Position numbers and translations under genes: made by a program. DNA of 64,000 nucleotides from Yinghuangia seranimata (GTDB lineage: Bacteria; Actinomycetota; Actinomycetes; Streptomycetales; Streptomycetaceae). The notes below the pieces were generated by a model. The model saw only the letters and a list, made by a program, of their open reading frames with translations, was not told the origin of the DNA and made no database searches. The number at the start of each line of letters is the position of its first letter. Positions within the stretch are counted from its first letter, which is position 1. Shown here in pieces: positions 1 to 64,000 of this stretch. Where the stretch lies: positions 1-64,000 of the forward strand of contig NZ_JASAOI010000007.1 of the NCBI RefSeq assembly GCF_029953285.1. The letters are read 5' to 3'.

Positions 1-490
1 CTACGCCTGCGAGGTGAGCTGTCGGATTCGGGCTGGAGTTGCCCGGCCGTCCCGCGAAACCGGTGTGCTGACACGGTTTCGGGCACGGCTTCACCCCAAG
101 CCGGACCCGGCAAGGCCGGACCGGCGGTACTGCACCTGGTTCCCCCGCTTCTGCCGTGGCTGCTTTCTCAGCTGTCCCGTCCCGGCCGGCGGCAGAACTA
201 GGCGTTCCGGCGGAGAGGGGTTGGCGGGTAGGCCAACGAGCCAGGACGCTAAGTGGCGGTCGCCCGTCAACTCAAGTCCCCGGGCCCGGCCGAGATTTTG
301 CGAACTTTCTCGGCAGTTGATTGATTTTCACGCGCCGTAGCGACCGGCCTACCAGGGCGTCACCTCATCGCGACGCGGCGTCCCCACGGGGCGACGCTCC
401 GCAGGACCGGGCCACGCATCGCAGCCGCGCGGTCATACCCGGTAGCCGGGCAAACGGTGGTTAAAGCTCTCGGCATCTAGGGTTTCAACC
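1..490. other. Gene-free leading segment
   Basis: I see no convincing gene here. One open frame covers 14-340 on the plus strand, but its product is Arg/Pro/Cys-rich with no domain, and it looks like GC-driven chance. Two small hairpins are visible, at 54-81 and at 220-237 (GTTGGC/GCCAAC around GGGTAG). The segment just before the gene at 491 has no clear ribosome site. Confidence 0.5.
54..81. terminator. Possible hairpin terminator
   Basis: The arms CGAAACCGGTGT (54-65) and ACACGGTTTCG (71-81) pair with one bulged G and a short loop. It could end a transcript entering from outside the window. There is no T-tract, as is common in high-GC actinobacteria. Confidence 0.3.
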
Positions 491-1384
491 ATGATCAGCG
501 GGGTGGGAGCACGCGAGCTGTACCAAGACCTGCTCGAGTACGAGGGCACGGAGGCCTACGCCGACGTCGTCACGCCGTGGCTGCACCGGGCCGGGGCCGA
601 CTACCGCGCCGGGCTCGTCCCGGCGGCCGCGTGCAGCGGCTGGTGGGCCCGGCCCCACGACGACGACACGCCTCCCCTGGTCCAGGAGCTGTACGCCCTG
701 AGCCGGGTGAGCGAGCTCCTCCTCCTCGGCCGCCAGCCCCACAACGCGGACGTCGCCGAGGCGGACACCGCGAACCTGACACTCGCGGACCCCGAGTACC
801 TCTCCCTGTTCACCGCCCTCGGCATGACCCCGTCCGACAGCCACGGCCCCTTCGACCCGTTCCTCCACGAGATCGTCGACGTCGAGCAGGCCGACGACCC
901 GGACGCCCCGATCGAGGTCACGGAGGCCCTGTGGCCCGGCCTGATGCTCGGCGACCTGCTGTTCTCCCGGGCCGGAGTGCGGGTCCGGGCCGGAGCCGCG
1001 TCCGCCGGGCGCGGCGTCGCGGACCGGTCTCCCCTGTACTGGGGCTTCCGGCGCCGCCACCGCCCGACCGTCGACCTGTCGCAGGGCTGGGGCGGCAACT
1101 CGCAGTGGCGGACGGCCCTGCGCCTCGACTACCGCACGACGGCCGGCGACCGCCTGAACGTCGCCGGCGACCGCCCGATCGACGGCGACCCGGACCTCCC
1201 CCGCAACCACCCGGGCAACCTCAGCCCGGAAGAACGCCTGCTGACCTCGCACGAACGCCGCGACCTCCTCCGCCACCGCACCCTGCTGCGACCCCCGCAA
1301 GCCGCCGCCGCGCTGGCGGAGTCCGGCGCCTGGGAGCGGGAGTTCCAGGTCTTCGACTGGCGGCTGCCGCCGGGCGAGGAGTGA
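491..1384 (+). CDS. Hypothetical protein, actinobacterial type
   Basis: A 297-residue protein starting at ATG 491 with no strong Shine-Dalgarno sequence. I do not recognise a domain. It is soluble, rich in Trp, Arg, Asp and Pro, has no signal peptide or membrane segment, and contains a hydrophobic LLLLG stretch near residue 80. The C-terminal third is strongly charged (RRHRP, GDRPIDGDPDLPRNHPGN). It is followed by a truncated isochorismatase reading frame on the same strand. Third-position GC is high throughout, supporting real coding. No function is proposed. Confidence 0.6.
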   Translation: MISGVGARELYQDLLEYEGTEAYADVVTPWLHRAGADYRAGLVPAAACSGWWARPHDDDTPPLVQELYALSRVSELLLLGRQPHNADVAEADTANLTLADPEYLSLFTALGMTPSDSHGPFDPFLHEIVDVEQADDPDAPIEVTEALWPGLMLGDLLFSRAGVRVRAGAASAGRGVADRSPLYWGFRRRHRPTVDLSQGWGGNSQWRTALRLDYRTTAGDRLNVAGDRPIDGDPDLPRNHPGNLSPEERLLTSHERRDLLRHRTLLRPPQAAAALAESGAWEREFQVFDWRLPPGEE

Positions 1385-1496
1385 CCACGTCGAGCCGGTG
1401 AGCGGCCAGACGTGCGTGGCTCAACCGTCCGGTGGGTATCGGCGCCGCAACCCTGAGGACGGCAGGGCCCCGTTCCCGTCCGGAACGGGGTCCACC

Positions 1497-1845
1497 GTGG
1501 CGAACACCGCCGTCCCGGTCATCGACATGATCAACACGTACGAGCACCAGGACGCCGAGCGGCTCCTCGCGTCGGTCCGCGACGTCCTGCCGGCGATGAG
1601 CGGACTCATCGGCAGAGCGCGGCGCTCGGACGCCGACGTGGTCTACGTCAACGACAACTTCGGGCGCTGGCGCTCCGACCACGCCGAGTTCCTGCGGACG
1701 TGCCTGGAGGGGCCGTACGGCGACCTGGTCCGGCCGATCCGACCGGACGAGGACTCCCTGTTCGTGGTGAAGGCCCGCCACTCGGTGTTCTTCCAGACCC
1801 CGCTGGGGTACCTCCTGGACCGGCGCGGCGTGGAACGCGTGGTCC
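1497..1845 (+). pseudogene. Isochorismatase-family hydrolase, 3' end lost
   Basis: The reading frame from GTG 1497 begins with the typical cysteine-hydrolase signature (VIDMINTY, Asp10), continues through DVVYVNDNFGRW, and reaches the conserved Lys in VVKARHSVFF (Lys92) and GVERVV near residue 116. There the family normally enters the TGxxTExC segment that carries the nucleophilic Cys. Here homology stops abruptly, and the frame runs on into antisense of the convergent marR gene, up to 2648. None of the other frames downstream restores the missing half. I read this as a gene cut by deletion next to marR and inactive because the catalytic Cys is gone. A GCGT-N16-GGGTAT match lies upstream near 1434. 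Confidence 0.65.
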
Positions 1846-1898
1846 ACAGATCGCACCACGCGGTTCGTCCGGTGCGGCCCGCGTTCACAGGCGCTCGC

Positions 1899-2399
1899 TC
1901 AGCCGCGTCCGCAGCACTCGTCCTCGCCCGCCGCGGCGGAGCGGACCTTCCCCAGGAGGCGGAGCAGTTCCGCGCGCTCGTCGGGGGTCAGGGTGGAGAA
2001 CATGCCGCGCACCGCTTCGCGGCGTGGTTCCTCGGCGGCGCGGAGGACCTCGGCGCCGCGGTCGGTGATGGAGACCAGGACGGCGCGGCGGTCGGCGGGG
2101 TCCGGGGTGCGGGTGACGAGGCCGTCGCGTTCGAGGGCGTCGACGGCTTCGGTGACGCTGCGGGGGCCGATGCCGAGGCGTTCGGCGATGCCGCCCATGC
2201 GGCAGGGGCCGCGGTGCGCGACGACCTTGAGCAGTTTGCCGCGGGACAGGGTGACGCCCGCCGCGCGCATGCTCTCGTTGGCGCGGCGGCGCAGCAGTTT
2301 GGCGGTGCCGAAGAACGCGTCGGCGACGTCGCCGGGCTCCGGCGGTCCGGCGTCGGGTGTGCCGGCGTCCGTCGCAGCGGTGCTCTCGTCCACGGCCAT
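1899..2399 (-). CDS. MarR-family transcriptional regulator
   Basis: A 166-residue winged-helix regulator. Residues about 30-145 follow the MarR fold: a first helix (ADAFFGTAKLLRRRAN), a recognition region (GGIAERLGIGPRSVTEAVDALERDGLV) and the wing (RTPDPADRRAVLVSITDRG). The N-terminal 25 residues are Ala/Asp/Pro-rich. I prefer ATG 2399 (MAVDES) over the upstream start at 2429, because the longer form would run through the presumed operator. It is divergent from the siderophore-interacting protein gene, with a 12-bp perfect palindrome between them, so it probably controls that gene and itself. The ligand is unknown. It ends facing the truncated isochorismatase gene. Confidence 0.85.
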   Translation of the reverse strand: MAVDESTAATDAGTPDAGPPEPGDVADAFFGTAKLLRRRANESMRAAGVTLSRGKLLKVVAHRGPCRMGGIAERLGIGPRSVTEAVDALERDGLVTRTPDPADRRAVLVSITDRGAEVLRAAEEPRREAVRGMFSTLTPDERAELLRLLGKVRSAAAGEDECCGRG

Positions 2400-2416
2400 C
2401 CCTCGATAAATATTGC

Positions 2417-2442
2417 TGAGGTACCTCAATATCTGGTACCTC
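2417..2442. promoter_or_regulatory. Palindromic operator of the MarR/SIP divergon
   Basis: TGAGGTACCTCA at 2417-2428 is a perfect 12-bp palindrome, and its half GGTACCTC recurs at 2435-2442. It lies just upstream of the marR start in an AT-rich patch of otherwise GC-rich DNA. Position and symmetry fit a MarR dimer site; binding itself is inferred. Confidence 0.55.
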
Positions 2443-2489
2443 TTAGACCGGCCACCTTAGCCGACGCGGCGCGCCGGCTCCATCGGCCT

Positions 2490-2549
2490 CTCGAAAACGC
2501 GCGTCCCGAGGACGCGCATCCCGAAAACGCCCCCTTCGAAAGGCGCCCG
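2490..2549 (+). repeat. 15-bp tandem repeat, four copies
   Basis: Four successive 15-nt units (2490, 2505, 2520, 2535) share the core CGAAAACGC or a close variant. They occupy the 5' untranslated region of the siderophore-interacting protein gene, ending six bases before its ATG. They may be a slippage-derived spacer or a repeated protein- or RNA-binding site. Confidence 0.6.
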
Positions 2550-2554
2550 CACGC

Positions 2555-3400
2555 ATGGCGACACCTTCCACCGACCGTCCCGACCGCGACGGCCCGCAGG
2601 GCACGACCGCCGAGGTCGTCCGGGTCGAGCGCATCACCCCGCACATGATCCGCGTCGTCCTCGGCGGCCCCGGCCTGGCCGGGTTCGACCCGGGCTCCTA
2701 CACCGACGCGTACGTCAAGCTCCTGTTCCCGGCCGAAGGCGCCGTGTACCCGGAGCCGTTCGACATCTCCCGCATCCGCGCCGAGCTGCCCCGCGAGCAG
2801 TGGCCCCGGCCGCGCACCTACACGGTGCGGCGCTGGGACCCGGTCGCGGGCGAGCTCAGCGTCGACCTCGTGCACCACGGCGACGAGGGCCTGGCCGGCC
2901 CGTGGGCCGCGCGCGTCCAGCCCGGCGACACCGCGCACCTCCTCGGCCCGGGCGGCGGCTACTCCCCCGACCCGCAGGCCGACTGGCACCTGCTCGCCGG
3001 TGACGAGAGCGCGTTGCCCGCGATCGCCGCATCGCTCGAGCAACTCCCCTCCGGCACGCGGGCCTTCGTCTTCGTCGAGGTCTCCGGGGCGGACGACGAG
3101 CAGAAGCTCGACACCGCCGCCGACGCCGACGTGACGTGGATCCACCGCGGTGCCGCGCAGCCCGGCGAGCCGCTCGTCCAGGCGCTCACCGCCTGGGAGT
3201 TCCCGTCCGGCACCCCGCACGCGTTCGTGCACGGCGAGGCCGGCGCGGTCAAGGAGCTGCGCCGTCTGCTGCTCGTCGAGCGCGGCGTCCCGCGCGACCG
3301 CCTGTCGATCTCGGGCTACTGGCGCCTGGGCAAGGACGACGAGGGTTGGCGCGCCATCAAGCGCGACTGGAACCGCCAGGTGGAGGCGGAGCAGGGCTGA
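2555..3400 (+). CDS. Siderophore-interacting protein (FAD-dependent ferric reductase)
   Basis: A 281-residue cytoplasmic flavoprotein of the ViuB/YqjH type, which reduces ferric siderophores to release iron. The FAD-binding barrel occupies residues 1-125 and carries the RPRTYTVRRWD motif. The NAD(P)H/SIP domain follows, with GDESALPAI near residue 150 and the family-typical C-terminal SGYWRLGKDDEGWR. The length is normal for the family. It is divergent from a marR gene, with a palindrome and a four-copy 15-bp repeat between them, which suggests MarR control. Its 3' end overlaps the convergent MMPL gene by about 44 bp. Confidence 0.9.
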   Translation: MATPSTDRPDRDGPQGTTAEVVRVERITPHMIRVVLGGPGLAGFDPGSYTDAYVKLLFPAEGAVYPEPFDISRIRAELPREQWPRPRTYTVRRWDPVAGELSVDLVHHGDEGLAGPWAARVQPGDTAHLLGPGGGYSPDPQADWHLLAGDESALPAIAASLEQLPSGTRAFVFVEVSGADDEQKLDTAADADVTWIHRGAAQPGEPLVQALTAWEFPSGTPHAFVHGEAGAVKELRRLLLVERGVPRDRLSISGYWRLGKDDEGWRAIKRDWNRQVEAEQG

Positions 3401-5591
3401 CCCCCGCGGGCGGCGACGCGTCGCCCGCGAGGCGTGCCTCGAGCTTCTTGCCCTCGATGTCCGGGTCGGGCACGTACTTCTCGTACCACTCCGGGTGGTA
3501 CCAGAGCCTGCGCCCGACGAGCGCCATGACCGCCGGCACGACCGTCAGGCGCACGATGAACGCGTCGAGGAACACGCCCGCCGCGAAGCTGAAGCCGATG
3601 GCCTTGATGGTCGGGTCGTCGGTGAACATGAACGCGACGAAGATCGAGAACATGATCAGCGCCGCGGCGGTCACCACGCGGGCCGACAGCGCCGTCCCGC
3701 GCTCGACGGCGCCGCGCGCGTCGTCGGTGGAGCTGAAGTCCTCCTTGATGCGCGAGACCACGAACACCTCGTAGTCGCTGGACAGTCCGAAGATGATCGC
3801 GAGCATGATGATCGGCAGGAAGCTGATCGTCTCGCTCGGCGTGATGTCGAAGAGGTTCTTGCCCCAACCCCACTGGAACAGGGCGACGGTCGCGCCGAAC
3901 GCCGCCGCGACCGACAGCAGGAACCCGAGGATCGACTTGATCGGCACGAGGATCGTGCGGAACGCGAACGTCAGCAGGATGAAGGCGAGTCCGACGACGA
4001 CGGCGAGGAACACCGGTAGCGCGTCGGCGAGTTTCTGCGACACGTCGATGTTGGACGCCGTGCTGCCGCCGACCAGCACCGGCGCCCCCACGGCGTCCTC
4101 AATCGTGGCGCGGTTGTCGCGGATGTGGTGCACCAGGTCGGCGGTGGCCGGGTCGTCGGGGCCGGTGGTCGGGATGACGCGGACGACCGCGATCTGGTCG
4201 GTCGCCGCCAGCGGCGCCGCCGACGCCACGCCGTCCTGCTTGGCGAGCGCGCCGGTGAGCTGCTGCACCGACGCCTGCGAGACACCGGCGTTGGCGACGA
4301 CCAGCAGCGGCCCGTTGTAGCCCGGACCGAAGTGCTCGCTGGTCAGGTCGTACGCCTTGCGCTGCGTGTTGTCGGTGGGCTTGGACGCGCCGCTGGGCAG
4401 CCCCAGCTCCATGTCCTTGGCCGGGATCGCGAGCAGCACCAGCACCCCGATGCCGACGCACATCACGGGGATGCGGTGCCGCACGACGAACCGCGACCAG
4501 CGGGCGCCGAACGTCCGCTCGGGCTCCATCGCGCTGGTCTTCGCGACCTGTTCGTGGTGGCCCGGCCGCAGCCGCGTGCTGACGAACGAGGTCAGCGTGG
4601 TGCCGGCGAAGCCGAGGATGGCGGGCAGCAGCGTCAGCGCCACGAGCAGGGCGACGGCGACGGCCGCGGCGGCGCACAGCCCCATCACGGTCAGGAACGG
4701 GATGCCCACGACCGACAGGCCGCACAGCGCGATGATCACGGTGAGCGCCGCGAACACGACCGAGCTGCCCGCCGTCCCGACCGCGAGGGCCGCGGAGTCC
4801 TCGACCGGCATGCCGCGCAGCAGCTGGTTGCGGTGCCGGAACAGGATGAACAGCGCGTAGTCGATGCCGCAGGACAGGCCGAGCATGATCGCGACGGTGG
4901 TCGACGCGGACGCGATGTTCACGACCGCGGCCAGCGCGGTCACGCCCATCAGCGAGATGAGCACGCCGATGATGGCCGTGGCGATCGGCACGCCGGCCGC
5001 GACGACCACGCCGAAGGTGATCATCAGGATGACGAACGCGATGACCAGGCCGACGATCTCGGGGATCTCGGACGGGGTGATCCGCCACCCGGGGAACACG
5101 CTGCCCGAGTACTCGACCTGGACCCCGGCGTCGCGCGCGGGCTTGAGGGCGGTCTCCAGCGCGTCGAGGCTGGCGTCCTTCACGTCGGCCGGCTGCGCCG
5201 TGTACTGCACGAAGGCGAGCGCGGCGCGGCCGTCCGGCGAGACGCCCTGCGCGGTGTAGGGGTCGGACACGGTGGCGACCTGCGGAACCTTCGGCACCTG
5301 CGCGAGCGCGGTCTCGATTCCCGTGCGGTAGTTCTGGTCGTTGATGTTCGCGCCGCTCGGCACCGCGAAGACCACCTGTGTCTGGCCGCCGGCGAGGGCC
5401 GGGAGCTTCTGCTCCAGGACGTCGGTGGTCTCCTGCGACTCGGTTCCCGGGATGGTGAAGGAGTCGTTGGTCTGGCCGCCGCTGACGGTCGCGGCCACGA
5501 TCGCGCCGACGGCGATCAGGAGCCAGAACCCGAGGACCCAGCGGCGCCGCCGGAACGCCCACGTGCCGAGGCGGAACAGATAGGTGGACAC
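3357..5591 (-). CDS. MMPL/RND-family membrane transporter
   Basis: A 744-residue inner-membrane exporter with the duplicated RND plan: TM1 near residue 20, a periplasmic domain, a five-helix bundle, then the same again. The proton-relay Asp-Tyr pairs are visible in GIDYALFILFRHR and GLSSDYEVFVVSRIKEDF. MMPL proteins move lipids or hydrophobic small molecules; the substrate here is unknown. I start at GTG 5591 (VSTYLFRLGTW), which follows AAGGGG at 8 nt. The open frame extends upstream to 5720, but that extension is Arg/Pro-rich and has no ribosome site. An HxlR-type regulator gene lies immediately upstream on the same strand, and the pair probably forms a regulator-efflux unit. Confidence 0.9.
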   Translation of the reverse strand: MSTYLFRLGTWAFRRRRWVLGFWLLIAVGAIVAATVSGGQTNDSFTIPGTESQETTDVLEQKLPALAGGQTQVVFAVPSGANINDQNYRTGIETALAQVPKVPQVATVSDPYTAQGVSPDGRAALAFVQYTAQPADVKDASLDALETALKPARDAGVQVEYSGSVFPGWRITPSEIPEIVGLVIAFVILMITFGVVVAAGVPIATAIIGVLISLMGVTALAAVVNIASASTTVAIMLGLSCGIDYALFILFRHRNQLLRGMPVEDSAALAVGTAGSSVVFAALTVIIALCGLSVVGIPFLTVMGLCAAAAVAVALLVALTLLPAILGFAGTTLTSFVSTRLRPGHHEQVAKTSAMEPERTFGARWSRFVVRHRIPVMCVGIGVLVLLAIPAKDMELGLPSGASKPTDNTQRKAYDLTSEHFGPGYNGPLLVVANAGVSQASVQQLTGALAKQDGVASAAPLAATDQIAVVRVIPTTGPDDPATADLVHHIRDNRATIEDAVGAPVLVGGSTASNIDVSQKLADALPVFLAVVVGLAFILLTFAFRTILVPIKSILGFLLSVAAAFGATVALFQWGWGKNLFDITPSETISFLPIIMLAIIFGLSSDYEVFVVSRIKEDFSSTDDARGAVERGTALSARVVTAAALIMFSIFVAFMFTDDPTIKAIGFSFAAGVFLDAFIVRLTVVPAVMALVGRRLWYHPEWYEKYVPDPDIEGKKLEARLAGDASPPAGVSPAPPPPGGSSRA

Positions 5592-5766
5592 CCGGATCCC
5601 CTTCACACCTGCACCCGCGAGGCGTGGCGGGGGGCCCGCCCGGCGTGGTCGCGAACACGATCGTCCGATGAGCGGACTTATCGATCCTTCGCGGCCGGGA
5701 CGGTCGCGCGGCCGAGGCACGCCGCGCCGCGACGGCGCGTTCAGCCGTACGGCCGAGCGGGAGCGG

Positions 5767-6300
5767 TCAGCCGGCGGCCGGCCGCTCCTCCGCCCCGCGC
5801 GTCGCGCGCTTGAGCAGCAGCTGGGCGACGACCTCGGTGCCGGGGCCGATACGCCCGCCGGGGCCGGGAAGCTGGTCGGTGTTGTGCGGGGTCAGCTCCT
5901 CGCCGCAGTGCGCGCAGGCGGCGACGGCGTGGGTGTCCTGGCCGCAGGACTCGTGGTGGATGCGCGCGGGCGCGCCGGCCGTACCGGCGTACCAGCGGTC
6001 GCCCCAGTTCATGAGCGCGAGGAGGACGGGGAACAGCTCCTCGCCCTTCCGCGTCGCCCGGTACTGCTCGCGCGGCGGGTGGTCCTGGTAGCGCTCGCGC
6101 TCGAGGACGCCCTCCTCGACCAGGCGGGCGAGCCGTGCGGCGAGCACCTTGCGCGAGATCCCGAGGTCGCGGGCGAGGTCGTCGAACCTGCCGACGCCCA
6201 GCAGGACGTCGCGCATGATCAGCGCGGTCCACGCGTCGCCGAACAGGTCGGTGGCGCGCGCGATCGAGCAGGCCACGTCGGCGAGGGAGGTTCGCGTCAC
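5767..6300 (-). CDS. HxlR-family winged-helix regulator
   Basis: A 177-residue DNA-binding protein. Residues about 10-105 match HxlR: GDAWTALIMRDVLLGVGRFDDLARDLGISRKVLAARLARLVEEGVLERERYQDHPPREQYRAT read as consecutive elements of the winged helix. The C-terminus carries a CGQD...CAHCGEEL cluster of Cys residues that could bind metal or sense redox state. It is transcribed toward the MMPL gene with about 175 bp between the coding regions, so repression of that exporter is the natural hypothesis. Confidence 0.85.
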   Translation of the reverse strand: MTRTSLADVACSIARATDLFGDAWTALIMRDVLLGVGRFDDLARDLGISRKVLAARLARLVEEGVLERERYQDHPPREQYRATRKGEELFPVLLALMNWGDRWYAGTAGAPARIHHESCGQDTHAVAACAHCGEELTPHNTDQLPGPGGRIGPGTEVVAQLLLKRATRGAEERPAAG

Positions 6301-6430
6301 CCGACCACCCTACTGACGGTTCCCTCGAGAGACTATCCGCGTCGGGTTCAGCGCTTGCGCTTGCCGCCGCGTCAACTCCTACGGTCGTGTGTGTGGCCGG
6401 AAAGACCGGCCGGGCGATAGGAGGCAGGCG

Positions 6431-7192
6431 ATGGCCTGGTCGATCGCGGATGTCGCCCGGATGTCCGGGGTGACGTCCCGGACGCTGCGGCACTACGACG
6501 AGATCGGGCTGCTCGCGCCTGCGTGGATCGGGAGCAACGGCCACCGCTACTACGAGGAGGGCCAGCTGCTGCGGCTGCAGCAGATCCTGCTGATGCGGGA
6601 GCTGGACCTGGGGCTGCGCGAGATCGCGGCGGTCCTCGACAGCCAGGCTGACCCGGTCGCCGTGCTGCGCGAGCACCACCGGCGCCTGCTGGCGGAGCGG
6701 GACCGGCTCGACACGCTGGCGCGCACGGTCGGCCGCACCATCGCCGAACTGGAGGAACGGAAGGACGAGGGCGACATGGCAGGGATCACCAGGCCGGAGA
6801 ACCTGTTCGAGGGCTTCGACGCCTCGCGCTACGAGGCCGAGGCGCGCGAGCGGTGGCCGCAGGAGTACGAGCGGTCCCGGCGGTTCACCGAGACGCTCAC
6901 CGCCGAGGACCAGGAGCGGATGCAGCGCGAGACGACGGCGCAGATGATCCGCATGGCGGAGTTCATGGTGGCCGGCACGCCCGTCTCCGACCCGGCGGTG
7001 CAGAGCGAGGTCGACGCCCACTACCAGGGCGTCAGCAGGTTCTGGACGCCGAACGCGGCCGCCTACAAGGGACTGGGTCAGATGTACGTCACCGACCCGC
7101 AGTTCCGTTCGGCCTACGACCGGGTCGCCGCCGGGCTCGCCGAGTACCAGCGCGACGCGATGACCGCGTACGCCGATACCCGGCTGAGCTGA
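6431..7192 (+). CDS. MerR-family regulator with TipAS ligand-binding domain
   Basis: A 253-residue TipA-like protein. The MerR helix-turn-helix is at residues 1-70 (IADVARMSGVTSRTLRHYDEIGLLAPAWI), followed by a dimerisation coiled coil to about residue 115. A C-terminal TipAS domain follows (LFEGFDASRYEAEARERW to the end), the all-helical domain that traps thiopeptide or related antibiotics. ATG 6431 follows GGAGGCAGGC; the frame is open to 6389 but without a ribosome site. Family members activate their own promoter and drug-resistance genes after binding the antibiotic. It faces the sigma factor gene across a terminator. Confidence 0.9.
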   Translation: MAWSIADVARMSGVTSRTLRHYDEIGLLAPAWIGSNGHRYYEEGQLLRLQQILLMRELDLGLREIAAVLDSQADPVAVLREHHRRLLAERDRLDTLARTVGRTIAELEERKDEGDMAGITRPENLFEGFDASRYEAEARERWPQEYERSRRFTETLTAEDQERMQRETTAQMIRMAEFMVAGTPVSDPAVQSEVDAHYQGVSRFWTPNAAAYKGLGQMYVTDPQFRSAYDRVAAGLAEYQRDAMTAYADTRLS

Positions 7193-7205
7193 CCGGCCAC
7201 CCCGC

Positions 7206-7229
7206 TGCCGGGGGCTGCAGACCCCGGCA
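7206..7229. terminator. Bidirectional hairpin terminator
   Basis: TGCCGGGG (7206-7213) pairs perfectly with CCCCGGCA (7222-7229) across an 8-nt loop, between the convergent tipA-like and sigma factor genes. There is no T-tract. Confidence 0.6.
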
Positions 7230-7251
7230 ACGCGGATGTGTGCACCGACCG

Positions 7252-8079
7252 TCAGACCGCCGCGGCGCGCGGCTCGCGGTCCAGGGCGGTGCGCAGCCGC
7301 CGGAGGACGGCGGCGAGCAGCCGGGAGACGTGCATCTGGGAGATGCCCAGGCGTTCGCCGATCTGGCGCTGGGTCAGGTCGTCCCAGAAACGCATGCGCA
7401 GGATCGTCTTGTCGCGTTCGCTCAGCGTCGCCAGCAGCGGTGTCACGGAGACGCGGAAGTCGACCAGGTCCAGCGCGCGTTCGTCGCCGCCGATCCGGTC
7501 GGCGAGCGGGGCGTGCGGGGCGCCGCCCGGGCGCATGGCGGCGGCGTCGAGGGACTCGACGTTGTACGCACGGTCCGCGTCGCGGGCCTTGCGCACGTCG
7601 GCGGTCGACATGTCGAGTCGCTCGGCGATCTCCTGCTCGGTGGCCTCGCGGCCGAGGTGCTGCTGGAGGTCGTCGGCGGTGCGGGTGACGGCGAGGAAGC
7701 CCTCCTGCTGTCCGCGCGGGACGTGGAGGGGCCAGCCTGTGTCGCGGAAGAACCGTTTGATCTCCCCCGCGATCGTGGGCACGGCGAACGCGACGAACTC
7801 GTTGCCGTGGCCGGGGTCGTACGCGTCGACGGCCTTGATGAGGCCGACGACGCCGGTCTGGACGACGTCGGGGTACAGCTGGCGGCCGCGGTAGCGGCGT
7901 GCGAGGTGGCGGACGAGGGCGATGTTGGCGTCGACGATCTCGGCCCGGACCCGGCTGTGCTCGGCGGTGCCCTGGTCGAGCCCGTGCAGGCGGACCAGCA
8001 GGCGCCCGGTGCGGGCGCGGGCCTCGGCGGTGCCGGAGCGCGGGGTCAAGGGCGTGGCGGACATGGAACGGGGAGTCAC
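7252..8079 (-). CDS. SigB/SigF-family RNA polymerase sigma factor
   Basis: A 275-residue group 3 sigma factor. Region 2 is clear (RRYRGRQLYPDVVQTGVVGLIKAVDAYD, then FVAFAVPTIAGEIKRFFRDT). Region 3 spans about 130-185, and region 4 ends with ERDKTILRMRFWDDLTQRQIGERLGISQMHVSRLL. I chose GTG 8079 because GGAAGGAG lies 7 nt upstream; the frame is open to 8160. No anti-sigma gene is adjacent, unlike the paralogue at 37576. The gene has a GGGTAG-type promoter at 8302-8325, so the SigB-like class probably transcribes it, and a leader of about 220 nt resembling that of the paralogue. Confidence 0.93.
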   Translation of the reverse strand: MTPRSMSATPLTPRSGTAEARARTGRLLVRLHGLDQGTAEHSRVRAEIVDANIALVRHLARRYRGRQLYPDVVQTGVVGLIKAVDAYDPGHGNEFVAFAVPTIAGEIKRFFRDTGWPLHVPRGQQEGFLAVTRTADDLQQHLGREATEQEIAERLDMSTADVRKARDADRAYNVESLDAAAMRPGGAPHAPLADRIGGDERALDLVDFRVSVTPLLATLSERDKTILRMRFWDDLTQRQIGERLGISQMHVSRLLAAVLRRLRTALDREPRAAAV

Positions 8080-8296
8080 TGTGGGCTCCTTCCGATTCCG
8101 AAGTCCCACGGGGCGCGCCGGAGGCGGTGTCGCTCGCGCGTGCACCGCGTGCCGGATCACGGCCGCCGTGGGAGACCCCGCGTGCGCCCGGCGTCTTCAG
8201 GCGGGGCGGGACCCGGCACCGTGCGGGTGCCTTGGCGGACGGCGTCATGTGCCGCCCTGGCCGCGGGCACCCTGCAAGGGCCCCGCGGCCTCCGCT
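8080..8296 (-). ncRNA. Structured leader of the sigma factor mRNA
   Basis: From the predicted promoter to the GTG there are about 220 untranslated nucleotides. Part of it (minus strand, about 8243-8190) aligns with the leader of the other sigma gene (37431-37480): both hold a small hairpin GGCAC...GTGCC followed by CGGGTC, CCGCC and CGCCTGAAG. Conservation outside coding sequence suggests an RNA element or a regulatory site; its role is unknown. Confidence 0.45.
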
Positions 8297-8301
8297 CTTC
8301 G

Positions 8302-8325
8302 CTACCCGGTGCCGGGGGATGAAAC
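8302..8325 (-). promoter_or_regulatory. SigB-like promoter of the sigma gene
   Basis: On the minus strand, GTTT, 14 nt, GGGTAG; an alternative reading is GGTT-N15-GGGTAG. It suggests that this sigma gene is transcribed by a sigma factor of its own class. Confidence 0.7.
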
Positions 8326-8357
8326 CGCCGATGTGCAACAGCCCGTCGGGCCGGGAC

Positions 8358-8381
8358 GTTTCAGGTTCCGAGGACGGGTAG
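8358..8381 (+). promoter_or_regulatory. SigB-like promoter without an obvious gene
   Basis: Plus-strand GTTT-N14-GGGTAG, back to back with the sigma gene promoter. No protein gene follows on this strand before 12184. About 105 nt downstream lies a strong hairpin (8487-8519), so a short non-coding RNA is possible. Confidence 0.5.
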
Positions 8382-8388
8382 CAGCTGA

Positions 8389-8525
8389 GCGTCCCAGTCG
8401 TGTGCAGAGACGTCGCAAGCCGTCTCAGCCGTCCGAAGCCATCCGAAGCAGCGCTGGCCGCGATCCACGCCGCGGCCCCGCTGTCCCCGTCCCGAATGAC
8501 TGGGTTGCGTCCGGGACGGCCCGGC
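8389..8525 (+). ncRNA. Candidate stress-induced small RNA
   Basis: The interval runs from the orphan GGGTAG promoter to just past a hairpin whose arms CCGTCCCG (8487-8494) and CGGGACGG (8512-8519) pair perfectly. There is no start codon with a ribosome site and no coding signature. This is an inference from promoter and terminator-like structure only. Read-through would run antisense into the DUF6328 gene. Confidence 0.3.
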
Positions 8526-8606
8526 CCGCGCGGGGTTTCCCCCCGAGCGCCACCCTGAAGGCGCTGCTCCGCGCGGGTCCTTTACGTGCGCTCCCCCGCT
8601 GCTGCC

Positions 8607-9113
8607 TCATTCCGCGCGGGCCCTCATCAGGGCCGGGAGGACGAGCCAGCACACCACGAGCCAGAAGGCGACGACCCCGGTGATGATCGCCGCAAGGGTG
8701 TTGTCGATCGCGACCCGCAGCAGCAACAGCAGCGAGCAGGCGACGGTGCACGCCAGCAGCACGATGCCGAGGACGACCATCCATGTGGCGGTGTGCACGA
8801 GCCGGGGCTTGACGCGCTTTCCGGACACGGCGACGTGGCAGGCCACGATGCTGACCAGGGCGCCGGTGGACGCCGCCCCCAGCACGACGGCGGCGACGTA
8901 CAGCCCGCGGTCCACGTCGCCCAGCGTGCCGAACCGCTGCGTGAACACCACGCTCAGCAGGAAGCCGAACAGGATCTGCGCGCCCGTCTGGACGACGCGG
9001 ACCTCTTGGAGGGTCTCGTTCCACCGCCGGTCGGCACGCTGGTCGGGCGTCTCGTTCCGGCCGTCCGGCCGCTCGTCGCGCGGCCCGGAGCGCTCCGGCT
9101 GCCCTCCACCCAT
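8607..9113 (-). CDS. DUF6328 membrane protein
   Basis: A 168-residue protein with a hydrophilic N-terminus (residues 1-38) and four predicted transmembrane helices: GAQILFGFLLSVVF, YVAAVVLGAASTGALVSIV, MVVLGIVLLACTVACSLLLL and IITGVVAFWLVVCWLVL. The conserved ETLQEVRVVQTGAQILFGF entry is typical of DUF6328. The function is unknown. ATG 9113 follows GAGGAGG. It sits 14 bp after the LLM gene stop, so the two are probably cotranscribed. Confidence 0.8.
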   Translation of the reverse strand: MGGGQPERSGPRDERPDGRNETPDQRADRRWNETLQEVRVVQTGAQILFGFLLSVVFTQRFGTLGDVDRGLYVAAVVLGAASTGALVSIVACHVAVSGKRVKPRLVHTATWMVVLGIVLLACTVACSLLLLLRVAIDNTLAAIITGVVAFWLVVCWLVLPALMRARAE

Positions 9114-9127
9114 GGCGCGGTTCCTCC

Positions 9128-10081
9128 TCACGCGGCCCGGGGCAGGACCTGTTCTCCGTAGAACGCGAAGAACTCGTGGTCCTGCGGGCCGATCTGGCCG
9201 ACGTAGACCTCGTCGAAGCCCGCGTCGGCGTAGGCGCGCAGCGCGGTGACGTGGGCGTCGACGTCGGGGCCGCACGTGAAGGCGTCGGCGATCATGTCCT
9301 CGGTGACCAGCTCGCAGGCCTGTTCGAAGTGCCGCGGGGTGGGCAGGATCTGCGCGAGTTCGCCGGGCAGCGCCTCGCTGGGCCACAGCCGGTGGGCGGT
9401 CGTGACGGCCTTGTCGCGGTCGTGGCCCCAGCAGACCTTGAGGCCGCCGATGACGGGCTTGTCCCCTCCCCCGCTGTCGCGGAAGGTCCACACGGCCTCG
9501 GCGTCCGGCTGCATGGTCACGAACCCGTCGCCTATGCGCGCGGCGAGGGCCAGCGCGTCGCCGCCGAACGCCGAGACGTACACGGGTATGTGCTCGGTCG
9601 GTGCGGTGTAGAGGCGGGCGTTCTCCACGGTGTAGTGCTCGCCGCGGTGGTTGACGACGTCGCCGCCGAACAGCTCGCGCATGACCCCGACGGCCTCCTC
9701 GAGCATCGCGGCGCGTACGTCGAACGGCGGCCATGGCGCGCCCGCGACGCGCTCGTTGAGAGCCTCGCCGGTGCCGACACCGAGCCGGAACCGGCCACTG
9801 GTGAGAACGCTGGCGGTCGCGGCGGCCTGCGCCGTGACCGCCGGGTGCATGCGGACGGTCGGGCAGGTGACCAGCGTGGTGACGGGCAGCGTCGTGACCT
9901 GCGACAGCGCGCCGATGACCGACCACACGAACGGGCTGCTGCCCTGGGCGTCGTTCCAGGGGTGGAAGTGGTCGGAGATCGCGAGGCGGGTGAAGCCGGC
10001 CCGCTCGGCGAGCCTGGCCTGCTCGATCAGCTGGGCGGGGGTGAACTCCTCGGAGGAGAGGAAGTATCCGTAGGCGGTCAT
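9128..10081 (-). CDS. LLM-class F420-dependent oxidoreductase (G6PDH-like family)
   Basis: A 317-residue TIM-barrel flavin/F420 enzyme. Landmarks are the ISDHFHPWND strand-turn near residue 40 and the GRFRLGVGTGEALNE cofactor motif near residue 105. Others are VYVSAFGGDALALAARIGDGF and a C-terminal FDEVYVGQIGPQ segment. The nearest described relatives oxidise glucose-6-phosphate or related alcohols with F420; the substrate here is not known. I prefer ATG 10081 (GGGAG 7 nt upstream) to 10096. It precedes the DUF6328 gene and follows a GH15 glycosidase gene in what looks like one minus-strand operon. Confidence 0.88.
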   Translation of the reverse strand: MTAYGYFLSSEEFTPAQLIEQARLAERAGFTRLAISDHFHPWNDAQGSSPFVWSVIGALSQVTTLPVTTLVTCPTVRMHPAVTAQAAATASVLTSGRFRLGVGTGEALNERVAGAPWPPFDVRAAMLEEAVGVMRELFGGDVVNHRGEHYTVENARLYTAPTEHIPVYVSAFGGDALALAARIGDGFVTMQPDAEAVWTFRDSGGGDKPVIGGLKVCWGHDRDKAVTTAHRLWPSEALPGELAQILPTPRHFEQACELVTEDMIADAFTCGPDVDAHVTALRAYADAGFDEVYVGQIGPQDHEFFAFYGEQVLPRAA

Positions 10082-10108
10082 GGTCGGGACTCCCATGGTC
10101 GGGGGCGG

Positions 10109-12055
10109 TCATCTCCGGTCGGTCCGGACCGGCTGGTCGGTCTGCTCGGTCTGCTCGGTCTGCTCGGTCCGCCCTGTGCGGCCGGCGTGGTCGGCGTCGT
10201 CGGTGCCGTCGGTGCCGTCGGTGTCGTCGGCGTCGTCGGTGCCGTCGAGGCGGACCGCCGTCTCCAGGAACAGCGCGTGCACGAAGGCCTGCGGGAGGTT
10301 GCCGCGCGGCTGCCGTTCGGTGACGTCGTACTCCTCGGTGAACAGCCCCGCGGCACCGCACGCGGCCCGGTTGCGTTCGAACGCGCGGGCGGCGGCGGTG
10401 TGCCGCCCCCGGTGGTGTTCGGCGAGCGCGAGCATGAACCCGCACAGCAGGAAGGCGCCTTCGGCCTCGTCGAGCGGCTTGTCGTGGTGCCGGAACCGGT
10501 AGACGTAGCCGTCCTGCGTCAGTTCGGCGCGCACGCGGGCGACGGTCGCGGCCAGGTGCGGGTCGTCGGCGGGGAGGCCGAGGCGTACGGGCGGCAGCAG
10601 CAGCGCGGCCTCGGCGCGCGGGTCGTGGGGGGCGCGCCGCCACGAGCCGTCGGCGTGGAGGGCGTCGCGCTCGGCGGTGCGCAGCATGAGCGCGGCCAGG
10701 TCCCGCCACTGCCGCCGTTCCGCGGCGGGCGCGTCCGCGGCGAAGGCGTCGGCGAACGACCGCAGTCCCGCGGCGGCGGCGAGCCGGGAGTGCGTCCACG
10801 CGGCGGGTTCGAGCTCCCAGATCCCGGCGTCGGGTTCGGTCCAGCGCTCGGTGACGGCCGCCGCGCAGGCGTGGGCCGCCTTCCGGCCGTCGTCGTCGAG
10901 GACGTCGTACCGGCGGGCGGCGGCGAACAGTTGCAGGGCCTCGCCGAAGGTGTCGAGCTGGAACTGGTGCCCGGCGCGGTTTCCGACGAGCCGGCCGCCG
11001 CCGGGGTAGCCGGGCAGGCCGATGCGGCGTTCGTCCGGTACCGGTCCGCCGCTGACGGTGTACGCGGGGCGCAGCGCGGGCCCGTCGGCGAGGACGCGTT
11101 CGGCGACGAACCGTACGGAGCTCTCCAGCAGCGGGTGGGGGCCGTGGGCGGCGACGGCGATCCCGGCGTAGCACTGGTCGCGGATCCACGCGTAGCGGTA
11201 GTCGTAGTTGCGGTCGCCGCCTTCGAACTCGGGCAGTCCGGTGGTCGCGGCGGCGACCATGCCGCCGGCCGTCGAGGTGAGGCCGTGCAGGACGGCGTAC
11301 GCGTGGGCGGCGTCGCGCGGTGCGGCGGTGTCGCGGCAGTCGGGGACGGCGCGGCGCCAGGCGGCGGCGGTGGCGCCCCACAGCTCCGCGGCGTCGGGTG
11401 GGCGGTCGAGGGCGTGGCCTTCCGCGGCGATCTCCAGGACGAGGTCGCGGTGTTCGCCTTCGTCGAGGCGCAGCCGCGCGTGCAGCGCCGCGTCGCGGTG
11501 GCCGTCGGCGGTGCGCGGCCGGGCCTCAGGGATGCCGGTGAGCCGCCAGGACAGGCCGCCGCACCCCCACGTCCACGTGCCGTCGTCGTGGCGGGTGAGG
11601 TCGTGCGGACGTTGCGTGCCGAAGCCGGCCCGCGGGGTGACGTCGACGCGCAGGTCGGCGGGGCGGTGTTCGGCGTGGACGCGGCGCAGCAGCACGAGCC
11701 GGCGCGGGTCGGCGGGGAGGGCGAGCGCGTCGCGGCAGTCGACGAGGCCGCCTCCGACGCGCATGCGTTCGTGCCAGATCAGGGTGCCGGGCTCGTACGT
11801 GCCTGATGCGACGTACCAGGGGTCGGCGGGGGCGATGCGGTAGCCGCCCGGGCCGCCGAGGAGGCCGTCGCAGACGGCGTCGCCGTCCCAGCCGGGGGCG
11901 CACAGCCAGGCGACGCCGCCGTCATGGCCGATGAGCGCGCCGCGTTCGCCGTCGGCGATGAAGGCGTAGTCACGCAGGCTCGCGGGGCGCGCCGGCGCAC
12001 GGCTGTCGTGCGGTTCGGCGCGCGGCTCCCGCGACGGTTCGGACCGGTGGGACAC
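10109..12055 (-). CDS. Glycoside hydrolase family 15 protein
   Basis: A 648-residue cytoplasmic protein of the glucoamylase/trehalase-like GH15 family. An N-terminal beta-sandwich (DYAFIADGERGALIGHDGGVAWLCAP, residues 28-220) precedes an (alpha/alpha)6 barrel with GGDRNYDYRYAWIRDQCYA and EAEGAFLLCGFMLALAEHH, which carry the expected catalytic region. Actinobacterial relatives often act on trehalose. The C-terminal 45 residues are a degenerate D/T/E/Q repeat made of in-frame copies of ggtctgctc-type units and are likely disordered. GTG 12055 follows GAGGAGG. A GTGT-N15-GGGTAG promoter lies at 12105-12129, so stress control is likely, as for osmoprotectant metabolism. Confidence 0.85.
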   Translation of the reverse strand: MSHRSEPSREPRAEPHDSRAPARPASLRDYAFIADGERGALIGHDGGVAWLCAPGWDGDAVCDGLLGGPGGYRIAPADPWYVASGTYEPGTLIWHERMRVGGGLVDCRDALALPADPRRLVLLRRVHAEHRPADLRVDVTPRAGFGTQRPHDLTRHDDGTWTWGCGGLSWRLTGIPEARPRTADGHRDAALHARLRLDEGEHRDLVLEIAAEGHALDRPPDAAELWGATAAAWRRAVPDCRDTAAPRDAAHAYAVLHGLTSTAGGMVAAATTGLPEFEGGDRNYDYRYAWIRDQCYAGIAVAAHGPHPLLESSVRFVAERVLADGPALRPAYTVSGGPVPDERRIGLPGYPGGGRLVGNRAGHQFQLDTFGEALQLFAAARRYDVLDDDGRKAAHACAAAVTERWTEPDAGIWELEPAAWTHSRLAAAAGLRSFADAFAADAPAAERRQWRDLAALMLRTAERDALHADGSWRRAPHDPRAEAALLLPPVRLGLPADDPHLAATVARVRAELTQDGYVYRFRHHDKPLDEAEGAFLLCGFMLALAEHHRGRHTAAARAFERNRAACGAAGLFTEEYDVTERQPRGNLPQAFVHALFLETAVRLDGTDDADDTDGTDGTDDADHAGRTGRTEQTEQTEQTDQPVRTDRR

Positions 12056-12104
12056 CTGCGCCTCCTCACGGCCGGCCTGGCGGCGCGTACGCACCCGTCT
12101 GCGG

Positions 12105-12129
12105 CTACCCGGCTCGACGTCCGGGACAC
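12105..12129 (-). promoter_or_regulatory. SigB-like promoter of the GH15 gene
   Basis: Minus-strand GTGT-N15-GGGTAG, about 50 nt upstream of the GTG start. Confidence 0.65.
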
Positions 12130-12149
12130 GTGGTGCGGGCGGGCCGGGG

Positions 12150-12174
12150 GTTTACCTCGATGCCGTGCGGCTAG
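12150..12174 (+). promoter_or_regulatory. SigB-like promoter (GGCTAG variant), leaderless
   Basis: GTTT-N15-GGCTAG with only 9 nt from the -10 to ATG 12184. The same 9-nt distance recurs at other start codons in the window. No ribosome site fits in the gap. Confidence 0.6.
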
Positions 12175-12183
12175 CGGACGGAT

Positions 12184-13200
12184 ATGAGGACGCGTGGCCG
12201 TCACCCCCGGACGGTCGTCATCACCGGTGCGAGCGGTGGGGTCGGCCGTGCCGTCGTGCGTCGGTTCGCCGTGCGTGGCGACCGCCTCGTGCTGGTCGCG
12301 CGCGGAAAGACGGGCCTGGACTCGGCGCTCGCCGACGCCCGGGCGGCCGGCGCGGAGGCGATCGCGGTGCAGGCCGACGTCGCGGACCCGGCCGCGGTCG
12401 AGGCCGCGGCGGTCGCGGCGGAGGCGGCGTTCGGCCCGATCGACGTGTGGGTCAACAACGCGTTCGTGGGGGTGTTCGCGCCCTTCACGCAGGTGACCGC
12501 GGTCGAGTTCAAGCGCGTGACCGAAGTGACCTACCTGGGCTACGTCTACGGGACGCAGGCGGCGTTGCGGCGCATGCTGCCGCTGGACCGCGGCACGCTG
12601 GTGCAGGTGGGTTCGGCGATCGCGTACCGCGGCATCCCGTTGCAGTCGGCGTACAGCGGTGCGAAGCACGCGATCCAGGGCTGGCACGAGGCGCTGCGCT
12701 GCGAGCTGCTGCACAGCGGCACGAACGTACGCTCGACGATGGTGCAGCTTCCGGCGGTCAACACGCCGCAGTTCGACTGGGTGCTGTCGCGGCTGCCGCG
12801 CCGCGCGCAGCCGGTGCCGCCGATCCACCAGCCGGAGATCGCGGCGCGGGCGATCGTGTACGCCGCCGACCACCCGGAGCGCCGCGAGTACTGGGTCGGT
12901 GCGAGCACGGCGGCGACGCTGGTGGCGAACGCCGTGGCCCCGGGCCTGCTGGACCGCTATCTCGCGCGCACGGGCTTCGCGTCGCAGCAGACGGACGAAC
13001 CCCGGGACGGGGACGATCCGCGCGGCAACCTGTGGTCGCCTGCGGACGAGTACCGGGACCACGGCGCGCACGGCCGGTTCGACGACCAGTCGCAAAAGCG
13101 GAGTGCGCAGCTGTGGGCGTCGCAGCACCACGGGGCGCTGGCCGCGACGGCGCTGCTGACGGCGGTCGGCGGCGGTGTGCTGTGGCGGCGGCGCGGGTGA
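12184..13200 (+). CDS. SDR-family oxidoreductase with C-terminal anchor-like segment
   Basis: A 338-residue short-chain dehydrogenase. The Rossmann motif VVITGASGGVGRAVVRRF (residues 11-28) binds NAD(P). NNAFVG replaces the usual NNAG, and the active site has Ser (VQVGSAIAYRG) with YSGAK supplying Tyr and Lys. After the catalytic domain come a charged linker and a hydrophobic stretch (ALAATALLTAVGGGVLW) ending in RRRG, which could be a membrane anchor. The start codon sits 9 nt after a GGCTAG promoter element, so the mRNA is probably leaderless. The substrate is unknown. Confidence 0.88.
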   Translation: MRTRGRHPRTVVITGASGGVGRAVVRRFAVRGDRLVLVARGKTGLDSALADARAAGAEAIAVQADVADPAAVEAAAVAAEAAFGPIDVWVNNAFVGVFAPFTQVTAVEFKRVTEVTYLGYVYGTQAALRRMLPLDRGTLVQVGSAIAYRGIPLQSAYSGAKHAIQGWHEALRCELLHSGTNVRSTMVQLPAVNTPQFDWVLSRLPRRAQPVPPIHQPEIAARAIVYAADHPERREYWVGASTAATLVANAVAPGLLDRYLARTGFASQQTDEPRDGDDPRGNLWSPADEYRDHGAHGRFDDQSQKRSAQLWASQHHGALAATALLTAVGGGVLWRRRG

Positions 13201-13259
13201 CCTGAGTCCGACCTGCCGCGGCGCCGTGGTGTGGCGGCGGCGGTGTGACGGCGGAAGTG

Positions 13260-14363
13260 TCAGGCGACGCGGTACGGCTCCGCGTCCCCCTCCTTGAGGG
13301 TGAGCCCGTGCCCTGGCGCCCCGGACGCCCCGGGGACGACGGCGCCGCCGACGGTTTGGAGAGCGCCGCTGAAGAGCCGTTCCTCGACGCGCAGGTGGTC
13401 GTGGAACCACTCCAGGTGCCGGAGGTTCGGCACGGCGGGGCCGATGTGGGCGTGCACGTTCGGGGCGCAGTGCGCGGAGACCTCGAGCCCGGCGGCGCCG
13501 GCGACCGCGGCGGCGCGCAGCCAGCCGGTGTATCCGCCGCAGCGGGTGGCGTCCGCTTGAAGGCAGTCGACCACGTCGGCGAGGGCCGCGAACTGGTAGG
13601 GGTCGTAGGCGTATTCGCCGGCGGTGACGTCGGGCCGTACGCGGTCGCGGACCTCGCGCAGCCCGGCCAGGTCGTCGGAGGAGACCGGCTCCTCGAACCA
13701 CACCACGTCGTCGTCGGCCATGGCGTCGGCGACGCGGACGGCCTGCTTGCGGCCGTAGCCTCCGTTGGCGTCGACGTACAGCTCGGTGTGCTCGCCGACG
13801 GTGTTCCGGACCAGGTGGACGCGGTCGAGGTCGCGCTGTTCCGCACGGCCCCAAGCCTCCCCGATCTTGATCTTGACGCGGGTGTGGCCGGCGTCGAGCC
13901 AGCTGCGGGCCTGCTTCTCGGTGCGCGCGTCGTCGTAGGTCGTGAACCCGCCGCTGCCGTACACGGGAACGTCTCGCGGCGCGCCGCCGAGCAGCGCGAC
14001 CAGGGACACGCCGAGCAGCCGGGCCTTGGCGTCCCATAGCGCGAGGTCGACGGCGGAGACGGCGCCCGCGGCCAGGCCGGGGCGTCCGGCGTTGCGCAGC
14101 GCCCGGCGCAGGGCCTCGTGGGCGCCGGCGGTGTCGAGCGCGTCGCGGCCGCGGACGATCGGGGCGAGTTCGTCCCGGACGACCGCGACGGTCGCGGGTG
14201 CGCCGTAGGTCCATCCGGTGCCGTGCACGTCGCCGCACCGGACCTCGACGAGCACCAGCGTGGTGTGGTCCCAGGCCAGGGTGCCGTCGGCCTCGGGGCC
14301 GTCGGTGGAAACAGTGAACGCCCGGGTGCGCACGTCCCGTACGGCGGTGTCGGACGCGGTCAC
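13260..14363 (-). CDS. Mandelate racemase/muconate lactonizing (enolase) superfamily enzyme
   Basis: A 367-residue enolase-superfamily enzyme. The capping domain covers residues 1-120. The barrel then shows VKIKIG (the Lys-x-Lys base motif), YVDANGGY (first metal ligand), WFEEPV (second), TAGEYAYD (third) and SAHCAP, whose His is the general base on the opposite face. The metal and catalytic set is therefore complete. These enzymes abstract an alpha proton from a carboxylate, commonly of sugar acids or in epimerisation; the substrate is undetermined. I start at GTG 14363, which follows GGAGG at 5 nt. The ThDP enzyme gene lies about 100 bp upstream on the same strand. Confidence 0.88.
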   Translation of the reverse strand: MTASDTAVRDVRTRAFTVSTDGPEADGTLAWDHTTLVLVEVRCGDVHGTGWTYGAPATVAVVRDELAPIVRGRDALDTAGAHEALRRALRNAGRPGLAAGAVSAVDLALWDAKARLLGVSLVALLGGAPRDVPVYGSGGFTTYDDARTEKQARSWLDAGHTRVKIKIGEAWGRAEQRDLDRVHLVRNTVGEHTELYVDANGGYGRKQAVRVADAMADDDVVWFEEPVSSDDLAGLREVRDRVRPDVTAGEYAYDPYQFAALADVVDCLQADATRCGGYTGWLRAAAVAGAAGLEVSAHCAPNVHAHIGPAVPNLRHLEWFHDHLRVEERLFSGALQTVGGAVVPGASGAPGHGLTLKEGDAEPYRVA

Positions 14364-14465
14364 TGTCCTCCTGCTCCTCCTGCTCTTGGTTTCCGTCATG
14401 GGCGACGCGCCGGCCCGCCGCCAGATGGCCGCCGTGCCGGGCGGGTCGGCGCGTGTTCGGGGCGC

Positions 14466-16289
14466 TCACCGGTGCGCGTGCGAACCTCCGTGCGCGTGCG
14501 GGCGCTTGCCGCCGGGCAGGAAGTCCTGGAGCTTGGCCATGAAGCCCTGCTTCACCATCGAGGCGCGGTCACTGTCGCCGCGCAGCACGGCCTCTGCGGC
14601 CGCCTCGATCTGGTCCCAGGTGGCGTGCGGCGGGATCGGCGGGACGGCCGGGTCGGTGCGGATCGCGAGGACGCACGGGCGGTCGGCGTGCAGCGCCTGC
14701 CGCCACGCCGGTTCGACCGCGCCGCGTTCCTCGGCCAGGAAGCCGCGCAGCCCGATGGCGGCGGCGAAGTCGGCGTAGGGCACCGGCGGCAGCTCCTGCG
14801 AGGGCAGGAACTGCGGGGCGCCCTGCATGGCGCGCATCTCCCACGTGACCTGGTTGAGGTCGCGGTTGTCGAGCACGCACACCACCAGGCGCGGATCGGC
14901 CCATTCCCGCCAGTACTTGGCGACGGTGATCATCTCGGCGAGGCCGTTCATCTGCATGGCGCCGTCGCCGACGAGAGCGATGACCGGGCGTTCCGGGTGG
15001 GCGAACTTGGCGCCGATCGCGTACGGGACGCCCGGCCCCATGGTGGCCAGCGTGCCCGAGAGGCTGCCGCGCATGCCGCCGCGCATGCGCAGGTGGCGGG
15101 CGTACCAGTTGGCGGCCGAGCCGGAGTCGGCGCAGATCATCGCGTCGTCGGGCAGCATCCGGTCGAGGGCGTGGACGGCGTACTCGGGGTTTATGGGATC
15201 CGCGTCGACATCGGCGCGGCGCTCCATGATCTGCCACCAGCGTTCGGCGTTGTCGCACACGGTGCGCTGCCAGGAGCGGTCCTCCTTGCGGACCAGCATC
15301 GGCAGCAGCCGCCCCAGCGTCGCGGCGGCGTCGCCGACGAGGTTGACCTCGAAGGGGTAGCGCAGGCCGACCATGAACGGGTCGGCGTCGATCTGCACGG
15401 CGCGGGCCTGGTCGAACTCGGGCAGGAACTGCGTGTAGGGGAAGCTGGATCCGATGGTCAGCAGGGTGTCGCAGTCGCGCATCATCTCGTACGAGGCGCG
15501 GGTGCCCAGCAGGCCGATGGAACCGGTGACGTACGGCAGGGTGTCCGGCAGGACGTCCTTGCCGAGCAGCGCCTTGGCGACACCGGCGCCGAGCCGTTCG
15601 GCGGTCTCCTCCACGAGTGGGCGGGCGTTGCGGGCGCCCTGGCCGACCAGGATCGCGACCCGCCGCCCGGCGTTGAGGACCGCGGCGGCGCGGCGCAGGT
15701 CGTCGTCCGAGGGCACGGGCGCGTAGTGCGGGACGCCGAGGCTCGACGGCACCATCTTGAAGGCGTGCGCGGGCGGTTCGTAGTCGAGGTTCTGGACGTC
15801 GGCGGGGACGATGACGGCGGTCACGGTGCGGCGGGCGTACGCGGTGCGGATGGCCCGGTCGAGCACGTTGGGGAGTTGCTCGGGGACGGTGACCATCTGG
15901 CAGTACTCGGAGGCGACGTCCTTGAACAGGCTGAGAAGGTCGACCTCCTGCTGGTACGAGCCGCCCATCGCGCTGCGGTCGGTCTGCCCGACGAGGGCGA
16001 CGACCGGCACGTGGTCGAGCTTGGCGTCGTAGAGGCCGTTGAGCAGGTGTATCGCGCCGGGGCCCGACGTCGCGGCGCAGACCCCGACGCGTCCGGAGAA
16101 CTTCGCGTAACCGACCGCTTGGAAGGCCGCCATCTCCTCGTGCCTGGCCTGGATGAACCGGGGTTGGTCTTTGGCGCGGCCCCAGGCGGCGAGGAGGCCG
16201 TTGATGCCGTCGCCGGGGTAGGCGAACACGTACTGGACGTCCCATTCGCGCAGGCGCCGCAGCAGATAGTCGGAGACCTTCGCGGACAA
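14466..16289 (-). CDS. Thiamine-pyrophosphate-dependent enzyme (acetolactate synthase/pyruvate oxidase-like)
   Basis: A 607-residue ThDP enzyme with three domains. The N-terminal PYR domain holds the catalytic Glu in ARHEEMAAFQAVGYAKFSG. A central domain (residues 190-330) contains the GxGA-like VGQGARNA segment. The C-terminal PP domain has GDGAMQMNGLAEM leading to VLDNRDLN, where the Mg-binding motif reads DN instead of NN. Relatives include pyruvate oxidase and pyruvate dehydrogenase (quinone). The C-terminus is His-rich (HAHGGSHAHR). The only start that fits is TTG 16289, preceded by AAGGGGG. A GTTT-N15-GGCTAG promoter lies about 100 bp upstream. Confidence 0.9.
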   Translation of the reverse strand: MSAKVSDYLLRRLREWDVQYVFAYPGDGINGLLAAWGRAKDQPRFIQARHEEMAAFQAVGYAKFSGRVGVCAATSGPGAIHLLNGLYDAKLDHVPVVALVGQTDRSAMGGSYQQEVDLLSLFKDVASEYCQMVTVPEQLPNVLDRAIRTAYARRTVTAVIVPADVQNLDYEPPAHAFKMVPSSLGVPHYAPVPSDDDLRRAAAVLNAGRRVAILVGQGARNARPLVEETAERLGAGVAKALLGKDVLPDTLPYVTGSIGLLGTRASYEMMRDCDTLLTIGSSFPYTQFLPEFDQARAVQIDADPFMVGLRYPFEVNLVGDAAATLGRLLPMLVRKEDRSWQRTVCDNAERWWQIMERRADVDADPINPEYAVHALDRMLPDDAMICADSGSAANWYARHLRMRGGMRGSLSGTLATMGPGVPYAIGAKFAHPERPVIALVGDGAMQMNGLAEMITVAKYWREWADPRLVVCVLDNRDLNQVTWEMRAMQGAPQFLPSQELPPVPYADFAAAIGLRGFLAEERGAVEPAWRQALHADRPCVLAIRTDPAVPPIPPHATWDQIEAAAEAVLRGDSDRASMVKQGFMAKLQDFLPGGKRPHAHGGSHAHR

Positions 16290-16385
16290 GGAGACCGCCC
16301 CCTTCGATTTGTGCGAGGTACGTGCGAATCGGCGTCGGGGCCGCGGGCAGCCAGACGGCCGCGATGGGCTCCCTTCGTGGGGCGG

Positions 16386-16410
16386 CTAGCCGGATTCGGG
16401 CGGGGGAAAC
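16386..16410 (-). promoter_or_regulatory. SigB-like promoter (GGCTAG variant) of the ThDP enzyme
   Basis: Minus-strand GTTT-N15-GGCTAG, the same combination seen before the SDR gene at 12184 and, with GTGT, before gvpO. Confidence 0.55.
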
Positions 16411-16530
16411 ATGGGGGCCGGCCGCACCGTTCCGGACCGGGCTTGTGGTGGTGGCCTCGTGCTTTGTGCTGCACCGTTCCTGGCCTGGTTTTCGGCGGTG
16501 GCCTGACGCCCCTCCCGCCTTTGGATTTTC

Positions 16531-16629
16531 GCGCGGACGGCCCGCGCGTCAAGGCGCGTTGTCGCTGATGCGGGTCAGGTGACCTGTCTTGGCTTCGACG
16601 GGGCGCCTTGACCCGCGGGCCGTCCGCGC
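16531..16629. repeat. 28-bp imperfect inverted repeat
   Basis: Arm 16531-16558 and arm 16602-16629 are reverse complements at 26 of 28 positions, separated by 43 nt. The core reads GCGCGGACGGCCCGCG followed by GTCAAGGCGC. A partial third copy (GCGCCTTGACGCCGG) is at about 16908-16932. Its form suggests a dispersed palindromic intergenic element. Confidence 0.6.
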
Positions 16630-17182
16630 TAACTACCTTGGCGACTGGCGGGAGGGGCGCGGGGTGTGGACGCGCTTTGTTTCGCTTCCCTGCCGGGCTG
16701 CGGTTTTGCTTGTGGTGCGGTGCGGGTTTTGTTGCGGGGTTTCCTTGCGCTGCCGTGTTGCGGTCCCAGCGTGGGGCGCGCTGGCCACTCTGCGCCTCCA
16801 CACCTCCTCCCCCTCCCGCGCAGTCGCCGAGGTTTTTCGCGGGGGCGGGGCGGGGTCAAGGCGCCCCCTCGTGGCGGGGCGAGGACTCGTGAACGCGCGT
16901 GCCCGCAGCGCGCCTTGACGCCGGTCCGGCCCCGCGTACCATCCCCACGCGGGAGGGGGAGGACGCCTCCGTTGCGGTGCGGATCGCGGTGCGGGGTTTG
17001 TTGCGGCTTGGGTTGCGTTGCTGGCATGCGTTTCGGCGTGGGGGGCAAGGCCTCCGGCCCCTGGTCACTGTGTCGTCACGTATGCGAATCACTGAAACTC
17101 CCTCATTCGGGGGTGTTCGCGTCACACCTGCGTCACCGGCTCGCGGGCGTCGGAGCGGCGGGTCTCGGCGGGGGGATGTTGC

Positions 17183-17207
17183 GCATGTGACCGGGCGGTC
17201 CGGGTAG
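17183..17207 (+). promoter_or_regulatory. SigB-like promoter of the antiporter operon
   Basis: Plus-strand GCAT-N15-GGGTAG, about 145 nt before the first antiporter gene. Confidence 0.55.
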
Positions 17208-17351
17208 TGCGCCACACGGGTGATCCGCTCCCCCGTCGGTGTGGCCGCCGGGCGTGCGCGCTCGATCCGGGTGCGGGTTGCCGATAGAGCTTGCGGTGCG
17301 CGGCGCGTGCCGGTCGGCGGTGAGGCGGAGCGGGCGGAGACGGGAGGCACC

Positions 17352-17837
17352 ATGCGGACGGCGGCCGAACTGCTGCTGTGGTGGCTGCTGTTGACCGGGC
17401 TGTATGTGGTGTTGATCGGGCCGCTTGAGGCGCTCGACGTCGCGGTCGGGGCTGCGTGTGCGTTGGGTGCGGCCGTTGCCGCCGGGGTGGTGCGGCGGGC
17501 CTCCAGCGCGGCTTGGGGGCCTGGCCGGCGTGCGGCGCTCGCGGTGTTGGAGCTGCCGGGTTCCGTCCTCGCGGACACCGTGCGGCTGGCGGCGGCGACG
17601 GGGCGTCGGCTGGTCAGGCCTTCCGGGCGTGCGCCTGGGGTGTTCCGCGAGCTCACGCTGTCTCCGGGTGTGGGGCCCGCGTGGGCCGCGGTGCTGTTGT
17701 CCGCGTCGCCGGGTGTCTACGTCGTGGCGATCGCTCCGTCCGGGCCGTCTCAGCGGGCGCGCACGATCATCGTGCATGCGCTGGACCGTGCTCCTGGTCG
17801 GGTCGAACGTGCCCTGACGGACGGGCGGTCGCGGTGA
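17352..17837 (+). CDS. mnhE: Na+/H+ antiporter subunit E (MnhE/MrpE)
   Basis: A 161-residue membrane protein starting the antiporter operon. Two N-terminal helices (LLLWWLLLTGLYVVLIG and VAVGAACALGAAVAAGVV) are followed by the MrpE-type domain with ELTLSPGVGPAWAAVLLSASPGVYVVAI and a terminal IIVHALDR. Subunit E is an accessory subunit of multisubunit Mrp antiporters that exchange Na+ or K+ for H+. ATG 17352 follows GGGAGG; the frame is open to 17220 without a ribosome site. It overlaps subunit F by GTGA. Confidence 0.85.
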   Translation: MRTAAELLLWWLLLTGLYVVLIGPLEALDVAVGAACALGAAVAAGVVRRASSAAWGPGRRAALAVLELPGSVLADTVRLAAATGRRLVRPSGRAPGVFRELTLSPGVGPAWAAVLLSASPGVYVVAIAPSGPSQRARTIIVHALDRAPGRVERALTDGRSR

Positions 17838-18133
17838 ACGCGTGGCTGATCGCGACCGCGGTCCTGTCCGGGACCGGGTTCCCCGCGTGCCTGTGGCTCG
17901 CGTTGCGCGGCGCGCCCGAACTGCGGCTGGCGGGCGTCGCGTTGGCGGGTCCGTTGGTTGCTGTGCTCTTCGTGCTGCTCGCGCAGGGTGTGAACCGCAG
18001 CTCGTACGTCGACATGGCGCTGTTGGCCGCGGTGCTCGGGCCGGCCGGGATGCTGGTGTTCGCGCGAGGCCTCGCGGGTGAGCGGACGCCGCGGCACCAT
18101 GCGCCGCGACGGCGGGCCGGGGAGGACTCGTGA
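17834..18133 (+). CDS. mnhF: Na+/H+ antiporter subunit F (MnhF/MrpF)
   Basis: A 99-residue protein with three transmembrane helices (WLIATAVLSGTGFPACLWLAL, LAGVALAGPLVAVLFVLLAQ, MALLAAVLGPAGMLVFARGL), the size and plan of MrpF. The conserved region around NRSSYVDMALLAAVLGP matches the MrpF segment that normally carries a membrane Asp (Asp in SYVDMAL). GTG 17834 overlaps the stop of subunit E and its own stop overlaps the GTG of subunit G, so translation is coupled. Confidence 0.85.
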   Translation: MNAWLIATAVLSGTGFPACLWLALRGAPELRLAGVALAGPLVAVLFVLLAQGVNRSSYVDMALLAAVLGPAGMLVFARGLAGERTPRHHAPRRRAGEDS

Positions 18134-18438
18134 CTCCGCGCCACGTCGCCGCCTTGGTGCTGCTCGTGCTCGGTGTGGCGGCGCTGTTGCTGGCCTCGCT
18201 CGCCGCGGTCGTGCTGCCGGGGCCGTACGCGCGGCTGCACGCGTTGTCGGCGGCGAGCACGCTCGGTGCGCCGCTGTGCATGCTGGCCGTCGCCGTCGAG
18301 ACCGGGCCCGGGCGGGCCGCGCTGAAGCTGGTGTTCATCGGCGTCGTGCTGGCGGTCGGCGGCACGGTGGGCACGACGGCGCTCGGCCGCACGACGGTGC
18401 TCCTCAACGATCCCCAGCACGGGGAGGCGGATTCGTGA
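18130..18438 (+). CDS. mnhG: Na+/H+ antiporter subunit G (MnhG/MrpG)
   Basis: A 102-residue protein with three helices and the diagnostic MrpG motif LPGPYARLHALSAASTLGAPLCML (residues 29-52). It belongs to the membrane arm of the Mrp complex. It is coupled to its neighbours by GTGA overlaps on both sides. Confidence 0.87.
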   Translation: MTPRHVAALVLLVLGVAALLLASLAAVVLPGPYARLHALSAASTLGAPLCMLAVAVETGPGRAALKLVFIGVVLAVGGTVGTTALGRTTVLLNDPQHGEADS

Positions 18439-18698
18439 ACAACACCGCCGCCACCGTTCTGGTCACCATCGCGCTGCTGGTCACCGCCGTCGCCGCGACC
18501 GGGGCCGTGCTGGCGCGTGAGCCGGCGCGGCAGGCAGCCGCGTTGGCGGTGTCGGGGCTGGCGTTGGCGTTCCTGTTCGCGGTCCTGCAGGCGCCGGATG
18601 TCGCGCTGTCCGAGCTGGCGGTGGGCACGGCGGTGACGCCGCTGCTGATCCTGCTGACGGTGCGCAAGGTCAGGCGGGGCCGGGAGCGCGACCGGTGA
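18435..18698 (+). CDS. DUF4040 / MrpA C-terminal-like subunit (MbhD type)
   Basis: An 87-residue protein of three helices with the DUF4040 signature ALAFLFAVLQAPDVALSELAVGTAVTPLLILLTVRK. In bacterial Mrp this segment is normally the C-terminal part of the large subunit MrpA; in archaeal Mbh hydrogenases it is a separate gene, mbhD. Here it is separate, as in Mbh. GTG 18435 overlaps the subunit G stop. Confidence 0.82.
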   Translation: MNNTAATVLVTIALLVTAVAATGAVLAREPARQAAALAVSGLALAFLFAVLQAPDVALSELAVGTAVTPLLILLTVRKVRRGRERDR

Positions 18699-18738
18699 CG
18701 GGGCGGCGGGCACGTCCGGCGGCGGGGCGGGGTGCGGT

Positions 18739-19512
18739 GTGACCAAGGCGTGGCGGCTCGGGTTGTTCGGCGTGGCGGCGGCGGTGCTGGCGGGGTGGTG
18801 GGCGGCCGCGTGTGTCGGGCTGCCGGGGTTCGGCGGGCAGGTGCATCCGTACGGTGAGCGGGCGGTCGGCGCGTCGTTGGAGCGGCACACGGCGAACGTG
18901 ATCGCCTCGGTCAACTTCGACCAGCGGGCCTTCGACACGCTGGGCGAGGAGTCGATCCTGTTCGCCTCGGTGCTCGGCGCGACGATGCTGCTGCGTGTCG
19001 CGCGGGACGAGCGCAGGCAACGGCCGCTCGCCGCGCGGGTGATGCCCAGTACGCGGTTGTTCGGCGCGGTGCTGTTGCCGGTGACGCTGCTGACCGGCGC
19101 GTACGTCGTGGCGCACGGGCAGTTGTCGCCGGGCGGCGGTTTCCAGGGCGGGGTGGTGCTGGCGACGGGCCTGCATCTGGCCTACATCGCGGCCGACTAC
19201 CGGGTGTTGGAGCGGGTGCGGCCGCTGACGGTGCTGGACGTCGCGGACGCGGCGGCGGCCGCGGCGTTCACCGTGCTCGGCCTGGTCGGGCTCGTCGCGG
19301 GGGCGTCGTACCTGTCGAACACGCTGCCGCTGGGCACTTTCGGCGAGCTGGCGTCCGGCGGTCTGGTGCCGATCATCAACGCGGCGGTCGGCATCGAGGT
19401 CGCGTCCGGGGTGATCGTGCTGCTGGCGCGGTTCCTGGACCAGGCCGTCGAGGTGGGCGGCGGCCCGGGCGACGGCGGTTCGCGTACCGCCGGGAAGGAG
19501 GACGGCGGATGA
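18739..19512 (+). CDS. Antiporter MnhB domain with N-terminal MbhE-like part
   Basis: A 257-residue fusion. The first 90 residues contain a signal-anchor-like helix and FDQRAFDTLGEESILFASVLGATMLLR, which resembles the separate MbhE subunit. Residues 100-240 are MnhB, with LLPVTLLTGAYVVAHGQLSPGGGFQGGVV and a final ...NAAVGIEVASGVIVLLARF helix. GTG 18739 is 40 bp after the DUF4040 gene, and the stop overlaps the next start (ATGA). The C-terminal tail is Gly/Asp-rich. Confidence 0.83.
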   Translation: MTKAWRLGLFGVAAAVLAGWWAAACVGLPGFGGQVHPYGERAVGASLERHTANVIASVNFDQRAFDTLGEESILFASVLGATMLLRVARDERRQRPLAARVMPSTRLFGAVLLPVTLLTGAYVVAHGQLSPGGGFQGGVVLATGLHLAYIAADYRVLERVRPLTVLDVADAAAAAAFTVLGLVGLVAGASYLSNTLPLGTFGELASGGLVPIINAAVGIEVASGVIVLLARFLDQAVEVGGGPGDGGSRTAGKEDGG

Positions 19513-19865
19513 GCGGCGTGATGGGCTGGCTGCCGTACGCGGTCGCGGGCTGGATCCTGCTGGTCGGCCTGTACGGCCTGGCGACCAGCAGGAACCTGGT
19601 CCACACCGTGGGCTGCCTCGCGGTCGCGCAGAGCTCGACGTACGTGCTGCTGCTGGCCGTCGGCTACCGCAGCGGGGGCACCGCCCCCGTCTACTCCGAC
19701 GCCGAACCCGGCACGCCGGTCGTGGACCCGGTCGTGCAGGCGCTCGTGCTCACCGACATCGTCGTCGGCGCCACGGTGACGGCGCTCCTGCTCGCGCTCG
19801 TGATCCAGATCCGCAAGCGGCACGGCACGGTCGACCCCGAGCGGCTGACCGAACTGAAGGGCTGA
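19509..19865 (+). CDS. mnhC: Na+/H+ antiporter subunit C (MnhC/MrpC, NuoK-like)
   Basis: A 118-residue three-helix subunit homologous to NuoK of complex I. It contains LLVGLYGLATSRNLVHTVGCLAVAQSSTYVLLLAVGY and DPVVQALVLTDIVVGATVTALLLALV, where the conserved VVDPVVQALVLTDIVVG loop is typical of MrpC. It is coupled to the MnhB gene by ATGA and is 4 bp before MnhD. Confidence 0.88.
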   Translation: MSGVMGWLPYAVAGWILLVGLYGLATSRNLVHTVGCLAVAQSSTYVLLLAVGYRSGGTAPVYSDAEPGTPVVDPVVQALVLTDIVVGATVTALLLALVIQIRKRHGTVDPERLTELKG

Positions 19866-19869
19866 CCGG

Positions 19870-21726
19870 GTGCCGTCCACCGTCGATCTGCCGCCGCTCG
19901 CGGTCGCCGTCCCGCTGTTCGGCGCGGTCGTGCTCGCGGTCGCGGGGCGCTGGCTGCCGCGGCTGGGCTGCGACGTGCTGGCCGGGTTGTGGGCGGCCGC
20001 GGACGTCGCGCTGCTGGCGTGGCTGTGGGGAGCCACGGGTGACGGGCGCACGGTGTCGTGGGTGGGCGGCTGGGTGCCGCGGGCCGGGCACAGCGTGGGC
20101 GTGGTGCTGGTCGCCGACCGGATCGGCTCGGGGATCGCGCTGTTGGCGGCGTTGATGGTGTTGGCGGCGGTCGGGTACGCGTGGCGGTACTTCGAGGAGC
20201 CGTCGGGCGGCCACGCGGGGGTGTTCCCCGCGTTGCTGCTGCTGTTCGAGGCGGGGATGGTCGGGTTCGCGCTGACCGGGGACCTGTTCGACGCGTTCGT
20301 GTTCTTCGAGCTGATGGGCGTGGTGGCGTACGCGCTGACGGGCTACCGCATCGAGGACCCGCGGCCGCTGCACGGCGCGTTGGCGTTCGGGGTGCTGAAC
20401 TCGCTGGCCGCGTATGTGACGCTGCTGGGCATCGGCCTGCTGTACGCGCGCACGGGTGAGCTGGGGTTCGCGCAGATCGGCGCCGCGCTGGACGCGTCCG
20501 GGAAGGGCGCGGACGCGCTGGTGGTGTGCGCCTTCGTCTTTGTGCTGGCCGGGCCGCTGGTCAAGGCGGCGCTGGTGCCGTTCCACTTCTGGCTGCCGGA
20601 CGCGCATGCGGTCGCGCCGTCGCCGGTGTGCATGCTGCTGTCGGGTGTCATGGTCGAGCTGGGCGTGTACGGCGTCGCGCGCATCTATTGGACGGTGTTC
20701 GCCGGGCCCGGCGGCATCCCCGCCGACGCGGTACGGCCGAGCCTGCTCGCGCTGGCGGTGCTCACTTCGCTGGTGGGCGCGGTGATGTGCTGGCAGCAGC
20801 GGCACATCAAGCGGTTGCTGGCGTTCTCCACGGTCGCGCACGTCGGCCTGTTCACGGCGGGTGTCGCGGTGCTGGAGCCGGCGGCGCTCGGCGGGACGGC
20901 GGTGTACGTGGCCGCGCACGCCGGGGCCAAGGGCGCGTTGTTCGCGCTGACGGGTGTGCTGCTGGACCGCTTCGGTTCGGTCGACGAGGCCGGGTTGCAC
21001 GGGCGCGGGCGGGAGCTGCCCGTCGTCGGCGCACTGTTCACGGTCGGGGCGGTCGCGTTGGCGGGGCTGCCGCCGTTCGGCACGGGGCTCGGGAAGGGGC
21101 TGGCCGAGGAGTCCGCGAAGTCCTACGCCCCGTGGCTGCCGTGGCTGTTCACGCTGGTGTCGGCGGTGACGGCGGCGGCGGTGCTGCGGGTGGCGCTGCG
21201 TGTGTGGTGGGGCGCGGGGTCCGCGTCGCACGGGCACGCGGGCGACCCGGAGACCTCGGGCGGGGGCGAGGAGCCGGAGGTGCGCGCGCCGCGCCGGACG
21301 CTGCCGGTGGTGCTGGTGGCGGTGCCCGCGCTGCTGCTCGCCGGGTGCCTGGCGGTCGGTGTGGTGCCGGGTGTCGCCGAGGCGTTCGACCAGGCCGCGC
21401 GGGTGTTCTGCGACCGGCCGGGATATGTGGCGGCGGCGCTCGACCCGGGCACGGCGCCGCCGGTCCCGCCCGGCCCGGCTCCGGACTGGTGGTCGGCCGG
21501 GGCGGTGCTCTCGGGGCTGCTGTCGACGGCGCTGGCGGTGGCGGGTGCGGCGGTCGCGGTGTGGGCGCCCGGACGGGTGAGCGCCCGTGCCCGCGCGGCG
21601 GCCCGGCGCTGCCACCTCGCCGTGCGCCCGCTGCGCGGCCTGCACACGGGCCTGATCGGCGACTACGTGGCCTGGCTGACCGTCGGCCTTGCCGGCCTGC
21701 TGGTCGCGGTCGGCGCGCTGCGCTGA
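19870..21726 (+). CDS. mnhD: Na+/H+ antiporter subunit D (MnhD/MrpD, NuoM/N-like)
   Basis: A 618-residue polytopic proton- or cation-translocating subunit of the NuoL/M/N family. It has LFDAFVFFELMGVVAYALTGYR and the key membrane Lys in GPLVKAALVPFHFWLPDAHAVAPSP. It also has the discontinuous helix region QQRHIKRLLAFSTVAHVGLF and the late ALAGLPPFGTGLGK motif. It is somewhat longer than usual because of a hydrophilic loop (residues about 455-475) and an extra C-terminal helix. It is the only large antiporter subunit in this operon; a separate full MnhA is absent. The next gene downstream is catalase. Confidence 0.9.
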   Translation: MPSTVDLPPLAVAVPLFGAVVLAVAGRWLPRLGCDVLAGLWAAADVALLAWLWGATGDGRTVSWVGGWVPRAGHSVGVVLVADRIGSGIALLAALMVLAAVGYAWRYFEEPSGGHAGVFPALLLLFEAGMVGFALTGDLFDAFVFFELMGVVAYALTGYRIEDPRPLHGALAFGVLNSLAAYVTLLGIGLLYARTGELGFAQIGAALDASGKGADALVVCAFVFVLAGPLVKAALVPFHFWLPDAHAVAPSPVCMLLSGVMVELGVYGVARIYWTVFAGPGGIPADAVRPSLLALAVLTSLVGAVMCWQQRHIKRLLAFSTVAHVGLFTAGVAVLEPAALGGTAVYVAAHAGAKGALFALTGVLLDRFGSVDEAGLHGRGRELPVVGALFTVGAVALAGLPPFGTGLGKGLAEESAKSYAPWLPWLFTLVSAVTAAAVLRVALRVWWGAGSASHGHAGDPETSGGGEEPEVRAPRRTLPVVLVAVPALLLAGCLAVGVVPGVAEAFDQAARVFCDRPGYVAAALDPGTAPPVPPGPAPDWWSAGAVLSGLLSTALAVAGAAVAVWAPGRVSARARAAARRCHLAVRPLRGLHTGLIGDYVAWLTVGLAGLLVAVGALR

Positions 21727-21739
21727 GCCGGACGCGGCG

Positions 21740-21764
21740 GGTTCGGCCGGCGGTCGCCGGGTAG
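21740..21764 (+). promoter_or_regulatory. SigB-like promoter of the catalase gene
   Basis: GGTT-N15-GGGTAG, about 100 nt upstream of the catalase ATG and just after the antiporter operon. Confidence 0.65.
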
Positions 21765-21866
21765 CCGCAGGGCGCGGCGGAGGCAGGAGGGCCGCCGTCA
21801 CGCCCGCGCGTGCGTGCAGACCGCCGCGCGTTCCACCCACCGAACCACCTTGAGGAGCACCGCGTC

Positions 21867-23921
21867 ATGGGCCACGACACCAGCCGCGACCGCAAGGACG
21901 AACAGCTCGAAGCCGCCCGGGTCCGCGACGACGACCACCTGCTGACCACGAACCAGGGCGTGCCGGTCGACGACGACGACAACACGCTGCGGGCCGGCGA
22001 ACGCGGCCCCTCGCTGCTGGAGGACTTCCACTTCCGCGAGAAGCTGACGCACTTCGACCACGAGCGCATCCCCGAGCGGGTCGTGCACGCGCGCGGCGCC
22101 GGGGCGTACGGCCACTTCGAGGCGTACGCGTCGTGCGGCGACGTGACGCGCGCCCACTTCCTCGCCGAACCGGGCCGCCGTACACCGGTGTTCGTGCGGT
22201 TCTCGACGGTCGCCGGCTCGCGCGGCTCCGCCGACACGGTGCGGGACGTGCGCGGTTTCGCCGTGAAGTTCTACACCGAGGAGGGGAACTTCGACCTGGT
22301 CGGCAACAACATGCCGGTCTTCTTCATCCAGGACGGCGCGAAGTTCCCCGACTTCGTGCACGCGGTCAAGCCCGAGCCGCACAACGAGATCCCGCAGGCC
22401 GCGTCGGCGCACGACACGCTGTGGGACTTCGTGCGCAAGCAGACCGAGACGACGCACATGATGCTGTGGGTGATGTCGGACCGGGCGCTGCCGCGCAGCT
22501 ACCGCACGATGCAGGGCTTCGGCGTCCACACGTTCCGGTTCGTCGACGCCGACGGGACCGGCACGTTCGTGAAGTTCCACTGGAAGCCGCGGCTGGGCGT
22601 GCACTCGCTGGTGTGGGACGAGGCGCAGCGGCTCGCCGGCCTCGACCCGGACTTCAACCGGCGCGACCTGTGGGAGGCGATCGAATCGGGCGCGTTCCCC
22701 GAGTGGGAGCTGGGTGTGCAGCTGGTGCCGGAGTCCCGCGAGCACGAGTTCGACTTCGACCTGCTGGACGCGACCAAGCTGATCCCCGAGGAGCTGGTGC
22801 CGGTCCGGCCGCTCGGCCGCATGGTGCTCGACCGCAACCCGGACGATTTCTTCGCCGAGACCGAGCAGGCGGCGTTCCACACGGCGCACGTGGTGCCGGG
22901 GATCGACTTCAGCAACGACCCGCTGCTGCAGGCCCGGCTGTTCTCGTACCTGGACACGCAGCTGATCCGGCTGGGCGGGCCGAACTTCGCGCAGCTGCCG
23001 GTGAACCGGCCGCTCGCCGAGGTGCACAACAACCAGCGCGACGCGTACCACCAGTCCAGCGTGCACGTCGGGCGCACCGCCTACACCGACAACGCGCTCG
23101 CGATGGGCTGCCCGGCCGCGGCCGGGCCGGAGCGGGGCTACCAGCACCTGCAGGCGGGCGTGGACGGCGCGAAAATCAAGCGGCGCAGCCCGAGCTTCGC
23201 CGACCACTTCACGCAGGCGGCGCTGTTCTGGCGGAGCATGTCCGACTGGGAGCGCGAGCACATCGTGGAGGCGTTCCGCTTCGAGCTCGGCAAGGTCGAC
23301 AGCGTCGAGATCCGGCGGGACGTCGTCGCCCAGCTCGCGCACGTCGACCGCGCGCTGGCCGAGGGTGTGGCCGACGGGCTCGCCCTGGAGCGGCCCGAGG
23401 CCGTCGCGACGCCCGAGCCCGCGCCGTCGCCCGCCCTGAGCCTCGACGCGCTGGCCGGCGACTCGGGGATCGCGACGATGAAGGTCGCGGTCCTGGCGGC
23501 GTCCGGCGTCGATACCGGGACGCTGAGCGGTGTCGTCGACGCGCTGACCGTACGCGGCGCGGTGTGCGAGGTCGTCGCGTGCGACGCCGGGCAGCTCGAC
23601 GGCGACGCGCCCGGCCGCGACAAGGACGTCGTGCGGCGCGCCATGTTCACCGTCGCCGCGCCGCTGTACGACGCGGTCGTGGTGCCGGACGGCGACCGTG
23701 CCGTCGAACGCCTGGCCGACGACCACGTGGTGAGGGGCTTCGTCGCCGAGGCCTACCGGCACGGCAAGGCGCTGGGCTCCCTCGGCCTGGGCGTCGGCGT
23801 GCTGGCCGCGTCGGGGGTGCCCGAGGACGCGCCGGGTGTCGTCAGCACCCGGGACCTGGGCCCGGACGAGTTCGCGGCCCGCTTCGCCGCGGCGGCCGCA
23901 CGACGCCACTGGTCCCGCTGA
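21867..23921 (+). CDS. katE: Large-subunit monofunctional catalase (KatE type)
   Basis: A 684-residue haem catalase of clade 2, the long form with a C-terminal DJ-1/GATase-like domain. The catalase core (residues 1-500) has the distal His in [13 protein letters not shown], the Asn in [20 protein letters not shown] and the proximal Tyr in [15 protein letters not shown]. The C-terminal domain begins near [11 protein letters not shown] (residue 538) and lacks the nucleophilic Cys ([10 protein letters not shown]), as in other catalases. It decomposes hydrogen peroxide. ATG 21867 follows GAGGAG. The GGGTAG promoter at 21740-21764 points to general-stress control. Confidence 0.95.
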
Positions 23922-23927
23922 CCGTGC

Positions 23928-24281
23928 TCAGGCGGGCTGCCAGAGCTCGATCCGGTTGCCCTCGGGGTCGGTCACCCAGCCGAACCGGCCGACGCCTTCC
24001 ATGTCCTGCGTCTCGTCGGCCACGTCCGCGCCCTGGGCGCGCAGTTGCGCGAGCATGGCGTCCAGGTCGCGGACGCGGAAGTTGAGCATCGTCTGCTGGG
24101 CGCGGGACCCGAAGTAGTCGGTCCCGGCCTCGAACGCCGCGAACACGGTCGGCCCGGCCTCCGGCCGCCACAGACCGTGTTCGTCGGCGTCCAGCCCCAG
24201 ACGGTCGCGGTACCACGCGCCCAGCGCCGCGGGGTCTTTCGCACGCAGGAAGTAGCCGCCGATCCCCAGCACTCGTTCCAT
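23928..24281 (-). CDS. VOC-family (glyoxalase-like) protein
   Basis: A 117-residue single VOC unit with paired beta-alpha-beta-beta-beta modules: an N-terminal GIGGYFLRAKDPAALGAWYRDRLGL, a central MLNFRVRDLDAMLAQLRAQG, and a terminal WVTDPEGNRIELWQ, whose Glu is a usual metal ligand. Possible roles include glyoxalase-type chemistry or ligand binding; there is no evidence for a specific one. It converges with catalase, 6 bp apart, and its start lies near the tnpB element. Confidence 0.85.
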   Translation of the reverse strand: MERVLGIGGYFLRAKDPAALGAWYRDRLGLDADEHGLWRPEAGPTVFAAFEAGTDYFGSRAQQTMLNFRVRDLDAMLAQLRAQGADVADETQDMEGVGRFGWVTDPEGNRIELWQPA

Positions 24282-24315
24282 GCGCTCATCCTGCCAGTCG
24301 CGTGGCCCGCCTCGG

Positions 24316-24408
24316 TCACTTGACGTGCTTGACCATCACGACCAGCCCCATGTCCTTGCCTGCGTCGCGCCCGTCCGGCAGGATCTGGGCGGCCGTCGCG
24401 TCGGCCGG
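24316..24408 (-). pseudogene. Possible C-terminal remnant of an interrupted gene
   Basis: On the minus strand a frame of about 30 codons (PADATAAQILPDGRDAGKDM... ending MVKHVK and stop at 24316) reads like a protein C-terminus but has no start. It abuts the presumed left end of the tnpB element, so the insertion may have cut a gene here. I could not find the other half beyond the right end. Weak evidence. Confidence 0.2.
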
Positions 24409-24437
24409 TGTCGGTGGTGCGGGATAGCGTGCGGGCT

Positions 24438-25664
24438 GTGTCCACGAGTTCCGTGAAGCGGGCGTTCAAGTACCGCTTCTATCCGACCGATGCGCAGGCG
24501 GCCGAGCTGTCGCGCACGTTCGGGTGCGTGCGGAAGGTCTACAACCTGGCCCTCGCCGCCCGCACCGAGGCCTGGACACAACGGCGGGAACGGGTGAACT
24601 ACAGCGCCACCTCGGCGATGCTGACCGCGTGGAAGAAGACCGGGGAACTGGCCTACTTGAACGATGTTTCCTCGGTGCCGTTGCAGCAGTGTCTGCGGCA
24701 CTTGCAGACGGCGTTCGCGAACTTCTTCGCCAGGCGCGCCAAGTACCCGCGCTTCAAGTCGCGGAAGAGGTCCCGGAAATCCGCCGAGTACACCACCTCC
24801 GGTTTCCGGTTCCGTGACGGGAAGCTCACGTTGGCGAAGATGGCGGAGCCGCTGGCCATCGTGTGGTCCCGTCCGCTTCCGGAGGGGGCGGCACCGTCCA
24901 CCGTGACGGTCTCGCAGGACGCGGCCGGCCGCTGGTTCGTGTCCATGCTGTGCGGCGACCCGACCGTGGGGCCGCTCCCCGCCACCGGTCCAGCGGTCGG
25001 GATTGACGTGGGCCTGGACCACCTGCTGACCCTGTCCACCGGTGAGAAGATCACCAACCCGAGGCACGAGCGAGCCGATCGTTTCCGGCTTGCCAAGGCC
25101 CAGCGGGAGCTGTCCCGCAAGGCCAGGGGCGACGGCGCCAACCGGCGCAAGGCCCGCACCAGGGTCGCCCGAGTCCATGCCCGGATCGCCGACCGGCGCC
25201 GGGACCACCTGCACAAGCTCACCACCCGACTCGTGCGTGAAAACCAAACGCTCGTGATCGAGGACCTGGCCGTGCGCAACATGGTCAGGAACCGCAGCCT
25301 TGCCCGCGCCGTCAGCGATGCCGCGTGGGCCGAGTTCCGGGGCATGTTGGAGTACAAGGCCGCCTGGTACGGGCGGGACCTGGTCGTCGTCGACCGGTGG
25401 TTCCCCTCGTCCAAGCTGTGCTCCCACTGCGGCGCCCTCCAGGCGGAGATGCCGCTGCACGTCCGTACCTGGACGTGCGACTGCGGCACGACCCATGACC
25501 GGGACGTGAACGCCGCGAAGAACCTGCTGGCCGCCGGACTGGCGGTGACAGCCTGTGGAGACGGTGTAAGTCCTCAACGGAGCCTTCCGGGCGGGCGGTC
25601 GTCGGTGAAGCAGGAAGTGGTCCCACCGCGGCGCACTCGCGCAGCGGCTCAGCCGCGAGGCTGA
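24438..25664 (+). CDS. tnpB: TnpB RNA-guided endonuclease
   Basis: A 408-residue TnpB with all catalytic parts. These are the N-terminal OrfB/wedge segment (KRAFKYRFYPT), the RuvC Asp190 in GIDVGLD, Glu275 in VIEDLAV, the terminal HDRDVNAAKN (Asp354/Asp356), and a zinc ribbon formed by CSHCG (328/331) and CDCG (347/349). GTG 24438 is the start that gives the normal N-terminus. TnpB cleaves DNA next to a target-adjacent motif, guided by an RNA from its own 3' end, and so favours retention of the element. No residue is missing, so it is probably active. It stands alone between a VOC gene and the PP2C gene. Confidence 0.92.
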   Translation: MSTSSVKRAFKYRFYPTDAQAAELSRTFGCVRKVYNLALAARTEAWTQRRERVNYSATSAMLTAWKKTGELAYLNDVSSVPLQQCLRHLQTAFANFFARRAKYPRFKSRKRSRKSAEYTTSGFRFRDGKLTLAKMAEPLAIVWSRPLPEGAAPSTVTVSQDAAGRWFVSMLCGDPTVGPLPATGPAVGIDVGLDHLLTLSTGEKITNPRHERADRFRLAKAQRELSRKARGDGANRRKARTRVARVHARIADRRRDHLHKLTTRLVRENQTLVIEDLAVRNMVRNRSLARAVSDAAWAEFRGMLEYKAAWYGRDLVVVDRWFPSSKLCSHCGALQAEMPLHVRTWTCDCGTTHDRDVNAAKNLLAAGLAVTACGDGVSPQRSLPGGRSSVKQEVVPPRRTRAAAQPRG

Positions 25665-25671
25665 GGGGAAT

Positions 25672-25701
25672 CCCCCTCCTTCGGGAGGGGGAGAGAGTCA
25701 A
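25672..25701 (+). ncRNA. Right-end hairpin / 3' part of putative omega-RNA
   Basis: CCCCCTCC and GGAGGGGG pair over a TTCG tetraloop (25672-25691), followed by GAGAGTCAA. This is the expected scaffold end of a TnpB omega-RNA; the guide would begin at 25702. The RNA itself is inferred. Confidence 0.55.
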
Positions 25702-25796
25702 GAAGTAGCTGTAGACCGCCCCCGCCCCCCGCACACACGACGACCGATCCGACCAGCAGGTGGTAGCCGTTTCGTTTTCCCGGGGCCTGGAACGGC

Positions 25797-29120
<3,324 letters not shown>

Positions 29121-29135
<15 letters not shown>

Positions 29136-29290
29136 GTGCGATCAGCTCCCCCTGTACGGGTCCGAAGCCCGTCCTGGACCGCGCGCTGTGGTCCCACAGC
29201 GCGGAAGACCGGCCGCATCCGTTCGCTGACCACCGTCGTCGCACGCTCGTTCATGTGCGGTCAGCTCCCGCCGTGCGGGTAGGAAGCTCG
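29121..29290. repeat. Direct repeat of the phosphatase start region
   Basis: About 50 bp at 29121-29171 and 29240-29290 are near-identical (gcacgctcg-c/t-tcatgtgcg-a/g-tcagctccc...), offset by 119 bp. Each copy carries a ribosome site and an ATG overlapping an upstream TGA. Confidence 0.7.
29132..29254 (-). CDS. 40-codon frame coupled to the PP2C phosphatase
   Basis: ATG 29254 (MNERATTVV...) is preceded by GGGAGCTGACCGCAC, nearly identical to the sequence before the phosphatase start (GGGAGCTGATCGCAC). The frame ends [10 protein letters not shown] and its TGA overlaps the phosphatase ATG. The start resembles the phosphatase start (MSERAAT), so this is probably a by-product of a 119-bp duplication. 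It could act as a leader peptide for translational coupling, but there is no proof that it is a real gene. Confidence 0.3.
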
Positions 29291-29852
29291 TGCTCGGCTG
29301 CACGCGCGTGGTCCCGCGGCGGTGGTCGCGCCGCGGTGCGGGCCGCGCGGGAGGCGGCGTTCGGGCCGCTCTCAGGCCATACGCCCCCGCAACCCCACCC
29401 GCTCGGCGGCCGCCGTCCGGTGCGGCGGCCCACCTCGGCGTCGTTTGGGTACGCCCGCGCCACCAGCGGGAACAGCCCGGCGCCAGGCGGCAGGCCGTAC
29501 CGCACGTACAGGCCGTCCTTCCGGCGCGCCCACCCGTCAGAGGCCGTTCGGTGCGGCGCGGCGGAGCGACCGAGGTCGGCCAGGAGCGGTGGTCCCAGGT
29601 GGCGCGGGCTCGTCGACGGCACACCGACCGGTCGCACGCCTTCGCGCACCACCGACGTCGCTGGACCTCGCGTCGTCGCCAAGCCCTCGCTGACAGGCCG
29701 TGGGCCTCGGCCGCCCATCGTCGCCAGGCGGCCCGTGCCCGCCGAGATCCCGCGGTCCGGCCCAATCCCTCCGCCGTCCGCCCTGGTCGCCGGACGGCGC
29801 GGCGGCGGCAGGAGCCCGCCGGCCGGCCGGAGGCCTCCGTTGACCACCGTTC
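29255..29852 (-). pseudogene. Decayed partial copy of a PAS/PP2C phosphatase gene
   Basis: Within this stretch a minus-strand frame encodes DGLYVRYGLPPGAGLFPL and PNDAEV. These clearly correspond to [18 protein letters not shown] and PDDADV in the PAS domain of the neighbouring phosphatase. The surrounding codons have no domain structure, and the frame ends in TRTAGADRT with a stop overlapping the next ATG, as at the phosphatase start. The DNA matches the 26755-26870 region in order. I read it as a degenerated duplication with no intact start. Confidence 0.6.
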
Positions 29853-32813
<2,961 letters not shown>

Positions 32814-33018
32814 GGGCATCCTTTGGTCGGTGGCATGGCACGTTCCGCCCCCTGTTGTCGAGCGTCCCTCCCCACGGGACGCCGTGCAACCGCCACTCAG
32901 GGTGAACCGCCGGAATCGGCCGGGCGCCGGGCATGGGAACGCCCCGGTCGGTCCGCCAACCGACCGGGGCGAGGTCTCTCGGGGTCTCTTGGGAAGGGCT
33001 GTGGGCGCCGTCGTACGG

Positions 33019-33186
33019 CTACCAGCGGTACCACGTGTTCCGTGATCTCCCCCCGGCGCCGCGGAAGAGGAAGCCGAGCAGCCAGACCACCAGCGCGATC
33101 ACGGCGATCCACCACAGCACGTGGAGGGCGAATCCGGCGCCGAACAGGATCAGCACCAACAGCAGGACGAGAAGTAGAGGAATCAT
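33019..33186 (-). CDS. Small hydrophobic protein (DUF5670 / Lmo0937 family)
   Basis: A 55-residue peptide with two hydrophobic helices ([24 protein letters not shown], then [14 protein letters not shown]) and a short basic tail ([11 protein letters not shown]). It is the paralogue of the peptide encoded at 48183. This family is widespread, membrane-bound and of unknown function. The ATG sits 9 nt after GGGCAG, a variant of the stress -10 element, with GTGT 15 nt before it; the same arrangement precedes the paralogue. A leaderless mRNA is therefore likely. Confidence 0.8.
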
Positions 33187-33195
33187 GCCTAGCGG

Positions 33196-33220
33196 CTGCC
33201 CGGTTGCACCGGGATGACAC
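33196..33220 (-). promoter_or_regulatory. SigB-like promoter (GGGCAG variant), leaderless
   Basis: Minus-strand GTGT-N15-GGGCAG with 9 nt to ATG 33186; geometry identical to 48149-48173. Confidence 0.5.
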
Positions 33221-33275
33221 ATCGCATACTGCGCAAATGCCTTATACAGCACAAGCAACGGCGCGACGCGCGGCC

Positions 33276-33830
33276 CTAGGCGGCGTGCGGCCTGGACGCC
33301 GGGTCGCGCAGCGAGCGGTGCTCGGCGGCGCGGCAGGCGCCGCGCAGGCGGACGAACAGCCGGTCCTCGTGGTCGTGCCGGTGGGCGCGGAAGGCGACGC
33401 GCAGGCTGCCGAGGAGAATCCGGTAGCGCGGGTCCTGGCGTGGGCAGGCGGCGAGTTCGTCGAGGCACCTGACGAGGTCCTCGTGTGCGCGCAGGCTGTG
33501 TTCGACCAGGCTCTTCCCCCCGGTGACGCGCCGCCGGACGGCCGGGTAGACACGGTCGCGCTCAAGAGCGGCGTCGTGGCGCAGCGCGTCGGCGAGGTCC
33601 GCCACGGGGGCGTCCCCGTCAGGCCCTTCGGTGTCCTCGACGCCCGCGGCGGCCCGTTCGAGGTCCGCGATGAGGTTGTCGATCTCCCTGTGCTGCAGGG
33701 CGAGTTCGTCGATGACCAGGGCGTCGGCGGGCCCGCACTGCGCGCAGACCGGCGTGGCGTCCGGGGGGAGTTCGTCGTCCCGGCCCGGTGCTTGGGCGAC
33801 GCGGTCGCTGCGCGCCGTCACGGTGGTCAT
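33276..33830 (-). CDS. Hemerythrin-like HHE-domain protein
   Basis: A 184-residue protein with a CAQC motif in the N-terminal part and an alpha-helical hemerythrin-like domain (residues 60-165). Candidate ligands are in QHREIDNLI, RHDAALERDRVYPAV, EHSLRAHEDL and FRAHRHDHEDRLF. Such proteins bind a di-iron centre and may sense or buffer oxygen, NO or iron. ATG 33830 follows CGGAGGACGTC. It is one of four hemerythrin-like genes in the window. A GGGTAG hexamer lies upstream at 33899-33904, but its -35 match is poor. Confidence 0.72.
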   Translation of the reverse strand: MTTVTARSDRVAQAPGRDDELPPDATPVCAQCGPADALVIDELALQHREIDNLIADLERAAAGVEDTEGPDGDAPVADLADALRHDAALERDRVYPAVRRRVTGGKSLVEHSLRAHEDLVRCLDELAACPRQDPRYRILLGSLRVAFRAHRHDHEDRLFVRLRGACRAAEHRSLRDPASRPHAA

Positions 33831-34010
33831 GACGTCCTCCGATCGCTGCGGCCTCACGTGGGGCCTGGTGGGTGCACCGTGTCCGGTGCGTACAACCGCT
33901 ACCCGCGTAGCGCCCGAACGACCGTACGGAAGCGGTCGGAATGCGACCACGGCGAGGGAAGGCGAAGGGGAACGAGGCTCCGCTTCGGGACGACGGGTTG
34001 CCGCGGCCCG

Positions 34011-34301
34011 TCAGGGGTTCCGCTGGGTGTGCCCGTGCCGGTGCAGCAGCGCGACGCAGACCTGGTTGGGGCCGAGCACGGGTGCGTCGGGCAGGGTTTC
34101 GAGGACCTGGATCACGGTGAGGCCCGCGCCGTTGCGGCGGGCGAGTGCGGTGAGGTCGGCGGGCCACGCCGGGTAGGCGGCGCCGGCGAGCGCGCAGAAC
34201 AGGGTTTCGGCGGTCAGTTCGAGGTCGTGGCCGAGACCGGCCGGGCCGTCGGGGCGGTCGGCGGGCGAGGGTGCCGGGGCCGGAGTGGGCGGGCCGCGCA
34301 T
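34011..34301 (-). CDS. DUF2795 domain protein
   Basis: A 96-residue small protein. After a Pro-rich N-terminus, residues 30-85 match DUF2795: AYPAWPADLTALARRNGAGLTVIQVLETLPDAPVLGPNQVCVAL, a small helical domain common in actinobacteria and usually found in stress-related neighbourhoods. The start could also lie further downstream. It follows the DUF6479 gene on the same strand, 30 bp apart, so the two are probably cotranscribed from the GGGTAG promoter at 34668. Confidence 0.7.
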   Translation of the reverse strand: MRGPPTPAPAPSPADRPDGPAGLGHDLELTAETLFCALAGAAYPAWPADLTALARRNGAGLTVIQVLETLPDAPVLGPNQVCVALLHRHGHTQRNP

Positions 34302-34331
34302 GGCCTGTGCCCATCTGGACGGGTTCCGCGG

Positions 34332-34658
34332 TCACTCTTCGGGGTGCTTCCGTTTCGGCCGCGTGGTGAGGTTGCCGAAGCCTTCCATCTCGTGGGGGAA
34401 GAGCCGGGTGCCGTCGTGCGGCAGTTCGATGGGTTCACGCTCGGTGTCGTGTTCGAACCGGCGCGCCTGGGTCTCCTGGGAGTCGGCGGTGCCCCAGTTG
34501 TCCGAGCGGGGCTCGTAGTCCGGCGGCGGGCGGAAGCGGCGTTCGCGCACGCCCCGGAGGACCGGGTAGCTCAGCAGCGCGGCAATGACCACGATCGCCG
34601 CCAAGGCGGCCGTGACAAGGCCCACGCCTGCGCTGCCGGCAAGATCGATGGAGGTCAT
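34332..34658 (-). CDS. DUF6479-like single-pass membrane protein
   Basis: A 108-residue protein with one N-terminal transmembrane helix (GLVTAALAAIVVIAALLSYPVL) and a charged cytoplasmic tail containing RRFRPPPDYEPRSDNWG and PHDGTRLFPHEMEGFG. This arrangement resembles the streptomycete DUF6479 family. The ATG lies 9 nt after GGGTAG, so the transcript is predicted to be leaderless. Function unknown. Confidence 0.72.
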   Translation of the reverse strand: MTSIDLAGSAGVGLVTAALAAIVVIAALLSYPVLRGVRERRFRPPPDYEPRSDNWGTADSQETQARRFEHDTEREPIELPHDGTRLFPHEMEGFGNLTTRPKRKHPEE

Positions 34659-34667
34659 ACCATCCGG

Positions 34668-34692
34668 CTACCCGGCCAGGCAGCGGCCAACC
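34668..34692 (-). promoter_or_regulatory. SigB-like promoter, leaderless
   Basis: Minus-strand GGTT-N15-GGGTAG; 9 nt separate the -10 from ATG 34658. Confidence 0.65.
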
Positions 34693-34724
34693 CCGCGCCA
34701 CCGATCATGCGGCGGCGCGCCGCG

Positions 34725-35927
34725 CTACTCGGCGGTCTGCGGTACGACCCTGGCGACACGGACCGGCGGGGCCTCCAGCGGGCGTCCCAGCAGCCCGGCG
34801 AACCTGGGGTCGGCCAGCGCGCTTCCGGCCTCGCTCTGGGTGGCGAGCATGTCGACGACGTCCTGCGGGCTCCGGTGCCGCCGGTACGCGACGCGCTGCC
34901 GCAGGGCGCCGTCGCCGTGCCGCAGCACCGCACGCAGCAGACCCGCGGTGGTGTCGAAGTCGCCGGACGCCAGCAGTCCTGGCCGGGCGCGCAGCAGCAG
35001 CGCGCGGGCCAGCCGGCGGGCGGGGACGAGTTGGCCGGTCGCGGGGTCGACGCCCTTGCCGGTGAGGCCGTCGCGGGCGGCCCGCCAGTGGGCGGCGCGC
35101 AGCAGTTCGTCGGGGACGGCGGGTGCGGCGCGGTCGGCGCGCACGTCGTCCAGCAGCGCGGCGCACAGGCCGCGGATGAGGGCCGCGGTGAGGACGGTGA
35201 TGGCGACGTCGGAGCTGGTGTCCGCGACGCGGATCTCCAGCGTCGGGTAGCGCTCGGACAGCCGCGCGTACCAGTAGACCATCCCGCGGTCGAGCAGGGT
35301 GTCGGAGTCGACGAGCGCGTCGACCGCGTGGTCGTAGGCGGCGGCGTCGGCGAACGCCGGGGTCGGCGCGACGGTGGGCCACTGCGCCCAGCGGACCATG
35401 CGCCACGCCGCGTAGCCGCTGTCCCCGCCGTCACGGAACGGCGAGTTCGCCGTGAGCGCGTGCACGGTGGGCAGCCAGGGCCGCAGGTGGTTGGCCACCC
35501 GCACGGCCTCCTCGCGGTCCGGGATGCCGACGTGCACGTGGCATCCGCACACGCCGTCGCCCAGGTCGGCCACGAGGGCGGCGAACCGCTCGGCCATGCG
35601 CCGGTATCGGCGTCCGGCCGTCAGCGGGACCGGTCGGGATCCGGGCAGGACGGCCGTGCCGCCGGCGGCGATCCGGCAGTCGGCGAAGGCCGCCGCGGCG
35701 GCCGCGCCGCGCCGCATGCCGACCAGGTCGCGCAGCAGCGCCGCCAGCGTCGAGGCCGGTCGGCTGGCCGCCTCGACCTGGGTGCGCAGGAACTCCGGGT
35801 GGAGCCGGTCGCCCAGCATGTCGCGGCCCCAGGCGAGCACCTCGGGCGCACGCGGGACAGCCCGGCGCGTCATCCGGTCGACGAGGAAGAACTCCTCCTC
35901 GACACCGACGGTGAGTGTGCTGGTCAT
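34725..35927 (-). CDS. Carboxylate-amine ligase, glutamate-cysteine ligase family 2 (YbdK-like)
   Basis: A 400-residue ATP-grasp-like GCS2 protein. The N-terminal TVGVEEEFFLVD carries the conserved acidic metal and substrate cluster. GCHVHVGIPDREEAVRVANHLRPWLP and LEIRVADTSSDVA are further hallmarks. Members ligate an amine to glutamate; YbdK itself has weak glutamate-cysteine ligase activity and some relatives serve mycofactocin or ergothioneine routes. The ATG is 9 nt downstream of GGGTAG, predicting a leaderless stress transcript. It may add to thiol-based stress defence. Confidence 0.87.
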   Translation of the reverse strand: MTSTLTVGVEEEFFLVDRMTRRAVPRAPEVLAWGRDMLGDRLHPEFLRTQVEAASRPASTLAALLRDLVGMRRGAAAAAAFADCRIAAGGTAVLPGSRPVPLTAGRRYRRMAERFAALVADLGDGVCGCHVHVGIPDREEAVRVANHLRPWLPTVHALTANSPFRDGGDSGYAAWRMVRWAQWPTVAPTPAFADAAAYDHAVDALVDSDTLLDRGMVYWYARLSERYPTLEIRVADTSSDVAITVLTAALIRGLCAALLDDVRADRAAPAVPDELLRAAHWRAARDGLTGKGVDPATGQLVPARRLARALLLRARPGLLASGDFDTTAGLLRAVLRHGDGALRQRVAYRRHRSPQDVVDMLATQSEAGSALADPRFAGLLGRPLEAPPVRVARVVPQTAE

Positions 35928-35936
35928 GCACCGTCG

Positions 35937-35961
35937 CTACCCCGCGCGGACCGGCCTTAAC
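35937..35961 (-). promoter_or_regulatory. SigB-like promoter, leaderless
   Basis: Minus-strand GTTA-N15-GGGTAG; 9 nt to ATG 35927. Confidence 0.65.
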
Positions 35962-35963
35962 GA

Positions 35964-36248
35964 TCACCCGCGGTGGGTTCCCGCCGTGTGCTCGCGGGAC
36001 TGCGGCCGACCGGCGGCGGCGTCCGGCGAGCCGGCCAGCAGTGCGGTGAACTCCTCGAAGTCGATGTTGCCCGAGTGGTCGGCGTCGTAGGCCCGCATCA
36101 GCTCCTCGGCACCGCCGCTGGGCGCCGGGCGCCCCAAGCGGTCGAGCGCGGTGAGGAGTTCCGCGGCGGTGATGTAGCCGTCGTGGTCCCTGTCGACGGA
36201 CTCGAAGACGCTCTGGAATCGATGGAAGTCGCCCGGTACCGCGGTCAT
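35964..36248 (-). CDS. EF-hand calcium-binding protein
   Basis: A 94-residue calmodulin-like protein with two complete EF loops: DRDHDGYITAAE (residues about 19-30) and DADHSGNIDFEE (about 54-65). Each has Asp at position 1, Gly at 6 and Glu at 12. The C-terminus is a flexible, polar tail. ATG 36248 is chosen over GTG 36251 because AAGGA is then 7 nt away. It is divergent from the DUF3040 gene with back-to-back GGGTAG promoters, suggesting that calcium signalling or buffering belongs to the stress response. Confidence 0.88.
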   Translation of the reverse strand: MTAVPGDFHRFQSVFESVDRDHDGYITAAELLTALDRLGRPAPSGGAEELMRAYDADHSGNIDFEEFTALLAGSPDAAAGRPQSREHTAGTHRG

Positions 36249-36287
36249 CACGTGGTCCTTCCCAACAGCGGACGGTTCGCGGAGCGG

Positions 36288-36312
36288 CTACCCGACCACG
36301 CAGCGCGCAGTC
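36288..36312 (-). promoter_or_regulatory. SigB-like promoter of the EF-hand gene
   Basis: Minus-strand GACT-N15-GGGTAG, 39 nt before ATG 36248. Confidence 0.6.
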
Positions 36313-36321
36313 CTCGCGGCC

Positions 36322-36346
36322 GTGTCGCGGGCCCGAACCGGGGTAG
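36322..36346 (+). promoter_or_regulatory. SigB-like promoter of the DUF3040 gene
   Basis: Plus-strand GTGT-N15-GGGTAG, 28 nt before ATG 36375, back to back with the promoter of the EF-hand gene. Confidence 0.65.
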
Positions 36347-36374
36347 CGGCCGGGCGTTCGACGGAGGGCTACGA

Positions 36375-36725
36375 ATGCCGGAGATGAGTGCCATGGAGAG
36401 CTCGGGACTCTCGCCTCGGGAGGCACAGGCCTTGGCACAGATCGAGGCCGAACTGAGCGCGGACACACGTCTGGCGCGGATGCTGGGCGCCATGCGGCTG
36501 CGTGGTTTCGCGCGCGTCCGGTACGCCGTCACACACCCGCGCGGCCACGTCATGTTCGTCCTGCTCACAGCGTGCTTCGCCCTGCTGGTGGCGGGCGCGC
36601 GGACCGGATCCCCGGCCGTGATCGGGGTGTTGGGCGCGCTCTGGATCGTCACGTTGGCGCTCGGGCTGCTGCTGATCTTCCGCTGGGTGCGCCGCTACGC
36701 GAGTCAGCGAAAGGAACCGTCATGA
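36375..36725 (+). CDS. DUF3040 membrane protein
   Basis: A 116-residue actinobacterial protein. The N-terminal LSPREAQALAQIEAELSADTRLARML is the DUF3040 signature, followed by two transmembrane helices (MFVLLTACFALLVAGA and VIGVLGALWIVTLALGLLLIF) and a basic end. ATG 36375 follows GGAGGG. Its TGA overlaps the start of a 60-codon Pro-rich frame (ATGA). Function unknown; stress control is suggested by the promoter. Confidence 0.85.
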   Translation: MPEMSAMESSGLSPREAQALAQIEAELSADTRLARMLGAMRLRGFARVRYAVTHPRGHVMFVLLTACFALLVAGARTGSPAVIGVLGALWIVTLALGLLLIFRWVRRYASQRKEPS

Positions 36726-36904
36726 CCGTCCCGTTCCCGTCCGACCCCGACACGCAGCCGCCTGGACCGGGCCCGTTCCCGACGCCCGACCCGCGGCCGC
36801 AGCCGCCGCCGGACCCCGGTCCGCTGCCGAACCCCGAACCGGACCCCGCGCCCGACCCGGCGCCGGCGCCCGCTCCTGAGCCGAAGCCGGCACCGCATAC
36901 GTGA
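36722..36904 (+). CDS. 60-residue Pro-rich peptide coupled to DUF3040
   Basis: The peptide starts at ATG 36722 inside the DUF3040 stop. It consists almost entirely of Pro with Asp, Glu, Gly and Ala (DPRPQPPPDPGPLP, NPEPDPAPDPAPAP). It is predicted to be disordered. The ATGA overlap implies translational coupling and argues that it is translated. Its composition echoes the Pro-Glu repeat of the phosphatase at 25797. No function is known. Confidence 0.5.
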   Translation: MTVPFPSDPDTQPPGPGPFPTPDPRPQPPPDPGPLPNPEPDPAPDPAPAPAPEPKPAPHT

Positions 36905-36919
36905 GGCACCTGCGGGTAG
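36895..36919 (+). promoter_or_regulatory. SigB-like promoter of the KRR-module protein
   Basis: Plus-strand GCAT-N15-GGGTAG overlapping the end of the Pro-rich frame, 71 nt before ATG 36991. Confidence 0.6.
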
Positions 36920-36990
36920 CGGCCCCGCGCGCCGATCAATCCGACGTGACCACCCCGAAGCGACCACCCCGACGAGAGGCGGCGAGCAGG

Positions 36991-37314
36991 ATGCCCCGCG
37001 GCTCGAGCCCGAAGCGCGAACGCCAGTACGAGCACATCAAGGAGAGCGCCTTGGAGCGCGGTGAGTCCACCGAACGCGCCAAGGAGATCGCCGCCCGCAC
37101 CGTCAACAAGGAACGCGCCCGCTCGGGTGAGTCCCGCACCGCGAGCAGGTCCTCAACGCACGACATGTCCTCCGGCCGTCGCGGCGGCCTGCGCTCGCAC
37201 TCCGGCTCGGGCGGCCCGACGTACGACCAGTTGTACGCCGAGGCCAAGCGCCGCAACGTCAAGGGCCGCTCCTCGATGCGCAAGGCGGAGCTGGCCCGCG
37301 CCCTCGACGACTGA
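36991..37314 (+). CDS. Small basic protein with C-terminal SAP/Rho-N-like module
   Basis: A 107-residue basic protein of the family usually labelled plasmid stabilization protein in actinobacteria, although nothing here suggests a plasmid. The N-terminus PRGSSPKRERQYEHIKESALERGES and the middle AKEIAARTVNKERARSGE are helical. The C-terminus (residues 77-105) is TYDQLYAEAKRRNVKGRSSM plus RKAELARAL, a helix-extended-helix module. The same C-terminal module ends the hemerythrin protein at 57639, and both ends occur in a 43-residue protein at 60597. A role in nucleic-acid binding is plausible but inferred. Confidence 0.78.
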   Translation: MPRGSSPKRERQYEHIKESALERGESTERAKEIAARTVNKERARSGESRTASRSSTHDMSSGRRGGLRSHSGSGGPTYDQLYAEAKRRNVKGRSSMRKAELARALDD

Positions 37315-37343
37315 GTCAAGGCACAGCCGGGCGTCCGGTGACC

Positions 37344-37369
37344 GTGTCACACCGCCCGGAAGGGGGTAG
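37344..37369 (+). promoter_or_regulatory. SigB-like promoter of the sigma/partner-switch operon
   Basis: Plus-strand GTGT-N16-GGGTAG, about 205 nt upstream of the sigma factor ATG. Confidence 0.6.
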
Positions 37370-37375
37370 GGGCGC

Positions 37376-37575
37376 TAATGAGACCGGTGAGCCCGTACGG
37401 CCCGGTCGCCGGGTGGAATATGTCCGCCCGCCAGGCACTCTTGTGCCGGGTCACCGCCCGCCTGAAGCAGTCGGGTGTCCGGAGGCCTTCCACGGTGAAC
37501 CGCACGCATTCGGCGCCGCGCGCCGGTGCGGGAGACGCGGACCCGTGGGCCCCGGATCCGCAAGGAGCCGACATC
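37376..37575 (+). ncRNA. Structured leader of the sigma operon mRNA
   Basis: The 200-nt untranslated stretch includes GGCACTCTTGTGCC (stem-loop at about 37435-37448) followed by GGGTCACCGCCCGCCTGAAG. It aligns with the leader of the other sigma gene (minus strand near 8230-8190). No frame in it looks coding. It is a candidate RNA regulatory element. Confidence 0.45.
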
Positions 37576-38490
37576 ATGTCCGCGAGCTCCGCTTCGGCGG
37601 TCCTTACCGCGTGTCCCCGCTACACCCGAGCCGAACTCCGCCGCATGTCCAAGGACGAGGCCCGCGCCGCGAGCGACGAGCTGCTGCGCGAGCTGCGCGC
37701 TCTCGACCCGGCCGACCCGTTGCACGGCGAGATCCGTGCCGCGGTCGTCGAACTCAACATGCCCCTGGTCCGGTACGTCGCCCGCGCCTTCTCCCACCGC
37801 CGCGAGCCGTACGACGACATCCTGCAGACCGGCGTGGTGGGTCTGCTCAAGGCGGTCGACGCGTACGACGTCGACCGCGGCGTGGCGTTCCCCAGCTACG
37901 CCCTGCCGACGATCTCCGGCGAGATCAAGCGGTTCTTCCGCGACACCTCGTGGCCGGTGCACGTCACCCGCGGCCTGCAGGAGCGGTTCATGGCCGTGGC
38001 ACGTGCCTCGGACGAGCTGGAGCAGGCCGTCGGGCGCGAACCGACGGAGGCCGAGGTCGCCGCGCGGCTCGGCCTCACCCCGGCCGAGGTCCGCGAGGGC
38101 CGCGAGGCCGGGCACGGCTACCTGGTCGACTCGCTCGACCTCGGCACCCGCGTCGACTCCGACGGCGAGGGCGGCCCGCAGGCCCGCACCCCGCTGGCCG
38201 ACCGGCTCGGGTACGACGACGACGAGCTGGACCTCGTGGACTTCCGCGTGTCGATCGCGCCGCTGCTGTCCGCGCTGCCGTACCGCGAGCGCCGCATGAT
38301 CGAGATGCGGTTCTGGCACGACCTGTCGCAGCGTGAGATCGCGCGGCGGCTCGGCATCTCGCAGATGCACGTCTCCCGGCTGCTCAGCACGACGCTGCAG
38401 CAGCTGCGGGTCATGCTGGAGGAAGATCCGTCCACGACCGGCCCCGAGTCCGTGAGCCACGCCCTCGGGCCGCCAGGAGCTGCGGCATGA
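37576..38490 (+). CDS. SigB/SigF-family RNA polymerase sigma factor (operon copy)
   Basis: A 304-residue stress sigma factor. Region 2 is represented by SHRREPYDDILQTGVVGLLKAVDAYD and FPSYALPTISGEIKRFFRDTSWPVHV. Region 3 follows from ERFMAVARASDELEQAVGREPTEAEVAARLGL, and region 4 ends RRMIEMRFWHDLSQREIARRLGISQMHVSRLL. ATG 37576 follows AAGGAG at 8 nt. The stop overlaps the start of an RsbW-like kinase gene (ATGA), so the sigma factor and its likely inhibitor are co-produced. It is a paralogue of the product of 7252-8079. Confidence 0.93.
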   Translation: MSASSASAVLTACPRYTRAELRRMSKDEARAASDELLRELRALDPADPLHGEIRAAVVELNMPLVRYVARAFSHRREPYDDILQTGVVGLLKAVDAYDVDRGVAFPSYALPTISGEIKRFFRDTSWPVHVTRGLQERFMAVARASDELEQAVGREPTEAEVAARLGLTPAEVREGREAGHGYLVDSLDLGTRVDSDGEGGPQARTPLADRLGYDDDELDLVDFRVSIAPLLSALPYRERRMIEMRFWHDLSQREIARRLGISQMHVSRLLSTTLQQLRVMLEEDPSTTGPESVSHALGPPGAAA

Positions 38491-38996
38491 CCCCACGCGA
38501 TGCATTCGACCCGGTCGTCCGCACCATGGTCGACGACGCGCGCAAGCTCGTCGTCGACCTGGACGGCTCGGCCGGGTCGGTGCGCGCGGCGCGGCAGGTG
38601 GCGGAGGACTTCCTCGCCGACCTGCCGAAAGGCCCGCCCGTCGCCCCTGACGGCGCCGCGGCGGGCTTTGTCTCGGGCACCACCGGGTCAGCCAGGAACG
38701 ACGCGCTCCTGGTCGTCGCGGAACTGGTGTCCAACGCCTGCCGGCACGCGCCCGGCCCGTGCCGCCTGACCGTGGAGTGCAGCGCCGACGAGGTGGAGGT
38801 GGCCGTCCGCGACGACGGCCCCGACTGGCTGCGGCTGGGCGCCACGGAGCTGCACACCGGCTACGGGCTGCTGATCGTGACACGGCTGACCGGCGGCATC
38901 CACGTCCTGCCCTCGGGCCCCGGCAAGGTCGTGTTCGCGGCGGTGCCGCTCCGCGGCGCCGGGCCCGGTCTCGGCGACGGGCCTAGTCTTGGGTGA
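38487..38996 (+). CDS. Anti-sigma factor kinase (RsbW-like HATPase)
   Basis: A 169-residue GHKL ATPase. The N-box is ELVSNACRHA (residues about 79-88), the G1 box DDGPDWLRLG, and the G2-like stretch HTGYGLLIVTRL. An extended N-terminus (1-35) precedes the fold. By family, it binds and silences the sigma factor and phosphorylates a STAS antagonist. Translational coupling to the sigma gene and the STAS gene 43 bp downstream make this assignment strong. Confidence 0.88.
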   Translation: MTPRDAFDPVVRTMVDDARKLVVDLDGSAGSVRAARQVAEDFLADLPKGPPVAPDGAAAGFVSGTTGSARNDALLVVAELVSNACRHAPGPCRLTVECSADEVEVAVRDDGPDWLRLGATELHTGYGLLIVTRLTGGIHVLPSGPGKVVFAAVPLRGAGPGLGDGPSLG

Positions 38997-39039
38997 GGGA
39001 CGGCGTCCCGAGCGGGGTGCCGTGCCGCGGAGGGTAAGT

Positions 39040-39393
39040 ATGGCCGCGTCCTATGGAACCGGCGGCGGGCGTCCGCGCGCCGCCGACGACGGCTGGACCG
39101 TCGTGGAGGTGCCCGGCGACCTCGACTTCTACTCCGCGCCGGACTTCGCGAAGTACCTGGGCGGGATCGCCGCGGCGGGGGCGCGGCGCCTCGTGATCGA
39201 CATGCGCGATGTGGCGTTCATGGACTCCAGCGGGCTGCGCGTGCTGCTGAACGCCGCGCGGGACCTGCGCGAGAACGGCGGCGCGCTGCGCCTCGCGGCG
39301 CCCGACGAGCAGGTGCTGAGGCTCATCGAAGTGACCCAGGTGGGGCCGCTGCTCCCGACCTACCGCGACGTCGGGTCGGCGTCCGGTGACTGA
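39040..39393 (+). CDS. STAS-domain anti-sigma factor antagonist (RsbV-like)
   Basis: A 117-residue STAS protein. VVEVPGDLDFYSAPDFAKYL begins the fold and the phospho-acceptor site is in AFMDSSGLRVLLNA, where the Ser pair sits before Gly-Leu. It would bind the RsbW-like kinase when dephosphorylated and free the sigma factor. ATG 39040 follows GGAGGGTAAGT. It overlaps the PP2C phosphatase start by 8 bp, so the phosphatase that activates it is translated together with it. Confidence 0.9.
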   Translation: MAASYGTGGGRPRAADDGWTVVEVPGDLDFYSAPDFAKYLGGIAAAGARRLVIDMRDVAFMDSSGLRVLLNAARDLRENGGALRLAAPDEQVLRLIEVTQVGPLLPTYRDVGSASGD

Positions 39394-41947
39394 TCTCCCG
39401 CCGACCGCGCCCTCCGCCGAGGAGCGCGCGTCGCGCGACCCGCCGGGCGACGGCACGGGGCAGTCCTCCCGCGGCGAGACCGAGGTGCTGACGGAGACCA
39501 TCGACCGGCTGCGCGCCGAGGTCTCGGGGCTGCGGCGGGCGATGCGGTCGCGCGGCGTCATCGAGCAGGCGAAGGGCGTGCTGATGGCGCGCATGTCGTG
39601 CTCGGCCGACGAGGCGTTCGCGTATCTGGCGACGGTGTCGCAGCACGACAACGTGAAGCTCGTGGACGTCGCGGCCGGTGTGCTGGGCGTGGCGGCCCCC
39701 GACACGCGGGACGGGCACGACCTCGAGGACGCGCCCACCGAGGACGCGCGGGACTCCCGGGGCCCGCGGGACGCGGAGCGCGCACGGCGCGGCGTCGTGC
39801 CGCACTCCCCCGCCCGCATCCCGCCCCGCGTCGACCTGGCGCGGGGCGCCCCCGAGGCGCGCGACCCGCAGCCGCCCGCGACGTTCGCGGCGCGCTACCA
39901 CGTCGCCGCGTCGGCGCTGGCCAGCGCGGCGGACACCGGCGAGCTGGCCCGGCTGCTGCGCCGGGAGGGCGTCGCGGCGCTGGGCGCGCACGCGGTGGCC
40001 GTCGCCCGCCTGGAAGCCGACGGCGGCCTGCGTCTGGCGGGCACGGACGGCGTACCGGAGGCGCAGGTCAGCGCGTGGCACCGGATCCCGCCGCAGACCG
40101 CGCTGCCGCTGAGCGACGCCGTCCGGTCGGGGCGGCCTGTTCTCGTGCGGGACCGTGCGGAGTTCACCGCGCGGTACCCGCTGCCGGGCGGCGAGCCGCT
40201 GATGCCCGGCGAGAGCCTGTGCGCACTGCCGCTGACCGCGCCGGACGGCGGCGTCGTCGGCGCGCTGGCGGTGTCCTGGCCGAGGCCGACCGAGGCGTTG
40301 GACGACGCCGACGCCATGACGTACCTGACGGCATTGGCGGGGTTGTGCGCGCGGGCCCTCGCGCGGCTGACCGCGTGGACGGCGTCGTCGGCCGAGCCCT
40401 CGCAGGGCGGCGACCGGTGGTTCCGCTCGCTGTTGGACGCGCTCCTGGACCCGGTGATGATCCTCGCGCCGGTGCACCGGGCGGACGCCGAGGACGACGC
40501 CGACCGCGTCGAGGACTTCCGCGTCGAGTACGCGAACACCGCGACCGTGGACCTGGCGGGGCGTACCGCCGAGGACATGGTGGGCGGGCGGATGTCCGAG
40601 CTGTACCCGGGCATGGTCACGTCGGGCGTGTTCGCGCAGCTGTTGGAGGTGCAGGCGACCGGAACGCCGTACGAGGGCGTCGCCGAGCAGTTCGTCGAAC
40701 TGGTCGGCGGCACGCTGCACTCCTCCACGATGACCCTGCGCGCGGTGCGCTTCCTCGACGGCCTCCTGCTGAGCTGGCGTATCCACGACGTCGGCGAGCG
40801 CCAGGCGGCACAGCTCGCGCAGGCGCAGCGGCTGGCCCACATCGGCACGTGGCACTACGACGTCGGGACCGGCGAAGTGGTGTGGTCTCCCGAGATGTTC
40901 GCGATCACCGGCCTGCGGCCCGCCGACGGGGCGCCGAGCCCGGGCCGCGCGGCGGCGCTGGTCGACGGGCGGACCCGGGCCGCCATCACCGCCGCGTGGC
41001 ACGAGCTGTTGACCGAACACCGTCCGCAGACCGTGGAGTTCCTGATCACCCGTCCGGACGGTGGCGCGCGCACGGTGCGGGTGGCGGCCGGGCCGGCCCC
41101 GGGGCCCGCCGACGAACCGGTGCTCGCGGTGAGCGGCGTCCTCCAGGACGTGTCCGCGTGGCAGCGCACCCGCGCCGCCCTCGCCACCGCGCGCAGCGAG
41201 CTGGTCGAGGAGCGCGGCCGTACGGAGGCGGAGCACGACCTCGTGCGCGCGCTCCAGCAGGCGCTCGTGCGGTCGCCGGACAGCTATCCGGAGCACGTCC
41301 GGTTCGCGGCGCACTACGTCCCGGCGGAGTCGGCCGCGCGGGTCGGCGGGGACTGGTACGACGTGGCGGGCCTGCCCGACGGCCGGGCGCTCGTCGCCGT
41401 CGGGGACGTGTCCGGGCACGGGCTGACCGCGGCCGCCGGGATGACGCAGTTGCGGCACGCGCTGCGCGGTATGGCGTATACGGGCGCGGATCCGGCGAAG
41501 ATCCTCGGCTGGCTCAACGTGATGCTGTGCCACCAGCGCGCGGACTACATCGCGACAGCCGTCTGCGGGCACCTCGACCCGGCCTCCGGTGTCCTGACGT
41601 GGGCGCAGGCGGGGCACCTGCCCCCGCTGCGCGTCCGGGTCGGGACGGCGGACGTGCTGACCCCGCCGCCCGGCATGGTCCTCGGCGCCGCCGCGGAGGC
41701 CGAGTACCGCTCGGCGACGGTGTCCCTGGACCCGGGCGACATCGTGTTGATGTACACCGACGGCCTGGTGGCGCACCGGGGCGGCGGCCTGGGGCGCGGG
41801 CTCTCCCAGCTGCTGAGCACCGTCCGGGAGGGCCCGACGGACGATCTGCAGGCCTGCGTGACACATGTGATGCGGCACTTGGGGGCGCCGAATCCGCGAG
41901 ACGACACGTGTCTGGTCGGGTTCCAGGTGCCGCAGACGGACGGCTGA
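39386..41947 (+). CDS. ANTAR-GAF-PAS-PP2C (SpoIIE-type) phosphatase
   Basis: An 853-residue activator of the partner switch. Residues 30-95 are an ANTAR domain (LRRAMRSRGVIEQAKGVLMARMSCSADEAFAYL). A GAF domain follows (about 165-330), then PAS regions (345-460 and 470-600) and a SpoIIE PP2C domain with [31 protein letters not shown] and PRDDTC. It probably dephosphorylates the adjacent STAS protein, with GAF and PAS as signal inputs. It has the same order as the phosphatase at 25797 but a 60-residue linker instead of the Pro-Glu repeat. It is the last gene of the sigma operon. Confidence 0.9.
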   Translation: MTDLPPTAPSAEERASRDPPGDGTGQSSRGETEVLTETIDRLRAEVSGLRRAMRSRGVIEQAKGVLMARMSCSADEAFAYLATVSQHDNVKLVDVAAGVLGVAAPDTRDGHDLEDAPTEDARDSRGPRDAERARRGVVPHSPARIPPRVDLARGAPEARDPQPPATFAARYHVAASALASAADTGELARLLRREGVAALGAHAVAVARLEADGGLRLAGTDGVPEAQVSAWHRIPPQTALPLSDAVRSGRPVLVRDRAEFTARYPLPGGEPLMPGESLCALPLTAPDGGVVGALAVSWPRPTEALDDADAMTYLTALAGLCARALARLTAWTASSAEPSQGGDRWFRSLLDALLDPVMILAPVHRADAEDDADRVEDFRVEYANTATVDLAGRTAEDMVGGRMSELYPGMVTSGVFAQLLEVQATGTPYEGVAEQFVELVGGTLHSSTMTLRAVRFLDGLLLSWRIHDVGERQAAQLAQAQRLAHIGTWHYDVGTGEVVWSPEMFAITGLRPADGAPSPGRAAALVDGRTRAAITAAWHELLTEHRPQTVEFLITRPDGGARTVRVAAGPAPGPADEPVLAVSGVLQDVSAWQRTRAALATARSELVEERGRTEAEHDLVRALQQALVRSPDSYPEHVRFAAHYVPAESAARVGGDWYDVAGLPDGRALVAVGDVSGHGLTAAAGMTQLRHALRGMAYTGADPAKILGWLNVMLCHQRADYIATAVCGHLDPASGVLTWAQAGHLPPLRVRVGTADVLTPPPGMVLGAAAEAEYRSATVSLDPGDIVLMYTDGLVAHRGGGLGRGLSQLLSTVREGPTDDLQACVTHVMRHLGAPNPRDDTCLVGFQVPQTDG

Positions 41948-41949
41948 CC

Positions 41950-41983
41950 GCCCCCGTCCCGGACAGCCGCAGTGTGCGGGGGC
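41950..41983 (+). terminator. Weak hairpin after the sigma operon
   Basis: GCCCCCG (41950-41956) pairs with CGGGGGC (41977-41983) just after the phosphatase stop; the loop is 20 nt and there is no T-tract. Confidence 0.35.
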
Positions 41984-42016
41984 TTCGTGGGCCGGGGCGG
42001 GCGCGGTCCGGGCGGG

Positions 42017-42421
42017 TCAGGACGTGCCGCGCCGTCCGCCGCCCCCGGCGTCCGCGCCGGTGTCGGGCGCGATCATGAACAGCCGGGCCGTGCCGGTGAT
42101 GTGCAGCAGGCTGTCCACGGTCCTGCCGGTCCGCAGGGTGAGCTCTCCGCCGTGCGCCGCCACGGCGCGCCGGGCGTGCAGGAGCACGTGCAGGCCACTG
42201 CTGTCGCAGAACGTCACGCCCGACAGGTCGATGACCAGCACACCGGGCTGCCGCTTGAGCGCGGCGTCGACGGTGGCCCGCAGCTGCTCCGCGCTGTCGC
42301 GGTCGAGCTCGCCGGCCACGAGCAGGCGCACACCGTCCGCGTTGTCGGCGGTCTCCACACGGAGGTCGCCGCGTGCGGGTGCGGTGCGGTCGCTCCCCCG
42401 ATCGCGCGGTCGATGCGGCAT
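42017..42421 (-). CDS. STAS-domain anti-sigma factor antagonist (solo)
   Basis: A 134-residue STAS protein with GVRLLVAGELDRDSAEQLRATVD, the acceptor region TFCDSSGLHVLLHARRA and a Gly/Arg-rich tail. It is not coupled to a kinase gene. It could feed the neighbouring switch or another anti-sigma factor. ATG 42421 follows GAGGGGG. It is divergent from a small winged-helix regulator, with repeated TTTCCGG boxes between. Confidence 0.87.
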   Translation of the reverse strand: MPHRPRDRGSDRTAPARGDLRVETADNADGVRLLVAGELDRDSAEQLRATVDAALKRQPGVLVIDLSGVTFCDSSGLHVLLHARRAVAAHGGELTLRTGRTVDSLLHITGTARLFMIAPDTGADAGGGGRRGTS

Positions 42422-42497
42422 TGGTGGCGACCCCCTCGGGGTGCGCTTGACGATTCGGTTACTCCACCTTGCGCCCGGGGCTCACATATGGTCAACA

Positions 42498-42556
42498 GTT
42501 TCCGGAAATGGATTTCCGGTATTCCGGGACCGGCTCCGGGCTCGTACGATGGACGG
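42498..42556 (+). promoter_or_regulatory. Operator-like TTTCCGG repeats and leaderless promoter
   Basis: TTTCCGGAAA (a perfect palindrome), a second TTTCCGG and ATTCCGG lie in tandem at about 42499-42525. TACGAT at 42545-42550 is a good -10 hexamer and ends six nt before GTG 42557, predicting a leaderless mRNA from the main sigma factor. Autoregulation by the encoded winged-helix protein is a guess. Confidence 0.4.
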
Positions 42557-42895
42557 GTGAGCGAGTCCGTCGAGACCACGACGGCACGCTGGACGTTCCT
42601 GACGAACCACGCCCGCGTGCTGGCGATGGTCGCCCGCGATCCGTTGATCCGCGTCCGCGACATCGCCGCGAGCTGCCTGCTGACCGAGCGGACCGTGGGC
42701 GCGATCCTGGCGGACCTGGAGGCGGCCGGCTACCTGCGCCGCTCCAAGGTCGGGCGCCGCAACGCCTACACGGTGGTCCCCGAAGGCCCGCTGCGTCACC
42801 CCGCCGACGGCGGGCGTCCCGTGGCCGAGATCCTGGGCGTGGCGGCCGCGGGCATGGAGGAGCGCGACGGACGCGGTGAGCATCCGTCGCGCTGA
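42557..42895 (+). CDS. Winged-helix DNA-binding protein
   Basis: A 112-residue regulator. Residues 10-75 form a winged helix: HARVLAMVARDPLIRVRDIAASCLLTERTVGAILADLEAAGYLRRSKVGRRNAYTVVP read as helix, turn, recognition helix and wing, closest to MarR/TrmB-like folds. A shorter C-terminal helix follows. The only reasonable start is GTG 42557, placed six nt after a TACGAT -10 box. It is divergent from a STAS gene. Confidence 0.75.
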   Translation: MSESVETTTARWTFLTNHARVLAMVARDPLIRVRDIAASCLLTERTVGAILADLEAAGYLRRSKVGRRNAYTVVPEGPLRHPADGGRPVAEILGVAAAGMEERDGRGEHPSR

Positions 42896-42957
42896 AGCCG
42901 CTTGCCGACGTCTTGTGAAGTCCCCTGGGTGGACGGCCGCGTAAGTCCGCCGCACGC

Positions 42958-43389
42958 CTATCGAGTACGCGCCAGGCGCCGCGCCTCGTCCGCGATCACT
43001 GTTGTCGCGTACGTCCGGAAGTCCGCACCCGCGCCCGGGGTATAGGTGTCGATCGCGCGCCGCAGGCCGCGGCGGGCGATCCGGTGGGCGTGTTCGCCGC
43101 CCGACATGCCCGGCCGCAGGCCGAGCAGTTCCGCGGTGACCGCGTCCGCCGTCGGTTCGTTGAGCTCGGCGACGCACACGCGGAACCGGCTGTACGCGGG
43201 GCTGATCGGCTGCAGTGTCCGCAGCCGCGCGAGAAGCCGCTCGGTGAGCACGGCGACCTGGTCGTCGTCCAGCGAGGTCCGGGCCACCCGGGCGAACTCA
43301 CGTACCCGGCGCACCCGGTCGTGGTGGCTGCGGCTCAGCACCGCCGTGTCGGTACGGTCGGGGCCGCGATGAGGTGATGGCCAGAACAT
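42958..43389 (-). CDS. Sigma factor region-2-only protein
   Basis: A 143-residue protein that aligns with the first half of the SigB-type factors in this window. LLARLRTLQPISPAYSRFRVCVAELNEP corresponds to LLRELRALDPADPLHGEIRAAVVELNMP, and RRGLRRAIDTYTPGAGADFRTYATTVIADEARRL to LLKAVDAYDVDRGVAFPSYALPTISGEIKRFF. It ends right after this region, with no region 3 or 4. So it keeps the core-polymerase and -10 binding domain but cannot read a -35 box. It has its own stress promoter (GGGT-N15-GGGTAG). It may modulate polymerase or an anti-sigma factor; the alternative is a decaying sigma gene. Confidence 0.6.
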   Translation of the reverse strand: MFWPSPHRGPDRTDTAVLSRSHHDRVRRVREFARVARTSLDDDQVAVLTERLLARLRTLQPISPAYSRFRVCVAELNEPTADAVTAELLGLRPGMSGGEHAHRIARRGLRRAIDTYTPGAGADFRTYATTVIADEARRLARTR

Positions 43390-43416
43390 GGGGTGTCAAC
43401 TCCTTCTGGCACGCCG

Positions 43417-43441
43417 CTACCCGCGTACCGGTGATTGACCC
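43417..43441 (-). promoter_or_regulatory. SigB-like promoter of the region-2-only gene
   Basis: Minus-strand GGGT-N15-GGGTAG, 27 nt before ATG 43389, with AAGGAG in the leader. Confidence 0.55.
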
Positions 43442-43483
43442 CCGGACGGCCGTCGCCTCGGGCCGGGCTCAGCGGCCGCGGCT

Positions 43484-44002
43484 CTACACGCCGTGCCGCA
43501 GCGCGGTGTTGCCCCTGCGCGCCCACCGCTCCTCGACCGTCTGGCCGTCGCAGAGCTCGTCGTACATGCGGTCCCGCAGCGCCAGGTACTCGTCGACGAT
43601 CCGGTCCGCGCCTCCGCCGGGCCAGGCGTCGTCGCGCAACGCCGGGAAGATGTCGCGGCGTTCGTGGAGCAGCAGGCCGTCGGCCGCCGCGGCCGCCTCG
43701 TAGACCTGTTCCAGGAAGCCGTCCCCTCCGGGTGCGATCCGTTCGGCCGTCCCGAGGAAGCCGTTGATGTGCGTGTTCTCGCGGACGGCCGCCTCGACCC
43801 ACGCCGAGCGTTTGGGCACCTGCCGCTGGATGGCCGGGTAGAGCGTGCGGTGCTTGGCCGCGGCGGTCGCGCGCCACATGCGGGACGCGCGCCCGAAGAG
43901 CTCGACGGCGTCCTCGGGATGGGACCGCCAGCGCGCGATCAGGTACCGCAGGGCGTCGTTCTCGCCGACCATGCGGTCGTACGCGGAGCTCTGGGCGGGC
44001 AT
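43484..44002 (-). CDS. Hemerythrin-like HHE-domain protein
   Basis: A 172-residue helical protein. Likely ligand motifs are KHRTLYPAIQRQ, ENTHINGFLGTAERI and LLLHERRDIFPALRDD, matching the HHE pattern with a His/Glu pair per helix. The N-terminal His is less clear, so the iron site may be incomplete. It is more divergent than the products of 48512 and 57639. The SRPBCC gene is divergent from it. Confidence 0.65.
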   Translation of the reverse strand: MPAQSSAYDRMVGENDALRYLIARWRSHPEDAVELFGRASRMWRATAAAKHRTLYPAIQRQVPKRSAWVEAAVRENTHINGFLGTAERIAPGGDGFLEQVYEAAAAADGLLLHERRDIFPALRDDAWPGGGADRIVDEYLALRDRMYDELCDGQTVEERWARRGNTALRHGV

Positions 44003-44186
44003 GGCTTACCTCCCTGGGGTGGGGGCCTTCAGGGCTTCACTGGGTATCTACCCGGGACGTTCCGGACGATGTACGGGAGGGTTTCCGGACGCTTCATCCG
44101 CCGGATCGCGGGCAGCGCGCACACGTGCCCGCCGACCGCGCGGGCCGGGACGCCCTGTGTGCCATGGGGCGGATGGGAGGCGTGTG

Positions 44187-44636
44187 ATGACCACGGTCGA
44201 GGAGTCGGTGGAGATCGAGGTGCCGGTGCGGGCCGCCTACGACCAGTGGACGCAGTTCGCGGAGTTCCCCAGGTTCATGGACGGTGTGGAGCGCGTCGAC
44301 CAGCTCGACGCCACGCACACCCACTGGGTGACGAAGATCGACGGCGTCCAGCGGGAGTTCGACGCGGAGATCACCGAGCAGATCCCGGACGAGCGCATCG
44401 CGTGGCGCAGCCGCACGGGCCCCCAGCAGGGCGGTGTGGTCACCTTCCACCGGCTGGAGGACAACCGCACCAAGATCATGCTCCAGCTCGAGCACGACCC
44501 GTCGGGCTTCGCCGAGACGGTCGGCGACAAACTCGGCTTCGTCCGCCGCCTGGCGCGCCGCGACCTGGACAGGTTCCGGGAGTTCATGGAACTGCGCGAC
44601 GGCCGCACGACGGGCGGCTGGCGCGGCGAGGTCTGA
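44187..44636 (+). CDS. SRPBCC-family (cyclase/dehydrase-type) protein
   Basis: A 149-residue START-like fold protein: SVEIEVPVRAAYDQWTQFAEFPRFMDGVERVDQLD opens the fold, followed by ITEQIPDERIAWRSRTGPQQGGVVTFHRLEDNRTKIMLQLEHDPSG and a long C-terminal helix. It resembles the SRPBCC domain in the gas vesicle protein GvpZ of this window (ECISWTSQGAKGTTRGMVTFHEL). It probably binds a hydrophobic ligand. ATG 44187 follows GGGAGG. Confidence 0.85.
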   Translation: MTTVEESVEIEVPVRAAYDQWTQFAEFPRFMDGVERVDQLDATHTHWVTKIDGVQREFDAEITEQIPDERIAWRSRTGPQQGGVVTFHRLEDNRTKIMLQLEHDPSGFAETVGDKLGFVRRLARRDLDRFREFMELRDGRTTGGWRGEV

Positions 44637-44715
44637 CGGACGGGACGCACGTGCGGCGGCGCGCGGCCGAGGCCCGCGCCGCCCGCGTCACGCTCGCCGC
44701 GGCGGTCCGGCGCCG

Positions 44716-45567
44716 TCAGACGCGGCGCCAGCGGACCATGGCGAACGAGAGCAGGCCGAACAGCATCAGGCCCACTGCGACGGCGGCCAGGAGCGGCGGT
44801 CCGGCCGGGGTGTCCGCGAAGCTGCGCAAGGTGTCGTCGAGGCCCTTGGCCTTGTCCGGGTCGTACTTGGCGGCGGCGACCAGCACGAACAGCCCGGCCG
44901 CCGCGTAGACGGTGCCGCGGCTCGTGCCGCCCGCGATGCCGAGCGCGTCGACCGTGCGCCTGGTCCCGGCCGACATCTCGCCGAGCTTGAGGTGGTCGCG
45001 GTAGGTGCGGCGCAGCGCGCGGACCGCGAGGCCGATCCCGACTCCCACGACCACGAGTCCCGCCGCCGCGACCAGCCAGCGTCCGCCGGGCATGTCCAGC
45101 GCCTTGGCGGTGGCGTCCTTGGACTGCTGGTCCGACGACTTCTCCCCGGAGCCGCCCTGTCCGTCCGAGCGGCCGGCGGCGAGTGAGAGGACCGAGCCGG
45201 CGGCGACGGCGTAGAAGGCGAAGCGCGCGAGCGACAGCAGCCGTTTCCCCGCCTTCCTCCCGCCGCGGCCCGCCGCGCCGAAGACGGCCTCGGAGAGCCG
45301 CCACAGGGCCATGCACGCGAGGCCGACGCCGAGCGCCCACACCAGTGCCCCGCCGAACGGCTGCTTGGCCAACTCCCGTACCGCGCCGCCCCGGTCGGCC
45401 TGTCGGCCCGTGTCGCCGAAGGCGATCCGCAGGGCCAGCACGCCCACCAGCAGGTACACCGCGCCACGTGCCGCGAGCCCGGCGCGCGCCGCCGTGGCGA
45501 TCGCGGAATCCCCGGCTCCCGTCGGCCGCGTGGCACGGCGCCGCGAGCGGGCCGTCGTCGTCCTCAT
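44716..45567 (-). CDS. DUF1206 membrane protein
   Basis: A 283-residue integral membrane protein made of three repeats of a two-helix DUF1206 unit: GLAARGAVYLLVGVLALRIAFGD, LARFAFYAVAAGSVLSLAAG and GTSRGTVYAAAGLFVLVAAAKYDPDKAKGLDDTLR. A polar loop (SDGQGGSGEKSSDQQSKD) separates units. Function unknown; the family is common in actinobacterial stress neighbourhoods. Confidence 0.87.
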   Translation of the reverse strand: MRTTTARSRRRATRPTGAGDSAIATAARAGLAARGAVYLLVGVLALRIAFGDTGRQADRGGAVRELAKQPFGGALVWALGVGLACMALWRLSEAVFGAAGRGGRKAGKRLLSLARFAFYAVAAGSVLSLAAGRSDGQGGSGEKSSDQQSKDATAKALDMPGGRWLVAAAGLVVVGVGIGLAVRALRRTYRDHLKLGEMSAGTRRTVDALGIAGGTSRGTVYAAAGLFVLVAAAKYDPDKAKGLDDTLRSFADTPAGPPLLAAVAVGLMLFGLLSFAMVRWRRV

Positions 45568-45749
45568 CGTGAAAGAGACCTTCCTGTGTCTCTTCGTGGC
45601 TGCCCGGGACGCCGGGTTCGATGCGGACGCTTCACCGGTGCCCCGCCGCGGGCCGCGGGCCCCGGCGGATCCCGCACGGAGGTTTCTTGACCGGGAGGCC
45701 GGACAGCCGCCCGCATGTCAGGCCGTTCACATCCCCTCTGGAGGTGGCC

Positions 45750-46757
45750 ATGGCCGGCCCCACCGCGCGTGCGTACGCGAGGCGCGGAACCGCGTGGTTC
45801 CGCGACCGGACCGCGCTGGTCACGGGCGGCTCACGCGGCCTCGGGCTGCTCGTCGCGCGTGAACTCGCGGCCCTCGGCGCCCGGGTCGCCGTCTGCGCCC
45901 GGGACGAGGCCGAACTCGCCCGCGCGGCCGACACCGTCCGCCTCGACACCGGACGCACGGTGTCCACCCACCGGTGCGACGTGAGTCGCCCCGACGACGT
46001 GGAGGCGCTCGTCGCCGAGCTCGGCGACCGGTACGGCGGCGTCGACGCGCTGGTCAACAACGCGGGCATCATCTCCGTCGGCCCGGTCGAGTGCACTTCG
46101 CCCGACCAGTACGAGGCCGCGATGGACGTGATGTTCGCCGGCCCGATGCGCCTGACCCTGGCGCTGCTGCCCGGCATGCGGGCCCGCGGCGACGGCCGGA
46201 TCGTCAACATCACGTCGCTGGGCGGACGCGTCGCCGCGCCGCACCTGCTGCCCTACAGCGCGGCCAAGTTCGCCGCCGTGGGGTTCTCCGAGGGGCTGCG
46301 CGCCGAGCTGGCGGGCGCCGGGATCGCGGTGACGACCGTGCTGCCCGGCCTTATGCGCACCGGCTCGTACCGCGCGGCGCGCTTCGGCGGCCGCCACGAG
46401 CGCGAGTTCGCGTGGTTCGCGGCCGCCGCGTCGCTGCCGCTGCTGTCCATGGACGCCGAACGCGCCGCCCGCGCCGTGGTGCGGGCCGCCGCCCGTGGCC
46501 GGCCCGAGGTGGTCCTCACCGTCGCCGCGAAGGCCGCCGTCCGCATGCACGGCCTGGCCCCCGCGACGACGGTGCGGATGCTCGGCCTCGCCGGACGCCT
46601 CCTGCCCGCTCCGCCCGACGACGACACGGCCGCCGCGGCCGGCGCCGACGTGCCGGGCACCGTCGCCCGCGCCTTCGGCCAGCCGGCCTGGTCGCGGCAC
46701 CTGACCGGGCTGGGTGAACAGGCCGCCCGGCGCTGGAACGAACCGCACGGCGTCTGA
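45750..46757 (+). CDS. SDR-family oxidoreductase
   Basis: A 335-residue classical short-chain dehydrogenase. TALVTGGSRGLGLLVARELA binds NAD(P), with NNAGIISVGP and the catalytic Ser in IVNITSLGGRVAAP. Tyr and Lys are in YSAAKFA. A C-terminal extension (about 80 residues) carries hydrophobic helices. ATG 45750 follows GGAGGTGGCC. It is 33 bp before an alcohol dehydrogenase gene on the same strand, probably one transcript. Substrate unknown. Confidence 0.9.
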   Translation: MAGPTARAYARRGTAWFRDRTALVTGGSRGLGLLVARELAALGARVAVCARDEAELARAADTVRLDTGRTVSTHRCDVSRPDDVEALVAELGDRYGGVDALVNNAGIISVGPVECTSPDQYEAAMDVMFAGPMRLTLALLPGMRARGDGRIVNITSLGGRVAAPHLLPYSAAKFAAVGFSEGLRAELAGAGIAVTTVLPGLMRTGSYRAARFGGRHEREFAWFAAAASLPLLSMDAERAARAVVRAAARGRPEVVLTVAAKAAVRMHGLAPATTVRMLGLAGRLLPAPPDDDTAAAAGADVPGTVARAFGQPAWSRHLTGLGEQAARRWNEPHGV

Positions 46758-46790
46758 CCCGCGCCCCATGTCCCCCGACGGGAGTCCCCC

Positions 46791-47978
46791 GTGAAGGCCC
46801 TCACCTGGCAAGGCCACCGCGACGTCCGCGTGACGTCCGAACCCGATCCGGCGATCACCGAGCCCACCGACGCGCTCGTCCGCGTCACGTCGACCGGGAT
46901 CTGCGGCTCCGACCTGCACCTGTACGAGGTGCTCGGGGCGTTCCTGACGCCGGGCGACATCCTGGGCCACGAGGCCATGGGCGTCGTCGAGGAGGTCGGC
47001 CCGCAGGTCGCGTCGCTGCGCGCGGGCGACCGCGTGGTCGTCCCGTTCAACGTCTCGTGCGGCACGTGCGCGATGTGCGGGCTCGGTCTCCACTCGCAGT
47101 GCGAGACCACCCAGAACCGCGACCAGGGGACCGGCGGCTCGCTGTTCGGCTACACGAAGCTGTACGGGCAGGTCCCCGGCGGGCAGGCCGAGCTGCTGCG
47201 CGTACCGTTCGCCGACCACCTGCCCATCAAGGTCCCCCAAGGCCCGCCCGACGACCGGTTCGTGTTCCTCTCCGACGTGCTGCCCACCGCGTGGCAGGCC
47301 GTCGAGTACGCGGACGTCCCCGAGGGCGGCACCGTCGCCGTACTCGGGCTGGGCCCGATCGGCGACATGGCCGCGCGCATCGCGCTGCACCGCGGCGCCA
47401 AGCAGGTTTTCGGCATCGACCTGGTGCCCGAACGCCTGGACCGCGCGGCCGCGCACGGCGTCGACGTCCTGGACCTGCGCGACCGCGCCGACATCGCCGC
47501 CGCGGTCCGCGAACGCACCGACGGCCGCGGCCCCGACGCGGTCATCGACGCGGTCGGCATGGAGGCCCACGGCGCACCCGTCGCCAAGGCCGCGCAACGC
47601 CTCGTCGCCGTGCTGCCCGACCGGCTCGCCGAACGCGTCATGCGCAAGGCCGGTGTCGACCCGCTGTGCGCGCTCTACACCGCGATCGACATGGTCCGGC
47701 GCGGCGGCACGATCTCCATCGTGGGCGTGTACGGCGGCATGAACGACCCGCTGCCGATGCTCACGCTCTTCGACAAGCAGATCCAACTGCGCATGGGACA
47801 GGCCAACGTGCGGCGTTGGGTGGACGACCTGATGCCGCTGCTCGACGCCGAAGACCCGCTGGGGACCGAGCAGTTCGCCACCCATCACCTGCCGCTGACC
47901 GACGCGCCGGAGGCGTACGAGATGTTCCGCGACAAGCGCGGCGGGGCGGTGAAGATCCTGCTCGAACCGCAGGCCTGA
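46791..47978 (+). CDS. Zinc-dependent alcohol dehydrogenase
   Basis: A 395-residue MDR enzyme. Catalytic zinc ligands are in GICGSDLHLY (Cys) and GHEAMGVVEEVG (His-Glu). The structural zinc site is CGTCAMCGLGLHSQC with four Cys. The cofactor motif is VAVLGLGPIGDMAARIA. It resembles the threonine/formaldehyde dehydrogenase-like branch with a long C-terminus. GTG 46791 follows GGGAG. It lies downstream of an SDR gene and ends before a strong hairpin. Confidence 0.9.
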   Translation: MKALTWQGHRDVRVTSEPDPAITEPTDALVRVTSTGICGSDLHLYEVLGAFLTPGDILGHEAMGVVEEVGPQVASLRAGDRVVVPFNVSCGTCAMCGLGLHSQCETTQNRDQGTGGSLFGYTKLYGQVPGGQAELLRVPFADHLPIKVPQGPPDDRFVFLSDVLPTAWQAVEYADVPEGGTVAVLGLGPIGDMAARIALHRGAKQVFGIDLVPERLDRAAAHGVDVLDLRDRADIAAAVRERTDGRGPDAVIDAVGMEAHGAPVAKAAQRLVAVLPDRLAERVMRKAGVDPLCALYTAIDMVRRGGTISIVGVYGGMNDPLPMLTLFDKQIQLRMGQANVRRWVDDLMPLLDAEDPLGTEQFATHHLPLTDAPEAYEMFRDKRGGAVKILLEPQA

Positions 47979-48040
47979 GCGGCCGCGGCAGGGCCCTGGC
48001 CGCCGGCCGCCGCCGAGGCGCGGGCGGCCCCTGATCCCCT

Positions 48041-48080
48041 GGCCCGGCGGACCCTGGGAGCTGCGGCAGTCCGCCGGGCC
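48041..48080 (+). terminator. Strong hairpin terminator
   Basis: GGCCCGGCGGAC (48041-48052) pairs perfectly with GTCCGCCGGGCC (48069-48080), loop 16 nt, 62 bp after the alcohol dehydrogenase stop. Confidence 0.7.
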
Positions 48081-48148
48081 GGGGCCTTTCCGCCGTCTGG
48101 TCACGGCCTGTCGCCCGGGCGCATGCGCTGGCGCGTCGAGGCTGCGAC

Positions 48149-48173
48149 GCATGGATGTCCTGGTCGCGGGCAG
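48149..48173 (+). promoter_or_regulatory. SigB-like promoter (GGGCAG variant), leaderless
   Basis: GCAT-N15-GGGCAG with 9 nt to ATG 48183; same geometry as at the paralogous gene 33186. Confidence 0.5.
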
Positions 48174-48182
48174 CGGAGGGTT

Positions 48183-48353
48183 ATGGTCCCTCTTCTGATC
48201 GTCCTGCTGTTGGCGCTGCTGCTCTTCGGCGCCGGGTTCGCGCTCCATCTCCTGTGGTGGATCGCCGTGTTCGTGCTGGTTCTCTGGCTGCTCGGGTTCT
48301 TCTTCCGGGGCGCGGGGACCGGTCGCTCCCGAGGACGCTGGTACCGGTGGTAG
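48183..48353 (+). CDS. Small hydrophobic protein (DUF5670 / Lmo0937 family)
   Basis: A 56-residue two-helix peptide nearly identical in plan to the product at 33019-33186 ([30 protein letters not shown], tail RSRGRWYRW). GGAGGG lies four bases before ATG, too close for normal initiation. With the -10 only 9 nt away, leaderless translation is likely. It is probably membrane-embedded and stress-induced; function unknown. Confidence 0.82.
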   Translation: MVPLLIVLLLALLLFGAGFALHLLWWIAVFVLVLWLLGFFFRGAGTGRSRGRWYRW

Positions 48354-48511
48354 CCGGCCGGCGGTGCGGGGCCGCACAGGTTCCGCGCCGCCGTGGAGCA
48401 GCGCCACCGCACCGCGACCGTCGCACCGGTCACACCTGTCACGCCGCAGTCGTTTCGGATCGGCCCCGGACGGATCATCCGTCCGGGGCCGAGACGCGGC
48501 CCCGGGGCCGG

Positions 48512-48964
48512 TCACCCCCCGGCGAGCCGCTTGGCGCGGCGCACGTCGTCACCGAGACCGCCGAGCCGGTCGGCGGAGCAGCACCGGCGCAGCCGCGGGA
48601 ACAGGCGCTCCTCCTCGTTCCGGACGTGCTCGGCGACCTCGGCCTTCAGCACGGCGAGCAGGGCGTCGAACCGCTCGTGGTCCGCGTCGTAGCCCTCGAG
48701 GTCCCTGAGGTGCCCCTCGATCCCGGCGTGGTCGGCGAGTTCCTTGTCGGCGAGCGAGTCCCCACCCGGGACGGTCTCGCGCACCGTCGGATAGAGGTAC
48801 GCCTCCTCCGCGGCGGAGTGGCGCATGAGCTCGGTGGTGAGCGTGTCGGCCAGCTCCTTGCGGCGCTTGGCGCGCACGGGCGCCTCGCCGATGGCGGCGA
48901 ACAGCCGCTCCACCCTGCGGTGGTCGGCGGTGAGTTCCTCGGTGACGTCGGTACGGCGGCTCAT
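48512..48964 (-). CDS. Hemerythrin domain protein
   Basis: A 150-residue hemerythrin with a full ligand set: TADHRRVERLF, RHSAAEEAYLYP, LADHAGIEGHL and EHVRNEEERLFP. It closely resembles residues 1-150 of the product of 57639. It binds non-haem di-iron and may respond to oxygen or peroxide. ATG 48964 follows AAAGGA. The promoter GTGT-N15-GGGTAG lies at 49015-49039. Confidence 0.88.
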   Translation of the reverse strand: MSRRTDVTEELTADHRRVERLFAAIGEAPVRAKRRKELADTLTTELMRHSAAEEAYLYPTVRETVPGGDSLADKELADHAGIEGHLRDLEGYDADHERFDALLAVLKAEVAEHVRNEEERLFPRLRRCCSADRLGGLGDDVRRAKRLAGG

Positions 48965-49014
48965 GGCCGTCCTTTCCGGTTCGCGCCGCCAGACGCTCCG
49001 ACGGCCCAGGACGG

Positions 49015-49039
49015 CTACCCCGACGCGACCACGGCACAC
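49015..49039 (-). promoter_or_regulatory. SigB-like promoter of the hemerythrin gene
   Basis: Minus-strand GTGT-N15-GGGTAG, 50 nt before ATG 48964. Confidence 0.65.
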
Positions 49040-49088
49040 GGGCGGAACCGGCCGCTGAACGCGGGAAACGTCGGCACGCCGGACGCGG

Positions 49089-50129
49089 TCAGGTCTCCCG
49101 ATCGGCGGCCTGACGCTCGTCAGGCTCCTCGCGCGCCTCCGGCGTCCAGGCGCGGGTGTCGCGGGGTTCGACGTACGGCTCCTCGTCGGGTGCGTGTCCG
49201 GCGGCGACGGCGCGCTGGCGGGACAGCTCGGCGTCGAACTCGAGGCCGAGCAGGACGGCGAGGTTGGCGACCCACAGCCAGACGAGGAAGACGACGACGC
49301 CCGCGAAGGTGCCGTAGGTCTTGTTGTAGGCGGCGAAGTTCGCGACGTAGAGCGCGAATCCGCCGGAGGCGAGGACCCAGATGACCACGGCGACGATCCC
49401 GCCCGGGGTGATCCACCGGAAGCCCCGGTCCTTCGCGTTCGGCGCCGCCCAGTAAAGCAGCGCGATCATCAGCACCACGAGCAGCACCAGCACCGGCCAC
49501 TTGGCGATGTCCCATACAGCGACCGCCGTGTCCCCGAGACCGAGCGCGCCTCCGGCCTGCCGGGCGATGCCCCCGGTGAACACCACGATCAGCGCGCTGG
49601 CGCAGGCGAGCACCATCAGCACGACGGTCAGGACCACGCGCAGCGGCGTGAGCTTCCACACCGGGCGGCCTTCCTCGATGTCGTAGACCACGTTCGCGGC
49701 ACGGATGAACGCCGCCACGTAGCCGGACGCCGACCACACGGCGAGCACCAGGCCGACGACCGCCAGCACCGAGCCGGTCCCGGCGCTGGACTGCAGCTCC
49801 CGTACCGCGTTGGTGATGACGTCGCGGACCGCGCCCGGAGCCAGCTTCTGTACGTTGTCCAGCACCGCGCGGGTCGCCGACTCGCCGGCGACGCCCAGCA
49901 ACGAGACGAGGACGAGGATCGCCGGGAACAACGACAGCACCCCGTAGTAGGTCAACGCGGCGGCCCGATCGGGGAGTTCGTCCCTGCGGAACTCACTGAC
50001 CGTGCGCTTGAGCAACGCCCACCACGCGGACTTAGGCAACTGCGAGGGTTGCTCCGGCCGCGCCCGCTCCCGCCGCTCGGGCGTGTCGCGGCGTTCCCGA
50101 CGGCCGTCTGCGTCGCGTCGTGGCTCCAT
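49089..50129 (-). CDS. YihY/virulence factor BrkB family membrane protein
   Basis: A 346-residue membrane protein with six to seven helices. LPDRAAALTYYGVLSLFPAILVLVSLLG is the family's first helix motif, followed by ASGYVAAFIRAANVVYDIEEGRPVWK, YWAAPNAKDRGFRWITPGG and YGTFAGVVVFLVWLWVANLAVLLGLEFDAEL. The N- and C-termini are charged. It was once called RNase BN by error; it is probably a transporter. I use ATG 50129, with only a weak AAAGG. A paralogue lies at 50911. Confidence 0.88.
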   Translation of the reverse strand: MEPRRDADGRRERRDTPERRERARPEQPSQLPKSAWWALLKRTVSEFRRDELPDRAAALTYYGVLSLFPAILVLVSLLGVAGESATRAVLDNVQKLAPGAVRDVITNAVRELQSSAGTGSVLAVVGLVLAVWSASGYVAAFIRAANVVYDIEEGRPVWKLTPLRVVLTVVLMVLACASALIVVFTGGIARQAGGALGLGDTAVAVWDIAKWPVLVLLVVLMIALLYWAAPNAKDRGFRWITPGGIVAVVIWVLASGGFALYVANFAAYNKTYGTFAGVVVFLVWLWVANLAVLLGLEFDAELSRQRAVAAGHAPDEEPYVEPRDTRAWTPEAREEPDERQAADRET

Positions 50130-50230
50130 ACCTTTGCGGCTTGCCCGATCCGGCCCCGGTATGCGCCGCCCGGCCCCCTGCCTCGTCGGGCCGTGCCGAA
50201 GCCTGCACGCGCCGTAGTCCGTGCGTCTGC

Positions 50231-50255
50231 GCGTAGTCACCCGTCGCCCGGGTAG
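50231..50255 (+). promoter_or_regulatory. SigB-like promoter, near-leaderless
   Basis: Plus-strand GCGT-N15-GGGTAG; 10 nt from the -10 to ATG 50266. Confidence 0.6.
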
Positions 50256-50265
50256 CCGCCCGGAT

Positions 50266-50523
50266 ATGAACGCCCGTCCCGAACATTGCCGCGCACCGTT
50301 CCTGGACGCCCTGGCCGCGCACGTCCCCGCGGACAAGGCCGCCGGGCGCATCGCCGCAGAGATGATCACCCCGTATCCGCCGGGCATACCGGTGGTCCTG
50401 CCCGGCGAGCGCATCTCAGGCGCGGTTCTCGACTATCTGCGCAGCAGGGCGGAGGCCGGCATGGTCCTGCCCGACGCCGATGACGACCACGCCGAGAGCA
50501 TCCGGGTCGTCGTCGAAAGCTAG
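50266..50523 (+). CDS. Free-standing Orn/Lys/Arg decarboxylase C-terminal domain
   Basis: An 85-residue protein equal to the C-terminal domain of basic amino-acid decarboxylases. GRIAAEMITPYPPGIPVVLPGERISGAVLDYLRSRAEAGM is the classic segment just before the end of those enzymes. The PLP-binding core and its Lys are absent, so it cannot be a decarboxylase itself. Yet it has a good start, an own promoter (GGGTAG 10 nt upstream) and normal codon use. It may regulate or assemble with a decarboxylase elsewhere, or be a domesticated remnant. Confidence 0.7.
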   Translation: MNARPEHCRAPFLDALAAHVPADKAAGRIAAEMITPYPPGIPVVLPGERISGAVLDYLRSRAEAGMVLPDADDDHAESIRVVVES

Positions 50524-50541
50524 ACCGCGGGAGTGATGGGC

Positions 50542-50904
50542 ATGAAGCTTCGGCATCCTGCGGACCGCAACGAACGCGGTCGATTCGAGCGGTTCGCCGA
50601 GGGCGCCTCGAACCTCACCAGCAGCCCGGCGTTCTACGCCGTGTGCGTGATGTTGGTGGCGTTGTTCCTCGCGGCCAAGCTCGCGGGCTGGTCGGTGGAG
50701 TGGCAGATATTCACCGCGGACCTGATGACCGCGGTGACCCTGATGTTGCTGGCCCTGCTGAAGAACAGCGAGCGCCGCGCCGAACGCGCCGTCCAGCGCA
50801 AGCTCGACGCGATCGCCGCCGCCCTCCTCGACCAGCGCGAAGGCAGGCAGGGGCGGGTGGGCGAGGACCTGGAGAACGCGATCGGCATGGACGAGGAGGT
50901 CTGA
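50542..50904 (+). CDS. Low-affinity iron permease family protein
   Basis: A 120-residue protein with FERFAEGASNLTSSPAFYAVCVMLVALFLAAKLAG, a second helix (IFTADLMTAVTLMLLALLKNSERRAERAVQRKLDAI) and an acidic C-terminus, matching the iron permease family (PF04120). Despite the name, bacterial members are not proven transporters. ATG 50542 is favoured because GGGAG is 8 nt away; ATG 50536 and GTG 50533 are alternatives. It lies 18 nt after the decarboxylase-domain gene, likely in one transcript. Confidence 0.83.
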   Translation: MKLRHPADRNERGRFERFAEGASNLTSSPAFYAVCVMLVALFLAAKLAGWSVEWQIFTADLMTAVTLMLLALLKNSERRAERAVQRKLDAIAAALLDQREGRQGRVGEDLENAIGMDEEV

Positions 50905-50910
50905 GGTCCG

Positions 50911-51825
50911 TCACTTCCGCTCGCGACGCTTGGCGGGGTGGGGCTTTCCGCCCTTGCGGGCGCGCTCGCGGGCAAGTTCGGCGTCGAACATCAGGCCGCA
51001 CAGGATGGCGACATTGGTCAGCCACTGCCACACCAGGAAGATCGCGATACCCGCGAGCGTGCCGTAGGCGCGGTTGAAGGAGTGGAAGTTCGCGACGTAC
51101 GCGGCGAACACCGCGGACGACGCCAGCCAGACCACCAGCGCGAGGACGGTGCCCGGGCTCAGCCAGCGGATGCTCTCGCCGTCCACGTCCGGAGCCAGCC
51201 GGTAGAGCATGGTCAGTGTCAAAACCACCAGGACGGCCAGCACCGGCCACTTGGCGAACGACCACACGGTCAGCGCGGCGTCGCCGGCGCCGAGGGCACG
51301 TCCGAGACCGCGGGCGGCCCCGCCGGTGAAGACCACGATGAGCGCGCCGAGGCACGCCGACAGCAGGAGCCCGGCCGTCACGGCGAGGCGCATGGGGAGG
51401 GTCTTCCACAGCGGGCGGCCCTCGGGGACGTCGTAGACGATGTTGGCGGCGCGCATGAAGGCGCCGACGTAGCCGGAGGCCGCCCACAGCGCCCCCGCGA
51501 GCCCCACGAGCACGAAGACCGAGCCGGTGCCGCGACCGGCCTGCAGCTGTGTGATGGCGCCGTTGAGGATGTCGCGTGCCGCGCCCGGCGCGAAGGCCCG
51601 GAGGTTGTCGAGGATCCGCTGAGTGGCGGCGCTTCCCACGACACCGAGGACGGACACGACGACGAGGAGCCCGGGGAACAGGGACAGCGTCGCCCAGTAC
51701 GTGAGTGCGGCGGCGCTGTCGCCGAGGTGGCTGCGCCGGAACTCGGCGATCGTGCGGCGCAGCACCACGGTCCACGCGTCCGTGGGGAGGTCGGTGGGCT
51801 TCCGGGGGCCACCGCGGCGCGGCAC
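50911..51825 (-). CDS. YihY/virulence factor BrkB family membrane protein
   Basis: A 304-residue paralogue of the product of 49089, with the same helices (LGDSAAALTYWATLSLFPGLLVVVSVLG, ASGYVGAFMRAANIVYDVPEGRPLWK, YGTLAGIAIFLVWQWLTNVAILCGLMFDAEL) and a basic C-terminus. Its start lies just downstream of gvpK, 12 bp after that gene's stop, on the same strand, so it may be the last gene of the gas vesicle transcript. Confidence 0.88.
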   Translation of the reverse strand: MPRRGGPRKPTDLPTDAWTVVLRRTIAEFRRSHLGDSAAALTYWATLSLFPGLLVVVSVLGVVGSAATQRILDNLRAFAPGAARDILNGAITQLQAGRGTGSVFVLVGLAGALWAASGYVGAFMRAANIVYDVPEGRPLWKTLPMRLAVTAGLLLSACLGALIVVFTGGAARGLGRALGAGDAALTVWSFAKWPVLAVLVVLTLTMLYRLAPDVDGESIRWLSPGTVLALVVWLASSAVFAAYVANFHSFNRAYGTLAGIAIFLVWQWLTNVAILCGLMFDAELARERARKGGKPHPAKRRERK

Positions 51826-51837
51826 GGGTGCGACACC

Positions 51838-52182
51838 TCAGTCGCGCGGTAGCAGCGTGCCCAGCGGGCCGAGGTCGAGGTTGAGGTCCTCCGGCGTCAG
51901 CCCGAAGCGTTCGCGCAACTGGTCCATGCGGTCCTCCAGGAGCATGAGGGTCAGACCGATCCGCTCCTCCTGGTCGTCGCTGAGGTCGCCCGCGTCGACC
52001 CTGCGCAGCGCCTGGCGCTCCATGACCTGGCGCAGCAGTTCGACCAGGGTGAGGATCAGGCGGACCAGGTCGCGTTCGACGTCGTCGGGATCCAGGTCGA
52101 TGCGGCGCCGTCGGCGCGCACGTCCTTCCGGCCGTGTGTCGGGCCACCAGTCGTCGCCTCGATCGAGGGGGTTCGCGGTCAT
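51838..52182 (-). CDS. gvpK: Gas vesicle protein GvpK
   Basis: A 114-residue GvpK. RRIDLDPDDVERDLVRLILTLVELLRQVMERQALRRVDAGDLSDDQEERIGLTLM is the conserved core with alternating Leu and acidic residues; EDLNLDLGPLGTLL ends it. GvpK is an accessory protein needed for vesicle assembly. It overlaps the preceding gvpS stop (ATGA). Confidence 0.92.
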   Translation of the reverse strand: MTANPLDRGDDWWPDTRPEGRARRRRRIDLDPDDVERDLVRLILTLVELLRQVMERQALRRVDAGDLSDDQEERIGLTLMLLEDRMDQLRERFGLTPEDLNLDLGPLGTLLPRD

Positions 52183-52394
52183 CGCGCGTCACCTGCCGAC
52201 GGCGTATCAGGCGCGGCGGGGGCGATGAGCGCGCGGAGATCGATCCGGACGAGGGGAATGTCCGCGATCGTGAGGAAGACCTCGCCGCACAGGACGACAC
52301 CCCCGGCCAGCAGGCGGTCGATCAGGTCGACCAGCGTCGCTTCGGTGCGCACGTTGGGCAGCGGGGTGGGCAGCGCCCCCGACGAGCCGGTCAC
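52179..52394 (-). CDS. gvpS: Gas vesicle protein GvpS (GvpA-related)
   Basis: A 71-residue shell-type protein with LVDLIDRLLAGGVVLCGEVFLTIADIPLVRIDLRALIA, the GvpA-like core. It belongs to the gvpS/J minor shell group. GTG 52394 follows GGGAGG and overlaps the gvpL stop (GTGA). Confidence 0.87.
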   Translation of the reverse strand: MTGSSGALPTPLPNVRTEATLVDLIDRLLAGGVVLCGEVFLTIADIPLVRIDLRALIAPAAPDTPSAGDAR

Positions 52395-53233
52395 GGGAAC
52401 ACACCTCCCTGGTCGGATCCCGCTTCGGACGCGGTGAAGGAGTACGGCACCCACGGGCCGCCCACGTCGAGGCGCAGGCCCGGGCCGGTCCAGCGGGCGA
52501 GTGCCGCGCCGAACGCGTCGGTTCGGTCGTCCGCCACCAGGTAGGCGGCGTTGAAGACGTTGACCTCGTCGCCGACCGCGTCGCCGACCTCGTCCCCGCC
52601 GTGGGCGGGGGGCGCCGGGCGGGGTGGAAGGTGCCGTACGTCGTCGGCGACGGCGCGGAGCGCCTCGTCGAGTTCCCCGACGGATTGGAGCACGGCTACG
52701 CGGGCGCGCTCGGCCTCGTGCTGCTCGTCCTTGCGTCGGCGCAGGTAGTCGCGGCCCGCACCGGGCCGTGGCGCGCCCGAGACGCGCGCCGCGGGGCGTG
52801 ACTCGCCTCCCTTGCCGGGTCCGTAGACCTTGACCCCCCATTCGGCGCGGCCGGCGACGCGGCGCAAGGCGTCCTGGAGCCGGTCGCCTTCCTCGCGCAG
52901 TGTGCGGCGCACGCCTTCGTCGTCTTCGTACAACGTGGCCAGGCGCATGGGCACCGTGGGAGCGGTGTTTCCGGCGGCCTGCACGACGCGGTGGTGCGCG
53001 CGGACCATGCGGTCCACGTCGTCGATGTCGGAGAGGCGCTTCCTCAGCTCTTCCGCTTCGAACTCGTCGCGGGGCACCCGCTGGACGACCGCCACGAGGG
53101 GCCCCTCGGGGAGCGTGTAGGGCACGCCGTCGTCGATCCCCGCGACGTCGGCCAGGGCGTCGGCGGGGAGGGGCGCCAGGCTGACGGCGTACAGATAGCT
53201 CGCCAGGCGGCGTGCGGTGTGGGGCGCGTTCAC
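52391..53233 (-). CDS. gvpL: Gas vesicle protein GvpL
   Basis: A 280-residue GvpF/L-type protein. The two-domain plan shows SYLYAVSLAPLPADA, PLVAVVQRVPRDEF, PTVPMRLATLYEDDEGVRR, EWGVKVYGP and a C-terminal FNAAYLVADDRTDAFGAAL...GPWVPYSF. GvpF/L proteins contact GvpA and act in nucleation. It overlaps gvpJ and gvpS by 4 bp each. Confidence 0.9.
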   Translation of the reverse strand: MNAPHTARRLASYLYAVSLAPLPADALADVAGIDDGVPYTLPEGPLVAVVQRVPRDEFEAEELRKRLSDIDDVDRMVRAHHRVVQAAGNTAPTVPMRLATLYEDDEGVRRTLREEGDRLQDALRRVAGRAEWGVKVYGPGKGGESRPAARVSGAPRPGAGRDYLRRRKDEQHEAERARVAVLQSVGELDEALRAVADDVRHLPPRPAPPAHGGDEVGDAVGDEVNVFNAAYLVADDRTDAFGAALARWTGPGLRLDVGGPWVPYSFTASEAGSDQGGVFP

Positions 53234-53703
53234 GACTCGGCCTCCCTGGACCCGCCTCCCTCGTGCCCGGCCAAGAGCTCACGCAGCCGCCGGTTCTCCT
53301 CGACCAGGCGGGCGTCGGCCGACTCGACGGCCGCCGCGGAGGACTCCCCCGACTGCCCCAACTGCCTGCGGAGACGCTCGTTCTCGTCGGCGAGCTGGCG
53401 GTCCGCGGCCTTGGAGGAGAGGGAGGGGTCGCGCTCCCACCAGTCGATCCCCATCTCCTTCGCGCGGTCGACGGACGCGACGAGCAAACGGAGCTTGATG
53501 GTCAGCAACTCGATGTCGACGAGGTTGATCTTGATGTCGCCCGCGATGACGATGCCCTTGTCGAGGACGCGCTCCAGGAGGTCGGCCAGGCTGTCCGTCC
53601 GCCGCCCGCCGTCCATGGGGGCGCGCCGCGCCGGCGAATCGGCCGGCCAGCCTCGGTCGGCGGGGCGGGTGGTTCGCGTCGGGTAGACGGGCTCGCCGGT
53701 CAT
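53230..53703 (-). CDS. gvpJ: Gas vesicle protein GvpJ with coiled-coil tail
   Basis: A 157-residue protein. Residues 35-95 carry the GvpA-like core (LADLLERVLDKGIVIAGDIKINLVDIELLTIKLRLLVASVDRAKEMG), followed by DWWERDPSLSS and a Leu/Glu/Arg-rich C-terminal coiled coil (LADENERLRRQLG, LVEENRRLRELL). The tail makes it longer than GvpA. ATG 53703 overlaps the stop of the gvpZ gene. Confidence 0.87.
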   Translation of the reverse strand: MTGEPVYPTRTTRPADRGWPADSPARRAPMDGGRRTDSLADLLERVLDKGIVIAGDIKINLVDIELLTIKLRLLVASVDRAKEMGIDWWERDPSLSSKAADRQLADENERLRRQLGQSGESSAAAVESADARLVEENRRLRELLAGHEGGGSREAES

Positions 53704-54839
53704 CGGGCTGTGCGGCGTGCCGGCCGGCGGGCGGACTTGTGCTCGTCGTCTTCTTCTTCGTCCTCGTCGTCCTCGTCCTCGTCTTCGTCCTCCTCGTCCT
53801 CGTCCTCGTCCTCGTCTGCGGCCTCTTCGTCTTCGTCGTCTTCGTCGTCTTCGTCGTCCGTGGCCTCTTGGTCCTCTTCGTCTTCGTCCTCGTACTCGTC
53901 CTCGGCCTCGTCTTCTTCGTCCTCGTCCTCGGCCTCTTCGTCCTCGTCCTCTTCGTCCTCGGCGTCCTCGTCCTCGTCCGCGGCCTCGTCGTCCTCGACG
54001 TCGTCCGTGGTCTCGTTCTCGTCCTCTTCGGCGGCGGAGTCCTCCTGCTCCTCCTCGTCCGACGTGAACATGACGTAGTGCCGGAACCCCTTGAGGTCCA
54101 GGCGCACGCGGCGGCCTTGGGCGCGCCACAGGTTGCCGACCTTCTCGAAGGGACCGGACGGGTGGTACTCGATGTCGACGATGATCCTGGTCAAGCGCTC
54201 GCCGAGCTCGTGGAACGTGACCATTCCGCGGGTCGTGCCCTTGGCCCCCTGCGAGGTCCAGGAGATGCACTCTTCGGGGATGTCGGTCTGCACCTCGGCG
54301 CGCCAGCTCCGCTTGGAGGGGCCGACCTTGAGGTTCCAGTTGCTCGACCCGTCGTCGTCCGAGACGTCAACGCTGCGCACACCCTTCGCCCACTGGGAGA
54401 AGTCGTCGTACCGGGTCCAGTACTCGTACGCGACGTCCACCGGCACGCCGACGTCGATGGCTTCGGTGATGTGGGTGAACTTCTTGCCCTGGCTGCCCTT
54501 CTTCTTGCCGGTGAGCCCGGCGCTTTCCGCGGCGTTCCCAAGGCTGTCCGTCACGCCGCTGAGGCTGGACTTCACACCGCTTGCCGCGGCGTGCATGACC
54601 GCTGACGGTACGTGCTTCGGCAGGTTGAGCGACGGCAGGAGACCGCTGCCGCCGTTCTCCGCCGCCTCGCCGAGCCGGTCGGCGGCCCCCGCGACGTGGC
54701 GCCCCGCGTTCTCCACCATGTGCGTCGCACGCGCGGCCAGGTAGTGCTCGACGGCCTGCACAAGCCGGTCGATAACCATCTCCTGCGCGCCGCCGTTCGC
54801 CGGGCGGGCGGCGCTCTCGTCTGTGGTGCGCGGTGCCAT
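53700..54839 (-). CDS. gvpZ: Gas vesicle accessory SRPBCC protein with acidic tail (GvpZ-like)
   Basis: A 379-residue protein. Residues 1-115 are helical and amphipathic. Residues 118-255 form an SRPBCC domain (ITEAIDVGVPVDVAYEYWTRYDDFSQWAKGVRSVDVSDDD, EECISWTSQGAKGTTRGMVTFHEL). From about residue 261 to 366 nearly every residue is Asp or Glu, before a short basic end (SARRPARRTAR). By position it is gvpZ. The preceding gene encodes a protein with the opposite, Lys/Arg/Ser-rich tail. ATG 54839 follows GGAG at 8 nt. Confidence 0.82.
   Translation of the reverse strand: MAPRTTDESAARPANGGAQEMVIDRLVQAVEHYLAARATHMVENAGRHVAGAADRLGEAAENGGSGLLPSLNLPKHVPSAVMHAAASGVKSSLSGVTDSLGNAAESAGLTGKKKGSQGKKFTHITEAIDVGVPVDVAYEYWTRYDDFSQWAKGVRSVDVSDDDGSSNWNLKVGPSKRSWRAEVQTDIPEECISWTSQGAKGTTRGMVTFHELGERLTRIIVDIEYHPSGPFEKVGNLWRAQGRRVRLDLKGFRHYVMFTSDEEEQEDSAAEEDENETTDDVEDDEAADEDEDAEDEEDEDEEAEDEDEEDEAEDEYEDEDEEDQEATDDEDDEDDEDEEAADEDEDEDEEDEDEDEDDEDEEEDDEHKSARRPARRTAR
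53745..54060 (-). repeat. Low-complexity Asp/Glu coding repeat
   Basis: About 315 bp of tcctcgtcctcg-type repeats (plus strand), giving the acidic tail of the GvpZ-like protein. It is in frame throughout. Confidence 0.85.
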
Positions 54840-54840
54840 C

Positions 54841-55512
54841 TCACGACTCCTTCTTGCTCTTGCTCTGCCGGCCGCTGCCGGCTGTGCTGCGCGATCGACT
54901 GGACGACGAGCCCGACGTGCTCTTGCGCGAGGACGAGCCGGAGGTGCTCTTGCGCGACGACGAGCCGCCCGCCGTGCTCTTGCGCGACGACGTGCTGGAC
55001 GAGCTCTTCCGTGACGCCGGGCCCGACGTGCTCTTCCGTGACGACGAGCTCGACGAACTCGACGAGCTCTTCCGCGACGATCCGCCCGTGGACGACCCAC
55101 CGCTGCTCCGGCCGGACCCCGATGAGGACTTCCGGGTCGCCGACGACGCCTTGGCGGCACCGGACGACGCGGCCTTCTTGGCCCCCGACTTCGCCTTGTC
55201 CGGCGCCTCGGTCAGTGCGTCGGCCTTGTTCTCCAGCCGGTCGGCCAGGGCCCCGGCCTTCCGTTCGACGGCGGCGTTCACGGCATGCTTTCCGGCGGCC
55301 GCCACGTCGTTCCGCACCTGCTCGGTGAGCCGGGACAGTTGCGGCGTCGCGCCCAGGCGATGTACGCCAGCGGCGGCGAGTTCCTTGGGTGACAGGTTGT
55401 AGTGCTTGGTCAGCAGGTAGCTCCCGACTCCGAGCGCCACCCGGCCCTTCTTGGTGCGGCCGAGGACGTATCCGCCGGCCACGGCCACAGCGAGCGCGGC
55501 TCTGTTCATCAT
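54841..55512 (-). CDS. gvpY: Gas vesicle accessory protein with Ser/Lys/Arg-rich tail (GvpY-like)
   Basis: A 223-residue protein. A short hydrophobic N-terminus (ALAVAVAGGYVLGRTKKGRVALGVGSYLL) and a helical region to about residue 100 (LSPKELAAAGVHRLG) are followed by a 115-residue basic repeat tail of SSSRKSTSG-like units. By position it is gvpY. It precedes the GvpZ-like gene by 1 bp and overlaps the gvpG stop. Confidence 0.78.
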   Translation of the reverse strand: MMNRAALAVAVAGGYVLGRTKKGRVALGVGSYLLTKHYNLSPKELAAAGVHRLGATPQLSRLTEQVRNDVAAAGKHAVNAAVERKAGALADRLENKADALTEAPDKAKSGAKKAASSGAAKASSATRKSSSGSGRSSGGSSTGGSSRKSSSSSSSSSSRKSTSGPASRKSSSSTSSRKSTAGGSSSRKSTSGSSSRKSTSGSSSSRSRSTAGSGRQSKSKKES

Positions 55513-55772
55513 GACTCCTCCTCACCCCCGCCGTGCCCCCGGACCTCCATGCCGTACTCCAGGCGGTCCAGCAGCTCTTCTTCTCGCCGGTCGTAGGTTT
55601 CCTCGTCGATAAGGCCGTCTGCCAAGTCCCTTTGCAGGTCCGCTAGTTCCGCTCGTATGGCAGCCGGGTCGTACATCTCCTGCTCCGCGGCGTCCTCGAT
55701 GCGGCGCGCCACCCACACCACACCCCTGACCGGCGCGAGCGGCAGTGTCAGCAATCCGGTGAGCAGTCCCAT
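55509..55772 (-). CDS. gvpG: Gas vesicle protein GvpG
   Basis: An 87-residue protein with GLLTGLLTLPLAPVRGVVWVARRIEDAAEQEMYDPAAIRAELADLQRDLADGLIDEETYDRREEELLDRLE, the GvpG signature. ATG 55772 follows AGGAG at 7 nt; the frame is open to 55859. It lies 26 bp after gvpF. Confidence 0.9.
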   Translation of the reverse strand: MGLLTGLLTLPLAPVRGVVWVARRIEDAAEQEMYDPAAIRAELADLQRDLADGLIDEETYDRREEELLDRLEYGMEVRGHGGGEEES

Positions 55773-55798
55773 GAGTGGCTCCTGACGTTCCTCGCGGC

Positions 55799-56533
55799 TC
55801 AGCCCGCGCCGGCCATCGCTTCGGGGACGAAGCTGTACACGGGCAGAGGTCCTGTGCACCGCAGTTCGACCCCCTCGCCCACGTCGCCGCGCAGCGCGTC
55901 CACGGCGGCCCGGAAGTCGGCCGTGTCCGCTGAGGACACGAGGAACGAGACGTTGGCGGCGACGTTGCGCACCGTCGGGCCGTCCTTCATGTCCGCGGCC
56001 AGCCCCTCCAGGCGTCCGACGACGAAGTCCCGGACGGCGGCCTCGTGCCGGGCCACGGCCTGCTCCACCATCTCGCCCAGCCGCATCTGCTCGTCGAGGG
56101 CGCCCGTGGCGCGGCTGCGCTCGCGCTGGGCCATGATCTGCGGGTCCGCGACGACCAGGCCGGGCAGGACCGTGTCGAGGTCGAACTCCGCCTTCACGTT
56201 GAACTCCGTCTTGCCCTCGAGTCGCCGCAGTGCTTCCGCGTACGCCGCGCCGTGCTCCGCGAGATGCCGCTCCACCTCGGCGTCGTCCTCCACCACCATG
56301 CCGAACCGCATGGGGAGGACCGGTCCTCCCTCGGCGGCCAACCCGGTGAGGACGTCGTGGTGAGCTGTGACGTCGCGTCTCCGCGCGCGCAGGTCCGCCG
56401 GCGCGTCACCGACCACCGCGGCGACCCGCTCCGCGACGACCCGCCGCAGGTCCCCTGGGGGGTCACCGACGCCGGACGCGCGCTCGGCACGCGGGTGGTC
56501 CGGCAGGACGATCGCGTAGACGTACGTGGCCAT
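55799..56533 (-). CDS. gvpF: Gas vesicle protein GvpF
   Basis: A 244-residue GvpF/L-family protein: TYVYAIVLPDHPRAE, VLPMRFGMVVEDDAEVERHLAEHG, EFNVKAEFD and FLVSSADTADFRAAVDAL are the family blocks. It is a paralogue of gvpL in the same operon. It starts 4 bp after the gvpA stop. Confidence 0.92.
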   Translation of the reverse strand: MATYVYAIVLPDHPRAERASGVGDPPGDLRRVVAERVAAVVGDAPADLRARRRDVTAHHDVLTGLAAEGGPVLPMRFGMVVEDDAEVERHLAEHGAAYAEALRRLEGKTEFNVKAEFDLDTVLPGLVVADPQIMAQRERSRATGALDEQMRLGEMVEQAVARHEAAVRDFVVGRLEGLAADMKDGPTVRNVAANVSFLVSSADTADFRAAVDALRGDVGEGVELRCTGPLPVYSFVPEAMAGAG

Positions 56534-56536
56534 GGC

Positions 56537-57019
56537 TCACTCCTGGTCCTCGTCGGAGCGGCGGCGGCGCCGTGGCCGTGCGGGTTCGCGTTCCGGCTCG
56601 GACTTCTTCCGGCTCCGCGTGCGCTCCTTCCCGTCGTCGTCCCCGTCGTCGCCCCCGGCGCCGACCGCGTGCTTCACCTTGCCGGTGATCGCGTCGACCG
56701 CGCCCTCGATGGCCCCCTGGGACTTGCCCTTGCTGGTGTCCTCGGTCATCTCGCCGACCAGTCCCGGCAGCGTGGAGCGCCGCCCGGTGTGTTCGAGGTC
56801 GAGCCGGTTCGTCGCCTCGGCGAACCGGAGGTAGGTGTCCACGCTCGCCACGACGATCCGTGCGTCGATCTGGATCAGCTCGAGGCCGAGCAGAGAGATC
56901 CGCACGAACACGTCGATCACGAGTCCGCGGTCGAGAATGAGGTCCAGGACGTCGTACAGGTTCCCCGAGCGGGCCACATCGTTGCGCTGTCGGGTCGCCG
57001 GCTGGTTCGGGGAACCCAT
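56537..57019 (-). CDS. gvpA: Gas vesicle major shell protein GvpA with long charged tail
   Basis: A 160-residue protein. The GvpA core is LYDVLDLILDRGLVIDVFVRISLLGLELIQIDARIVVASVDTYLRFAEATNRLDL. Usual GvpA is about 70 residues, but here a 90-residue tail follows, ending in a highly charged, Arg-rich stretch (KERTRSRKKSEPEREPARPRRRRRSDEDQE). I prefer ATG 57019 (GAGG 7 nt away); ATG 57025 is possible. It would build the vesicle wall; the tail may project from the surface. Confidence 0.87.
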   Translation of the reverse strand: MGSPNQPATRQRNDVARSGNLYDVLDLILDRGLVIDVFVRISLLGLELIQIDARIVVASVDTYLRFAEATNRLDLEHTGRRSTLPGLVGEMTEDTSKGKSQGAIEGAVDAITGKVKHAVGAGGDDGDDDGKERTRSRKKSEPEREPARPRRRRRSDEDQE

Positions 57020-57073
57020 CGTCATGCCTCGCTTTCTTGGCGCTGTTCTGTGCACGGCTCCGACCCGCGCGGG

Positions 57074-57415
57074 TCAGCCGTCGGTGTCGCTGCGCCGGAA
57101 GCGCGCCACACGCTCGTACTCCACGAGCTCGCCGTCGCGGTCGAGGCGGAGCTCGTACGTGGCCATCAGGCTCGTCGTGTCCGGCACCCGCGGCACCTCG
57201 ACGACGTCGATCCGGACGTGCCACCCGTTTTCGTTTTGCAGCAGTCCGGAGACCCCGTCCACCGGCCGGTTCACGAGGTCGCCGACGTACTCGAGGGCCT
57301 GTCGCGCGATCTCGCGAGCCGCCGGGCGCTTGGAACGGCTTGCACCCGAAGCTCTCGCTCCCGCGCGGCCGCCGCTGCGGGCGTCCGTCGATCTTCGCGG
57401 GGTCCGCTCGGGCAT
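57074..57415 (-). CDS. gvpO: Gas vesicle protein GvpO
   Basis: A 113-residue protein with a basic N-terminus and the GvpO core: REIARQALEYVGDLVNRPVDGVSGLLQNENGWHVRIDVVEVPRVPDTTSLMATYELRLDRDGELVEYERVARF. It starts the operon. ATG 57415 follows GGAAG. A GTGT-N15-GGCTAG promoter is 44 nt upstream. Confidence 0.9.
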   Translation of the reverse strand: MPERTPRRSTDARSGGRAGARASGASRSKRPAAREIARQALEYVGDLVNRPVDGVSGLLQNENGWHVRIDVVEVPRVPDTTSLMATYELRLDRDGELVEYERVARFRRSDTDG

Positions 57416-57458
57416 GTCGGCGCTTCCTTACGTGGGACGACGATCGCGTGTCGGGCCG

Positions 57459-57483
57459 CTAGCCCGATTTGTCCGCTTCACAC
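57459..57483 (-). promoter_or_regulatory. SigB-like promoter (GGCTAG variant) of the gas vesicle operon
   Basis: Minus-strand GTGT-N15-GGCTAG before gvpO. It suggests that gas vesicle genes belong to the stress regulon. Confidence 0.5.
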
Positions 57484-57638
57484 ATTTATTCGACATTCAG
57501 GCGGCACGCTCGCCCGTGAGGGCTCCGGGGTTCGGATACCGGGGCCTGGGGCCCTGGGAAGCCTCGTGTGTCGCCGGGGCCCGCTCGGGGCAGCCGCCAC
57601 ACGGCAGTCATGCGAACGAATGAGCGAGGCGACACCCC

Positions 57639-58388
57639 ATGGCACACGGCGGCAATGTCATCAAGGAACTCACGACGGATCACCGCGAGGTCGAGGGCCT
57701 CTTCGGGAAGATCAGGAAGGCCCCCGCGGGTTCGGCAGAGCGCAGGATGCTCGCAGACCAGTTGACCATGGAACTCGTGCGGCACTCGGTCGCGGAGGAG
57801 CAGTACCTCTACCCGGCGGTGCGCGACAAACTGCCAAACGGCGGACGCATGGCCGACAAGGAGATCCGCGACCACGGCAAGGTCGAGAAGCAGCTGAAGG
57901 AGCTCGAAGGGTGCGCCCCCGGCGACCGGCGGTTCGACCGACTGCTCGACTCCGTCGAGCGCGAGGTCACCGAGCACGTCAAGGACGAGGAGGAGCGGCT
58001 CTTCCCCGCTCTGGCCGAAGCACTCGACGCGCGCGAGCTCAACGACATGGGGGACGCGATACGCAGGGCCAAGCGCATGGCCCCGACCCGTCCGCACCCC
58101 TCCGCACCGACGACCCCTCCCGCGAACAAGCTCCTCGGCGCCGGCGTCGGAGTCGTCGACCGGCTGCGTGACGCGCTGACCGGCCGCGGCACCAAGCGCG
58201 GCGCGGCGGCACCGACACCTGACGGCGGGTCGAGGCGGGAACCGGCCGCGACCAAGCGGGCCACCGCGGAGTGGACCGCTGAAGGCTCGACCTACGCCCA
58301 GCTGTACGAGGAAGCCAAGCGCCGCCACATCGACGGCCGTTCGAAGATGAACAAGAAGGAGCTCAGCCGAGCCCTGAGCCGCGGCTGA
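57639..58388 (+). CDS. Hemerythrin protein fused to a C-terminal KRR module
   Basis: A 249-residue protein. Residues 1-150 form a hemerythrin domain (TDHREVEGLFGKI, RHSVAEEQYLYP, IRDHGKVEKQLKELEG, EHVKDEEERLFPAL) that is closely related to the protein at 48512. A Pro/Thr-rich linker follows. Residues 215-248 are TYAQLYEEAKRRHIDGRSKMNKKELSRAL, the same module that ends the protein at 36991. It thus links an iron domain to a probable nucleic-acid or chromatin-like module. Confidence 0.87.
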   Translation: MAHGGNVIKELTTDHREVEGLFGKIRKAPAGSAERRMLADQLTMELVRHSVAEEQYLYPAVRDKLPNGGRMADKEIRDHGKVEKQLKELEGCAPGDRRFDRLLDSVEREVTEHVKDEEERLFPALAEALDARELNDMGDAIRRAKRMAPTRPHPSAPTTPPANKLLGAGVGVVDRLRDALTGRGTKRGAAAPTPDGGSRREPAATKRATAEWTAEGSTYAQLYEEAKRRHIDGRSKMNKKELSRALSRG

Positions 58389-58451
58389 ACCCGCCTGATC
58401 CCCGAAGCCCGCGGGCCCCGAGGAGAGCGGTACGGAACAAAGAAGGTCGTC

Positions 58452-58658
58452 ATGAAGCTGCTCAAAGGCTTGCTGGACGTGGTGCTGGGACTCGTCACCG
58501 CACTGCTCGGCACGGTTCTCGCGATCCTCGCGGCCGTGGTGTGGCTGGTCGGCGCGCTGCTGTGCGTCACCCTCATCCTGATCCCCCTGGGCATCCCGGT
58601 CGTCCGACTCGCCACGCGGCTGTTCGGCCTCTCCTGGCGGCTGATGCGCACCCCCTGA
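58452..58658 (+). CDS. Small membrane protein
   Basis: A 68-residue peptide with two hydrophobic helices (DVVLGLVTALLGTVLAILAAVVWLVGALLC and VTLILIPLGIPVVRLATRLFGL) and a short basic end. I do not recognise the family. AAGGTCGTC precedes ATG 58452. It lies 63 bp after the hemerythrin gene. Confidence 0.65.
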   Translation: MKLLKGLLDVVLGLVTALLGTVLAILAAVVWLVGALLCVTLILIPLGIPVVRLATRLFGLSWRLMRTP

Positions 58659-58660
58659 GC

Positions 58661-58701
58661 GTGGTCGCTGTTTCGCACCCCGTGGTCGCTGTTTCGCACC
58701 C
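58661..58701 (+). repeat. 20-bp tandem duplication
   Basis: GTGGTCGCTGTTTCGCACCC occurs at 58661-58680 and, identical, at 58682-58701, one base apart, between the membrane peptide and the methyltransferase gene. Confidence 0.85.
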
Positions 58702-58724
58702 GGAGCCACGGGCAGCCGTCGACC

Positions 58725-59387
58725 ATGACCTTGCTGCGCTTTCCCGGCATGTACCGGCCGCAGTCCGACACCTGGCTGCTCATGGCGGCGTACCTCGACG
58801 AGGGGCTGGCCGGCGCGCGGCGTGTCCTGGACGTCGGTACCGGGACCGGGGCGGTGGCGCTGGCGGCCGCACGGGCCGGGGGTGCGGACTGCCGGGTCAC
58901 CGCGATCGACGTGTCACGGCGGGCGGTGTGGGCGGCCCGGCTCAACGGCCTGCGGCGGCGGAACCTCGTTCGGGTACGGCGCGGGGACCTGCTCGAACCG
59001 GTGGCCGAGGAGCGTTTCGACCTCGTGCTGGCCAACCCGCCCTATGTCCCGGCGCCCGCGCAGAGCGCGCCGGAGCGCGGCCCCGAACGATCCTGGGACG
59101 CGGGGCAGGACGGACGGCTGCTGCTGGACCGCCTCTGCCGCGCCGTACCCGACGTGCTCGGTCCGGGAGGCACCGTGCTGGTCGTCCAGTCCGCGTTGTC
59201 CGGTGTCGGGCGGACGCTGCGCCTGCTGCGCGCCGCGGGCCTGCGCGCCCGCGTCGTGGCGAGGCTCCGGCGGCCGTTCGGCCCGGTGCTGACCGGGCGG
59301 GCGTCGTACCTGGAGTCCCGGAGCATCATCGAACCCGGTTGCCGGGAAGAGGAGTTGGTGGTCGTCCGTGGCGACATGGCCGCGTGA
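58725..59387 (+). CDS. HemK2/MTQ2-type SAM-dependent methyltransferase
   Basis: A 220-residue methyltransferase with motif I VLDVGTGTGAVALAAARAG, motif II VTAIDVSRRAV and motif IV LVLANPPYVP. The NPPY signature marks glutamine/amino methylation, as in PrmC/MTQ2. The actual substrate is unknown. A CDGSH gene overlaps its end and a haem-oxygenase-like iron protein gene converges. Confidence 0.87.
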   Translation: MTLLRFPGMYRPQSDTWLLMAAYLDEGLAGARRVLDVGTGTGAVALAAARAGGADCRVTAIDVSRRAVWAARLNGLRRRNLVRVRRGDLLEPVAEERFDLVLANPPYVPAPAQSAPERGPERSWDAGQDGRLLLDRLCRAVPDVLGPGGTVLVVQSALSGVGRTLRLLRAAGLRARVVARLRRPFGPVLTGRASYLESRSIIEPGCREEELVVVRGDMAA

Positions 59388-59589
59388 ACCCGGCCCCCCG
59401 TGTCGGGTGACCGTCGTTCCGCACGGTCCCGTGCTGGTCGACGGCCCCGTCGAGATCACCATGCCGGACGGCACGACCGCCCGTTCCGAGCGGGTCGTGG
59501 TCGCCGTGTGCACGTGCCTGCGCAGCAGACGGCTGCCGTGGTGCGACACCAGCCACCGCACGCCGCCCCGCAGCGCCTCAGAGGACTGA
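59368..59589 (+). CDS. CDGSH iron-sulfur domain protein
   Basis: A 73-residue protein with CTCLRSRRLPWCDTSHR, the C-x-C-x2-S-x3-P-x-C-D-x2-H 2Fe-2S motif, in the C-terminal half. The first half is beta-rich (VVPHGPVLVDGPVEI). ATG 59368 overlaps the methyltransferase stop; GTG 59407 is an alternative start and would give a more typical N-terminus. It overlaps the convergent iron-enzyme gene by 12 bp. Confidence 0.87.
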   Translation: MATWPREPGPPCRVTVVPHGPVLVDGPVEITMPDGTTARSERVVVAVCTCLRSRRLPWCDTSHRTPPRSASED

Positions 59590-60600
59590 GCCGCCGCGCA
59601 GCGAGGACCGCCCCGATCCCCAGGCGTCGCCCAGGTGTTCGGCGAACCCGTCCTCGACCAGTGTCGCCGCCCGGATGCCGAACGCGACGTCGTCGGCCAG
59701 GTCCGGTTCCTCCGCCAGCAGCCCGCCGAGCACCTCGCGGCGCATCAACTGCTCGTGGACGGCGTCCGCTTCGACGTGCTCGGTGAAGAACAGCGTGCAC
59801 GCCGGGTCGTCGACGCCGAGCCGTTCCAACGTGTCCGCGAGCCGGGCCGCGCCCGGCGGCGAGGCCGTCTCCAGCGCGGCGAAGTGCCCGGCGGCCATGC
59901 CGCGGAGGCGGCGGTGCCAGCCGAACAGCGACATGAGGTTGACGACCGCGAGCATCGGCGCCGGCACGCGGTCGAGGTACGCGTTGTAGGCGTCGTCCAG
60001 GCCGAGGCCGCGCATCAGGTCGGCGAACAGGGCCGCGTGCACGCGCTCGGCCCGCCCGGCCCCGAACTCGTCGAACTCGACCGTGACGACGGCCGCCTTC
60101 GCGCGGCCGGTCAGGCGCGGGATCAGCAGCGCCTGCGGATCGGCCTCTTTCAGCTGGAACACCGAGCGGTGCACGGCGTATTCACGGAACCGGCCGAGAT
60201 CGGGCTCGTCGGCCAGCAGCGCGGAGGGACCTCGGGGGCTGTCCGGGCCGGGATGCAGGACGTCCGCGAGGGCCTGGTCCACCGCGCCCGGGTCGCCGAC
60301 GGCGTCACGCAGTGCCGCGAGGAACGCCGATTCCAGCCGCGCGCGCAGGCTCAGGAGCCGCGGATCCCACTCCCACGCGTCGTCGACGCCCGGCAGGCCC
60401 CGGTAGTGCAGCTCGTAGGCCAGGTAGAGCGCCAGTTGTGCGTCCTCACCCCACGGATCGGCGTCCTCCACGGGCGGCGACAGGGCGGGTCCGACGGTGC
60501 CGGGCGCGCGGCGTAGCGCCGTGATCAACGCGCCCGACACCGGTCCTCGGGGCGACGGCAGCGCCGTCGCCGTCCCCGGGCTCGCCGCCACCACGGTCAA
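59578..60600 (-). CDS. Iron-containing redox enzyme, haem-oxygenase-like fold
   Basis: A 340-residue helical protein of the iron-containing redox enzyme family. Candidate ligands are in VEFDEFGAGRAERVHAALF and FFTEHVEADAVHEQL, as in haem-oxygenase-like di-iron oxidases. An N-terminal extension is present. It converges with the CDGSH gene; the methyltransferase-CDGSH-iron enzyme arrangement suggests one pathway. Function unknown. Confidence 0.85.
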   Translation of the reverse strand: MTVVAASPGTATALPSPRGPVSGALITALRRAPGTVGPALSPPVEDADPWGEDAQLALYLAYELHYRGLPGVDDAWEWDPRLLSLRARLESAFLAALRDAVGDPGAVDQALADVLHPGPDSPRGPSALLADEPDLGRFREYAVHRSVFQLKEADPQALLIPRLTGRAKAAVVTVEFDEFGAGRAERVHAALFADLMRGLGLDDAYNAYLDRVPAPMLAVVNLMSLFGWHRRLRGMAAGHFAALETASPPGAARLADTLERLGVDDPACTLFFTEHVEADAVHEQLMRREVLGGLLAEEPDLADDVAFGIRAATLVEDGFAEHLGDAWGSGRSSLRGGSVL

Positions 60601-60728
60601 CGGCCTCGCGCGTGCCGCGACTCGGCGTTGGGCGTCGACGAACGGCCCTTGATGTCACGGCGCTTGCGGGCGCTCTCGGCGATGTGCTCGTACTGCCGCT
60701 TCCGCTTGGGACCGGAGCCGCAGGGCAT
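60597..60728 (-). CDS. 43-residue deletion form of the KRR-module protein
   Basis: A 43-residue basic peptide. Its start PCGSGPKRKRQYEHIAESARKR equals the N-terminus of the protein at 36991 (PRGSSPKRERQYEHIKESALER). Then RDIKGRSS joins directly to what in the longer protein is the C-terminal RRNVKGRSSM. About 60 internal residues are missing, and the last residues (TPNAESRHARGR) have drifted. It keeps its own promoter GTGT-N15-GGGTAG and a GGTGGA site. Either it is a decaying paralogue or a functional minimal form. Confidence 0.6.
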   Translation of the reverse strand: MPCGSGPKRKRQYEHIAESARKRRDIKGRSSTPNAESRHARGR

Positions 60729-60769
60729 ATCCACCACACCTTGAGTCGATCTTCCCTGTCGCGCCACGG

Positions 60770-60794
60770 CTACCCGCCACGAGGGCGGCCACAC
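60770..60794 (-). promoter_or_regulatory. SigB-like promoter of the 43-residue gene
   Basis: Minus-strand GTGT-N15-GGGTAG, about 40 nt before ATG 60728. Confidence 0.6.
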
Positions 60795-60852
60795 ACGACG
60801 CGCGGCCAGGGCCCCGGCAGGGGACGATCGCCCACCGAGCCCAGGACAAGCC

Positions 60853-61302
60853 CTATGGCCCGGTGTGCAGCCCCGCAGTCGATGCGGTTGGCTGGTCGCG
60901 CAATTCGGCAGCCACGATGGTGTTGCCGTACAGGTCCGCGAACTGGAGCGAGCGGCTGCCCGGGTCCGCGGTTCGGGCCCAGACCCGTACGCCGTGTTGC
61001 GCCAATCGGGCCTCCACCGCGTCGAGGTCGTCTGTGTAGAGCACGAGCATGGGGTGTCCGGCGGCCTGCTTGCCGACATGCGCCCGCGCCTCGCTCGAAT
61101 CGGCGGGCATCAGCCAGAGCCCGGCGGCCTCCTGGCCGGGGAGTCCGATGTGCAGGTACCGGAATCCAGCCGTGGTCTCGTCATGCAGTACGGCGAAGCC
61201 GAGGATGTCGCGGTAGAACGCGAGCCCGTCGTCGAGGTCGTCGACGAGCACGACGAACCGGCCGACGGCGGAGAACGGCCCGGCGCCAGGTGTCACGGCC
61301 AT
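60853..61302 (-). CDS. VOC-family (glyoxalase/bleomycin-resistance-like) protein
   Basis: A 149-residue VOC protein: VGRFVVLVDDLDDGLAFYRDILGFAVLHDE opens the first module, HPMLVLYTDDLDAVEARLAQHGV the second, and FADLYGNTIVAAEL closes it. There are metal-site candidates (Glu/His) but they are not conclusive. ATG 61302 (MAVTPG) is preferred; the frame is open to 61338. A palindrome lies about 60 bp upstream. Confidence 0.82.
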   Translation of the reverse strand: MAVTPGAGPFSAVGRFVVLVDDLDDGLAFYRDILGFAVLHDETTAGFRYLHIGLPGQEAAGLWLMPADSSEARAHVGKQAAGHPMLVLYTDDLDAVEARLAQHGVRVWARTADPGSRSLQFADLYGNTIVAAELRDQPTASTAGLHTGP

Positions 61303-61362
61303 AGCAGGAGCCTCGCAGGAGACGTAGCGATCAAGCACAGCGCACAGCAGTGTATGGCGTGA

Positions 61363-61380
61363 TGATGACGACCGTCATCA
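61363..61380. promoter_or_regulatory. 18-bp palindrome (operator candidate)
   Basis: TGATGACG-AC-CGTCATCA is perfect. It lies 61 bp upstream of the VOC start, next to an AT-rich stretch suited to a promoter. A repressor site is plausible. Confidence 0.45.
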
Positions 61381-61445
61381 AGAATCATTATCTGCAGTAC
61401 AGAAGATTTTCCTGAGCCGGGTCGGCCGTCGCCGGATTAACCGCC

Positions 61446-61620
61446 TTGCCGTACTGGTACCCGGACGACGTGCGCCGGCAGATCGAGGTCGGATCCACGT
61501 GGATCGGGCGCCGCTGGTGGGGCACCGGCGTCAATCGGGCGGCCAAGCACCTCATGCACATGGCGCGACAGCGTCTACTACTCCGTCATACGCCACGAGT
61601 GGCTCGCGGCCCGGCCCTGA
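61446..61620 (+). pseudogene. GNAT acetyltransferase relic
   Basis: The frame from 61446 reads PYWYPDDVRRQIEVGSTWIG then RRWWGTGVNRAAK, the acetyl-CoA binding part of a GNAT (RRxEIGxTWxxxxWxxTGVNxEAK). In another frame, 61561-61620 reads WRDSVYYSVIRHEWLAARP and stop, the usual GNAT C-terminus. The N-terminal half and the segment between are missing. The gene is dead by deletion and frameshift. Confidence 0.6.
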
Positions 61621-61821
61621 GCCCGTCCATCGCCTGCCGCCTCTTCACGCCACGTGCGTGTACCGCATGGGCGTGTCACGGCCGTGTCTTTTCGGTCGTC
61701 TTCTGTCTGATGTCGGCTTGCTGGTGACGGGCCGTGGGGACGGGCCGTACCGTCGCCGTCGACGACGGGTGTGCCGCCGCTCGGGCTGGTTGCCGCGGCG
61801 GCCGGAACGTGGAGGGGGATC

Positions 61822-63888
61822 GTGGTGGTCGGTTCCGCAGGGGCTTCCGGGAGCGCGTTCGGCGAGGGCACAGCTGAGGAGGAGCAGTTCAAGGAGCGGT
61901 TGCGCCGCACGCTGTCGGGGACGGACGCCTCGTCGCGCGTGGTGCGCGCGAGCGCCGCGGCCGGGGACATGACGATGTCGGCTCAGACGCGGGGCAACCT
62001 GTTGATGGGGGCGTCGCTGCACGCCGCCCTGCGGTTCGCGTACCGGCTGGAGCTGTCGGACCTGGAGGCGCCGCTGTTGGAGATGATGCGGACCGGGATG
62101 ACGGACCAGGCGATCTGGTGGACCGGCGGCGTGTACGAGGGGATGAAGAACAGCGGCGAGCCGATCCTGACGGTGCCCGAGGTGATCACGTCGCTGCCGA
62201 CGGAGCGCCCGTACACGTTCGCGGACTTGGAGCGGGACGCACCGGCGATGATCGCGGACTACCTGCGTCGGCCGAACGTGGCGGTGAACGACCGTGAGTC
62301 CCTCGCGTTCGGCGGCGAGGTCGACAGCCCTGCCTTCATTGAGGGCATGTGCGCATCCGGGACCGGATCCGGGGCGTTCTGGCGCCCCGGCGGCTCCGGG
62401 CTCACGCTCGCCGCCCCCGACGCCGCTGCGGGCACCGACAACGCCGGCGACCTGGAGGGCACAACGGCGCCTACGCCCCCGCCGCCTTTCCGGGCCCGCC
62501 TGGAGGCCGTGAGTTTCCGCGTCCTGCGGGAGTGCGGCGACCAGTGGAACACCGCCGACGACATCTACTGGACCGGGTCCGCGGGCAGCGACCAGCAGGC
62601 CGGCTCCATTTGGCGCTCGAACGAGTTCTCGCCGGCGAAGGAAGGGCAGACCTACCCGTTCCACGGCAACAACGTCGTCGCCGACCTTTCCGTGGGCAGC
62701 CGGTTGGGCCTGTCGCTGCACTGCTGGGAGGCCGACCAGTCCAACGCCGAGTGGTACGACGCCCTGACGGCGCGCCTGAACTGGCTCTGCGACGAGATCT
62801 TCAGCAACCCCGGTTTCCAGATCGGCAGCAACCTGCCGGGCGGAGAGGTCGCCGGGTGGATCGCCGACATCACGCAGCTCTTCGCGTTCATGCTGGAGCG
62901 GTTCCGCAACAATGACGACCTGTCCGCCGCCCGCGGCGTCGTGCTCGACCGCTACGACCTGGCGATCTTGGCGCAACGCCGCGATCCGATGGTGTGGCAC
63001 TTCAACGGCGACGGCCATCATGCCCTCACAGTCCGCTACGCCGGCGACCAGGTGCCCTTCCACCCCGGCACGCTGGAATACGTCGTGCACGACGGCCGCA
63101 AGTGGTGCGCACCCATCCCTGTGCCGTGGGAGTCCGCGACGCCGCCGGGGCTGGTGGACTACCTCACCGTCCTGCACGCGGTGTTCCTCCGGCCCAGTGA
63201 CAATGCGCTGATGTGGTCGAAGCTGCAGAACCAGGTGTGGACCGAACCGCGCCGAATCCACAACCTCACCGCCGCGGCCGCGCCCGCGATGGTCCAGCAC
63301 GGCCTCAAACTGCGCGTCGTCGTCATCGGCACCGACCAGGCACCCGTCACCGTCACCTACGACGCCGCCTCGGGCTGGAGCCAGCCCCAGCGCCTGGACG
63401 GGCACCGCGCGGACAAGCTCGCACCCGCGCTCGAACACCGCCTGGGCCGCGTCTACCTGACGTATGTGGCCGACGGCGGCACCAAGTTGCGGCACACCGA
63501 ACTCGCCGACGGCACCTGGTCCAGCCCGGAAAGCTGGCCGGTCGACGTCGCCGACCCCGCCTCGCTGGAGTTCACCGGTTCGACCCTGCTGCGAGCGCAC
63601 CGCGGCCGCGAGGACTCCCGCTTCCACCTCTACGCCCGCGGCACCAACGGCGCTTGGCAGCCGCGCGGAAGCCTGGGCGGCTGGGAGCTCAAGGCCGGCC
63701 CCACCCTTGTCAACCACACCGGCGGGCTGTGGGCGATCCTGCGCGGTGCGAACGGCCGTCTCTACACCGCCCAGTACGACGGCTCCGCGTGGAACACCCC
63801 GCAGGAAGTCCCCGGCAACGCCCTGCCCATCCGCGAATCGGCCGCGTCCGCCCCCGGAGGCAAGCTGTACGTGATGTACCACCGCTGA
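61822..63888 (+). CDS. Large unrecognised protein with C-terminal beta-repeat region
   Basis: A 688-residue protein. GTG 61822 follows GGAGGGGG and is a better start than 61771. Residues 1-250 are helical (FKERLRRTLSG; ALRFAYRLELSDLEAPLLEMMRTGMTDQAIWWTGGVYEGM). The middle (255-400) has FRVLRECGDQWNTADDIYWTGS and DYLRRP-type segments. From about residue 400 there is a repeated beta pattern (TVRYAGDQVPFHP, VTYDAASGWSQP, LTYVADGGTKLRHTELADGTWSSPESWP, LYARGTNGAWQPRG, LYTAQYDGSAWNTPQE), like a propeller or lectin/sialidase-type fold. There is no signal peptide. Function unknown. Confidence 0.65.
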   Translation: MVVGSAGASGSAFGEGTAEEEQFKERLRRTLSGTDASSRVVRASAAAGDMTMSAQTRGNLLMGASLHAALRFAYRLELSDLEAPLLEMMRTGMTDQAIWWTGGVYEGMKNSGEPILTVPEVITSLPTERPYTFADLERDAPAMIADYLRRPNVAVNDRESLAFGGEVDSPAFIEGMCASGTGSGAFWRPGGSGLTLAAPDAAAGTDNAGDLEGTTAPTPPPPFRARLEAVSFRVLRECGDQWNTADDIYWTGSAGSDQQAGSIWRSNEFSPAKEGQTYPFHGNNVVADLSVGSRLGLSLHCWEADQSNAEWYDALTARLNWLCDEIFSNPGFQIGSNLPGGEVAGWIADITQLFAFMLERFRNNDDLSAARGVVLDRYDLAILAQRRDPMVWHFNGDGHHALTVRYAGDQVPFHPGTLEYVVHDGRKWCAPIPVPWESATPPGLVDYLTVLHAVFLRPSDNALMWSKLQNQVWTEPRRIHNLTAAAAPAMVQHGLKLRVVVIGTDQAPVTVTYDAASGWSQPQRLDGHRADKLAPALEHRLGRVYLTYVADGGTKLRHTELADGTWSSPESWPVDVADPASLEFTGSTLLRAHRGREDSRFHLYARGTNGAWQPRGSLGGWELKAGPTLVNHTGGLWAILRGANGRLYTAQYDGSAWNTPQEVPGNALPIRESAASAPGGKLYVMYHR

Positions 63889-63971
63889 CTCGGGCCCTTT
63901 GCCGTCCGCGTGCTTGAACCCGGGCCGGCTTGCCGAGTTGCGCTCGTGGTTATCAGGGCCTTGTAGGTGCG

Positions 63972-64000
63972 ACGCCGGGGCGGTGCGCCCGCCCCGGCGT
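63972..64000 (+). terminator. Hairpin terminator at the window edge
   Basis: ACGCCGGGGCG (63972-63982) pairs with CGCCCCGGCGT (63990-64000); loop 7 nt. It lies 83 bp after the last gene. Between 63889 and 63971 I see no gene. Confidence 0.6.

Follow-up and report, generated by a model that had tools for sequence, protein, structure and literature searches.

What might a protein made of sigma region 2 and little else do beside a complete stress-sigma module? This question is raised by an ATG-initiated open reading frame of Yinghuangia seranimata, a soil actinomycete with a 9.8 Mb genome. The frame lies in a 64,000-nt window (the whole stretch of DNA that was analysed) and codes for a 143-residue protein, hereafter SHORT, that corresponds to regions 1.2-2.4 of SigB-type sigma factors. 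The window features relevant to its interpretation are as follows:

42958..43389, minus strand: SHORT, sigma 1.2-2.4-only protein of 143 aa, ATG-initiated ORF, stop included
43400..43405, minus strand: ribosome-binding site AAGGAG, 10 nt 5' of the SHORT ATG, read from the sequence
43417..43441, minus strand: SigB-type promoter-like box GGGT-N15-GGGTAG, ending 27 nt 5' of the SHORT start
43484..44002, minus strand: hemerythrin-like protein 5' of SHORT, a weak match (PF01814, 15.0 bits, cut-off 25.3)
42557..42895, plus strand: MarR-type winged-helix regulator, convergent with SHORT (PF12802, 31.0 bits)
42017..42421, minus strand: STAS anti-anti-sigma protein (PF13466, 64.0 bits)
37576..38490, plus strand: full-length SigB-type sigma factor of the neighbouring module (regions 2, 3, and 4 above cut-off; start codon chosen by the analyst)
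38487..38996, plus strand: RsbW-like kinase (PF13581, 38.7 bits)
38989..39393, plus strand: STAS anti-anti-sigma protein of the module, start uncertain (PF01740, 82.4 bits)
39386..41947, plus strand: ANTAR-GAF-PAS-SpoIIE phosphatase of the module (PF07228, 161.6 bits)
7252..8160, minus strand: second full-length SigB-type sigma factor, used for comparison (regions 2, 3, and 4 above cut-off)

SHORT is encoded about 1 kb past the end of the module, which is complete (SigB-type factor, RsbW-like kinase, STAS protein, and SpoIIE phosphatase), 4 kb from the module rsbW and about 0.5 kb from the further STAS gene. Its homology to the SigB family goes beyond chance and evidences descent from that family. 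The alignment with regions 1.2-2.4 of both window SigB-type factors, proposed in an earlier sequence-only reading of this DNA, was borne out (26% and 24% identity), and comparison with a full-length SigB-type factor of its own genome returned E values of 2.7e-8 by BLAST and 2.6e-13 by profile. The protein is nevertheless strongly diverged, since PF04542 scored 19.1 bits, below its cut-off of 24, and covered no more than the final part of sigma region 2. TIGR02980 scored 17.8 bits against a cut-off of 234.35, which leaves SHORT outside the curated family by score. Sigma70_r2 was the sole match in a Pfam search at E <= 1, which revealed no receiver domain in the 143 residues, and regions 3 and 4 are absent from the ORF. 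The stop had been placed exactly where region 3 would begin; this is slightly off, because SHORT ends inside region 2.4, before region 3. In the sequence alignment, its last residue is matched to the T of the full-length relatives' KRFFRDT stretch, and about 12 more well-conserved residues follow in those relatives (..SWPVRVPRRLQE). In structural alignments of both AF2 models described below, the last residue falls on residue 446 of Escherichia coli sigma70 and on residue 102 of Staphylococcus aureus SigB. We take residue 446 of sigma70 to lie inside region 2.4, some residues short of region 3.

The SHORT family comprises three proteins, namely the window copy and two Y. soli (KLBMP 8922) copies, one of 154 aa on contig C44 and one of 147 aa on contig C23. 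The identities of these two to window SHORT are 55% and 57%. A search of 394 Streptomycetaceae genomes, with the best 10 candidates per genome scored, recovered the three at E 2.2e-78 to 3.4e-78; the next match listed was a full-length factor at E 2.6e-13. The same three proteins stood out in a search of 150 genomes in which the best up to 26 candidates each were scored; both searches include the host genome. A peptide-pattern scan of named genomes returned the two Y. soli copies and no others, and a third Yinghuangia genome, consisting of a single contig, held no SHORT. Conservation, the absence of which the sequence-only reading had named as evidence against a functional protein, is real and narrow, extending to two of the three Yinghuangia genomes compared and to none of the other 392 of the 394 Streptomycetaceae genomes. 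Among the genomes searched, SHORT is thus restricted to the genus Yinghuangia. The three proteins form one clade with a support of 100/100 and a very long stem. An origin from phages or plasmids was rejected, as no relative of SHORT was found in viral contigs (tblastn, E <= 1e-3), plasmids (E <= 1e-3), or phages (E <= 1e-2); against PHROGs, window SHORT gave one weak sigma match (E 0.045) and four relatives gave none. The portions of the literature available to us held nothing in point on sigma-region-2-only SigB relatives or on Yinghuangia sigma factors.

A truncated gene may simply be a broken one, and a frameshifted full-length sigma gene had been named as the case that would speak against function. 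No such case was found: a six-frame search for a region 3/4 remnant up to 2 kb downstream of all three SHORT genes yielded none (best chance match, E 0.91), and the same model recovered a positive control at E 2e-65. The search for homologues with the same truncation point was likewise informative, in that the three proteins stop at one common alignment column. SHORT is a real coding gene under purifying selection. Pairwise fits among the three copies of a codon model with F3x4 frequencies gave omega values of 0.146, 0.130, and 0.127, with 2dlnL of 48-56 versus omega = 1; this model replaced NG86, which yielded a dN/dS of about 0.54-0.58, because NG86 ignores GC bias. For each of the segments 28-80 and 98-143, omega = 1 was rejected in every pair, with 2dlnL of 15.6-31 (a boundary was reached in one of these six fits), and residues 1-27 exhibited no clear constraint under the codon model. 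The earlier view of a functional gene rather than debris is upheld by these omega values of 0.13-0.15 and by the truncation point common to the three homologues.

Structure prediction indicates that the sigma 1.2-2.4 fold is kept in SHORT. The AF2 model of the window protein aligned with sigma70 (6ca0) over 99 residues at 2.2 A (Z 13.5) and that of the C44 protein over 100 residues at 2.0 A (Z 14.1), scores to be read knowing that helical bundles can reach a Z of about 13 by chance and that sequence homology agrees with a sigma fold. The 50 rows shown for the structural search with window SHORT were all sigma or polymerase entries by title. Each model was built from three aligned rows, with pLDDT values across five models of 79.5, 65.9, 61.8, 61.6, and 58.0 for the window protein and 81.8, 79.0, 78.8, 47.7, and 45.2 for the C44 protein. 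Foldseek alone returned no match at E <= 0.001, its best row being an epitope scaffold; the fold call draws on VIA-align over Foldseek's list, on sequence homology, and on the two AF2 models.

To what extent the contacts of a sigma factor are kept along with the fold was read from a set of 75 full-length SigB-type sequences, 71 of them differing in this region. These are the different ones among 87 profile matches (>200 profile positions, >120 bits; 111 records), and the set favours similarity, because many members were fetched as matches to SHORT. From residue 40 on, 24 positions are conserved in at least 95% of the 75 relatives. Nine of these hallmarks are kept in SHORT (R70, G108, L109, A112, G121, F124, A128, E135, and R138), one is mixed (R141, kept in the window protein), and 14 are lost in all three copies, among them D100, Q103, P130, G134, F140, and D142. 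Accordingly, SHORT has the fold and nine strongly conserved positions in common with its parent family, the SigB/SigF/SigG factors (TIGR02980, Streptomycetaceae), but differs from it in these 14 losses and in lacking part of region 2.4 and the whole of regions 3 and 4. In region 2.2, D100 is replaced by H, L, or V and Q103 by R in every copy, whereas D and Q are each present in 75 of 75 full-length relatives; the matching sigma70 residues presumably contact beta'. The net charge of helix 2.2 is +3 in all three SHORT proteins versus −4 to −1 in the 75 relatives, and that of helix 2.1 is −2 to −3 versus +1 to +4. The proposal that the RNA polymerase-binding half had been kept is not supported by this comparison, with the D and Q of region 2.2 replaced and the charge of both helices reversed. 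The double swap may partly preserve internal salt bridges. For ECF factors, the contact between an acidic sigma2 motif and positive beta'-clamp helices is called essential in the excerpted text of a review (PMC8103513). In practice, SHORT does not count as a sigma factor.

Still smaller relatives exist. A profile of SHORT residues 27-82, for which the best 150 of 240-278 candidates per genome were scored in three Yinghuangia genomes, gave five strong matches (E no higher than 4.1e-28), of which three are the SHORT proteins and the other two are 80-residue Y. soli proteins. The next match, at E 6.8e-10, was a full-length factor. The two additional proteins are encoded at the following positions:

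L063:62-301, plus strand: 80-residue Y. soli protein, segment before sigma region 2 only
L064:4418-4657, minus strand: 80-residue Y. soli protein, segment before sigma region 2 only

Both end just past the N-terminal segment, without helix 2.2 and nearly all of helix 2.1, and they probably diverged after the truncation, because an APPR tail is common to both. The pair yields an omega of 0.14 (2dlnL 24). One of the two genes ends about 40 bp from a convergent full-length SigB-type gene, and a stretch 57% identical to the window MarR-type regulator lies about 1.3 kb from a Y. soli N-terminal-only gene. What the five family members have in common is therefore not region 2 but the segment that precedes it; to our knowledge, this segment has been little studied in the SigB family. 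Eleven positions are invariant across all five members, including R34, A36, R37, and C72 (window SHORT numbering, set by the analyst's offset). This cysteine occurs in none of the 75 full-length relatives and is the sole one in three of the five members; a role as a thiol sensor is possible.

The surroundings of the SHORT genes point to the stress network. A PF13466 search placed a STAS gene less than 1 kb from each of the three. It located at least 14 and at least 15 STAS places in the two genomes (3 of the 15 below cut-off), with the best 150 of 235 and 150 of 214 candidates scored. Such proximity has a probability of about 7e-8 under uniform placement, a figure that is confounded because SHORT loci lie, and STAS genes cluster, among stress genes. 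An rsbW-STAS pair adjoins the C44 copy (L061:3681-4559), and tblastn (E <= 1e-5) found no SigB in the 9.5 kb examined near this pair. No RsbW relative was detected in 10.5 kb around the C23 copy, the nearest HATPase_c_2 on that contig being more than 20 kb off. Charges were also compared among five RsbW proteins (two partial) as a possible pointer to the partner, and no pattern emerged.

The gene had also been credited with a good stress promoter of its own. The GGGT-N15-GGGTAG box is indeed present, but a single such box is weak evidence by itself, because GNNT-N14-16-GGGTA is enriched window-wide, starting 19 times on both strands (16 distinct −10 boxes), whereas a first-order Markov control gave 5.9 +/- 2.8; such enrichment would suit a stress-gene island. 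Across the family, four of the five members have GGGTAG no more than 60 nt from their start; at the local rate this has a probability of about 1e-6, calculated once the first boxes had been seen. The exception is the C44 copy, which has no GGGTA box within 600 bp. GNNT stands at the right distance from GGGTAG in two of the five members; besides the window gene, the C23 copy is preceded by GNNT-N15-GGGTAG.

Collectively, SHORT is best read as neither a sigma factor nor a dead gene but, probably, as a protein that regulates the stress-response network. As to its mode of action, we tentatively favour a dedicated non-transcribing sigma mimic in SigB partner switching, most readily a decoy for an RsbW-type anti-sigma factor, because the protein retains a sigma scaffold without the core and promoter contacts, is under selection, and sits in a stress-network setting, a combination that fits a mimic. 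Loss of the region 2.2 motif and of part of region 2.4 suggests that such a protein would bind neither core polymerase nor the −10 element. Upon stress, it would be made from a SigB-type promoter and act via protein contact in the partner-switching network, with the N-terminal 1.2-to-2.1 segment, kept alone in the 80-residue relatives, as the putative main contact. It may titrate an RsbW-type anti-sigma factor, or its STAS antagonist, and this titration would shift the amount of free SigB-type factor, as PhyR does for NepR. Several observations count against a decoy of RsbW. The meeting point of the SpoIIAB/RsbW class on sigma is given as Asp148 of SigF and Glu148 of SigB in the accessible part of PMC7340262. 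This position lies past the C-terminal end of SHORT. We take these two residues to belong to region 3. The reversed charge of helix 2.1 also speaks against a decoy, because a protein imitating that surface would be expected to keep its charge, as do the lack of an RsbW relative in the 10.5 kb around the C23 copy, the patternless RsbW charges, the missing GGGTA box of the C44 copy, and the confounded STAS proximity. With somewhat more reserve, we consider it possible that a SigB-type factor was turned into a small family of pure regulators, comprising a charge-inverted 1.2-2.4 protein and the 80-residue proteins, that would be sigma-built, sensor-free anti-sigma or anti-anti-sigma factors with the N-terminal helical hairpin as the active part.

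The closest known precedent is PhyR, the alphaproteobacterial mimic, described in the available sections of PMC8103513 and PMC4598750 as titrating NepR through a sigma-like domain whose core and promoter regions are degenerate. Like SHORT, it combines a sigma fold and degenerate core- and promoter-contact regions with a partner-switching stress network. As far as those sections go, PhyR joins an ECF-type sigma-like domain (sigma2 plus sigma4) to a receiver domain, whereas SHORT is SigB-derived, consists of 1.2-2.4 only, has no sensor domain, and has no NepR-like target known. RsoA offers another small, separate sigma2-only protein: in the consulted portion of PMC8103513, RsoA carries sigma2 and SigO sigma4, the two domains being printed in opposite order in a table of PMC10141391 as seen in part. 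Unlike SHORT, which has lost its core-contact residues and for which no orphan region 3 partner was found, RsoA, according to the same partial sources, initiates transcription jointly with SigO. The proposed control of SigB/SigF/SigG-type factors via protein contact is also what excerpts of PMC4383634, PMC5890618, and PMC7340262 describe for CsfB, SpoIIAB, and RsbW, but the folds given there are a zinc protein and the kinase family, whereas SHORT is a sigma domain itself. Sigma mimicry being already known from the ECF-type PhyR, a SigB-derived, sensor-free mimic would represent a separate origin in actinomycete partner switching. If this reading is true, the very small size of SHORT would make it useful for working out which part of a SigB-type factor is recognised by that factor's partners, and the 80-residue relatives direct attention to the segment preceding region 2.

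The main rival to the mimic is a direct anti-sigma factor made from a sigma factor, which would bind full-length SigB-type factors; we regard it as rather unlikely. With helix 2.2 positive and helix 2.1 negative, SHORT complements a true SigB in sign. The positive helix could replace the beta' clamp helices, and a SigB-type promoter would then provide negative feedback. Charges of both helices beyond anything in the 75 full-length relatives, a C-terminal end short of the sigma residue placed where the RsbW class meets sigma, and the GGGTAG boxes would all fit, but the double swap may serve only to preserve intramolecular salt bridges, the 80-residue relatives are constrained yet devoid of helix 2.2 and nearly all of 2.1, and the STAS neighbours are left unexplained. 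Less likely again is a sigma2 scaffold working outside the SigB network, for instance as a C72 thiol sensor or as a scaffold for the adjacent STAS protein. The presence of C72 in all five members and none of the 75 relatives, and as sole cysteine in three of the five, argues for such a role, against neighbours and promoter boxes that are those of the SigB stress network.

The remaining explanations would keep SHORT at the polymerase or deny it a function. A competitor that occupies the beta' clamp and excludes sigma factors, the other idea of the sequence-only reading, would profit from the sigma 1.2-2.4 fold of two models with Z of 13.5 and 14.1 to sigma70; it is improbable given that no copy retains the invariant D or Q of region 2.2 and that the helix carries +3 rather than a negative charge. 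For the region-2 subunit of a split sigma factor, RsoA with SigO demonstrates that a separate sigma2 protein can exist, but here the core-contact residues are lost and no orphan region 3 protein was found: all 11 region 3 places of the host genome have region 2 alongside, and so do all 11 region 4 places of at least 60 bits among the best 150 of 395 candidates scored (weaker ones, such as C98:102606, are outside this count). A split factor is accordingly very improbable. Debris of a full-length sigma gene, to which the narrow spread over two of three Yinghuangia genomes would be no surprise, is the least probable of all and was rejected, together with a frameshifted full-length gene, on the stop shared by three copies, an omega of 0.13-0.15, and the missing region 3/4 remnant in six frames over 2 kb downstream of the window, C44, and C23 copies.

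Some minor features of these loci were also recorded. Tandem CACCG repeats follow soon after the stop of the C23 SHORT copy (L062, from about 5420). The sigB-rsbW-spoIIE module of Y. soli (L142:7851-11847) has no STAS match between rsbW and spoIIE. In the window, the SpoIIE-type phosphatase at 39386-41947 (plus strand) carries, besides GAF and PAS domains, an N-terminal ANTAR domain, the usual ligand of which is RNA.
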